NCBI GenBank assembly: GCA_024691015.1
Contig: JAILOD010000177.1
Location: 1-39,208, forward strand
Source of the DNA: Lachnospiraceae bacterium
GTDB taxonomy: Bacteria; Bacillota; Clostridia; Lachnospirales; Lachnospiraceae
Direction: 5' to 3'
Length of the DNA: 39,208 nucleotides
Positions 1-39,208 of the stretch are shown here, piece by piece. Both the position numbers and the translations under genes were made by a program. Under the pieces are notes generated by a model that was not told the origin of the DNA, searched no databases, and was given only the letters and a program-made list of their open reading frames with translations. The stretch's first letter is position 1; each line of letters starts with the position of its first letter.

Positions 1-1
1 C

Positions 2-505
2 TTTTCTCTTGCGGGCTCCATCATAAAGCAGCCGCATGATGAATACCTTGCTATCTGCCTTATAGATCTTGACGGTTTTAAACAGATAAACGATAAGCTT
101 GGACATCAGATGGGCGATAAGGCCATACAGATAACCGGAAATACCATAATAGATTCTATGCATATTGAATTCAGGGAAAAATGGTCATTTACAGAAAGGG
201 CCATTGCCGAAAAGCTCAGCTTTGCCGGAAGGCTTGGCGGTGACGAATTCATAGTTCTGGTCCGTGGCAAGAATGGCAGAGAGGATGTTGAAGCGTTTCT
301 TACAAACGTACTTCAGTGTCTTAATGAAGTTAAATTGGGAGACCTTCATGGAATAAAGGCCTCGTTTGGAGTTACAGAGATATTACCCGGTGATAATGAT
401 ATAGATACAGCTTATTCGCAGGCTGATGCGGCTTTATATGAGTCAAAGCGTGCAGGAAAGAATCAGATAAACTTCTTCCAAAAAACGGGAGGAGGTGTAT
501 CATAA
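2..505 (+). CDS. Diguanylate cyclase (GGDEF domain), 5' end outside window
   Basis: Makes cyclic di-GMP from two GTP. The reading frame is open from the first bases of the window, so the N-terminal sensor part and start codon lie upstream. The visible part is almost a whole GGDEF domain: the metal-binding stretch LIDLDGFKQINDKLGH comes first, then the active-site loop GRLGGDEFIVLV with an intact GGDEF, then the C-terminal ADAALYESKRAGKN helix typical of the family. No RxxD inhibitory site is seen just before GGDEF. It overlaps the next gene by one base, and that gene encodes an HD-GYP-like protein. The pair therefore joins c-di-GMP synthesis with a possible breakdown or sensing partner. Confidence 0.93.
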   Translation, partial: FSLAGSIIKQPHDEYLAICLIDLDGFKQINDKLGHQMGDKAIQITGNTIIDSMHIEFREKWSFTERAIAEKLSFAGRLGGDEFIVLVRGKNGREDVEAFLTNVLQCLNEVKLGDLHGIKASFGVTEILPGDNDIDTAYSQADAALYESKRAGKNQINFFQKTGGGVS

Positions 506-1431
506 TGGGTGATGTTTCATATTTTCTGATCTTCATAGGTATAATTATTAATTTTGCGGTTGCAGCCTGGGTTTTTTACCTCTTCTTTATAAAAAAGAAT
601 GTAGGTATAGAATTAAGCCCTTTACACAGGCTATGCAGCACGGTCGTACTGATCGTGCTTTTGTTAATAGCCGGAGTCGGCGTGTATATGCTTGGAAGTC
701 AGATAAACGATATATTAAGGGCTGTAGCTTATCTGAGTATAAGCATTGTTGTTCTGATAGTGTTTAAATGGGCAGTAGCTCTTATGAGAGCAGTTGAAGA
801 CAGGTCGGTAAAGATTTTGGAGATGCTGGTAGGTGTCATAGAGGTCGGTGATTTCAATTTGGACGGTCATTCACTGCACGTACACAACCTTACAATGCTT
901 TTATATGATTATCTGCCGTATAATCTGAAAATAAAGATAAATTCGCACAATCTGAAATATGCTTCGCTTCTTCTCGATATCGGAAAGCTGGGGATTTCAA
1001 GAAAAATACTTAACAAATCGGGAAAGCTTGAAGAAAACGAATGGGAATATATGAAAAAGCATCCCGAGATCGGCGTAAGCATACTTAAAACCGCCGGAAC
1101 CTTTGATTGTATTTACGACTGGGTAAAATATCACCATGAAAGGGTAGACGGAAGGGGATATTATAAACTGAAAGGGGAACAGATCCCTTTGGCATCCAGA
1201 ATGATAGCAGTAGCCGATACATATTCGGCCATCACGATGTCACGTTCATACAAGCCGTCTTATTCGTACTATGATGCCATAGACGAATTAAAGCTTGTTT
1301 CCGGGACACAGTTAGACGATGAACTGGTAAGGATCTTTGCAGATATACCTCCAAAAAAGGTGGAGTCCTGCATGGAGGATGTAAAAAGAAAAATGCAGTT
1401 TTATGATGAGGAGAAATTCAGAGTTAATTAA
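505..1431 (+). CDS. Membrane HD-GYP-like protein with altered HD and GYP motifs
   Basis: 308 residues. Three hydrophobic segments (about 5-29, 43-63, 71-94) are followed by a cytoplasmic HD-GYP domain (about 105-285), the fold that hydrolyses c-di-GMP. Family landmarks are clear: GHS at 121-123, MKKHPEIG, HHERVDGRGY at 210-219, IPLASRMIAVAD. Two signature positions differ. The HD pair reads LD (LLLDIGK, residues 157-158; codon CTC where CAC would give His), and GYP reads GYY (218-220). Loss of a metal-ligand His predicts weak or no phosphodiesterase activity, so it may be a c-di-GMP sensor or scaffold (inference). It overlaps the GGDEF gene by one base and is 11 bases from the TRAP-type lipoprotein gene. 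Confidence 0.88.
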   Translation: MGDVSYFLIFIGIIINFAVAAWVFYLFFIKKNVGIELSPLHRLCSTVVLIVLLLIAGVGVYMLGSQINDILRAVAYLSISIVVLIVFKWAVALMRAVEDRSVKILEMLVGVIEVGDFNLDGHSLHVHNLTMLLYDYLPYNLKIKINSHNLKYASLLLDIGKLGISRKILNKSGKLEENEWEYMKKHPEIGVSILKTAGTFDCIYDWVKYHHERVDGRGYYKLKGEQIPLASRMIAVADTYSAITMSRSYKPSYSYYDAIDELKLVSGTQLDDELVRIFADIPPKKVESCMEDVKRKMQFYDEEKFRVN

Positions 1432-1442
1432 GGGGGTAATTC

Positions 1443-2450
1443 ATGAAAAAGTATATTTCTGTTCTTTTAACGATCGGGTTGGCAGTGGTTATGTTATCGG
1501 GCTGTGGTTCAAAGAATGAGGCAGTTCAGGCTGAGAACGTGGTATTAAAGATCGGAGTATCCACGGGGGATCAGGATCCGAGAAATATTGCTGCACAGGA
1601 GTTTGCCAAAGAGATATCCGAAAAGACTAACGGCGCCATAAGCGCTATGGTTTATCCTTCCGGTCAGCTTGGGGGAGATGCCGCTCTTATTGATGCGATG
1701 GCAATTGATTCAAAGAAAGTTGACATCATTATTACCGATGCTTCAAACTTTGCGACCTACGAACCCAAAATGGGAATATCGGCAATGCCCTTCCTTTTTG
1801 ATGATTTTGATACCGCCTGGGCATTTATGGACAGCAATGTTGAGGCAAAGGCTGAAGAGCTGCTGGTAAAGAATAATATGAGAGTGCTTGCTCACTATTG
1901 TAACGGTTTCAGATGCGTTACCAATTCCAAGCATCCGATCGAAACGCCGGAGGACATGAAGGGGCTCGTGATACGAACACCTGAGAATCCGATGATAATG
2001 GCTACAATGACTGCATTGGGGGCCAACCCGCAGCCGCTTTCCTTCGCAGAGCTTTATCCGGCACTTAGACAGGGAACCTATGATGCACAGGAAAACCCGA
2101 TCCCGGTAATATACAATAACAAGCTTTACGAGGTTCAGAAATACCTTTCCATAACCAATCATATTTATTCGGGAATGTGCTTTACAATATCCGAGTCAAT
2201 GTGGCAGAAGTTTTCGGAGGAACAGAAAAAGATAATACAGGAAGCAGCGCTTAATTCCGCCCAGTCTGACAGAACGCTGAACAGAGAGCAGACCGAATCG
2301 CTTACGGACGATCTGGAAAAGGCCGGAATGATAGTTAATTCGCCGGACCTCGGGCCGTTCGCAGCTGCTACTGCATCCGTGCTTGAAAGCAATAAAAGCA
2401 CATACGGAGAATTATACGATGAGCTGGAAAAATGGAAGGCTGATCGATAA
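1443..2450 (+). CDS. TRAP-type solute-binding lipoprotein (DctP family), orphan
   Basis: 335 residues. The signal peptide ends in a lipobox (MLSGC, Cys at about residue 21), so it should be lipid-anchored outside the membrane. The rest matches DctP-type TRAP receptors: GVSTGDQDPRNIAAQEFAKE near the start, then GLVIRTPENP with the Arg that usually pairs with a substrate carboxylate, then the PLSFAELYPALRQGTYDAQENP block. Normal TRAP operons also carry DctQ and DctM membrane subunits; none is present here. The neighbours are GGDEF, HD-GYP-like and receiver proteins. This favours a role as the ligand sensor of a signalling operon over bulk uptake, though permease genes could lie elsewhere. The ribosome site is AAGGGGG. 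Confidence 0.92.
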   Translation: MKKYISVLLTIGLAVVMLSGCGSKNEAVQAENVVLKIGVSTGDQDPRNIAAQEFAKEISEKTNGAISAMVYPSGQLGGDAALIDAMAIDSKKVDIIITDASNFATYEPKMGISAMPFLFDDFDTAWAFMDSNVEAKAEELLVKNNMRVLAHYCNGFRCVTNSKHPIETPEDMKGLVIRTPENPMIMATMTALGANPQPLSFAELYPALRQGTYDAQENPIPVIYNNKLYEVQKYLSITNHIYSGMCFTISESMWQKFSEEQKKIIQEAALNSAQSDRTLNREQTESLTDDLEKAGMIVNSPDLGPFAAATASVLESNKSTYGELYDELEKWKADR

Positions 2451-2485
2451 TTATAATATATACCAAATTTTAATGGGGAAATGAG

Positions 2486-3214
2486 ATGGACAGAGTTTTA
2501 CTTGTATCAACAAAAACCGGGGCACTGAAGGAGCTGGAAAAAAGTCTTCAGGGACAATATCATGTGACCTCTATTTTAAGTTCCGATATGAACATGAAAT
2601 CCTCTCTCGGAGGTTTTGTTCCGGATTGTATAGTGGTTTACGTTGAGGCCATAAGGCGTCAGAAGCTTTTTTCACTTATGGATCTGAGAGAAGATGATGC
2701 ATTTGCGGAGCTGCCGCTTCTTTTGATATCCGATGAGGATGACAGGATTATTTTTGAGCAGAATGTTGAGCCCAAGCAGGATTTTCAGGTGGATATTTCA
2801 GCTTCCATTAAGGATATCCGTTTGATAATCGACAGGATGATAGAGGCTTCCGACAGGCAGAAGCATATTCTGGTTGTAGATGATGATGTAACCGCATTGA
2901 AGACCATCAGGACCTATATAGAGGATAAATTTAAGGTGACCAGCGTTAAAAGCGGGAGGCTTGCGGTTAAGTTTCTTGAAAAGCAGGTTCCCGACTGTAT
3001 ACTTTTAGACTGTTTCATGCCGGATCTTAACGGAGCGCAGACACTGCAGATCATAAGAAACATGGAGAACGGCCGTAAGGTACCTGTGGTCTTTCTTACG
3101 GGTAATTCGGATAAGCAGATGGTTATGAACTGTCTGTCACTTCATCCGAGCGGGTTCCTTTTAAAACCAGTTAAAAGAGAGGATCTTATAGCAAAATTAA
3201 ATCAGGTCATATAA
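2486..3214 (+). CDS. Response regulator with two receiver domains and no output domain
   Basis: 242 residues. The C-terminal receiver (about 126-242) is complete: acidic pair D132/D133 in ILVVDDD, phospho-acceptor D175 in ILLDCFMPDLNG, T205 in FLTG and K227 in LKP. The N-terminal half (1-120) has receiver-like spacing (RVLLVSTKTGAL, then PDCIVVYVEA, then LPLLLISDEDD) but no Asp at the acceptor position, so it looks like a pseudo-receiver. No DNA-binding, GGDEF or other effector domain follows. Output must come through protein contacts, for example with the c-di-GMP proteins or the exporter of the same operon (inference). No histidine kinase gene is in the window. Confidence 0.88.
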   Translation: MDRVLLVSTKTGALKELEKSLQGQYHVTSILSSDMNMKSSLGGFVPDCIVVYVEAIRRQKLFSLMDLREDDAFAELPLLLISDEDDRIIFEQNVEPKQDFQVDISASIKDIRLIIDRMIEASDRQKHILVVDDDVTALKTIRTYIEDKFKVTSVKSGRLAVKFLEKQVPDCILLDCFMPDLNGAQTLQIIRNMENGRKVPVVFLTGNSDKQMVMNCLSLHPSGFLLKPVKREDLIAKLNQVI

Positions 3215-3247
3215 GGTTAAAATAATAATTTTTGGGAAGGTAGTATT

Positions 3248-3472
3248 ATGAGTGAATCCTTATTCAGTAAAAGAGCGGAAGACAAGATCAATTCACCCGA
3301 GAAGCTGGATGAATATATCAGGGTCACAACCCCTACGGTATGGATACTCCTTGCGGGTATCATAGTTCTTCTCATAGGTTTTTTTGCATGGGCATACTTC
3401 GGAACAATTTCGAGAACGTTACCTGACGGAAGTGTGACATATGTGCATCCTATCAGCTATGTTATAAATTAG
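3248..3472 (+). CDS. 74-residue stub of an NHLM-type HlyD-like secretion protein
   Basis: The N-terminus resembles the start of NHLM-system secretion (membrane fusion) proteins: LFSKRAEDKINSPEKLDEYI, then VTTPTVWILLAG, one transmembrane helix (about 31-52) and a short FGTISRTLPDGSV segment. The usual coiled-coil and barrel-sandwich parts are absent; full-length relatives are normally a few hundred residues. The stop codon is followed after 13 bases by the exporter gene, so no leftover coding sequence exists in another frame. The ribosome site GGGAAGG is good. It is either a deletion remnant that is still translated or a dedicated short adaptor for the exporter. The family assignment rests on the N-terminus only. 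Confidence 0.75.
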   Translation: MSESLFSKRAEDKINSPEKLDEYIRVTTPTVWILLAGIIVLLIGFFAWAYFGTISRTLPDGSVTYVHPISYVIN

Positions 3473-3485
3473 GAAGGGTCTTAAT

Positions 3486-5660
3486 GTGAAAAAGAAGCTT
3501 AATTCTCCGGTTAAGGGACGTGTGGCAAAGGTTCCGGTCATAATGCAGATGGAGGCTCTGGAGTGCGGAGCTGCTTCCCTTACGATGATATTGTCATACT
3601 ACGATAAATGGATACCTCTTGAACAGGTAAGACGAGATTGCGGTGTTTCCCGTGATGGCTCCAATGCAAAGAATATGTATCTTGCTGCAGAGCATTACGG
3701 GCTTATTTGTGATGCATACAGATTTGAAGTGGAGGACCTGCAGAAGGAGGCAACCTTCCCCTGCATCATACACTGGGGTTTCGACCATTTCGTTGTTCTG
3801 GACGGTTTCAAGGGTGATTATGCCGTAATAAACGATCCGGCCAAAGGAAATGTGAAAATACAGATCGATCAGTTTGCCGATAAATATACGGGCATCTGTA
3901 TGATGTTTGAACCCGGTGAAAACTTTGTAAGAGAAGGAAAGCCGAAGAGTATGCTGGATTTTGCCAAAAAGAGGCTCAAGGGTACCGGCATAGCCTTTGC
4001 CTTTGTGATCCTGACATCCGTCATCACTTCTCTTATGGAGCTTGTCAATGTCGGGTTTAACAGGATTTTTTATGATGAACTGTTAACAGGGTATAATCCC
4101 GACTGGTTTTATCCCTTTATTATAGGCCTATCCGTTTTTGCCGCTGTTCAGATAATAGCCAGTGCCATAAATGTTATTTTCTCCTTAAGGATCAACGGAA
4201 AAATGGCGGTTGTTTCCACTACGGAATATATGTGGAAGCTTCTGTGTCTTCCGATGGATTTCTTCAGCCAGAGAATGGCCGGTGATCTGATGAACAGGAT
4301 GGGAACCAATGAAACCATTGCAAATTCCCTCATAAATACGCTGGCACCGCTGTTTCTGGACAGTGTTATGATGATCTTTTATCTTGTCGTTTTGATAAGG
4401 TACAGCCCCTTCCTTACGCTTATCGGTATAATGGCTGTTGTTATGAACTTCATATTATCGAGAGTCATTTCAAAAAAGAGGGTAAATATAACAAGGGCAT
4501 TGTCACGTGATTCGGGAAATCTCGAAGGTGTTACACTTTCCGGAATAGAGATGGTTGAAACCATAAAGGCAAGCGGAGCCGAGGACGGATTTTTTGAGAG
4601 GTGGTCAGGCTTTCAGGCCAGTGCGAATGCACAGAATGTTAAGTTTTCAGAGATAAACAGCTATTTCGGTATCCTTCCCACGATGATAAATATGCTGCTG
4701 GATGCATTTGTTACCTTCGCAGGAGTAGTACTTATCATCCACGGAGAGTTCACAATAGGTATGCTTACTGCCTTTACCGGCTTTCTGGCTTCATTTATGG
4801 CACCTGTTTCATCACTTATCAGTGCGGGTCAGACACTTCAGGAAATGAGAACCGATATGGAAAGGGTGGAGGATGTCCTTCAATACCCTGAAGACACAGA
4901 TCCTCTCGAAGAAAAGGCTGTTGCCGGTGAATACGGCAAGCTTACCGGCAATTTCTGTCTTAAGGATATTACCTTTGGCTATTCACCCCTTGGAGAGCCT
5001 CTTATCAAAAATTTCAATCTTAACGTGAAGACCGGTCAGAAGATCGCACTTGTAGGCTCGTCAGGCTGCGGAAAGTCAACCATATCCAAGCTGATAAGCG
5101 GACTCAACAAGCCCTGGAGCGGGGAGATAACCTTCGACGGAAAGCGTATCGGGGATATCGACAGAAATGTGTTTACGGGTTCCGTTGCGGTTGTGGATCA
5201 GGATATCATACTGTTTGAAGACACAATATCCAACAATATTAAGATGTGGGATACGACCATAAAGGATTTCGAGGTTATTCTTGCGGCCAGAGATGCCAAT
5301 ATTCATGAGGACATCATGCAGAGGCCGGGCGGCTACAATTATAAGATCAGTGAGGGCGGTAAGGATTTCTCGGGAGGTCAGAGACAGAGGCTTGAGATAG
5401 CAAGAGTTCTGGCCCAGGATCCTACCATTATCATTCTGGACGAGGCAACCAGCGCACTTGATGCCAAGACGGAATATGAGGTCATTAAAGCCATAAATGA
5501 CAGAGGTATAACCTGTATAGTCGTTGCACACAGGCTTTCCACGATAAGGGACTGCGATGAGATCATTGTTCTCGATCACGGTGATGTGGTTGAGAGGGGA
5601 ACACATGATGAACTTTTTGCGAAAGACGGATACTACAAAAATCTTGTTACAAGCGAGTAA
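3486..5660 (+). CDS. NHLM-type peptidase/ABC exporter with C39 domain
   Basis: 724 residues. It should cut double-glycine leaders and export the released peptide using ATP. The N-terminal C39 cysteine peptidase (about 12-135) has its catalytic set: C27 in QMEALECGAASL, H101 in DHFVVLDG and D117 in NDPAKG. A six-helix ABC membrane domain (about 165-450) follows. The ATPase has Walker A GSSGCGKST, signature SGGQRQRLEIAR, Walker B IIILDEATSALD and H-loop VVAHR. The start is GTG (3486) behind AGGAAGGG; an overlapping ATG two bases upstream hits a stop at once. It is followed after 3 bases by a second exporter half, as in NHLM systems. The likely substrate is the peptide at 7942. Confidence 0.94.
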   Translation: MKKKLNSPVKGRVAKVPVIMQMEALECGAASLTMILSYYDKWIPLEQVRRDCGVSRDGSNAKNMYLAAEHYGLICDAYRFEVEDLQKEATFPCIIHWGFDHFVVLDGFKGDYAVINDPAKGNVKIQIDQFADKYTGICMMFEPGENFVREGKPKSMLDFAKKRLKGTGIAFAFVILTSVITSLMELVNVGFNRIFYDELLTGYNPDWFYPFIIGLSVFAAVQIIASAINVIFSLRINGKMAVVSTTEYMWKLLCLPMDFFSQRMAGDLMNRMGTNETIANSLINTLAPLFLDSVMMIFYLVVLIRYSPFLTLIGIMAVVMNFILSRVISKKRVNITRALSRDSGNLEGVTLSGIEMVETIKASGAEDGFFERWSGFQASANAQNVKFSEINSYFGILPTMINMLLDAFVTFAGVVLIIHGEFTIGMLTAFTGFLASFMAPVSSLISAGQTLQEMRTDMERVEDVLQYPEDTDPLEEKAVAGEYGKLTGNFCLKDITFGYSPLGEPLIKNFNLNVKTGQKIALVGSSGCGKSTISKLISGLNKPWSGEITFDGKRIGDIDRNVFTGSVAVVDQDIILFEDTISNNIKMWDTTIKDFEVILAARDANIHEDIMQRPGGYNYKISEGGKDFSGGQRQRLEIARVLAQDPTIIILDEATSALDAKTEYEVIKAINDRGITCIVVAHRLSTIRDCDEIIVLDHGDVVERGTHDELFAKDGYYKNLVTSE

Positions 5661-5663
5661 AAT

Positions 5664-7844
5664 ATGGGAAATTGGTTTGATGAACAGATAAAAGAAAGAA
5701 AAGATAAAGACAGGCAGCAGTTTTCTGATGTTTTCCGCGATATGGGCAATGCCATAATGGGGAAAAAGGTTCTTGATGCTTATAATAAGAGTAAGGTTGC
5801 CGTAGCCGCAATGGAAGAGATCCTCGGGTTTTACAATATCAAAAAGGTTGATGTACCTGAAGAGATAGAGGATCCGGCCGAAAGGATCGATTATATCATT
5901 CGTCCTTCGGGGCTTATGAGAAGAAACGTAAAGCTCACAAAGGGCTGGTATAAGAATGCCATTGGGGCAATGCTCGGCACGGTTAAGGAAACCGGAAATC
6001 TTGTGGTTTTGGTGCCGCATGGATTTAAAAGCTATTATTACTGTGATTTTTCAGAGAATAAAAAAATTGTGATCAATTCATCCAATGAGCAGCTTTTGGA
6101 TGATGAAGCGATCGCTTTTTACCGTCCGTTTCCGCAAAGAAAAATGTCGGTTAAGGATCTGCTTATATATGCCATCGAGCGCATAAGAGTTACCGATCTT
6201 GCAGTTGTGATCGCATTTATGGGGATTACCACTTTAGTAGGTATGCTTCTTCCGTATCTGAACAAGATACTGTTTTCGGATGTGCTTAATTCAAAAAGCA
6301 TATCCGGACTTATTGCAACGATGATATTCATATTGTCCGTTCAGGTATCGTCTCAAATGTTTGGTACCATACAGACGCTTATGAATTCAAAGATCAACCT
6401 CGGTATCTCGCTTAATGTTGAAGCTGCCGCAATGATGAGGGTTATGAGCCTGAAACCCTCGTTTTACAGACAGTATTCATCCGGTGAATTGAACGAAAGA
6501 ACCCATTATGTTGGTAATCTGTGTACCACCATTATAAATACGGTATTAAATACAGGTATAAGTTCGGTATTTTCACTGATATATATTACGCAGATATTTT
6601 CTTTTGCACCCGGACTTCTTATACCTGCCATAATGGTCACACTTGCTACCGTTATCTTCTCGGTTGTTGCAACTCTCGCACAGATAGGCCTGACCAAAAG
6701 GTCCATGGAGCTTTCAGCCAAGCAATCCGGTATGTCCTTTGCTATGATCACCGGCATTCAGAAGATACGTCTTGCAGGAGCGGAGATGAGGGCCTTTGCA
6801 AGGTGGGGCGAGCTTTATACACAGAATATCGAGATCACATATAATCCTCCGATGTTCATAAAGATCAACCAGATCATAACAACGGCTATTTCTCTGGTGG
6901 GTACCATTGTAATGTATTTCTTTGCGATAAAGACTAAGGTTTCGGTTGCCGACTATTATGCTTTTCAGACTGCCTACGGTATGGTAAGCGGTGCGTTCAT
7001 GTCACTTGCGGGAATTGCTCTTACGGCAGCTTCTATCAAGCCGACCATGGAAATGGCAAAGCCTATCCTCGATGCCGAGCCTGAAGAGACCGGTAACAAG
7101 GATATTGTTACCAGAATATCCGGACGAATTGAGCTTAATAATGTTTCCTTCAGATATAATGATGATATGCCGATGGTTCTGGATAATCTTTCTCTTAAGA
7201 TAGATGCCAATTCCTATGTGGCTATAGTCGGAAAGACGGGCTGCGGTAAATCAACGCTTATGCGTCTGCTTCTGGGCTTTGAAACACCTATTAAAGGTGC
7301 GGTATATTATGACGGCAGGGATATCAATACGATTGACCTTAAATCCTTGAGAAGAAAGATCGGTACCGTTATCCAGAACGGAAAACTGTTCTCGGGGAGC
7401 ATTTATTCAAATATAGTTATTACGGATCCGAGGCTCAGCCAGGAAGAGGCCTGGGAGGCAGCTGAGATCGCAGGTGTTGCCGACGATATCAGGCGCATGC
7501 CGATGAAGATGCACACACTTATATCCGAGGGTGCCGGCGGTGTATCCGGAGGTCAGAAACAGAGGCTTCTTATTGCAAGAGCGGTGGCTCCAAAGCCAAA
7601 GGTACTTATGTTTGACGAGGCTACAAGTGCCCTCGACAATATAACACAGAAAAAGGTTTCGGAAGCATTGGATAAAATGAAATGTACGAGGATTGTTATT
7701 GCGCACCGCCTTTCGACCATAAAAAACTGCGATCGTATAATAATGCTGGAAGGCGGAAAGATCGTTGAAGACGGTACTTATGACGAGCTGATCGCTCTTG
7801 GCGGAAAGTTTGCCGAGATGGTTGAAAGACAGAGGGTTGATTAA
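5664..7844 (+). CDS. NHLM-type ABC exporter, second subunit without C39 peptidase
   Basis: 726 residues. The first ~165 residues form a soluble N-terminal region with no Cys/His peptidase motif, as in the second ABC protein of NHLM systems. The membrane domain lies around 175-455. The ATPase has Walker A GKTGCGKST, signature VSGGQKQRLLIAR, Walker B VLMFDEATSALD and H-loop IAHR, so it looks active. It starts 3 bases after the C39 exporter with no clear ribosome site of its own, which suggests translational coupling. The two proteins probably form a heterodimeric exporter in which only the first subunit processes the leader (inference). Confidence 0.92.
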   Translation: MGNWFDEQIKERKDKDRQQFSDVFRDMGNAIMGKKVLDAYNKSKVAVAAMEEILGFYNIKKVDVPEEIEDPAERIDYIIRPSGLMRRNVKLTKGWYKNAIGAMLGTVKETGNLVVLVPHGFKSYYYCDFSENKKIVINSSNEQLLDDEAIAFYRPFPQRKMSVKDLLIYAIERIRVTDLAVVIAFMGITTLVGMLLPYLNKILFSDVLNSKSISGLIATMIFILSVQVSSQMFGTIQTLMNSKINLGISLNVEAAAMMRVMSLKPSFYRQYSSGELNERTHYVGNLCTTIINTVLNTGISSVFSLIYITQIFSFAPGLLIPAIMVTLATVIFSVVATLAQIGLTKRSMELSAKQSGMSFAMITGIQKIRLAGAEMRAFARWGELYTQNIEITYNPPMFIKINQIITTAISLVGTIVMYFFAIKTKVSVADYYAFQTAYGMVSGAFMSLAGIALTAASIKPTMEMAKPILDAEPEETGNKDIVTRISGRIELNNVSFRYNDDMPMVLDNLSLKIDANSYVAIVGKTGCGKSTLMRLLLGFETPIKGAVYYDGRDINTIDLKSLRRKIGTVIQNGKLFSGSIYSNIVITDPRLSQEEAWEAAEIAGVADDIRRMPMKMHTLISEGAGGVSGGQKQRLLIARAVAPKPKVLMFDEATSALDNITQKKVSEALDKMKCTRIVIAHRLSTIKNCDRIIMLEGGKIVEDGTYDELIALGGKFAEMVERQRVD

Positions 7845-7881
7845 TTTATTATTTTTATTAGCCCTTGTGGTTTTTCTATCG

Positions 7882-7887
7882 TATAAT
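7882..7887 (+). promoter_or_regulatory. Possible -10 box for the leader-peptide gene
   Basis: A perfect TATAAT lies 55 bases before the peptide start, in the 97-base gap after the second exporter gene. The -35 match is poor (TTAGCC at 18 bases), so an extra promoter giving more peptide than exporter is only a possibility. Confidence 0.3.
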
Positions 7888-7941
7888 TAGTTGAGTGGTA
7901 AAAATCACTTGATCACATTGTATTTTAAGGAGGTTTTATTT

Positions 7942-8184
7942 ATGAATAATCACAAGATTGATGATGAGTTACTCGAAGAAGTCAGCGGAGGTCTTTCATC
8001 TTCAAAGACAAAGACGGTTACCATCGCAGCAGGTGCAGGTCTTGCAGGAGAGAGCTCTTCAACCACAACTGTTACATCCGGAAGTCCTCGGAATATGCAG
8101 GCAAGCTTAAGCGCAGGAGCAGGCAGAATGGATTCTGGAAATTCAAATGGCTTTGTTGCTCCGCCCAAGATCTCTCACAGTTGA
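7942..8184 (+). CDS. Double-glycine leader peptide, Ser/Thr/Gly/Ala-rich, putative exported peptide
   Basis: 80 residues. ATG 7942 is chosen over an upstream in-frame start because AAGGAGG (7927-7933) sits 8 bases before it. The leader MNNHKIDDELLEEVSGG has the acidic/hydrophobic pattern and GG end cut by C39 exporters. The predicted product is residues 18-80 (63 aa), with no Cys, Trp or Tyr and one Phe, rich in Ser, Thr, Gly and Ala, and containing AAGAGLAGE and SAGAGRMDSG. No lanthipeptide, radical SAM, YcaO or other modifying enzyme lies nearby, so it is probably unmodified. Its role (bacteriocin, signal or matrix peptide) cannot be read from the sequence. It is the last gene of the exporter operon and is followed by a terminator. 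Confidence 0.85.
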   Translation: MNNHKIDDELLEEVSGGLSSSKTKTVTIAAGAGLAGESSSTTTVTSGSPRNMQASLSAGAGRMDSGNSNGFVAPPKISHS

Positions 8185-8213
8185 TCAGTAAATTTTAAAT
8201 CAGAGAATAAAAA

Positions 8214-8257
8214 AGCCACTTCGGAGAATGTTCAAAATTCCGAAGTGGCTTATTTTA
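8214..8257. terminator. Bidirectional terminator between the peptide gene and the AP2 gene
   Basis: The arm AGCCACTTCGGA (8214-8225) pairs with TCCGAAGTGGCT (8239-8250), a 12-bp perfect stem plus a possible G-T pair, with an 11-base loop. It is followed by a T-rich run on the + strand and preceded by an A-rich run that serves as T-rich on the - strand. It lies between convergent genes. Confidence 0.9.
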
Positions 8258-8271
8258 TTTGTATGTTCAGC

Positions 8272-9081
8272 TTATGCGTTTTCCTTAAGATAATTCAGGT
8301 AGCTTTCGGATAGAACTACATCCGTATAAATATGGGCGTAATCGGAAGGGGAGAGATCTTCTATATAATTTGTGGGCATACCGGGCTTTTTTATCTTTGT
8401 GTGCGATAAAAGATCCACGGCCTTATTATATGCTATGGCAGCTTCTTCAGCCGAGGCATAGGTGCCAAGCTGGTAAACCCCGTTTATGTGTATTTTGGCA
8501 ATATAGCTTTTTTTGAGACGGGAATTAACCTGCTCAGTTACGCCGTGATAATTGTTAACTACCTCAATGTTTGCATATCTGTAATCCGTGTCATCACCGT
8601 TAATGAAAAAATAATCCTTCCCGGCAACGGCGTAGGGACGTATGCCGTAACGTGCCTTCAGGTTCATCTGTGCACCGAAGTTCTCACAGAAGAGATGTCC
8701 CCCTCGGACCTGGATCTTATGGATAGAATAGAAGAACAGATCTTCGTTGTCGAATTTTAATTCCGTCTGGGGATTTAAAAAATACGAAAAGAACCGCTTG
8801 CTTAAATATATGGGGTTTTTGATATATACACCGTTATCACGCACGTTTACAAGGATTACCCATTTGTCGAAGGACAGTGCGCAGTCATCGGTGTAATCGG
8901 TAACGAAAAGGTCGGAATGAAGGAGGGTATGGGCCTCTCTGTACAGCCTGTTAGCTTCTTCGAGGGTATCGCGGCTTCCGAGGGAAATATGCTTTCCTTT
9001 ATATGTAAGTGATGCTCTGTAATATTCGGTACCGTTTTTCTTTTTGGCCTTAAATACTCCTGCGCCTGCTCCGCTTTTCAT
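8272..9081 (-). CDS. AP2-domain DNA-binding protein with a degenerate HNH core
   Basis: 269 residues. Two AP2-like three-strand-plus-helix units flank a central region: residues 7-53 (KAKKKNGTEYYRASLTYKGK, LEEANRLYREA) and 178-225 (KSYIAKIHINGVYQLGTYAS, AEEAAIAYNKA). Between them, about 147-177, IRPYAVAGKDYFFINGDDTD leading into YRYANIEVVNN resembles the end of the HNH module of AP2/HNH homing endonucleases, but the catalytic His residues are missing. It is most likely a DNA-binding protein derived from such a nuclease (inference). The start is supported by AGGAGG on the minus strand (complement of 9087-9093). It is monocistronic and convergent with the exporter operon. Confidence 0.75.
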   Translation of the reverse strand: MKSGAGAGVFKAKKKNGTEYYRASLTYKGKHISLGSRDTLEEANRLYREAHTLLHSDLFVTDYTDDCALSFDKWVILVNVRDNGVYIKNPIYLSKRFFSYFLNPQTELKFDNEDLFFYSIHKIQVRGGHLFCENFGAQMNLKARYGIRPYAVAGKDYFFINGDDTDYRYANIEVVNNYHGVTEQVNSRLKKSYIAKIHINGVYQLGTYASAEEAAIAYNKAVDLLSHTKIKKPGMPTNYIEDLSPSDYAHIYTDVVLSESYLNYLKENA

Positions 9082-9134
9082 GGTTTTCCTCCTGTATCTG
9101 AATGAATTGGATTCTTCTCATAAGGGTAATTATC

Positions 9135-9163
9135 AGTATATCATTTTTGGAGGTGGATTTAAA
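9135..9163 (-). promoter_or_regulatory. Candidate sigma-A promoter of the AP2 gene
   Basis: On the minus strand, TTTAAA (complement of 9158-9163) and TATACT (complement of 9135-9140) are separated by 17 bases. Transcription would start about 45 bases before the AP2 start codon. Confidence 0.5.
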
Positions 9164-9181
9164 GATTCAATATTTTGTTAA

Positions 9182-9796
9182 ACAGGGCAATATGATAACG
9201 TCAATCTGATCGATTTTGTCAATAATACAGAAACGTCCCTCAGGGATGAGGAACATAAAACATATGGCATTGATCTTAATGCACAGAGCCATACGCTAAT
9301 GGCACAACAAATCAAAATGCAGGTGATGCCTGATCAGGTTGAATCCTTTATGACCTTCACAAATATAAAAACAATCCGGTCAAGGCTTGCACAGAAGAAG
9401 CTGATAGAAGATTTTGTTTTGTTCTCGATCGATGTGAACGGGCTGAAAACCGTAAATGATACCAAAGGTCATGCTGCGGGAGATGAGCTGATAAAGGGTG
9501 CCGCAAACTGTCTTGCACTAACAGTCGGGAACAGGGGTAAGGCTTACAGGACAGGTGGAGATGAGTTTATGGCTATTGTGAATCATTCTGATCCGGAGGG
9601 GTTACGGAAAGATATTAAGAGAAAGGCTGACGAGTGGCATGGGGTTTATAATGAATTTCTTGCAGTTTCGGTTGGGTATGCTGCTTTTAAGGATAATCCT
9701 GAAGTGTCTATTGATGAGCTTGAACATAGGGCCGATCAGGATATGTATGCGGAAAAGGAGAGGTATTATATGGAGAAGGGGATAAAGAGGAGGTGA
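9182..9796 (+). pseudogene. Remnant of a GGDEF diguanylate cyclase
   Basis: The frame is open from just after a stop at 9179-9181 and carries a recognisable GGDEF half-protein: DFVLFSIDVNGLKTVNDTKG, then HAAGDEL, YRTGGDEFMAIV and HRADQDMYAEKERYY. The 5' part, including the DxLTGLxNRR-type segment that normally precedes DFVLFSID, is missing or scrambled (NIKTIRSRLAQKKLIE stands in its place). The first ATG in this frame (9299) has no ribosome site, and no promoter is seen. The catalytic GGDEF motif is intact, so a low level of product cannot be excluded, but a decayed gene is more likely. Apart from this remnant, the 843 bases between 9082 and 9924 contain no supported gene. Confidence 0.65.
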
Positions 9797-9849
9797 GTTG
9801 TTTGGGATTGAATTGCTATTTAATGCATTGACCGGATTGAAGGTTATTA

Positions 9850-9878
9850 TTGAAACAAAAATCCTAAATTGCTATAAT
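9850..9878 (+). promoter_or_regulatory. Sigma-A promoter of the purine permease/adenine deaminase unit
   Basis: TTGAAA (9850-9855), 17-base spacer, TATAAT (9873-9878). The predicted leader is about 40 bases, too short for a purine riboswitch, and none of its conserved segments is seen. Confidence 0.8.
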
Positions 9879-9924
9879 AAACAAGATGTAAAACCTATAA
9901 AAATTATATAAATTAGGAGGGGCT

Positions 9925-11292
9925 ATGTTAGAAAGAGTATTTCACCTGAAAGAAAACAATACCAACGTAAAAACAGAAGTCATCGCAGGAATAACAACCT
10001 TCCTCGCAATGGCCTATATCCTCGCAGTAAACCCGACCATCCTCGGAAACGTTATGAACAGGAACGGTGTATTTCTGGCAACAGCCATAGCCAGTGCCGC
10101 TGCTACTTTTATAATGGGGATACTTGCAAACTATCCCATAGCACTGTCAGCCGGAATGGGAATAAACGCATACTTCGCATACACGGTATGTTTAGGAGAA
10201 CTGGGCGGAGAAGCAAACGCATTTACTGTAGCATTAACGGCAGTATTTGTAGAAGGTGTGATCTTCATCATCTTATCTCTTATAAAAGCAAGAGAGCAGA
10301 TCATAAACGGAATACCTCAGAATCTGAAATTCGGAATAACAGCAGGACTGGGAATATTTATAGCATTCCTCGGACTTACAGCAGCAAAGATCGTAGTGCC
10401 GAATGAAGGAACAACTATCGGGCTCGGAAATCTTGCAAGTCCCGAAGTAGCACTCGCTCTATTGGGATTTGTCATTATCGTGATCCTTTCACATTACAAA
10501 GTAAAAGGTTCCGTATTACTCGGAATAATCATCACCTGGGTACTCGGAATGATTGCTGAAAGCACAGGCTGGTATGTAGTAGACGTTGAAAGCGGCGTAT
10601 ACAGCGTATTCCCTTCATTCACGGGAGGATTAGACTTTTCCGGGCTTTCGGAAACCGCATTCCACTTTAATTTCGAATGGGCAGCAACACACATTATTCA
10701 ATTCATAGCAATACTTGTAAGCTTATTATACGTCGATCTGTTTGACACCGTAGGAACAGTAATAGGTGTGGCAGACAAGGCAAACCTTCTGGATAAAGAA
10801 GGAAAGCTTCCAAGGATCGGTCAGGTATTTCTTGCTGATTCAATAGGAACCGTTATAGGAGCCTGTCTCGGAACATCTACAATAACAAGCTTTGTAGAAT
10901 CATCAGCCGGAGTATCCGAAGGCGGAAGAACAGGACTGACAGCTATCACAACAGGCTTCCTTTTCCTGATATCGATCTTCTTAAGCCCGCTGTTTCTGGC
11001 AGTACCCTCATTTGCAACAACACCTGCACTCATCTATGTAGGAATGCTTATGATCTCATCGGCAAAAAAGATAGACTATGAATCGGATTTGGGAGACGTG
11101 GCAGGAGCATATCTTGCAATGATCATGATACCTCTTTCTGCATCGATCTCAACAGGTATCATGCTTGCAATAATCGTTTGGACGCTGATCAAAATATTCA
11201 CAGGCAAAGCAAAGGATGTAAGCGTAGTTATGTGGGTATTGTTTATATTGTTTATGTGCAGAGTGCTTGCGCTGGTATTTAATTTCCAATAA
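9925..11292 (+). CDS. Purine permease, AzgA/PbuG-type NCS2 family
   Basis: 455 residues, almost all hydrophobic (12 or more membrane helices). It should import adenine or hypoxanthine/guanine by proton symport. Family signatures are present: EVIAGITTFLAMAYILAVNP at the N-terminus, IALSAGMGINAYFAY, LFDTVGTVIGVADKANLL and LGTSTITSFVESSAGVSEGG. The start ATG has AGGAGGGG in front. Adenine deaminase begins 41 bases downstream on the same strand, so adenine is the likely main substrate (context inference). Compared with neighbouring genes, the coding sequence uses many A-ending codons (GCA, ACA, GTA). Confidence 0.94.
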   Translation: MLERVFHLKENNTNVKTEVIAGITTFLAMAYILAVNPTILGNVMNRNGVFLATAIASAAATFIMGILANYPIALSAGMGINAYFAYTVCLGELGGEANAFTVALTAVFVEGVIFIILSLIKAREQIINGIPQNLKFGITAGLGIFIAFLGLTAAKIVVPNEGTTIGLGNLASPEVALALLGFVIIVILSHYKVKGSVLLGIIITWVLGMIAESTGWYVVDVESGVYSVFPSFTGGLDFSGLSETAFHFNFEWAATHIIQFIAILVSLLYVDLFDTVGTVIGVADKANLLDKEGKLPRIGQVFLADSIGTVIGACLGTSTITSFVESSAGVSEGGRTGLTAITTGFLFLISIFLSPLFLAVPSFATTPALIYVGMLMISSAKKIDYESDLGDVAGAYLAMIMIPLSASISTGIMLAIIVWTLIKIFTGKAKDVSVVMWVLFILFMCRVLALVFNFQ

Positions 11293-11333
11293 GGCTCCGG
11301 CCAACATAGACAAAAATCATACGGAGGTCTTAA

Positions 11334-13091
11334 TTGAACAAAGAAAAGTTAAAAAACCTCATTGATGTAGCAGCAGGAAGAAAGCCTGCAGACATCGTCA
11401 TTACCGGAGCAAAGATCATAGACGTATTTTCAGGAAATGTTATAACCGGGGATATAGCCGTCGCTGACGGCTATATTGCCGGTATTGGTGAATATTCGGG
11501 GGAAAAAACAATTGACGCGCGAGGCTACTATGTAAGCCCCGGCTTTATTGACAGTCACATCCATATCGAATCCTCCTATATGACACCGGAAGAATTCGGA
11601 AGGCTCTCGGTACCCTGCGGAACAACTACCATAATCGCAGACCCGCATGAGATAGTCAATGTATGCGGAGTAGAAGGGCTTAAATACATGTGCGAAGCTG
11701 CAGAAAACACAGCACTTGATATAAGATATATGGTTCCGTCCTGCGTACCCTCAACACCCTTTGAAAATGCCGGTGCGGTATTAAACGCAGAAGATATAAA
11801 GAAGATATTCGAAGACTTCGGTGACGGGGTATTGGGTCTTGCAGAATTCATGAATGCAGTGGGAGTGGTAAATAACGACGACGAATGCATCAACAAGATC
11901 ATGGCCGCACGTGAAGACAGGCGTGTTATAGACGGTCATTCACCGGGCCTTGTCGGCAAGGGCCTGAATGCATATATGGCAGCAGGAATAAAAACGGATC
12001 ACGAATGCAGTACGATCCAGGAAATGAAACAGAGGATATCGGGAGGTATGTATGTATTACTCCGCCAGGGTTCAGCCTGTCAAGACCTTGAAAGGCTTGC
12101 TTCCGGAGTAGACGAATCCAATTACAGAAGAGTACTTCTCTGCTCCGATGACCGTCAGGTACATACGATATTTACCGAAGGTCATATAGACGGGCTTTTA
12201 AGGATCTGTGTAAAAAAAGGAATAGAGCCGGTAAATGCGATAAGAATGGCGACCTTAAATGCCGCAGAGTGTTTTAATCTCGATGACGTAGGCTCGATAT
12301 CACCCGGAAAACGCGCAAATCTCGTATTCTTTAATAATCTTCGTGACTTCAATGTTTCGAGTGTAATGATAGACGGCCGCATGGTTGCTAAAAATCACAA
12401 GTATCTCGAAGAAGTAAAACGAGTGGATCCGAGTGCGGTAGCAAGCTCCGTTCATGTTAAGGACTTCAGTGCCGACAGATTCAAGCTGAAGCTTAAAAGC
12501 AATAAAGTCAAGGTCATCGACGTAATGATAGGCGGAGTGCTTACAGGAAAAGATATAAACAAAATAGAGCTTACAAAAGACGGTGATTTTAAATACAACA
12601 AAAAAGTAGATATCGTAAAGCTTGCTGTTGTTGAAAGGCATAAGGGGCTCGGAAACGTTGGCGTGGCCCTCCTCGGAGGCTACGGAATAAAGGACGGTGC
12701 CTGTGCGATCTCCGTAGCACATGACTCGCACAATATCATTGTTGCCGGAACAGACGATAAATATATGGAAACCGCAGTAAACGAGATCATAAGGATGAAG
12801 GGCGGAATGACTCTCGTCCATAAGGGTGAGGTCATCTCATCCATCCCGCTGCCCATCGCCGGACTTATGACGGATATGGATGCGGAGAGCTTTGACAGGC
12901 TTCTCGGAGAAGCCCATATACTTGCACACAAAAAGCTGAAGATACATGACAGCGTAGAACCCTTTATGACACTCTGCTTCATGTCTCTGCCGGTTATACC
13001 GAAACTGAAGCTCACCGATATGGGGCTTTTCGATGTGGAGACCTTCTCATTTACAAGCATTGAATCCGGATCAGAAGAGGAAGAAGCATGA
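11334..13091 (+). CDS. ade: Adenine deaminase
   Basis: 585 residues, the usual size for bacterial Ade. It converts adenine to hypoxanthine and ammonia in purine salvage. The amidohydrolase metal site is visible: GFIDSHIHIESS, then TTTIIADPHEI, DGHSPGL, IKTDHECST and LLCSDDRQ. The C-terminal Ade-specific domain (DDKYMETAVNEIIRMKGGMT and the region after it) is complete. The start is TTG (11334), supported by GGAGG 6 bases upstream and by alignment-like agreement of the N-terminus (LIDVAAGRKPADIVITGAKI). It follows the purine permease and overlaps the next gene by 4 bases (ATGA). Confidence 0.97.
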   Translation: MNKEKLKNLIDVAAGRKPADIVITGAKIIDVFSGNVITGDIAVADGYIAGIGEYSGEKTIDARGYYVSPGFIDSHIHIESSYMTPEEFGRLSVPCGTTTIIADPHEIVNVCGVEGLKYMCEAAENTALDIRYMVPSCVPSTPFENAGAVLNAEDIKKIFEDFGDGVLGLAEFMNAVGVVNNDDECINKIMAAREDRRVIDGHSPGLVGKGLNAYMAAGIKTDHECSTIQEMKQRISGGMYVLLRQGSACQDLERLASGVDESNYRRVLLCSDDRQVHTIFTEGHIDGLLRICVKKGIEPVNAIRMATLNAAECFNLDDVGSISPGKRANLVFFNNLRDFNVSSVMIDGRMVAKNHKYLEEVKRVDPSAVASSVHVKDFSADRFKLKLKSNKVKVIDVMIGGVLTGKDINKIELTKDGDFKYNKKVDIVKLAVVERHKGLGNVGVALLGGYGIKDGACAISVAHDSHNIIVAGTDDKYMETAVNEIIRMKGGMTLVHKGEVISSIPLPIAGLMTDMDAESFDRLLGEAHILAHKKLKIHDSVEPFMTLCFMSLPVIPKLKLTDMGLFDVETFSFTSIESGSEEEEA

Positions 13092-13417
13092 CAGAGGAAT
13101 GCAAGGAGATAGAAAGCCTGATGCAGCCCTATCTTGAAGACAGGCTTTCCTACAAGGAGCTTAAAAAGTTCGTGGATCATATCAATACCTGCAGTGAATG
13201 TAAGGATGAGCTTGAGATACGATTCCTTCTTGAAGGAGGCTTAAGTATCTTAGAGAACGGCGACACTGTGGATCTGGTGCGCATAATGAACGAGCGCATC
13301 GAAAAAAGCGAAGAAAGACTGATGAATAAGGAACGTATAGAAGGCTTTGGCTTTTTGATAAAGGGCGTGGCCATGCTGATGCTTACGGTCTGCTTATTCT
13401 TATATATATTGGGTTAA
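13088..13417 (+). CDS. Small zinc-binding membrane protein, anti-sigma-factor (zf-HC2) type
   Basis: 109 residues. The N-terminal half has the His-x3-Cys-x2-Cys pattern of anti-sigma zinc domains (HINTCSEC, about residues 31-38) with an upstream Cys at 5. The C-terminus is one membrane helix (about 88-108). This is the layout of a membrane anti-sigma factor, but no sigma-factor gene is beside it: it overlaps the end of ade and precedes polA by 11 bases. It may hold a sigma factor encoded elsewhere, or may only share the domain. The assignment rests on the motif and topology. Confidence 0.7.
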   Translation: MTEECKEIESLMQPYLEDRLSYKELKKFVDHINTCSECKDELEIRFLLEGGLSILENGDTVDLVRIMNERIEKSEERLMNKERIEGFGFLIKGVAMLMLTVCLFLYILG

Positions 13418-13428
13418 ACGGAGGATTT

Positions 13429-15972
13429 ATGGCATCTAAAATTTTACTGATCGACGGTCACAGTATTTTAAACAGGGCCTTTTACGGGATGCCCGATCTC
13501 ACTAATTCCAAAGGTGTACACACCGGTGCTGTCCTCGGCTTTATAAACATCATTTCGAAAATAATAGCTGACGAAAAACCCGATCACCTTCTCTGTGCCT
13601 TTGATGAGCACGCACCCACCTTCAGACATGAATTATTTAAAGAATACAAGGGTACAAGACACGCAATGCCCGACGAATTAAAAGAACAGGTTCCTCTGAT
13701 AAAGGAGCTTTTAATAAGCATGGGCGTAACCGTGATATCAAAGCCCGGTCTTGAAGCCGACGACATAATCGGTACGGTAGCAAACAGGGCCGAAAACCTT
13801 GGTATTGAAAGCACGATCCTTTCGGGAGACCGTGACCTTCTTCAGCTGGTTACCGAAAAGACGAAGATGCTTCTTCCCAAGACCGTTAAGGGGGAAACAA
13901 GCGTCATATCATATTATCCGGAGGATGTCCTTCGCGACTATCAGGTTGAACCCAAAGGGATAATCGAGCTTAAGGCCTTGGAGGGCGATAAATCGGATAA
14001 CATCCCCGGTGTTCCCAGGATCGGCACAAAGACCGCAGCAGAGCTCATAGTAAAATACAAGACCATCGAAAACCTGAAATCCCATATTGAAGAGGTAACT
14101 AAAAAGAGCATAAGGGAATCCTTAGAGCAAAACTTTGATATGGCAGAGCTAAGCCACACCCTGGCCACCATCAACACGGAAAGTGACATAGAGTTTGATC
14201 CGGATGAATGCAAATTCGAAACACTTTTCACAAACGAAGCATACGAAAAGGCAAAAGAGCTGGAGCTTAATTCCCTCTTAAAGAAATTTCCTGCGGAGAT
14301 AGCTGAGGAATCCGAAGAAAACGACAAGGTAGAATATGCAACTGTTACCGACCTCGGCGAAGCGGAAGAGATCTTTGCGAGAATAAAAACAGCCGAAAGA
14401 TCGGCGTTTGCAATAGAATTAAACGAAGAAAAAAGAATATCCGGTCTCTATATGATCTTTGACAAAACCGGATATTATATTGAATCCTCAGGCTTTATTT
14501 CTCCGATGTTCTTATCGGCACATATAAAAAGCCTGACAGAAGATTCAAAGGGGAAGGTATTTTGCGTTAATACAAAAACGCTGTTTAAGGTCTGTGACAT
14601 AGAGGATATATCGAAGCTATATGATGTAGAGCTTTTGATGTATTTAAACGATCCTGTAAAAAACGGCTATAACATTCCCGAAGAAGCTGAAAAAGCAGCG
14701 TATTTTGCCTATGACCGTGGAGAAGAATTCTTATCAAAGGTAAAAGATCTCGGGATGGAAAAGCTGTTCGAGGATATAGAGCGGCCTCTGTCAAGAGTAC
14801 TCGCTTCTATGGAGCTTTACGGCATCAGAGTCAAAAGAGAAACGCTTAAAAGCTTCAGCGCTCTTTTAGGTGAAAAGATGGATTCACTGTATAAGAATGT
14901 CACAGACGCAGCAGGCATGGAATTTAACTTGAATTCTCCCAAGCAGCTGTCCGAGGTGCTCTTTGAAAAGCTGAAGCTTCCCGGTGGAAAAAAGACTAAG
15001 ACCGGTTATTCGACAAATGCATCAGTTCTTGAAAAACTTAGGGATGAGCACCCTATCGTAAAGGATATTTTGGAATACAGAACCGTAAGCAAATTAAAGG
15101 CAACCTATGCTGATGGCTTAACTCCGTTTATTCAGGAGGAGGACAGGATACATTCCACCTTTAACCAGACCATTACGGCAACCGGGCGAATTAGCTCGCA
15201 GGACCCCAACCTTCAGAACATACCCATAAGAACAGAGCTCGGACGTGAGCTTAGAAAAGCATTCATACCAAAAGACGGATATGTATTTATAGATGCCGAC
15301 TATTCCCAGATAGAGCTGAGGATCATGGCCTCGCTCTCAGGCGACGAAAAGCTGATCGGCGCATATAAGAGGGAGGCGGATATCCACGCCATTACCGCAT
15401 CAGAGGTGTTTCACGTTCCGTTGGAAGAAGTTAGCTCAGAAATGCGTCGTAATGCCAAGGCCGTTAACTTCGGCATTATCTACGGCATAAGCGCATTCGG
15501 GCTTTCCGAGGATCTTTCCATTTCCAGAGCGCAGGCCCAGGAATATATTTCTAAATATTTTGAAACCTATCCGGACGTAAAAGTCTATATAGATTCGCTG
15601 GTATCAGAAGCTAAAAAAACCGGCTATGCAAAGACTTATTTCGGAAGGCTGCGTCCGATACCGGAATTAAAGGACTCGAAATTCATGGTCCGTTCATTCG
15701 GAGAAAGAGTAGCCATGAACGCTCCCATTCAGGGTACGGCGGCAGATATAATAAAGATCGCAATGGTCAGTGTTTTTGAGGAATTGAAAAAAAGAAAACT
15801 GAAATCGCGGCTTATATTACAGGTACACGACGAGCTTCTGATAGAGACGGCCCTTGACGAAGTGGACATGGTTACTGAAATACTTAAGGAAAAAATGATG
15901 AATGCGGCATCTCTCCCTGTTCCTCTTGAGGTTGAGATAAAGTCCGGTTCAGACTGGCTGGAGAGTCACTAG
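13429..15972 (+). CDS. polA: DNA polymerase I
   Basis: 847 residues. It fills gaps and removes primers in replication and repair. The 5'-3' exonuclease domain comes first (KILLIDGHSILNRAFYG, then GLEADDIIGTVA, LSGDRDLLQLV, LKALEGDKSDNIPGVPRIG). The middle 3'-5' exonuclease-like domain (about 300-450) lacks the catalytic DxE (FAIELNEE), as is common in Firmicutes, so no proofreading is expected. The polymerase domain is complete: motif A DADYSQIELRIMA, motif B RRNAKAVNFGIIYG and motif C QVHDELLIE. It is followed after 1 base by coaE. Confidence 0.98.
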   Translation: MASKILLIDGHSILNRAFYGMPDLTNSKGVHTGAVLGFINIISKIIADEKPDHLLCAFDEHAPTFRHELFKEYKGTRHAMPDELKEQVPLIKELLISMGVTVISKPGLEADDIIGTVANRAENLGIESTILSGDRDLLQLVTEKTKMLLPKTVKGETSVISYYPEDVLRDYQVEPKGIIELKALEGDKSDNIPGVPRIGTKTAAELIVKYKTIENLKSHIEEVTKKSIRESLEQNFDMAELSHTLATINTESDIEFDPDECKFETLFTNEAYEKAKELELNSLLKKFPAEIAEESEENDKVEYATVTDLGEAEEIFARIKTAERSAFAIELNEEKRISGLYMIFDKTGYYIESSGFISPMFLSAHIKSLTEDSKGKVFCVNTKTLFKVCDIEDISKLYDVELLMYLNDPVKNGYNIPEEAEKAAYFAYDRGEEFLSKVKDLGMEKLFEDIERPLSRVLASMELYGIRVKRETLKSFSALLGEKMDSLYKNVTDAAGMEFNLNSPKQLSEVLFEKLKLPGGKKTKTGYSTNASVLEKLRDEHPIVKDILEYRTVSKLKATYADGLTPFIQEEDRIHSTFNQTITATGRISSQDPNLQNIPIRTELGRELRKAFIPKDGYVFIDADYSQIELRIMASLSGDEKLIGAYKREADIHAITASEVFHVPLEEVSSEMRRNAKAVNFGIIYGISAFGLSEDLSISRAQAQEYISKYFETYPDVKVYIDSLVSEAKKTGYAKTYFGRLRPIPELKDSKFMVRSFGERVAMNAPIQGTAADIIKIAMVSVFEELKKRKLKSRLILQVHDELLIETALDEVDMVTEILKEKMMNAASLPVPLEVEIKSGSDWLESH

Positions 15973-15973
15973 G

Positions 15974-16567
15974 ATGAAGCTTATAGGGATCACCGGCGGA
16001 GTCGGTTCGGGAAAAAGCAGGGTTTTGGATCACCTTGTCTCATTCGACAATGTTTTTGTTGTAAAAGCAGATGAGCTCGCGCATAGGCTTACAAAGCCCG
16101 GCGGCGTCTGTTTTAAGGCATTGGAGGAGCTTTTCGGAACTTCACTTTCCACAGAAGACGGAGAGCTTGACAAGGCTAAAATCGCCGGGCGCATATTTAA
16201 AGACGCTTCCTTAAGGGAAGGCATGAACAATATCGTTCATCCCGAGGTGAAAAAATATATCTTAAACGATGTTAAGGAAAAGGCTTCGTCCGGTCTGTAT
16301 TCATATTATTTTCTTGAGGCCGCGCTCCTTATAGAAGAAGGCTATGATAAAATATGTGATGAATTATGGTATATTTATACAGACGAAAATATCAGGCGTG
16401 AACGATTAAAATCATCAAGGGGCTATTCGAATGAGAAGATAAATGATATTATAAAAAGTCAGAGCAGTGATGGAATATTCAAAAAATACTGCAAAGTTAT
16501 CATAAACAATTCAGGTGAGTTTAAAGACACCGTTTTACAGATAGATAAGTTTTTGGAGGACGTTTAA
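15974..16567 (+). CDS. coaE: Dephospho-CoA kinase
   Basis: 197 residues, normal length. It carries out the last step of coenzyme A synthesis, phosphorylating the ribose 3'-OH of dephospho-CoA. The P-loop GITGGVGSGKS is at the N-terminus, followed by VVKADELAHRLTKPGG (substrate region) and NNIVHPEVKKYI. The lid region RRERLKSSRGYSNEKI is also present. It lies between polA and the FtsA-like gene with 1 and 0 spare bases, clearly one operon; polA-coaE order is common in Firmicutes. Confidence 0.96.
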   Translation: MKLIGITGGVGSGKSRVLDHLVSFDNVFVVKADELAHRLTKPGGVCFKALEELFGTSLSTEDGELDKAKIAGRIFKDASLREGMNNIVHPEVKKYILNDVKEKASSGLYSYYFLEAALLIEEGYDKICDELWYIYTDENIRRERLKSSRGYSNEKINDIIKSQSSDGIFKKYCKVIINNSGEFKDTVLQIDKFLEDV

Positions 16568-19447
16568 ATGCAGAAGATGAGGCGGGTTAAGGCAAAGCCT
16601 CCCGTAAGGCGCGAAGACGGCCGTGTTACGGACATTAAAAGCATAATGGAAGAAAGAGCACTTGAAGAGGCAGCTAAAGAATCACGTCCGGATATGGATC
16701 TTAAAAAAATAGAGTATACCGAAGAGGAATCGAAGCCTTCTATCGTTACCGACGGCGAGCCCATTGTATTTGGTCTGGATATCGGAACAAGAAGCATAGT
16801 CGGTACCGTAGGCTATATGAAGGATGAGCGTTTCAGGGTTATCGCAATTCACTCCCATGCCCATGAAACCCGTTCGATGCTGGATGGACAGATCCACGAT
16901 ATAAAGGCTGTTTCAAATACCATAAGACAGGTAAAGGAACATCTGGAAAATGAAACCGGGTTAAAATTAAAAGACGTATGTATAGCAGCGGCCGGAAGAG
17001 TGCTTCGGACCGTTAACACTCATGTTGAAAAGGATTTTGAGGAAGAAAAGGATATAACCGCAGAGGATATATATTCCCTGGAGCTTCAGGGTGCACAGCA
17101 GGCGTATACGGAATTTTTGAAGAACAACGACCTGAATATGAAATTCTACTGTGTAGGCTACACGGTTGTCCGCTATTATCTTGCACACTACGCAATGAAT
17201 GAGCTTGAGAATCATAAGGGGTCGAATATCGGGGCCGATCTTATCGCCACCTTCCTTCCGGATGAGGTTGTGGACGGGCTTTATAAGGCCGTAAATATGG
17301 CGGGTCTCAATGTTGCAAATCTTACGCTGGAGCCGATTGCCGCCATGGAGGTGGCCATTCCGGCGGATTTCAGAATGCTAAATATCGCCCTTGTTGATGT
17401 TGGTGCCGGCACAAGTGATATTTCCATAACAAAGGACGGAGCCATAATCGCCTACGGCATGATACCTTCGGCAGGTGATGAGATCACCGAGACCATAGCA
17501 AAGGGCTTTTTATGCGGCTTTGATCAGGCCGAAAAAATAAAGATGGAATGCGATCAGGATGAGCCTATCGAATTTACCGATATAATGGGTCTTAAACAGA
17601 CCACAAATACACAGGCCGTTCGCGAATGTGTATCCGATACGGTCCGCTCGATGACGAGAGAAATCTCCGATAAGATCAAGAAGCTTAACGGGGGTAAATC
17701 CGTCAGTGCCGTATTTGTTGTGGGCGGCGGCGGAAAGGTAAAGATATTTACTGAATATCTTGCTGATGAGCTGGGTATCATACCGGAGAGAGTAGCTGTA
17801 AGAGGAGAAGAGGTTTTAAAGGTAGTCGACTTTATGACCGACGAGCTTAAAGTGGATTCGCTTCTGGTTACTCCGGTAGGCATATGTCTTAATTTCTACA
17901 ATATGAAAAACAACTTTATCTTTGTGGACTTTAATGGTGTACAGATAAAGCTTTATGATAATAACAACCTTCGCGTGGTGGATGCCGCATTGCAGTCGGG
18001 CTTCTCAAATCAGGATCTCTTCCCGAAGCATGGAGCCGATATAACCTATACAATAAACGGCAAGACCAGGATCACGAGAGGCGAAGTCGGAGAAGGTGCT
18101 GTTATAAAGCTTAACGGCGAAGAGGTCTCCATGAACGAAAAGATAAAGGCGGGAGACATTATCGAAGCCATTCCTTCGACCGCCGGTGCAGCAGCTGTTT
18201 TAGAGCTTGGAAAGCTTCCCGAGTTTACGGATTCGCTTCATGTTGAATTAAACGGTAATAAGATCGAGCTCCCGAAGTTTGCCTCTGTAAACGGCGAGCT
18301 TAAGAGCGCTTATTATTCGGTGCAGGACGGCGACAAAATAGAAATGCTTAAATTCTATACCGTTCGCCAGATACTCGATTTTATGGACATAGCTCCCGAA
18401 GACGGAGCCGTTATATATGTCAACAGAAGAGCTGCCGATGAGCAGACCGAGGTTTACGACAATTTCACGGTAAACTTTACGATAAAGGGCGGAGAGGTCT
18501 ATGTAAACGAGGTTGATGACGGTGACGAGATCACTAACATGAGCTTCGGCGGACCGGCAAACATTTCATCCTCCTCAGAGCCTAAGGAAAACGATAACGC
18601 TCAAAATAACGAAAGCTCCGGTATGGTTTTAAGCTACGAGGATCTTCCCGATGATGACGGCTCATATGAGGCGGTAAAGGAAGTGTCCGTTGCAAAGGCT
18701 CAGGAGAAGGAAGAAGAAAAAAAGCGTCAGGAAATAGAAGCATCAGAAAGGCTGCTGGCAAAGCTCAGGGAGGCGCAGGAGGCGGTTAAAGCCCTGCATG
18801 AAAACACCGGGAAATTAGCCGGGGGCGGTGAAGTGAAAGCGGTTAATCCTGAATCTGAAGTAAAATCCGAACCTGAGGAAAAACCGGTACCGGAGATAAA
18901 ACCCGAGCCTGAGGCAAAGCCCGAAACCGAAGTAAAACCCGAACCTGAGGCAGAAAACGAATCGGAGATAAAGGCTGAACCGGAAGTAGCTGAAACAAAA
19001 CCTGAAGAAAAGCCGTCTCCGGAACCCGCAGATGAGCCGGAAATGTCACAGTTTGTATCACAGGCTGCCGATAATCTTTCTTCAAAACCGGAATCTGAGG
19101 AAAAGAACGAGCCTGCAGACAAAAAGGAAACTGAGGACATAAAGGAATCCGAAAATAAAAAGGAACCTGAAGAAAACAAAGCTCCAACAGAGACAAAAGA
19201 GACAACAGGATCAGAAGAGATAATTGAAGATGCGCCGGGGACCACCAGTATCACGGTTACCGCAAACGGTGAGAAAATAAGACTCACCGGACGTAAGGAA
19301 TATATTTTTGTTGATATATTTGATCATATTGATTTTGACCGTTCAACACCCAAGGGCAGCATGGTTGTGATAAAGAGGAACGGTAAAGGTGCCGATTACA
19401 CCGAGGTATTGGAAAACGGAGATAACCTCGAAGTATACTGGTCATAA
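16568..19447 (+). CDS. Large FtsA-like actin-fold ATPase with beta-grasp-like C-terminal units
   Basis: 959 residues, about twice the size of FtsA. The actin core (about 60-450) has phosphate-1 loop GLDIGTRSIVGTVGY, an SHS2-like 1C region (MLDGQIHDIKAVSNTIRQVK), phosphate-2 ALVDVGAGTSDISI and adenosine motif VFVVGGGGKVKIF. After it come small units that read like beta-grasp folds, with NG..I.L starts and L..GD.IE ends (about 460-690). A Glu/Pro/Lys-rich low-complexity linker spans about 759-889, and a final similar unit closes the protein (892-959: TVTANGEKIRL to LENGDNLEVYWS). It is probably a membrane- or cell-division-related filament protein (inference); the exact role is unknown. Confidence 0.8.
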   Translation: MQKMRRVKAKPPVRREDGRVTDIKSIMEERALEEAAKESRPDMDLKKIEYTEEESKPSIVTDGEPIVFGLDIGTRSIVGTVGYMKDERFRVIAIHSHAHETRSMLDGQIHDIKAVSNTIRQVKEHLENETGLKLKDVCIAAAGRVLRTVNTHVEKDFEEEKDITAEDIYSLELQGAQQAYTEFLKNNDLNMKFYCVGYTVVRYYLAHYAMNELENHKGSNIGADLIATFLPDEVVDGLYKAVNMAGLNVANLTLEPIAAMEVAIPADFRMLNIALVDVGAGTSDISITKDGAIIAYGMIPSAGDEITETIAKGFLCGFDQAEKIKMECDQDEPIEFTDIMGLKQTTNTQAVRECVSDTVRSMTREISDKIKKLNGGKSVSAVFVVGGGGKVKIFTEYLADELGIIPERVAVRGEEVLKVVDFMTDELKVDSLLVTPVGICLNFYNMKNNFIFVDFNGVQIKLYDNNNLRVVDAALQSGFSNQDLFPKHGADITYTINGKTRITRGEVGEGAVIKLNGEEVSMNEKIKAGDIIEAIPSTAGAAAVLELGKLPEFTDSLHVELNGNKIELPKFASVNGELKSAYYSVQDGDKIEMLKFYTVRQILDFMDIAPEDGAVIYVNRRAADEQTEVYDNFTVNFTIKGGEVYVNEVDDGDEITNMSFGGPANISSSSEPKENDNAQNNESSGMVLSYEDLPDDDGSYEAVKEVSVAKAQEKEEEKKRQEIEASERLLAKLREAQEAVKALHENTGKLAGGGEVKAVNPESEVKSEPEEKPVPEIKPEPEAKPETEVKPEPEAENESEIKAEPEVAETKPEEKPSPEPADEPEMSQFVSQAADNLSSKPESEEKNEPADKKETEDIKESENKKEPEENKAPTETKETTGSEEIIEDAPGTTSITVTANGEKIRLTGRKEYIFVDIFDHIDFDRSTPKGSMVVIKRNGKGADYTEVLENGDNLEVYWS

Positions 19448-19450
19448 CCA

Positions 19451-19489
19451 GTTACAATTCAGTGGTCTGTAAGGCCACTGAATTGTAAC
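19451..19489. repeat. Perfect 15-bp inverted repeat after the FtsA-like gene
   Basis: The arm GTTACAATTCAGTGG (19451-19465) is exactly complementary to CCACTGAATTGTAAC (19475-19489), with a 9-base loop. It lacks a following T run, so it is not a standard terminator, though it could still slow or end transcription. Its first 10 bases recur at 24678-24687. Confidence 0.85.
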
Positions 19490-19515
19490 CATAACTATTG
19501 AAAGGGAATTATAAA

Positions 19516-20313
19516 ATGCGGCTTTGCTCCATAGCCTCCGGAAGCTCCGGAAACTGTATTTATGTCGGAAACGATAACGCACACTTCATTGTGGATTGCG
19601 GTATCTCCGGCAAGAAGATTGAAGAAGGTCTGAATCTTTTAGACCTTACCTTAAGCGACCTGGACGGGATCTTTGTCACCCATGAACACGAAGACCATAT
19701 CCATTCGCTGGGAGTTCTTCACAGAAAATATCCCGTTCCCATATATGCAACAAAGGGAACGATGGACTATATAAAAGGCAAAAAGGGAATGAACAATATA
19801 CCCGACGAAATGTTTCGGGTTGTGAAGGCGGATGAATCCCTGAACGTATCCGGGATAAAGGTCCTGCCGGTTAAGATCTCACACGATGCGGCAGAGCCCG
19901 TGGCCTACCGCTTCGATGACGGAAAGAAAAGTGCTGCGGTTTTAACTGACCTCGGTAAATATGATGATTACATCATTAACTCAATGAAAGGGGTTAATTC
20001 CATTGTGCTTGAGGCCAATCACGACATCCACATGCTGGAGGTCGGGCCCTATCGATATCCTCTTAAAATGAGGATATTGTCCGACAAAGGGCATCTGAGT
20101 AACGACAGCGCAGGGCAGCTTCTAACATGCCTTTTGCATGACAATATTAATCATATACTGCTCGGACACCTGAGCAAAGAAAACAATATGGCGGAACTGG
20201 CTTATGAAACTGTCAGGATGGAGGTAAATTTATCGGACAACTCATTCAATTGCTCCGATTTCGATCTGACGGTGGCGTTTAGAGATGAGCCAACCCGCTG
20301 TTTTGATGTATAA
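19516..20313 (+). CDS. Metallo-beta-lactamase-fold hydrolase, WalJ/YycJ-like
   Basis: 265 residues from ATG 19516, chosen because AAAGGG lies 9 bases upstream; a TTG 18 bases earlier overlaps that site. It has the metal site THEHEDHIHSLGVL and a conserved N-terminus MRLCSIASGSSGNCIYV. ISHDAAEPVAYRF, LEANHDIHMLEVG, KGHLSND and LGHLSKENN follow in the order seen in the YycJ/WalJ family. Members are thought to be exonuclease-like enzymes involved in DNA repair; in bacilli they sit in the walRK operon, but no walRK is here. The exact substrate is not shown by the sequence. Confidence 0.88.
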   Translation: MRLCSIASGSSGNCIYVGNDNAHFIVDCGISGKKIEEGLNLLDLTLSDLDGIFVTHEHEDHIHSLGVLHRKYPVPIYATKGTMDYIKGKKGMNNIPDEMFRVVKADESLNVSGIKVLPVKISHDAAEPVAYRFDDGKKSAAVLTDLGKYDDYIINSMKGVNSIVLEANHDIHMLEVGPYRYPLKMRILSDKGHLSNDSAGQLLTCLLHDNINHILLGHLSKENNMAELAYETVRMEVNLSDNSFNCSDFDLTVAFRDEPTRCFDV

Positions 20314-20352
20314 TGCTTTAAAGCCTTAACAGCATTCAATAAGGAGGAAATT

Positions 20353-20625
20353 ATGAAAAAAACCATTATCACGGTTGTGGGCAAGGATACCATAGGCATA
20401 ATCGCCAAGGTATGTACCTATCTTGCGGGAAACAAGATCAACATCTTAGACATCAGCCAGACAATAGTCGGCGGCTTCTTTAATATGATGATGATCGTTG
20501 ATATGTCCACGACAGAAAAGCAGTTTGAAGAAGTGTCCCATGAGCTCGCACAGATCGGTGAAGAGATCGGGGTTGTCATCAAATGCCAGAGAGAAGAAAT
20601 CTTTGACATGATGCACAGGCTTTAA
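20353..20625 (+). CDS. ACT domain protein (UPF0237 family)
   Basis: 90 residues, one complete ACT domain: TIITVVGKDTIGIIAKVCTY (first strand and helix), ILDISQTIVGGFFNMMMIVD and a C-terminal helix. ACT domains bind small ligands, often amino acids. It is 12 bases from the PFL/DUF711 gene, a pairing frequently found in anaerobic Firmicutes, and has a strong ribosome site AAGGAGG. It is probably a ligand-binding partner of the next protein (inference). Confidence 0.93.
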   Translation: MKKTIITVVGKDTIGIIAKVCTYLAGNKINILDISQTIVGGFFNMMMIVDMSTTEKQFEEVSHELAQIGEEIGVVIKCQREEIFDMMHRL

Positions 20626-20637
20626 GGAGGAACGAAA

Positions 20638-22002
20638 ATGATCAATTTTCGTGAAGTGGCCGAGACCAATGAAATGATCGAAAAGGAGAACCTTGACGTA
20701 AGAACCATTACGATGGGAATCTCCCTTTTGGACTGTATCGATCCGGACCTTGCAAAATTAAATGAAAACATAGAAAACAAGATCACTTCTCTTGCAAAAG
20801 ACCTGGTTAAGGTCGGAAACGAGATCGGAGTCGAATTCGGTATCCCCATCGTAAACAAGAGAATATCCGTAACACCCATAGCTTTGATCGGAGGCGCCGC
20901 CTGCAAGAGCCCTGAGGATTTTGCGACAATTGCACGCACACTCGATAACACGGCTAAAAAGCTGGGTGTAAACTTTATCGGAGGTTATTCGGCCCTGGTT
21001 TCAAAGGGAAGTACACCTGCCGATATCAATCTCATTAAATCAATTCCGGAGGCTTTGAGTACAACGGATTTCGTCTGCTCAAGCATAAACCTGGCCAGCA
21101 CGAAGACCGGTATCAACATGGATGCGGTCCGTCTTATGGGTGAGGTTATAAAGGAAACTGCAGAGAGGACAAAGGAACGCGATTCCATCGGCTGTTCAAA
21201 GCTTGTGGTTATCTGTAACGCCCCGGATGACAATCCGTTCATGGCCGGTGCCTTCCACGGCGTGACCGAAGCGGATGCCATCATAAATGTTGGTGTCAGC
21301 GGTCCCGGTGTTGTCAAATACGCACTTTCAAAGGTCAGGGATGCAGATTTTAAGGAGCTATGTGATACAATAAAGAAAACGGCCTTCAAGGTAACGAGAG
21401 TCGGAGAACTGGTTGCAAACGAAGCTTCAAAGAGACTGAACGTTCCCTTCGGTATCGTGGATCTTTCACTTGCTCCCACACCTGCGATCGGGGATTCCGT
21501 TGCCGATATCCTGGAAGAGATCGGTCTTGAATATGCCGGAGCGCCCGGAACCACGGCAGCTCTCGCAATGCTGAACGACCAGGTAAAGAAGGGCGGAGTT
21601 ATGGCATCAAGCTATGTCGGCGGCCTTTCCGGTGCCTTCATTCCCGTAAGTGAAGATCAGGGCATGATAAATGCGGTAGAAGCCGGTGCCCTTACAATAG
21701 AAAAGCTTGAAGCAATGACCTGCGTCTGCTCCGTGGGCCTTGACATGATAGCTATTCCCGGCAAAACAAAGGCTTCAACCATCTCCGGTATAATAGCCGA
21801 TGAGATGGCTTTGGGCATGGTAAACCAGAAGACAACCGCAGTACGTGTTATCCCCGTAGTCGGAAAAGACGTGGGAGACAACGCCGAGTTCGGAGGTCTT
21901 TTAGGCCATGCACCTATAATGAGTGTAAATAATTTTGACTGTGAGCGCTTCATCAACCGTCACGGCCGAATACCGGCACCGATCCATTCCTTCAAAAACT
22001 GA
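20638..22002 (+). CDS. PFL family protein (DUF711/UPF0210)
   Basis: 454 residues, normal length for this family, which is distantly related to pyruvate formate-lyase and other glycyl radical enzymes but lacks a clear glycyl radical site. Typical segments are [33 protein letters not shown]-like [33 protein letters not shown], and a C-terminal [15 protein letters not shown]. The biochemical role of the family is unsettled. It is co-transcribed with the ACT gene upstream and sits 21 bases before the Re-citrate synthase gene. Confidence 0.93.
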
Positions 22003-22023
22003 TCGGGCCTGAGAGGAGAAATT

Positions 22024-23436
22024 ATGACTTTTGATGATAAGAAAGAGATGACAGACAGACCTATTAAGCTCAATGTACACACCAATCTTTTAGAGATAGA
22101 AGAAAAAATGTACAGGCTTAATGACGTGGAGAACCCCAATACCTTCAGGAACATGTTTCCTTATTCCGAGGTTCCCCGTATAGCTTTTAACGACAGGGTT
22201 GTGCCGCACAATCTTCCGAATGAGATCTGGATAACCGATACCACCTTCAGAGATGGTCAGCAGTCCAGAGCACCTTATACAACAGAACAGATCGTAACCA
22301 TTTATGATTATTTTCACCGCCTTGGCGGACCCAACGGAATGATAAGGGCCAGCGAATTCTTCCTTTACAGCAAAAAGGACAGGGATGCGGTTGTAAAATG
22401 TATGGAAAGAGGCTACAAGTTTCCTGAGGTAACAAGCTGGATCAGAGCCAAAAAGGAAGACTTTGAACTGGTTAAATCCATGGGAATGCCCGAAACCGGA
22501 ATCCTCGTTTCCTGTTCCGATTACCATATCTTTTATAAGCTTAAAATGTCCAGACGCGAAGCGATGGAGCACTATCTTACCATTGTAAAGCAGTGCCTTG
22601 AGATCGGCATTTCACCCCGCTGCCATTTGGAGGATATCACCAGGGCAGACTTCTACGGATATGTCGTTCCCTTCTGCGTGGAGCTTATGAGACTTCAGAA
22701 GGAATACAAGATCCCGATAAAGGTTCGTGCCTGCGATACCATGGGATATGGTGTAAACTATCCCGGAGCTGTGCTTCCGAGATCCGTACCCGGTATCATT
22801 TACGGTCTTATGAAGCACGCCGGAGTTCCCAGTGCAAATATTGAATGGCATGGTCATAACGACTTCTACAAGGCCGTTTCAAATTCAACCTCGGCCTGGC
22901 TTTACGGAGCAAGCGGCATCAATACCTCGCTCTTTGGTATCGGCGAGAGAACAGGTAACACACCCCTTGAGGCTATGGTATTCGAATACGCCCAGCTTAA
23001 GGGCGAGTTAAACGGAATGGATACTACGGTTATTACAGAGCTTGCGGAATATTTTGAAAAGGAGATCGGCTACCATATCCCGGAGCGTACTCCCTTCGTC
23101 GGAAAGAACTTCAATGTTACCCGTGCAGGAGTTCACGCCGACGGACTTTTAAAGAACGAGGAGATCTACAATATCTTCGATACGGATAAGTTCTTAAACA
23201 GACCGGTAAGAGTTGCGATCTCAAATACCTCCGGTGCAGCCGGTATCGCTCACTGGATCAACACCTATTATCATTTACCCGAGGAGCGCCACATTGATAA
23301 AAACTCCGAGCTTGTAAAACAGGTTAAGGAATGGGTGGACAGGCAGTATGACGAAGGAAGAGTAACGGTTCTTACCGACGACGAGCTGGATAAAACAATA
23401 ACCGATATAACCGCCTCACTTGGCATAACTTTGTGA
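22024..23436 (+). CDS. Re-citrate synthase (isopropylmalate/homocitrate synthase superfamily)
   Basis: 470 residues. A DRE-TIM metallolyase: ITDTTFRDGQQSRAPYTTEQ carries the RDGQQ metal and catalytic motif, and EWHGHNDFYKAVSNS gives the His ligands, followed by INTSLFGIGERTGNTPLEAM. A ~60-residue lead-in before the barrel and no long LeuA-type regulatory domain resemble the Re-citrate synthase described in Clostridium kluyveri, which was first annotated as isopropylmalate synthase. The next gene is NADP isocitrate dehydrogenase, 33 bases away. No leuB/C/D lies nearby. Citrate from acetyl-CoA and oxaloacetate is therefore the best call; homocitrate or isopropylmalate synthase are alternatives. 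Confidence 0.85.
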   Translation: MTFDDKKEMTDRPIKLNVHTNLLEIEEKMYRLNDVENPNTFRNMFPYSEVPRIAFNDRVVPHNLPNEIWITDTTFRDGQQSRAPYTTEQIVTIYDYFHRLGGPNGMIRASEFFLYSKKDRDAVVKCMERGYKFPEVTSWIRAKKEDFELVKSMGMPETGILVSCSDYHIFYKLKMSRREAMEHYLTIVKQCLEIGISPRCHLEDITRADFYGYVVPFCVELMRLQKEYKIPIKVRACDTMGYGVNYPGAVLPRSVPGIIYGLMKHAGVPSANIEWHGHNDFYKAVSNSTSAWLYGASGINTSLFGIGERTGNTPLEAMVFEYAQLKGELNGMDTTVITELAEYFEKEIGYHIPERTPFVGKNFNVTRAGVHADGLLKNEEIYNIFDTDKFLNRPVRVAISNTSGAAGIAHWINTYYHLPEERHIDKNSELVKQVKEWVDRQYDEGRVTVLTDDELDKTITDITASLGITL

Positions 23437-23469
23437 AAATTATAATTTATATACAGAAAGGATCAGACA

Positions 23470-24675
23470 ATGTCAAAAATTCAAATGACCACCCCTCTTG
23501 TTGAAATGGACGGAGACGAGATGACCCGCATAATATGGCAGATCATAAAGGATGAGCTTATCAATCCCTATATCGATCTTAAAAGCGAGTATTACGATCT
23601 CGGGCTCAAGTACAGAGACGAGACAGATGATCAGGTTACCGTTGATTCGGCCAATGCCACAAAGAAATACGGTGTTGCCGTAAAGTGTGCAACCATTACA
23701 CCCAACGATGCCAGAGTTAAAGAGTACAATCTTAAAAAGATGTACAAGAGCCCCAACGGTACGATAAGAGCCATGCTTGACGGTACGGTATTCAGGGCAC
23801 CCATCATAGTTAAGGGGATCAGTCCGCATGTTTGGAACTGGAAGAAGCCCATTACCCTGGCCCGTCACGCCTACGGTGACATATATAAGAATACAGAAAT
23901 GAAGATTCCCGGAAAGGGAAAGGCAGAGCTTGTATTTACAGGTGAGGACGGAAAAGAGATCAGAAAGACCATCCATGAGTTTACATCTCCGGGTATCATT
24001 CAGGGTGTTCACAACGTGGATAAATCCATCGAGAGCTTTGCAAGAAGCTGCTTCGGCTATGCTCTTTCCAAAAAGGAAAAGCTGATGTTCGCATCAAAGG
24101 ACACGATCTCAAAGATATATGACGGAAACTTCAGGGATATTTTCCAGAGGATTTTCGAGGAAGAGTACAAGGCAAAGTTCGATGAGGCCGGGATCGAATA
24201 TTTCTACACACTTATCGATGATGCGGTTGCACGTATAATGAGAAGCGAGGGCGGAGAGATCTGGGCCTGCAAGAACTACGACGGAGATGTTATGAGTGAT
24301 ATGGTGTCCTCGGCATACGGCTCACTTGCGATGATGACATCGATCCTGGTTTCACCCGACGGCATCTACGAATACGAGGCTGCACACGGCACCGTTCAAA
24401 GACATTATTACAAGCATCTGAACGGCGAGGAGACCAGCACAAATTCGGTTGCCACGATCTATGCCTGGACCGGAGCCTTAAGAAAAAGAGGAGAGCTTGA
24501 CAATATTCCGGAGCTTGTTGAATTTGCGGATAAACTGGATAAGGCCACGATCGACACCATAGAGAGCGGTTACATGACAAAGGATCTTGCGCTTATCTCA
24601 ACACTGAAGGATGTACATCCGTTAAATACAGAGGATTTCATTAAAAAGATAAGGAGCGTGATGGAGGCTCTTTAA
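23470..24675 (+). CDS. icd: NADP-dependent isocitrate dehydrogenase (type II)
   Basis: 401 residues. It oxidises isocitrate to 2-oxoglutarate and CO2. It belongs to the homodimeric type II group also found in eukaryotes: [20 protein letters not shown] at the start, [17 protein letters not shown] in the substrate site, then [34 protein letters not shown] and the cofactor region [14 protein letters not shown]. Together with the upstream citrate synthase it forms the oxidative branch to glutamate in an organism with a partial citric acid cycle; aconitase must be elsewhere. Confidence 0.97.
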
Positions 24676-24677
24676 GC

Positions 24678-24687
24678 GTTACAATTC
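24678..24687. repeat. Partial copy of the 19451 inverted-repeat arm
   Basis: GTTACAATTC recurs in the 30-base gap between the convergent icd and ABC-F genes, followed by TGTAGG where the first copy has AGTGG. The matching second arm is absent, so no stem of the same kind can form. It may be chance or a decayed copy. Confidence 0.35.
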
Positions 24688-24705
24688 TGTAGGCTGGAGC
24701 CACCT

Positions 24706-26628
24706 TTAAGCCTCCCCAAGCTCCTCCCAGAGGTCGTAGAGTTCGGAAAGCCTTTCGTTAAGCTTCATCTGTTCTGAAGATAACTCGCCACATTTAACTG
24801 AGTTTGTGGCATTTTCAGGAAGAGAGAGAAGCTCATCGATTTCGGCACAACGGGTCTCTAAGGCCTCTATTTCTTCTTCGATCTTTTTTATCTCATTTGC
24901 GCGCTTTCTCTCTTTTGCGGCAAGTGCCTTGCTTTCTTCCCAGGAGAGCTTGTTTTCACTGTCGGAAGCGCTTTCTTTTGAATCAAGAGAAGCACCGGCG
25001 ACGCTTTTTCCGATATTACTCAGTTCATCACGTTTTTCCAGATAGTAATCGTAATTTCCTATAAAGTTAATAAGCCGCCTTTCGTGAAGATCCAGGATCC
25101 GGGTGGCGGTTTTGTTTATGAAATACCGGTCGTGACTGACGAAGAAGACGGTTCCTTCGTATGAAGTAAGAGCGTGCTCTAAGATTTCCTTCGATACCAT
25201 ATCCAGATGGTTTGTGGGCTCGTCAAGGATCAGGAAATTGGCGTTTGAAAGCATAAGCTTTGCCAGGGAAAGCCTGCCTCTTTCACCACCGGAGAGGGTG
25301 CGTACCTCTTTGAATACATCGTCACCTGTAAACAGAAAGGCAGCAAGTGTATTCCGGATCTTCGTGTTGTTCATATCCGGATAATCATCGCTGATCTCGT
25401 TAAACAAGGTCTTGTCATCGCTTAGGACCTGCTGTTCCTGATCGTAATAGCCAATCTCCACATTTGTTCCGAGAACAAAGGAGCCTGAATCACCTTTTAC
25501 ATTTCCGGTCAGAATTTTAAGAAGAGTGGTCTTTCCGGTACCATTGTTTCCGATAAGGGCAACCCTTTCACCTCTTTTTATCTCAATATCGATATCCTTA
25601 AAAAGAGGATTGTCCGGATAGGATTTGGACAGCGCAGTTACGCTTAAAACATCATTACCGCTGGTAATGGCGGGAGTGATCTTTAGGTGCATTTCATTAT
25701 TTATATCCGTAACCTTTTCGAGGCGGTCTACCTTACTTAGTGCCTTTTCACGGCTTTCTGCCCGCTTTATGGATTTTTCCCTGTTAAACTGCTTTAATTT
25801 TGCGATAACCTCTTCGGAATGCTTTATTTCGGCCTGCTGGTTCAGATATGCCTTTATGCGGGCCTCGCGAAGAGCTTCTTTTTTTACGGCAAAATCCGAA
25901 TAATTTCCCTTGTAGGAAGTGCCGACTCCGTTTTCTATCTCAACTACCTGATCAACGATCCGGTCAAGAAAATATCGGTCATGGGAAACAATAAGAACAG
26001 CACCCTTATACGACTTTAAAAAGCCCTCAAGCCATTCCACACTGTTAAGATCCAGGTGGTTTGTTGGCTCGTCGAGTATGATGAGAGAGGGGGATCTTAA
26101 AAGAAGACGGCCTAAGGCAACACGGGTTTTCTGTCCTCCGCTGAGCTCGCTTACGCTTCTTCTGAATTCTTCCTCACTAAAGCCCAGTCCTTTTAAAATG
26201 CCGGTCACATGGCTAAAAAGCGCATAGCCTTCACGTTGCTCGAACTCTCTTGTGAGATGTGAGTAGCGGTCCATTTCGGCCTGTAATTCATCGCCGCTTA
26301 AGCTTTTCATTCTCTGCTCAAGAGCACGTATTTCCTTTTCGGTCTCAATAATGTCCTTAGCCGAAGAGATCACTTCATCGTAAATGGAATTATTGGTATC
26401 CACGGTTTCAAGCTGTTTAAGGTAGCCGATCTCAACACCTCCGGGAACGGAGACAGTACCGTTTTCAGCCTCGTATTCACCCGTTATTATCTTTAAAAGA
26501 GTGGTTTTTCCGGCACCGTTTGCACCGACTATCGCGGTCTTTGAATTGTCCTCCATATGGAAGGTGCAATCCTTTAATATGTCCTTTCCGTCAAAGGAAA
26601 TCCCTATATGTGAACACTGCAGAATCAT
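24706..26628 (-). CDS. ABC-F family ATPase (duplicated ATP-binding, translation-associated type)
   Basis: 640 residues from the ATG complementary to 26626-26628, preferred because GAGGA precedes it; an upstream TTG start has no ribosome site. It has two ABC domains without membrane helices: Walker A GANGAGKTT and GNNGTGKTT, signatures LSGGQKTRVALGR and LSGGERGRLSLAK, Walker B LIILDEPTNHLD and FLILDEPTNHLD. The charged linker between them (about 240-310) is the ribosome-contact P-site tether seen in ABC-F proteins. A coiled-coil C-terminal tail (about 555-640) is present. Such proteins act on the ribosome (Uup/EttA/YdiF-like or antibiotic protection); which subgroup cannot be decided here. It is divergent from rex. 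Confidence 0.93.
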   Translation of the reverse strand: MILQCSHIGISFDGKDILKDCTFHMEDNSKTAIVGANGAGKTTLLKIITGEYEAENGTVSVPGGVEIGYLKQLETVDTNNSIYDEVISSAKDIIETEKEIRALEQRMKSLSGDELQAEMDRYSHLTREFEQREGYALFSHVTGILKGLGFSEEEFRRSVSELSGGQKTRVALGRLLLRSPSLIILDEPTNHLDLNSVEWLEGFLKSYKGAVLIVSHDRYFLDRIVDQVVEIENGVGTSYKGNYSDFAVKKEALREARIKAYLNQQAEIKHSEEVIAKLKQFNREKSIKRAESREKALSKVDRLEKVTDINNEMHLKITPAITSGNDVLSVTALSKSYPDNPLFKDIDIEIKRGERVALIGNNGTGKTTLLKILTGNVKGDSGSFVLGTNVEIGYYDQEQQVLSDDKTLFNEISDDYPDMNNTKIRNTLAAFLFTGDDVFKEVRTLSGGERGRLSLAKLMLSNANFLILDEPTNHLDMVSKEILEHALTSYEGTVFFVSHDRYFINKTATRILDLHERRLINFIGNYDYYLEKRDELSNIGKSVAGASLDSKESASDSENKLSWEESKALAAKERKRANEIKKIEEEIEALETRCAEIDELLSLPENATNSVKCGELSSEQMKLNERLSELYDLWEELGEA

Positions 26629-26640
26629 AATATCCTCATT

Positions 26641-26658
26641 TTGACATAATATTAACAA
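26641..26658. promoter_or_regulatory. Candidate Rex operator overlapping the rex -35 box
   Basis: TTGACATAATATTAACAA fits the Rex pattern TTGTTAA-N4-TTAACAA with a perfect right half and 4 of 7 in the left half. It covers the -35 box and most of the spacer, so Rex binding would block its own promoter. Auto-repression by Rex is known in related bacteria; here it is inferred. Confidence 0.5.
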
Positions 26659-26669
26659 TGACTTATAAT
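26641..26669 (+). promoter_or_regulatory. Perfect consensus sigma-A promoter of the rex operon
   Basis: TTGACA (26641-26646), 17-base spacer, TATAAT (26664-26669), the full consensus. Transcription should start near 26676, giving a leader of about 110 bases before rex. Confidence 0.85.
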
Positions 26670-26730
26670 TTGAAATAGGTTTATATCGGTTAAAAGAGAA
26701 GTCTCTGATGCAAACCGTTGATAAACTCTG

Positions 26731-26747
26731 TTAATATAGCATATTAA
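26731..26747. repeat. Palindrome in the rex leader
   Basis: TTAATAT-AGC-ATATTAA, a perfect 7-bp inverted repeat with a 3-base centre, about 40 bases before the rex start. Spacing does not fit a Rex site; it may be an operator for another protein or the divergent gene's regulatory region. Confidence 0.4.
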
Positions 26748-26787
26748 ATCAAAATAGGAAAGACAGAGGTAAGAAAGTAAAACATTT

Positions 26788-27429
26788 ATGGAAGAAAAAG
26801 AAATATCCAAAGCGGTGATCAGCCGCCTCCCGCGTTACTTTCGTTATCTCGGAGAGCTTAAGGAAGAAGGCGTTGAAAAGATCTCTTCACAGGAGCTCAG
26901 TAACAGGATGAAGGTCACCGCTTCACAGATAAGGCAGGACTTAAATAACTTCGGCGGCTTCGGCCAGCAGGGCTACGGTTACAATGTTTCCTACCTTTAC
27001 GAAGAGATCGGAAATATCTTAGGCCTGAACCGTAAGCACAGCATGGTCCTTATCGGAGCCGGAAATCTCGGCGGGGCTCTTGCAGGCTATGAAAATTTTA
27101 AAAATCTCGGGTTCGATATGAAGGCGGTCTTTGATATAGATTCAAAGAAGATCGGAAAAGACATAAAAGGCATTCCGATCATGCACACCGACCGGATGAG
27201 CTCTTTTATAAAGGAAAACAGGATAGATATCGCGGTCATCGCAATTCCTAAAACTGCTGCGGTCGGCATAGTCGACGAGCTGCTTTCCTGTGGGATCAAG
27301 GCTATCTGGAATTATTCTCACGTGGATTTTGATGTTCCCGAAGACGTTATCGTTGAAAACGTGCACTTGTCGGAATCACTTATGAGACTTTCATACAATA
27401 TTAATCGTTATGATCAGGAGCATAAATAA
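26788..27429 (+). CDS. rex: Redox-sensing transcriptional repressor Rex
   Basis: 213 residues, normal length. It senses the NADH/NAD+ ratio and represses fermentation and energy genes; NADH releases it from DNA. The N-terminal winged helix (ISKAVISRLPRYFRYLGELK, then KVTASQIRQDLNNFGGFGQQ) contacts DNA. The Rossmann domain has the dinucleotide loop LIGAGNLGGALAGY and a C-terminal swap helix (SLMRLSYNIN). The start is set by the conserved N-terminus; the ribosome site is weak. It heads an operon that also encodes the NAD(P)HX repair enzyme, a fitting nicotinamide-cofactor link. Confidence 0.97.
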   Translation: MEEKEISKAVISRLPRYFRYLGELKEEGVEKISSQELSNRMKVTASQIRQDLNNFGGFGQQGYGYNVSYLYEEIGNILGLNRKHSMVLIGAGNLGGALAGYENFKNLGFDMKAVFDIDSKKIGKDIKGIPIMHTDRMSSFIKENRIDIAVIAIPKTAAVGIVDELLSCGIKAIWNYSHVDFDVPEDVIVENVHLSESLMRLSYNINRYDQEHK

Positions 27430-27431
27430 AT

Positions 27432-28118
27432 ATGGCTGATGACAAGTTTGAAACCGCCCTTAAAGGTGTTCATGTGGCTCCGGTCACACTGGACAACAAA
27501 TGGCACAGGCTCTTCAACAATACCGATGTGGATGAAACCGGTGAAATGAAAAAGCTTGAAGAGGAACTGAACAACCTCTTAAAACGCCAGGGCAAGGTAA
27601 ACAGTGAACTTAAAGACCTGAAAAAAATCAAGGCCGACCTTATGGATGAGATAGTAAGCCATATGGACGGTATAGATTCGAATGCCGATAAGGAGTCGCA
27701 GAAAAAGGTAGAGGAAAGCCGCCGTCTGATCGATGAAATAAACGAAAAGGTGGAGGGCTACAATGATGAGGTCCTCGACCTGCCCCATATGATAGATGAG
27801 GTAAACTTTAAGCTGATGCTTCTTACAATGGAGGCCTGCTATAAGATACTTCAGGAGAACACCGAGGACATAGACAAGATCAGCGAATGGATCACAAACA
27901 TGCGTATAGAGCTTAAGCGCAATGTCCTGAAAAAACAGAAGATGGAAATTAAAAATGTCGAGCTGTATTCATATATGCATGATATTTTCGGCCCCGAGGT
28001 CATAAATATTTTTGATATCAAATACGATATAGAGAAAAAGAAACAGGAAATCTTGGATCGCCAGCAGGCAATAAGGGAGGAAAAACAACGCGCTACATCG
28101 TCACCCCGGAACAAATGA
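27432..28118 (+). CDS. Coiled-coil protein of unknown function
   Basis: 228 residues, strongly charged and without membrane segments or a signal. Long heptad-like helices run about 35-105 (MKKLEEELNNLLKRQGKVNS, ELKDLKKIKADLMDEI) and about 150-222. I recognise no enzyme motif. It starts 2 bases after rex and overlaps the NAD(P)HX repair gene by 4 bases, so it is translated with both. A structural or scaffolding role is possible, but nothing in the sequence fixes it. Confidence 0.75.
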   Translation: MADDKFETALKGVHVAPVTLDNKWHRLFNNTDVDETGEMKKLEEELNNLLKRQGKVNSELKDLKKIKADLMDEIVSHMDGIDSNADKESQKKVEESRRLIDEINEKVEGYNDEVLDLPHMIDEVNFKLMLLTMEACYKILQENTEDIDKISEWITNMRIELKRNVLKKQKMEIKNVELYSYMHDIFGPEVINIFDIKYDIEKKKQEILDRQQAIREEKQRATSSPRNK

Positions 28119-29626
28119 GAAATGCGGATAAAAACACGTCAGAAGAATTTTTTCTTTCTTCTGACGTTTTAATGGAAAGGGCAGCTCTTGCGGTATGCGA
28201 TGAGCTCCTTAAAGCCTGCCCGGGAATAAAGAATATACTTATCGTAAGCGGGCCCGGAAACAACGGCGGAGACGGTATAGCCGCTGCAAGGATCTTAAGG
28301 GAACGCGGGTATTTCGCCGATGTCTGCATTGTGGGAGATATGTCCCGCCTAAGTGAACTGACAGACAGGCAGCTTAAATCCATTGAACAATACGATGCAA
28401 ACGGAAAGCTTTATGAAAAAGCGGTTCCGGATAAAAATTATGATGCCGTGATCGATGCGCTTTTCGGAATCTCCTTAAACAGGAATATAGAAGGGGATTT
28501 TCTGAAAGCGGTTACGGCTGTAAACGAGATGAAAAAGAACGGCACCTTTGTTCTTTCAATAGATATACCCTCGGGTATAAACGGCCTCACGGGTGCAGTT
28601 ATGGGGGAGGCGGTAAATGCTGATCTCACCCTTTCCTGCGGTTTCGAAAAATCCGGTACGGTGCTCTTTCCCGGAGCCGCTCATGCCGGAGTAGTAAAGT
28701 GCGCCGATATCGGCATTTCAGAACAGGCACTTCTTCTGGATAACGAAGGGCCCTTTATGTGCACACTTGATCCTGGCGAGATAAAAATGCCTCCGAGGAT
28801 AAGCGACAGCAACAAGGGCAGCTACGGCAAGATCCTTATAGTTGCGGGAAGCCGTGAGATATCCGGCGCGGCCGTGCTTTCGGCAAAAGCAGCAATGAAG
28901 AGCGGTGCCGGAATGGTGAAGGTTTTTACGCACGAAACAAACCGTACAATAGTCGGCAGCGTTCTGCCCGAAGCACTTATCAGGACATATTCGGATGATG
29001 ATCCGTCACTTCTCGAAAAGTTTATGTCAGACGTAAAGTGGTCGGGAGCGCTTGTCATCGGTCCCGGGCTTTCAACCGGTACAGAGGGTGAAAAGATCGT
29101 TGAGTATGCCGTAAAGAATATGCATGTTATGCCCTATACCACGATCTATGATGCTGACGCATTAAACATCCTGTCAAAAAGGCCGGACCTTATGGAGATC
29201 CTTCTTTCCACCGAACAGGCTGAAAGAGAAGGAAAACGCATTATATTTACGCCGCATATCGTTGAAATGTCGAGGCTTTCGGGGCTTTCAGTATCCGAGA
29301 TAAAGGCGGATCCGATAAATACGGCACTTGATTTTGCATATAAATACAATGTGATCCTTGTTCTAAAAGATGCCCGTACCGTTATAGCCACGCCTTCTTA
29401 TCTGGATAATGATGTTGTATATATAAACACAAACGGGAACAACGGTATGGCAACCGCGGGAAGCGGCGACGTGCTGAGCGGCATCATCGCATCCTTCAGT
29501 ATTTATGATGATTTTACGGAGCTTGCCGTTGCGATACATGGCAGGGCCGGTGATATCGCACGTGATAAAATAGGGCCGCATGCGATGACGGCTATGGATA
29601 TCATAGACTGTATAGGACAATCATAA
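28088..29626 (+). CDS. nnr: Bifunctional NAD(P)HX epimerase/dehydratase, possible ACG start
   Basis: Repairs hydrated NADH and NADPH. The N-terminal epimerase (YjeF_N) has GPGNNGGDGIAAARIL and DALFGISLNRNIEG; the C-terminal ADP/ATP-dependent dehydratase has GSYGKILIVAGS and NGMATAGSGDVLSGIIA. The first ATG is 28115 (503 aa), overlapping the previous gene by 4 bases with no close ribosome site. The same frame upstream encodes RYIVTPEQ, which reads as the usual family N-terminus, and begins at ACG 28088, exactly 7 bases after GGGAGG (28075-28080). I therefore give 28088 as the likely true start (512 aa), with 28115 as the alternative. Confidence 0.9.
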   Translation, partial: TRYIVTPEQMRNADKNTSEEFFLSSDVLMERAALAVCDELLKACPGIKNILIVSGPGNNGGDGIAAARILRERGYFADVCIVGDMSRLSELTDRQLKSIEQYDANGKLYEKAVPDKNYDAVIDALFGISLNRNIEGDFLKAVTAVNEMKKNGTFVLSIDIPSGINGLTGAVMGEAVNADLTLSCGFEKSGTVLFPGAAHAGVVKCADIGISEQALLLDNEGPFMCTLDPGEIKMPPRISDSNKGSYGKILIVAGSREISGAAVLSAKAAMKSGAGMVKVFTHETNRTIVGSVLPEALIRTYSDDDPSLLEKFMSDVKWSGALVIGPGLSTGTEGEKIVEYAVKNMHVMPYTTIYDADALNILSKRPDLMEILLSTEQAEREGKRIIFTPHIVEMSRLSGLSVSEIKADPINTALDFAYKYNVILVLKDARTVIATPSYLDNDVVYINTNGNNGMATAGSGDVLSGIIASFSIYDDFTELAVAIHGRAGDIARDKIGPHAMTAMDIIDCIGQS

Positions 29627-29650
29627 TTATAAAAACCAAAGGGGGTTATC

Positions 29651-30820
29651 ATGGAAAACTATAAAAGAGTATATGCCGAGGTTAATCTTGACAATATCAT
29701 TTTTAATCTTGAAAGCATGAAGAATGCCGTTAAGGAGGGCACCTCAATAATGGCTGTAATAAAGGCTGACGGGTACGGCCACGGGGCACTGATGATAGCT
29801 GATCATATAAAGGATCTTGACTATATAGCAGGCTTTGCCGTTGCCACGATAGAAGAGGCTGTGGCACTAAGAGAGAACGGTATCGAAAAGCCGATCCTCA
29901 TCCTTGGCTATACCTTTCCTGATTCGTATGAAAAAATCGTCGAGCTTGATATAAGGCCGGCGGTTTTTAAGGCTGATCAGGCAAGAGCCTTATCCGATGA
30001 AGCTGTAAGGCAGGGGAGGGCGGTTCATATCCATCTTGCGGTTGATACCGGAATGAGCCGTATAGGTGTAAGGCCGTCCGAGGACAGCCTGCCGCTGGTA
30101 AAAGGAATTTCCGAGCTTCCCGGAATAGATATGGAAGGTATATTTACTCATTTTGCAAAGGCGGATGAAACCGACAAGGATCCAACTTATCTGCAGCTAC
30201 AGCTGTTTAACGATTTTATCGGGCTCTGCGAGAGGGAAGGCGTATCCTTTAAGGTCCATCATGCCTCCAATTCCGCAGGCATAGTGGAGTTCCCCGAAGC
30301 CAATCTGGATATGGTAAGAGCAGGCATCACGCTTTACGGTCTATATCCCTCAAATGAGGTAAGCCGTACAAAGGTGCCTTTTAAAAGCGCTCTTGAACTT
30401 AAAAGCCATATCGTATATATTAAATACGTTGCTCCCGGGAGGGAGATCAGCTATGGAGGCACCTATAAGGTAATGGACGAGAGAAAGATCGCCACCATTC
30501 CCGTCGGGTACGGAGACGGCTATCCGAGGCTTTTATCAAATAAAGGCTGGGTTTTGATCCACGGCAAGAAGGCTCCGATTTTGGGGAGGGTCTGCATGGA
30601 TCAGTTTATGGTGGATGTTACCGATATTCCTGATGTTGCCGAATACGACGAGGTAACCCTTATAGGAAGGGATGGTCACCAGAGTATCACCATGGAGGAC
30701 ATAGGAGAGCTTTCGGGAAGGTTTAATTACGAGCTGGCCTGTGACTTATCGCCCAGGATCCCAAAAGTATATATTAAGGACGGCAAAGTAATCAGTGTCC
30801 GTGAAACAAACTATAAATAA
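29651..30820 (+). CDS. alr: Alanine racemase
   Basis: 389 residues. It interconverts L- and D-alanine for peptidoglycan. The PLP lysine motif is AVIKADGYGHGA near residue 40; the barrel continues with HLAVDTGMSRIGVRP and VRAGITLYGLYPS. The C-terminal domain supplies the catalytic Tyr region (EISYGGTY) and LGRVCMDQFMVDVTD. It is preceded by GGGGG and a 24-base gap from the repair enzyme. It is directly followed by the CBS gene, with the stop TAA sharing its last base with the next ATG. Confidence 0.97.
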   Translation: MENYKRVYAEVNLDNIIFNLESMKNAVKEGTSIMAVIKADGYGHGALMIADHIKDLDYIAGFAVATIEEAVALRENGIEKPILILGYTFPDSYEKIVELDIRPAVFKADQARALSDEAVRQGRAVHIHLAVDTGMSRIGVRPSEDSLPLVKGISELPGIDMEGIFTHFAKADETDKDPTYLQLQLFNDFIGLCEREGVSFKVHHASNSAGIVEFPEANLDMVRAGITLYGLYPSNEVSRTKVPFKSALELKSHIVYIKYVAPGREISYGGTYKVMDERKIATIPVGYGDGYPRLLSNKGWVLIHGKKAPILGRVCMDQFMVDVTDIPDVAEYDEVTLIGRDGHQSITMEDIGELSGRFNYELACDLSPRIPKVYIKDGKVISVRETNYK

Positions 30821-31680
30821 TGATGCCATTTAAGAATCTTTTCAAAAAAGACAATCTCAAAGAAGACGAAATAATCTCAATGGTGAATCAGGGGCATGAA
30901 GAGGGGGTTCTTGAGGAATCCGAAGCGAAGATGATAACCAATATCTTCGAATTCGGTGACAAGGAAGCCCAGGATATCATGACGCACCGTGAGAACATAA
31001 TAGGAATGGAAAGCACGGTGACCCTTGAGGAAGCCGCTGATATAATGCTCGACGGCAACAATTCCAGATATCCGGTCTATGTAAATAATATCGATGATAT
31101 AATCGGTATATTGCATTTCAAGGACGTGATGAGAGCCTATTCCCATAAGGAATTAAGGGCGCTTCCCATTAAGGAGATAGACGGCCTGATCATGGAAGCC
31201 CGTTTTATTCCCGAAACAAGGAAGATAGATTCACTCTTTAGAACCATGCAGCAGAACAAGATCCATATGGTGATCGTTGTGGACGAATACGGTCAGACTT
31301 CGGGGCTTGTGGCCATGGAGGACATCCTTGAGGAGATCGTCGGAAATATCCTCGACGAGCACGACGAGGATGAGAACAATATCCGTCGCCAGGGTGACGA
31401 CACCTTCATTATTTCCGGGCTTTGCCCACTTGATGATGTATCAAAGGCACTTGGAATAGAGTTTAAGGATGAGGGCTTTGAGACCCTGAACGGCTTCCTC
31501 ACCGCGAGGCTTGGGCATGTTCCGAAGCCGGGAGAGGATTTCGAGACCGATTACGGGGGATACCGGTTTAAGATCGCCCTTGTTAAAGGCCGCGTCATCA
31601 GGAACGCCAGATGTACCAAATTAAATGAGCCCGAAATCGAAAAGGAACGGGAAGATATTTCAACTAAAGAAAACAATTAA
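30820..31680 (+). CDS. CBS-pair protein with CorC/HlyC domain, cytosolic form
   Basis: 286 residues. Two CBS repeats (about 45-180: IMTHRENIIGMESTVTLEEA, SRYPVYVNNIDDIIGILHFK, then VVVDEYGQTSGLVAMEDILE) are followed by the CorC_HlyC FAD-like domain (about 200-275: DTFIISGLCPLDDV, FETLNGFLTARLG). There is no DUF21 membrane domain, so it is the short soluble form, as in CorC of proteobacteria. Family members are linked to magnesium/cobalt handling and are often mislabelled haemolysins. The start overlaps the alr stop by one base; a second ATG follows immediately. Confidence 0.92.
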   Translation: MMPFKNLFKKDNLKEDEIISMVNQGHEEGVLEESEAKMITNIFEFGDKEAQDIMTHRENIIGMESTVTLEEAADIMLDGNNSRYPVYVNNIDDIIGILHFKDVMRAYSHKELRALPIKEIDGLIMEARFIPETRKIDSLFRTMQQNKIHMVIVVDEYGQTSGLVAMEDILEEIVGNILDEHDEDENNIRRQGDDTFIISGLCPLDDVSKALGIEFKDEGFETLNGFLTARLGHVPKPGEDFETDYGGYRFKIALVKGRVIRNARCTKLNEPEIEKEREDISTKENN

Positions 31681-31698
31681 ATTTTAAGGAGATTAAAA

Positions 31699-32427
31699 AT
31701 GTCAGGACATTCAAAATTCGCAAACATCAAGCATAAAAAGGAAAAGAACGATGCCGCAAAGGGTAAGGTCTTTACCATCATAGGCCGTGAGATCGCAGTT
31801 GCCGTAAAAGAGGGCGGCCCCGATCCGGCAAACAATTTTAAGCTTGCAGCCGTTGTTGCAAAGGCAAAGGCAAACAATATGCCCAACGATACCATAGAGC
31901 GCGGTATCAAAAAGGCGGCAGGTGATGACGGTTCGGTCAATTACGAATACTGTACCTACGAGGGTTACGGCCCTTCGGGTGTTGCCATCGTTGTTAACTG
32001 TCTTACCGACAACAAGAACCGTACTGCAGCAAATGTGCGTGCAGCATTTTCAAAGGGAAGTGGAAACCTCGGTACACCCGGCTGCGTATCCTTTATGTTC
32101 GATGAAAAGGGACAGATCTTTGTAGATAAGGAAGAGACTGATATGTCTTCAGACGACCTTATGATGCTGGCTCTTGATGCAGGTGCTGATGATTTCAATG
32201 AGGAAGAGGATTCCTACGAGATACTCACATCACCCGATGCACTTGAGGATGTAAGAAAGGTTCTTGAGGAGAATAAGGTGCCCATGGTTTCGGCAGAGAC
32301 AACCAGGATCCCTCAGAATTTTGTGGATGTGACCGATGAGGACAGCATCAAAAAGATACAGCGTATCATCGATCTTCTCGAAGATGATGATGACGTTGAG
32401 GCAGTTTATCATAACTGGAACGAATAA
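31699..32427 (+). CDS. YebC/PmpR family protein (TACO1-like)
   Basis: 242 residues, full length. It begins with the very conserved MSGHSKFANIKHKKEKNDAA and has PNDTIERGIKKAAG, YEGYGPSGVAIVV, NRTAANVRAAFSKGSGNLG and a C-terminal LEDDDDVEAVYHN. The family includes transcription regulators and, as shown for some members, translation factors that help ribosomes through proline stretches. It has a good AAGGAG ribosome site and is co-directional with its neighbours. Confidence 0.96.
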   Translation: MSGHSKFANIKHKKEKNDAAKGKVFTIIGREIAVAVKEGGPDPANNFKLAAVVAKAKANNMPNDTIERGIKKAAGDDGSVNYEYCTYEGYGPSGVAIVVNCLTDNKNRTAANVRAAFSKGSGNLGTPGCVSFMFDEKGQIFVDKEETDMSSDDLMMLALDAGADDFNEEEDSYEILTSPDALEDVRKVLEENKVPMVSAETTRIPQNFVDVTDEDSIKKIQRIIDLLEDDDDVEAVYHNWNE

Positions 32428-32447
32428 TTCATACGGAGGATATTTTT

Positions 32448-32954
32448 GTGGCAGATACAGATTTGATCCAAAGCATGCCCCTGCTTCTAAGCAAGGTAGA
32501 TCCCAAGGTCGCGCTTAAGAATTTTTCAAAGGCAAAATACGAGGATTTTTTCAATGAATACCGTATGAGCGTTTCGGATGTATATACTCATATCCGTGAA
32601 ATGTATAAGATCGAAAACGAAGAAGAAAAAAACGCACTCATGAAAAAGGCGGGAGAAGCTCTTACGGAATACGGTTATAATTCATATAAGAAAAAGAATT
32701 TTTTTGTGAAGGATACCTATCTTGCAGATCTGCAGTTTGTTCTTGCGATCTATGTTTTTCCGGGCATTATGGCCATCGGAAACGATAACGACAAGCCTTT
32801 TGTCAATATTATTAATGAATGCTGGAAGGTGAAATTCCCAAAGTCGGAGCTTAAACCCGGCACCTTTGAACAGATCAAAAAAGGCTTTAAGACAAGGATC
32901 TTAGGCTTTGAGGTAGACGGACTGTTTGGCAGCAAAAGCGAAGAGGATGACTGA
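32448..32954 (+). CDS. Protein of unknown function, 168 residues
   Basis: Starts at GTG (32448) behind CGGAGGA. It appears soluble and mostly helical: a charged first half (KVALKNFSKAKYEDFFNEYR, then NALMKKAGEALTEYGYNSYK) and a more hydrophobic centre (TYLADLQFVLAIYVFPGIMA), then FEQIKKGFKTRILGFEVDGL. I do not recognise a family. It is 8 bases ahead of the metallophosphoesterase gene and 20 after the yebC-like gene, so it belongs to the same run. Confidence 0.78.
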   Translation: MADTDLIQSMPLLLSKVDPKVALKNFSKAKYEDFFNEYRMSVSDVYTHIREMYKIENEEEKNALMKKAGEALTEYGYNSYKKKNFFVKDTYLADLQFVLAIYVFPGIMAIGNDNDKPFVNIINECWKVKFPKSELKPGTFEQIKKGFKTRILGFEVDGLFGSKSEEDD

Positions 32955-32962
32955 AACATTTT

Positions 32963-33766
32963 ATGGGATACTTTTTACATGGCGGATTTGATGTAACTAC
33001 ATATGCCTTTTCGGATAAACGTATTAAGAAGGATATTACGGCAGCCGTTATATCCGATCTGCACGAATGCTTCCATGGAAAAAACAATTCCATACTTATG
33101 CTTGCGATAAAAAAAGCCGATCCGGATATCATAATCATTGCCGGAGACCTTATTGACGGAGTAAAAGGCGGCGATTGTACCGGTATAATGCATTTTCTTA
33201 AAAGCCTTGCCCGTCGTTATCCCGTATATTATGCTTACGGTAATCATGAAAAACGTACGGAAGAGTATAAATATCTCGCAGCGCAGCGAGCAAGATTTAA
33301 AAGAGGCCTTAAGGAGGCCGGCGTAAAACCGCTTAAAAACAGATCTGTAGATCTTGAAGGTACAGGTATCAGGATCACCGGTCTGGATCTTCCTTTGAAA
33401 TATTATCCCAAGGTGGTATCGAATCCTCTGCCGACCTGTCTTTTGTACAAGTATCTCGGAGATCCGGACAGAAATAAATACAATGTGCTGATCGCACATA
33501 ATCCCGAGCATTTTAAAAGCTATTGCAGCTGGCACGCCGATATCATACTTTCGGGGCACGTTCACGGCGGCATTGTCGGTCTCGGTAAGCAGAGAGGGCT
33601 TATTTCCACCAAGTTCACGCTCTTTCCGGAATACGTAAAAGGGCTTTACAGATCAGGCCGCACAAATATGATAGTAAGCCGCGGTCTGGGAAATCATTCC
33701 ATAAACTTCAGGTTAAACAACAGAACAGAGCTGGTTATTTTAAAGCTCTGCAGGGAGTCGGTATAA
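32963..33766 (+). CDS. Metallophosphoesterase, calcineurin-like
   Basis: 267 residues. The five metal motifs are in order: VISDLHE, IIAGDLIDG, YGNHEKR, LIAHNPEHF and SGHVHGG. No N-terminal membrane helix is seen, unlike YkuE/LpxH-type relatives, though the first 20 residues (MGYFLHGGFDVTTYAFSDKR) could be a lead-in strand. The substrate is unknown. Its stop codon abuts the scpA start with no gap. Confidence 0.92.
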   Translation: MGYFLHGGFDVTTYAFSDKRIKKDITAAVISDLHECFHGKNNSILMLAIKKADPDIIIIAGDLIDGVKGGDCTGIMHFLKSLARRYPVYYAYGNHEKRTEEYKYLAAQRARFKRGLKEAGVKPLKNRSVDLEGTGIRITGLDLPLKYYPKVVSNPLPTCLLYKYLGDPDRNKYNVLIAHNPEHFKSYCSWHADIILSGHVHGGIVGLGKQRGLISTKFTLFPEYVKGLYRSGRTNMIVSRGLGNHSINFRLNNRTELVILKLCRESV

Positions 33767-34513
33767 ATGGAACTCGAATTAAAGCTTGAAGCCTTTGAAG
33801 GTCCTCTGGATCTTCTGCTTCATCTTATAGAAAAAAACAAGGTTGATATATATGATATTCCCGTGGCTCTTATAACAAAGCAGTACATGGATTATCTTGA
33901 AGCCATGGAAAGGGCCGATATGGAGATCATGAGCGAATTTATCGTGATGGCCAGTACCCTTCTCAATATAAAATCAAAAATGCTTCTTCCCAAAGAGGTA
34001 AACGAAGAGGGAGAAGAGATCGACCCCAGAGAAGAGCTGGTCCGCCAGCTTCTCGAATACAAGATCTACCGCTATATGTCCTATGAGCTTAAGGACATGA
34101 GAACGGATGCCTTAAAATCAATGTTTCGCGATGTTCCGCTTCCGGGAAATATTGCACAGGCTACGCCGGAGATAGATTACTCTAAGATCATTGGAGATAA
34201 TACCTTAAATACCTTGAAAGACGCCCTGCAGGAGCTTCTTAAGCGTCAGGAGGATAAGATAGACCCCGTCCGTTCCAAGTTCGGCCGTATCGAAAAAGAA
34301 GAGGTAAGCATCGAGAACAAGATGGATTATATCCGCAATTTCTCATCCTTCAGAAAGAAATTTACCTTTAAGGAGCTTATGAGCGGCTTTAATACAAAGG
34401 TTGAGCTGGTTGTAACCTTCCTTTGTATGCTGGAGTTTATTAAAACCGGAGAGTTTGTAGTTCACCAGAGCAGTGACGGTGAGATAGATATAGTTGTGAA
34501 AGAGGCGGCGTAA
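33767..34513 (+). CDS. scpA: Segregation and condensation protein A
   Basis: 248 residues, normal length. The kleisin subunit of the SMC condensin complex. The N-terminal domain is typical: LKLEAFEGPLDLLLHLIEKN, KVDIYDIPVALITKQYMDYL, EFIVMASTLLNIKSKMLLP. The C-terminal winged helix (FKELMSGFNTKVELVVTFLC, then MLEFIKTGEF) would contact the SMC head. scpB follows 4 bases later. Confidence 0.97.
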   Translation: MELELKLEAFEGPLDLLLHLIEKNKVDIYDIPVALITKQYMDYLEAMERADMEIMSEFIVMASTLLNIKSKMLLPKEVNEEGEEIDPREELVRQLLEYKIYRYMSYELKDMRTDALKSMFRDVPLPGNIAQATPEIDYSKIIGDNTLNTLKDALQELLKRQEDKIDPVRSKFGRIEKEEVSIENKMDYIRNFSSFRKKFTFKELMSGFNTKVELVVTFLCMLEFIKTGEFVVHQSSDGEIDIVVKEAA

Positions 34514-34517
34514 GCTG

Positions 34518-35105
34518 ATGGAGAAAGCTAAATTAAAATCAATCATAGAGGGTGTGCTCTTTACCATGGGTTCGGCTATCGAAATGAAAAAGCTTGCCGA
34601 TATCACCGAGGAGAGCGTCGATAATGTCCGAGAAGCCGTTCTCGAAATGCAGGAGGGCTTTAAGAGCGAAGAGCGTGGGCTTATGCTCATCATCATCGAG
34701 GATAAGGTTCAGCTCTGCACAAAGAGTGAGCTTTTCGAATATCTTATCAAGATCGCTAAGGCTCCAAAGAGTTATTCGCTTTCGGATACAGCGATAGAGA
34801 CCCTGTCCATAATAGCGTATAAGCAGCCGGTTACAAGGCTTGAGATAGAGCATATCAGGGGCGTGGACTGTTCACACGCACTAAACCGCCTGCTCGAATA
34901 CAATCTGGTAGAGGAAAAGGGAAGGCTTAATGCACCCGGACGCCCCATTCTATTCGGAACCACAGAAGAGTTCCTTCGTTCCTTTGGGATGAAATCTCTG
35001 GATGATCTTCCCCGTCTTGACGAAGACAAGGTTGAGGACTTCAGGGAACAGGCTGAGGCAGAGATCATGACGGATATAGATGAAACATTAAATGTGGATG
35101 TTTGA
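34518..35105 (+). CDS. scpB: Segregation and condensation protein B
   Basis: 195 residues. The partner of ScpA in the SMC complex. Two winged-helix domains are recognisable: KSIIEGVLFTMGSAIEMKKL, then LSDTAIETLSIIAYKQPVTR and the GRPILFGTTEEFLRSFG segment typical of ScpB. It is co-transcribed with scpA. No clear hairpin terminator is seen after it; the next 204 bases hold the control region of the decarboxylase operon. Confidence 0.97.
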   Translation: MEKAKLKSIIEGVLFTMGSAIEMKKLADITEESVDNVREAVLEMQEGFKSEERGLMLIIIEDKVQLCTKSELFEYLIKIAKAPKSYSLSDTAIETLSIIAYKQPVTRLEIEHIRGVDCSHALNRLLEYNLVEEKGRLNAPGRPILFGTTEEFLRSFGMKSLDDLPRLDEDKVEDFREQAEAEIMTDIDETLNVDV

Positions 35106-35150
35106 TTTATTTTATTTGGTTTCGGTTTTTATATATGTCCTGTCACTAAT

Positions 35151-35166
35151 TTATTAAATTTAATAA
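35151..35166. promoter_or_regulatory. 16-bp perfect palindrome upstream of the decarboxylase promoter
   Basis: TTATTAAATTTAATAA is self-complementary and ends 5 bases before the -35 box. Position and symmetry suit an operator, but it is AT-rich and chance is possible. The two-base centre does not fit a Rex site (4-base centre). Confidence 0.4.
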
Positions 35167-35171
35167 TAACG

Positions 35172-35199
35172 TTGAATTTAAAGTTATTTCTGCTATAAT
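35172..35199 (+). promoter_or_regulatory. Sigma-A promoter of the decarboxylase operon
   Basis: TTGAAT (35172-35177), 16-base spacer and TATAAT (35194-35199) with an extended -10 TG at 35191-35192. The predicted leader is about 100 bases. Confidence 0.78.
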
Positions 35200-35215
35200 A
35201 TACTGTGGATTTAAT

Positions 35216-35270
35216 TTTGACTTAATGAGGATTTCGGCAGTCAAATTAGACTTCCGGAGTCTTTATTTTT
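35216..35270 (+). promoter_or_regulatory. Attenuator-like leader with competing hairpins
   Basis: Hairpin 1 pairs TTTGACT (35216-35222) with AGTCAAA (35239-35245). Hairpin 2 pairs AGACT (35248-35252) with AGTCT (35258-35262) and is followed by TTTATTTTT. The second arm of hairpin 1 and the first arm of hairpin 2 can also pair (AGTC/GACT), giving exclusive folds. The final stem is short, so termination strength is doubtful. Confidence 0.4.
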
Positions 35271-35309
35271 ATGTCAAAAAAATTATAAATTTTTAATGGA
35301 GGATTGAAT

Positions 35310-36734
35310 ATGAGCAATCTCACAAACAGTTCAGCGGGTAAGCGTATCTTAAGCCTACTCGATGAAAACAGTTTCGTTGAAATTGGTGCAGGTGTTCTTG
35401 CCAGAAATACCGATTTCTCAACGGAAAAGACCGATGCTCCCGGAGACGGCGTTATCACCGGCTACGGAGCTATTGATGACGCTCTGGTATATGTTTACAG
35501 CCAGGATGCATCAGTACTCGGCGGATCAATAGGTGAAATGCATGCTAAAAAGATACTTCGCCTTTACGATCTTGCTTCAAAGACCGGTTCACCGGTTATC
35601 GGACTCATTGATTCCACAGGCTTAAGGATCAACGAATCCACCGACGCATTATTTGCACTCGGAAAGCTCTACAAGCGTCAGACACAGCTTTCCGGAGTTG
35701 TCCCCCAGATTACGGCCGTTTTCGGTAATGCCGGCGGCGGGCTTGCAGTTCTTGCAGGTCTTTCGGATTTCACCTTTGTAGAAGGAAAGAAGGGCAAGCT
35801 TTTCATCAGCTCACCTGATTCTATCAAGGGCAATTATGAAGAGAAGCTGGATACTGCTTCAGGAGCATTCCAGGCTTCGGTAGGAGCTGTTGATGTAGTA
35901 GAGGACGATGAGAATACTCTCATTTCCCGTATTCGTGAGCTCATAACCTTCCTTCCTGTCAACTTCGAAACAGAAGCATATATCGGTGATTCAGAGGACG
36001 ACTTAAACAGAGCCGCTTCCGATATGGCTAACTGCAAGGAGGATACATTGCTTGCCCTTCAGAGAATTGCAGACGACAACAATTTCTTCGAGACAAAGAG
36101 TGCCTACGGAAAGAATATGGTCTGCGGCTTTATGAGATTAAACGGTGCTACTGTAGGTGCGGTTGCAAACCGTGCGGCTAACACAGCATCCGACGAGAAG
36201 TTCGATAACGTTCTCAACATGCAGGGCAGCTACAAAGCAGCACAGTTCGTTAAATTCTGTGATGCTTTCAACATTCCCATTCTCACACTTACAAACGTTA
36301 AGGGCTATTGCAACTGCGAGCATGCTGCACGCGGTCTTGCTCATGCGGTTTCAAACATGGTTGCCGCTTTTGCAGGTGCAACTGTTCCCAGAGTAAACGT
36401 TATCATCGGAGAGGCTTACGGTTCTGCATCACTTGCAATGAATTCCATCGCTACAGGCTGTGATGTAACCTACGCCTGGAAGGATGCAAAGATCGCTGCC
36501 ATCGATGCAAAGCACGCTGCAGAGATCCTCCTTGACGGTAAGGAAATGTCCGAGATCAACAAAAAGGCCGAGGAATACGATAAGGTTCAGGCAAGCGCTG
36601 CAAGTGCAGCCGCAAGAGGCTACGTTGATACCGTTATCGATCCCGCGGACACCAGAAAATATGTTATCGGCGCCTTTGAGATGCTTTACTCAAAGGATCT
36701 TGCAGTGATCGATAAAAAACACGGAACTCATTAA
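35310..36734 (+). CDS. Carboxyltransferase subunit, MmdA/transcarboxylase-12S type
   Basis: 474 residues from ATG 35310 (GGAGGA 6 bases upstream; a TTG at 35304 touches that site). It is a crotonase-fold acyl-CoA carboxyltransferase with two halves: GDGVITGYGAIDDALVYVYS, VFGNAGGGLAVLAGLSDFTF and, in the second half, TNVKGYCNCEHAARGLAHAV and VIIGEAYGSASLAMNS. The Gly-rich turns form the oxyanion holes. It is somewhat shorter than usual MmdA/12S (about 510). It should move CO2 between biotin and an acyl-CoA such as methylmalonyl-CoA; the exact acyl-CoA cannot be told. First gene of the operon. Confidence 0.88.
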   Translation: MSNLTNSSAGKRILSLLDENSFVEIGAGVLARNTDFSTEKTDAPGDGVITGYGAIDDALVYVYSQDASVLGGSIGEMHAKKILRLYDLASKTGSPVIGLIDSTGLRINESTDALFALGKLYKRQTQLSGVVPQITAVFGNAGGGLAVLAGLSDFTFVEGKKGKLFISSPDSIKGNYEEKLDTASGAFQASVGAVDVVEDDENTLISRIRELITFLPVNFETEAYIGDSEDDLNRAASDMANCKEDTLLALQRIADDNNFFETKSAYGKNMVCGFMRLNGATVGAVANRAANTASDEKFDNVLNMQGSYKAAQFVKFCDAFNIPILTLTNVKGYCNCEHAARGLAHAVSNMVAAFAGATVPRVNVIIGEAYGSASLAMNSIATGCDVTYAWKDAKIAAIDAKHAAEILLDGKEMSEINKKAEEYDKVQASAASAAARGYVDTVIDPADTRKYVIGAFEMLYSKDLAVIDKKHGTH

Positions 36735-36752
36735 AAGAAAGGAAGATACCTG

Positions 36753-37571
36753 ATGAATAAAATATCCAAAAAGCTTTCTTTGGTATCCTGCCTGTTAGCA
36801 CTTGTTCTGTCCATCGTCGGCTGCGGCGCAAAGGGCCCGGATTACGATCCTCAGATGGTAGGCCAGGCCGCTAAGGGAATGATCACTGTTTTATCAAGTG
36901 TCAATCCTCTTTATTACGACCAGGTTGCAGCCTTTAACGAAGACGATCTCGATGAAGTTGTAGCTATGTATAAGCAGCAGGGACTCAACATGGAGCCCGC
37001 AGCTTTCTCGGATGGTTTTGCATCTTATATGAATTCACTTACAACGCTGGGTGAAGTCGTTAAGATCTCCGATGTCGAAAAGATCGACTACAGTAACGGA
37101 GAGATCACTGCACATATCGCTATTACAGGTAGTGAGACCTATCCGAACGGTCAGCCCCGTACTGCGGATGCTGAGGTCGTTATGGACAAAAACTACAAGG
37201 TTAAGAGTGCGGCAGTCAATATTAACCAGACTACTTCAGAAAAGCTTTCACACGCAGGACTTAACACTCTTCTCGGAATGGGCACAACATTCACGGTGCT
37301 TATCCTCATAAGTCTTGTGATCTACCTGCTTTCATTCGTTCCCAAGATGATTTCCGGAGAGGGCAAGAAGAAAGCAGCCGAAGAGAGCACATCTACAGGA
37401 AATAAGGCTCTTGATCAGATAGCACAGAAGGAAGATGCTGCAAAAGCCGAAGCAGACAATACCGCTTTGATCGCAGTTATCAGTGCTGCCATTGCCGCTT
37501 ACGAGAGCGAGGCAACAGGAAGAGTTGTAACACCGGACACCTTTGTTGTCCGTTCATTAAAAAAACATTGA
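36753..37571 (+). CDS. OadG-like gamma subunit fused to an extracellular lipoprotein domain
   Basis: 272 residues, while plain OadG is under 100. A lipoprotein signal (LALVLSIVGC, Cys about 24) leads into an external domain of about 150 residues (PQMVGQAAKGMITVLSSVNP, and so on). The OadG membrane helix follows (about 178-203: GLNTLLGMGTTFTVLILISL, VIYLLSFVPK). A charged linker and a conserved tail (ALIAVISAAIAAYESEATGR, VVTPDTFVVRSLKKH) complete it. The gamma subunit assembles the sodium-pump decarboxylase; here it would also carry a surface domain of unknown function. It lies between the carboxyltransferase and biotin carrier genes. Confidence 0.85.
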   Translation: MNKISKKLSLVSCLLALVLSIVGCGAKGPDYDPQMVGQAAKGMITVLSSVNPLYYDQVAAFNEDDLDEVVAMYKQQGLNMEPAAFSDGFASYMNSLTTLGEVVKISDVEKIDYSNGEITAHIAITGSETYPNGQPRTADAEVVMDKNYKVKSAAVNINQTTSEKLSHAGLNTLLGMGTTFTVLILISLVIYLLSFVPKMISGEGKKKAAEESTSTGNKALDQIAQKEDAAKAEADNTALIAVISAAIAAYESEATGRVVTPDTFVVRSLKKH

Positions 37572-37592
37572 TTTCAAATAGGAGATAAAATC

Positions 37593-37973
37593 ATGAAGAA
37601 CTATACAATTACAGTAAACGGAACAGCTTATGATGTAACTGTTGACGAAAAGGGTGGCGCATCAGCACCTGCAGCCGCTCCCGCAGCAGCTCCCAAGGCA
37701 GCAGCTCCTGCACCTGCAGCAGCACCCGCTCCCGCAGCAGCTCCTTCAGCCGGTGCCGGAAGCGTTCGTATCGAAGCCGGTGCAGCAGGAAAGGTATTCA
37801 AGGTTGAGGCCAGCGTAGGTCAGGCTGTTAAGAAGGGTGACACAGTTATCATCATCGAAGCTATGAAAATGGAGATCCCCGTTGTGGCTCCCCAGGACGG
37901 TACAGTTGCAAGCATCGACTGCGCAGTAGGCGATCCTTGTGAGGCCGGCGCACTTCTTGCTACACTCAAATAA
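37593..37973 (+). CDS. Biotin carrier protein of the decarboxylase complex
   Basis: 126 residues. A short N-terminal strand pair (MKNYTITVNGTAYDVTVDEK) is joined by an Ala/Pro-rich flexible linker (about 24-56) to a biotinyl domain (57-126). The biotin lysine is K92 in IIEAMKMEI. The linker lets the biotin swing between carboxyltransferase and the membrane subunit. It resembles MmdC and the 1.3S subunit of transcarboxylase. Confidence 0.95.
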   Translation: MKNYTITVNGTAYDVTVDEKGGASAPAAAPAAAPKAAAPAPAAAPAPAAAPSAGAGSVRIEAGAAGKVFKVEASVGQAVKKGDTVIIIEAMKMEIPVVAPQDGTVASIDCAVGDPCEAGALLATLK

Positions 37974-37995
37974 TAAAGCTGAAAAGAGGTAAAAA

Positions 37996-39120
37996 ATGGA
38001 TTATATTGTCGAAACTATATCAAATCTTGCCGCACAGTCAGCTTTTCAGAACATGACATTTGGTAATGTGGCAATGATATTCGTCGCTTGTATATTCTTA
38101 TATCTTGCGATTGTTAAGGGTTTCGAGCCGTTACTTCTGGTTCCCATAGCATTTGGTATGCTCCTTGTTAATATCTATCCCGATATCATGCAGGAGGGTG
38201 GACTTTTCTACTTCTTCTTCAAGCTTGATGAATGGACGATATTACCCTGCCTGATCTTTATGGGCGTGGGAGCCATGACAGATTTCGGTCCGCTTATTGC
38301 GAACCCTAAGAGCTTTTTCCTTGGTGCAGCCGCTCAGTTCGGTATTTTTGCAGCATATTTCGGAGCTATCGCTTTAGGCTTCAATGAAAAGGCTGCAGCA
38401 GCTATTTCAATCATCGGCGGTGCAGATGGACCTACATCCATCTTCCTTGCAAACAGGCTTTCACAGCAGTCCCTTTTAGGGCCTATCGCTGTTGCGGCAT
38501 ATTCATATATGTCACTTGTGCCTATCATCCAGCCGCCTATCATGAAGCTTCTCACAACCAAGAGAGAGCGCGCTATCAAAATGGAACAGCTCCGTCCTGT
38601 TACAAAGCTCGAAAGAGTACTGTTCCCCATAGTTGTTACAATAGTTGTTACCTGCATCCTTCCCACAACAGCTCCTCTTATCGGTATGCTGATGCTCGGA
38701 AACCTTTTCCGTGAGTGCGGCGTTGTTCGTCAGCTGCAGGAAACAGCAAGTAACGCTCTTATGTACATCGTTGTTATCTTGCTGGGTACTTCAGTAGGTG
38801 CTACAACATCAGCCGAAGCTTTCTTGAATGTTACAACGATCAAGATCGTTATCTTAGGTCTCATTGCATTCTGCTTCGGTACCGCCGCAGGTTGTCTGTT
38901 CGGTAAGCTTATGTGTGTTCTTTCCGGATACAAGATCAACCCGCTTATCGGATCAGCCGGAGTTTCGGCCGTTCCCATGGCTGCCCGTGTTTCACAGAAG
39001 GTCGGTGCGGAATCCGATCCCACGAACTTCCTCCTGATGCACGCTATGGGTCCTAACGTTGCCGGAGTTATCGGTACTGCCGTTGTTGCAGGTACCTTCA
39101 TGGCTATATTCGGTGTATAA
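37996..39120 (+). CDS. Sodium-pumping decarboxylase beta subunit (OadB/MmdB family)
   Basis: 374 residues, polytopic. It decarboxylates carboxy-biotin and pumps Na+ outward. Key conserved parts are visible: IIGGADGPTSIFLANRL with the Asp of the ion path, YMSLVPIIQPPIMKLLTT, MLGNLFRECGVVRQL and LIGSAGVSAVPMAARVSQKV. It begins 22 bases after the biotin carrier and is followed after 32 bases by an OadA-like gene. It is shorter at the N-terminus than some OadB proteins but looks complete. Confidence 0.95.
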   Translation: MDYIVETISNLAAQSAFQNMTFGNVAMIFVACIFLYLAIVKGFEPLLLVPIAFGMLLVNIYPDIMQEGGLFYFFFKLDEWTILPCLIFMGVGAMTDFGPLIANPKSFFLGAAAQFGIFAAYFGAIALGFNEKAAAAISIIGGADGPTSIFLANRLSQQSLLGPIAVAAYSYMSLVPIIQPPIMKLLTTKRERAIKMEQLRPVTKLERVLFPIVVTIVVTCILPTTAPLIGMLMLGNLFRECGVVRQLQETASNALMYIVVILLGTSVGATTSAEAFLNVTTIKIVILGLIAFCFGTAAGCLFGKLMCVLSGYKINPLIGSAGVSAVPMAARVSQKVGAESDPTNFLLMHAMGPNVAGVIGTAVVAGTFMAIFGV

Positions 39121-39152
39121 TATAATAGTTTAAACAGAAAGGAAATAAAATT

Positions 39153-39208
39153 ATGGCAGAAGATATTGCAAAAAAGCCGGTCGGCATTACCGAGACCATA
39201 TTAAGAGA
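39153..39208 (+). CDS. OadA-like carboxyltransferase, start only (cut by window end)
   Basis: Only 18 residues are visible: MAEDIAKKPVGITETILR. The phrase P.GITET.LR is the standard beginning of oxaloacetate decarboxylase alpha / pyruvate carboxylase B-type carboxyltransferases. The ribosome site is GAAAGGA. Position in the operon fits OadA, which would take CO2 from oxaloacetate or give it to pyruvate. Domains further on, including any biotin domain, are outside the window. Confidence 0.75.
   Translation, partial: MAEDIAKKPVGITETILR

Follow-up and report, generated by a model that had tools for sequence, protein, structure and literature searches.

Gene content of the left end of the window

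The window, a stretch of 39,208 nucleotides from a Lachnospiraceae bacterium, begins with eight open reading frames between positions 2 and 8184, all on the + strand. Reading 5' to 3', the first two (GGDEF and HD-GYP-like) overlap by 1 base and the following ones are separated by gaps of 11, 35, 33, 13, 3 and 97 bases, which confirms the eight same-direction genes, none more than 97 bases from the next, reported in a preliminary description of this DNA. Base 1 of the window is also base 1 of its contig (C198), and the GGDEF gene is therefore cut by the assembly. A search for near matches to the first 8.3 kb of the window in a plasmid collection returned none. The features are as follows.

2..505, + strand: GGDEF domain of a diguanylate cyclase, 5'-cut at the contig edge (PF00990, 4.9e-23)
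505..1431, + strand: membrane HD-GYP-like protein, predicted pseudo-phosphodiesterase (HD_5 PF13487, 8.6e-23; motif columns; 4mcw alignment; hydropathy)
1443..2450, + strand: DctP solute-binding lipoprotein (PF03480, 2.7e-83; TIGR00787, 247.9 bits, above cut-off)
2486..3214, + strand: receiver-only protein (Response_reg PF00072, 5.2e-26, second half only)
3248..3472, + strand: short HlyD-like protein, 74 aa (partial TIGR03794 match; length classes in 110 ABC1 loci)
3486..5660, + strand: ABC1, NHLM-type exporter subunit 1 with C39 peptidase, permease and ATPase (TIGR03796, 891.7 bits; GTG start)
5664..7844, + strand: ABC2, NHLM-type exporter subunit 2 with permease and ATPase (TIGR03797, 692.3 bits against a cut-off of 709.4)
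7942..8184, + strand: GG-leader peptide, 80 aa assuming initiation at the in-frame ATG at 7942 (open frame; Bacteriocin_IIc, 0.0087, below cut-off)

A recurring trio of cyclase, HD-GYP-like protein and binding protein

The GGDEF motif of the window copy is intact. In relatives, the full cyclase gene encodes about 390 aa, of which some 200 at the N-terminus form an additional membrane domain that bears no family name and is known from these relatives alone, the window copy lying beyond the contig edge. This domain consists of helices joined by short segments only, and the cyclase shows no extracellular domain on which a protein could dock. EAL is not part of the enzyme: the full-length relative is GGDEF only, and HD-GYP is a separate gene. 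The N-terminal domain had 21 matches, 17 in 14 of the 48 genomes of the genus, 3 among 299 genomes of the family and 1 among 391 genomes of the class, the last also belonging to the same bacterial family.

Two of these matches run off contig ends, leaving 19 readable loci, which are not all intact or independent (G012 and G042 carry nearly the same locus, the G018 cyclase is split across two frames and the G015 DctP frame contains a stop). At all 19, a binding-protein gene adjoins the cyclase gene or has no more than the HD-GYP gene between itself and the cyclase. At 9 loci the binding protein belongs to DctP, at 8 to SBP_bac_1/8, at 1 to NMT1 and at 1 to Peripla_BP; no DctQM or ABC permease was recognised by eye beside it, either there or in the window. 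An HD-GYP-like gene is present at 16 loci and missing at 3, and the cyclase motif reads GGDEF in 17 relatives and GGDEY in 2. The left-hand trio of cyclase, binding protein and HD-GYP-like protein recurs in other genomes, and the family of its binding protein is exchanged between loci. This recurrence supports the earlier proposal that an orphan DctP lipoprotein is linked to c-di-GMP proteins. No description of the trio was found in the titles and abstracts searched, subscription papers being largely outside their reach.

The TRAP set of the window is incomplete, with DctP present and no DctQM among the open reading frames of the first 14 kb. Solved-structure relatives of DctP were identified by sequence. 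Relatives at least 65% identical occur in 13 of the 48 genus genomes; outside the window, 13 such proteins are encoded 7 times with the cyclase, twice with DctQM and 3 times with neither (one of these being a fragment), while 1 is unreadable at a contig edge. DctP might serve uptake only, feeding a DctQM permease encoded elsewhere, in which case its c-di-GMP neighbourhood would be accidental. The genome does contain three DctM genes on other contigs (C210, C38 and C1), and the two paralogues found with DctQM, in G032 and G011, are 72-74% identical to DctP and have most motifs in common with it. Yet each of the three DctM genes, as judged by eye, is already adjoined by its own binding-protein gene, and chance would not place a binding protein, of four kinds, at 19 of 19 cyclase loci. 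We consider this explanation unlikely.

The HD-GYP-like protein has three hydrophobic segments at its N-terminus, as judged by hydropathy, and an HD fold by profile. Motif columns and the alignment to a solved HD-GYP structure (4mcw) place a leucine at the position of the HD histidine. The GYP motif reads GYY, and the remaining metal-ligand motifs are retained. Among 18 trio copies, 15 have lost the histidine, whereas all 9 relatives from other contexts retain it. The loss is mostly one ancestral event, many independent losses being rejected by the tree. The protein is predicted to be a pseudo-phosphodiesterase, comparable to Bd1817, described as an HD-GYP fold whose site is degenerate and from which phosphodiesterase activity is not expected (PMC4159591); Bd1817 lacks the GYP tyrosine, whereas the trio protein lacks the HD histidine and keeps the GY.

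Alternatively, the protein might still be an active phosphodiesterase, so that the pair would raise and lower c-di-GMP as the two halves of MbaA do. The retained motifs, including the GY, and the 3 of 18 trio copies that have kept the histidine are consistent with such activity. In PmGH, however, a change at any metal ligand other than E185 and D305 is reported to abolish activity (PMC4159591), and the column in question is leucine in the window, which makes an active enzyme improbable.

Independent occurrence of the receiver and exporter genes

The preliminary description spoke of a double receiver. One canonical receiver is indeed present, in the second half of the protein; the first half matched nothing in Pfam at E values of up to 0.1. 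Close relatives of the protein are found in 38 of the 48 genus genomes, and in 26 of the 29 contexts read their genes adjoin coaX or coaBC, so the window receiver gene probably moved here from this CoA-biosynthesis gene neighbourhood. The coaX-coaBC stretch of the same genome contains no receiver gene. In G042, the likely closest relative, PHP/coaX genes flank the receiver gene, and a different binding protein accompanies the trio.

The genes from 3248 to 8184 form an NHLM peptide exporter of the ordinary Clostridia type, together with a GG-leader peptide. ABC1 exceeds the TIGR03796 cut-off (853.3 bits); ABC2 scores just below the TIGR03797 cut-off, and this is by far its best family. The match of the short HlyD-like protein to TIGR03794 covers its residues 13-58 and model positions 1-46 of 421 (32.7 bits; cut-off 156.2), and the protein has one hydrophobic segment. 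It had been called an HlyD stub. It is, rather, the short form in which this third exporter subunit is standardly found: short forms were present in 99 of the 99 ABC1 loci in which an HlyD gene was found, out of 110 examined, and the lengths of the relatives fall into sharp classes, which rules out a pseudogene. The exporter genes resemble the NHLM/NHLP set of HlyD, peptidase-ABC and ABC proteins described for TIGR03794, TIGR03796 and TIGR03797 (PMC2887384), and a GG-leader peptide gene follows them; they differ in that the HlyD protein has only 74 aa and the peptide matched no NCBIfam model. The peptide contains no cysteine and is the probable cargo of the exporter.

The three units (2-2450, 2486-3214 and 3248-8184) are independent in other genomes. 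Of the 48 genus genomes, 41 have ABC1 relatives, 38 have close relatives of the receiver and 13 have DctP relatives at least 65% identical, and these genes come together only in the window, where alone DctP shares a contig with ABC1 or with the receiver. The receiver and ABC1 have one contig in common outside the window, a near-complete chromosome (G024), on which they are more than 1.2 Mb apart. Among 80 ABC1 loci taken from named contigs, 51 of which had at least 4 kb of upstream sequence, no DctP or GGDEF relative was detected in the stretch examined (tblastn, 1e-5); receiver-like matches were present in 4 and HD-GYP-like ones in 2, at distances of 1.4 to 8.4 kb. None of the other genomes and loci examined showed the eight-gene order. 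The notion of a single system is not borne out by these data, as neither the DctP and c-di-GMP genes nor the receiver are linked to the exporter elsewhere. The preliminary description had named related genomes with the exporter but not the signalling genes as grounds for refutation, and such genomes were found.

These results bear on the model initially put forward, in which the eight genes are one operon and an outside ligand and c-di-GMP control the export of a small peptide. The genes share one strand, and the gaps span 3 to 97 bases. A scan for promoters and terminators placed every predicted site between 2450 and 3486 inside a gene, with no intergenic terminator-like site; its counts (27 and 10) are close to the means for shuffled sequence (21.0 and 7.5), so that the scan carries no weight either way. 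The receiver, missing here from the locus that it usually occupies, could have been recruited. Against this, the order is absent from all other genomes examined, each unit occurs alone, and G042 has its receiver by PHP/coaX genes and its trio with another binding protein. We regard this model as improbable; the trio may be co-transcribed with the exporter in this single genome. An assembly error at the DctP-receiver or receiver-HlyD junction is very improbable: the six ABC1 matches in this 340-contig draft genome could confuse assembly and the junctions are seen in no other genome, but the gaps are short, the start sites are normal, and a coaX-coaBC stretch devoid of the receiver is what a true move would leave.

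A proposed c-di-GMP receptor with an exchangeable sensor

The explanation that we favour, and consider reasonably probable, is that a sensory trio, a receiver and an ordinary exporter were joined in this lineage. In the trio, the lipid-anchored binding protein would capture an outside ligand, probably an organic acid in the case of DctP. It would then dock on the N-terminal domain by which the cyclase is embedded in the membrane, and possibly also on the HD-GYP protein's membrane portion, with docking presumably changing c-di-GMP synthesis; the direction of signalling is deduced. The HD-GYP protein, deprived of one catalytic metal ligand, would most likely act as a regulator that binds c-di-GMP or a partner. 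Several observations speak against this explanation: the cyclase shows no extracellular docking domain, some DctP relatives are encoded away from the cyclase, 3 of the 19 loci have no HD-GYP gene, and 3 of the 18 trio copies have kept the histidine.

That an exchangeable binding protein may report to a common membrane cyclase is suggested by analogy with NspS, which reports to MbaA and sets a precedent for the switching of a c-di-GMP enzyme by a free binding protein (PMC8967002). As in the trio, NspS-MbaA of Vibrio cholerae, with homologues in Sinorhizobium meliloti, associates a free, transporter-less solute-binding protein with a membrane c-di-GMP enzyme, and the ligand state is reported to set c-di-GMP (PMC8967002; PMC9993111). 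The systems differ in that MbaA is one GGDEF-EAL protein, whereas the trio splits GGDEF and pseudo-HD-GYP between two proteins; polyamines are the ligands of NspS, whereas the trio has binding proteins of four kinds; and, unlike in NspS-MbaA, the cyclase N-terminal domain offers only short segments between helices. Binding-protein folds also serve as sensors for c-di-GMP enzymes in CdgH and RmcA, diguanylate cyclases with substrate-binding domains of their own (PMC5431781; PMC8846402), but in these cases sensor and enzyme are one fusion protein, whereas the sensor of the trio is a separate lipoprotein gene exchanged between loci. One review names SBP_bac_3 as the only PBP-clan family studied in c-di-GMP networks (PMC8846402).

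We give about even chances to a broader proposal: a plug-in family of c-di-GMP receptors, in which one common membrane-embedded cyclase lacking an extracellular sensor domain, mostly accompanied by a pseudo-HD-GYP, would work with at least four kinds of interchangeable binding protein, the ligand being switched by a one-gene swap. Here, rearrangement may also have wired the module into one transcript with the receiver and the exporter. Such receptors have so far been seen in one bacterial family, probably the Lachnospiraceae.

Tight gene spacing on one contig is, as this locus illustrates, not evidence of one system. The natural ligand of most c-di-GMP enzymes is unknown, and a separate binding protein acting as the sensor makes the ligand question directly testable. 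If true, the proposal would show how gut and rumen bacteria alter what they sense while the enzyme stays unchanged.

Separation of receiver and exporter from the other genes

Inspection of the reading frames bore out the positions, common strand and close spacing of the eight genes listed in the preliminary description, and Pfam and NCBIfam profiles supported their families, with four refinements.

2-505, + strand, cyclase (GGDEF)
505-1431, + strand, HD-GYP-like protein
1443-2450, + strand, solute-binding protein (DctP)
2486-3214, + strand, receiver protein
3248-3472, + strand, short HlyD
3486-5660, + strand, ABC1 (TIGR03796)
5664-7844, + strand, ABC2 (TIGR03797)
7942-8184, + strand, GG-leader peptide
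8272-9081, - strand, 269-aa gene bounding the cluster on the right, whose sequence suggests a DNA-binding protein

The GGDEF gene is truncated by the contig start; in the HD-GYP, the HD-pair histidine is lost; the receiver protein combines a first half unmatched in Pfam with a single canonical receiver; and the HlyD, at 74 aa, belongs to a standard short form.

We searched 48 genomes of the genus, the window's own counted in (G, C and L denote compared genomes, contigs and fetched loci). Thirty-seven other genomes each had a single close receiver relative (45-72% identity, E < 1e-70), and the remaining 10 gave weaker matches only. DctP relatives at 65-77% identity gave 13 matches in 12 other genomes, and more distant ones (30-33%) were found in seven. 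ABC1 matches at E up to 1e-150 occurred in 41 of the 48, often with paralogues, and numbered six in the own genome. Judged by contig and coordinates, the trio (cyclase, HD-GYP and binding protein), the receiver and the NHLM exporter came together in the window only. Receiver and ABC1 shared a contig once more, on the near-complete chromosome of G024, more than 1.2 Mb apart. No DctP or GGDEF relative was found near ABC1 in the stretch examined of 80 loci from named contigs, 51 of them with at least 4 kb of upstream sequence; receiver-like matches were present in four and HD-GYP-like matches in two, at distances of 1.4-8.4 kb. G042 is likely the closest relative (72% for the receiver, 73% for a partial ABC1); its receiver and trio lie on contigs other than that of ABC1, which starts within this gene, so that the exporter's upstream side is off the contig.

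The receiver usually has other neighbours. Flanking sequence (at most 1.5 kb) from 29 of the 37 relatives contained coaX in 18 cases and coaBC in another 8 (26/29), but exporter genes, DctP and HD-GYP in none. On contig C170 of the own genome, coaX adjoins a coaBC-like gene (by eye) and the receiver is absent. Taken together, these contexts indicate that the receiver probably moved in this lineage. Thus, of the proposed single system, in which an outside ligand and c-di-GMP would control export of a small peptide, the link of DctP to the c-di-GMP proteins is supported, since the trio recurs, whereas its link to receiver and exporter is not supported, as these units are separate elsewhere.

The short HlyD is not peculiar to the window. 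In a survey of 110 distinct ABC1 genes (fetched loci and window; lengths counted from the aligned start, ORFs of at least 450 aa left out), 99 had a HlyD-like ORF directly upstream; three others had too little room and eight had room but no match. Twenty-five of the 99 did not exceed 95 aa (74 aa in 23 of these), and 74 were of 137-173 aa. None was longer, and none was full length against the 421 positions of the model (TIGR03794). A reduced third exporter subunit may be the rule in these bacteria.

A point against the separation of signalling genes and exporter is that receiver, hybrid kinase or STAS-type anti-sigma-antagonist genes do lie near some other NHLM exporters in the genus (by eye and BLAST); these differ from locus to locus, with no recurring set among the loci listed.

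L221 8057-8425, signalling gene(s) near exporter
L226 1-6077, signalling gene(s) near exporter
L227 8024-8803, signalling gene(s) near exporter
L237 3871-4233, signalling gene(s) near exporter
L294 3-764 (G042), receiver-type protein of a different kind, 33% to that of the window, in convergent orientation with a further NHLM exporter

Recurrence of the trio

The full-length cyclase of G013 has about 200 N-terminal residues, for which Pfam gave no name at E up to 0.01; simple hydropathy, scored in seven relatives, indicated four to six helices. Searches with this domain, in evenly drawn, overlapping samples, gave 17 matches in 14 of 48 genomes of the genus, and matches in 3 of 299 genomes of the family and 1 of 391 of the class, the last a member of the same family. 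The own genome was not matched because its cyclase N-terminus is off the contig. Two of the 21 matches (G015:C84 and G034:C31) run off contig ends, leaving 19 readable loci.

In all 19, a binding-protein gene was adjacent to the cyclase or separated from it only by the HD-GYP gene. The binding proteins, assigned by Pfam in seven loci and by BLAST (at least 60% identity to the window DctP or the G012 protein) in the other 12, were DctP (9), SBP_bac_1/8 (8), NMT1 (1) and Peripla_BP_4/7 (1). The HD-GYP gene was present in 16 loci and absent from G015:C255, G020:C59 and G100:C2. The arrangement differs among loci: in G017 and G158 the binding protein is encoded upstream of the cyclase, and in G007 the cyclase is convergent to the other two genes. 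The 19 loci are not all intact or independent, since the G015 DctP frame contains a TAG, the G018 cyclase is split across two frames, and the G012 and G042 loci are nearly the same. As a control, the neighbours of nine HD-GYP relatives from outside the trio were compared with the binding-protein queries (DctP and the G012 protein for eight, DctP only for one) and gave no match. Inspection by eye revealed neither DctQM nor an ABC permease beside the trio binding proteins; a 1196-aa neighbour in G100 may contain a transporter-like part.

Catalytic motifs

We compared 18 trio HD-GYPs (the window's, the 16 from cyclase loci and G015:C152). The HD histidine was replaced by L, I or R in 15 and kept in G020:C9, G007:C49 and G158:C18, as well as in 9/9 relatives outside the trio. 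A FastTree tree placed most losses in one clade, with G020:C9 nested within it and G017 (R) apart, which points to mainly one ancestral change. In PmGH, substitution of any metal ligand other than E185 or D305 was reported to abolish activity (PMC4159591). The GY of the GYP motif was kept in every aligned HD-GYP row, and the cyclase motif was GGDEF in 17/19 loci and GGDEY in two.

Binding protein, ligand and precedent

DctP also occurs without the trio: among its 13 relatives of at least 65% identity outside the window, seven are found with the cyclase, two with DctQM (G032:C272, G011:C40) and three with neither (G034:C200, G044:C17 and G008:C35, the last a fragment); the G007:C31 relative is cut by a contig edge. 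In G034:C200 and G044:C17, DctP adjoins a membrane protein of 254 aa that has no Pfam match; this protein lies by DctP in three loci and in G015 also next to the cyclase. The three DctM genes of the own genome are on contigs other than that of the window, and each is accompanied by a binding-protein gene of its own (by eye).

L201 1576-2340, 254-aa membrane protein
L203 5488-6252, 254-aa membrane protein
L210 1556-2320, 254-aa membrane protein
L208 861-3921, close paralogue of window DctP with DctQM
L209 1-7076, close paralogue of window DctP with DctQM
L213 3352-9282 (G024), more distant DctP with DctQM, then a further GGDEF gene and a lipoprotein resembling binding proteins: a further neighbourhood of binding protein and cyclase

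Among solved structures, the window DctP is best matched by TRAP DctP and sialic-acid-binding proteins (4p47, 4mmp). It shares motifs such as IRTPENP and DAQENP unchanged with the two DctQM-linked paralogues, differing slightly from them at other positions; the G100 binding protein departs from this pattern. The arginine of the IRTPENP-type motif presumably binds a carboxylate. Accordingly, an organic acid is the probable ligand. By eye, the G011 DctP-DctQM locus has shell-protein-like, dehydrogenase-like and keto-acid-cleavage-like genes in its vicinity, a possible clue to what is bound.

Literature searches, judged from titles, abstracts and passages, found no publication on the trio. NspS-MbaA is a reported case of a c-di-GMP enzyme switched by a free binding protein (PMC8967002), and receptors stimulated by solute-binding proteins have been described as widespread (PMC9602780). 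The trio would follow the same logic, a free binding protein with a c-di-GMP enzyme, but with other parts. Among Clostridia the exporter is unremarkable; what merits further attention in the cluster is the trio at its left edge.
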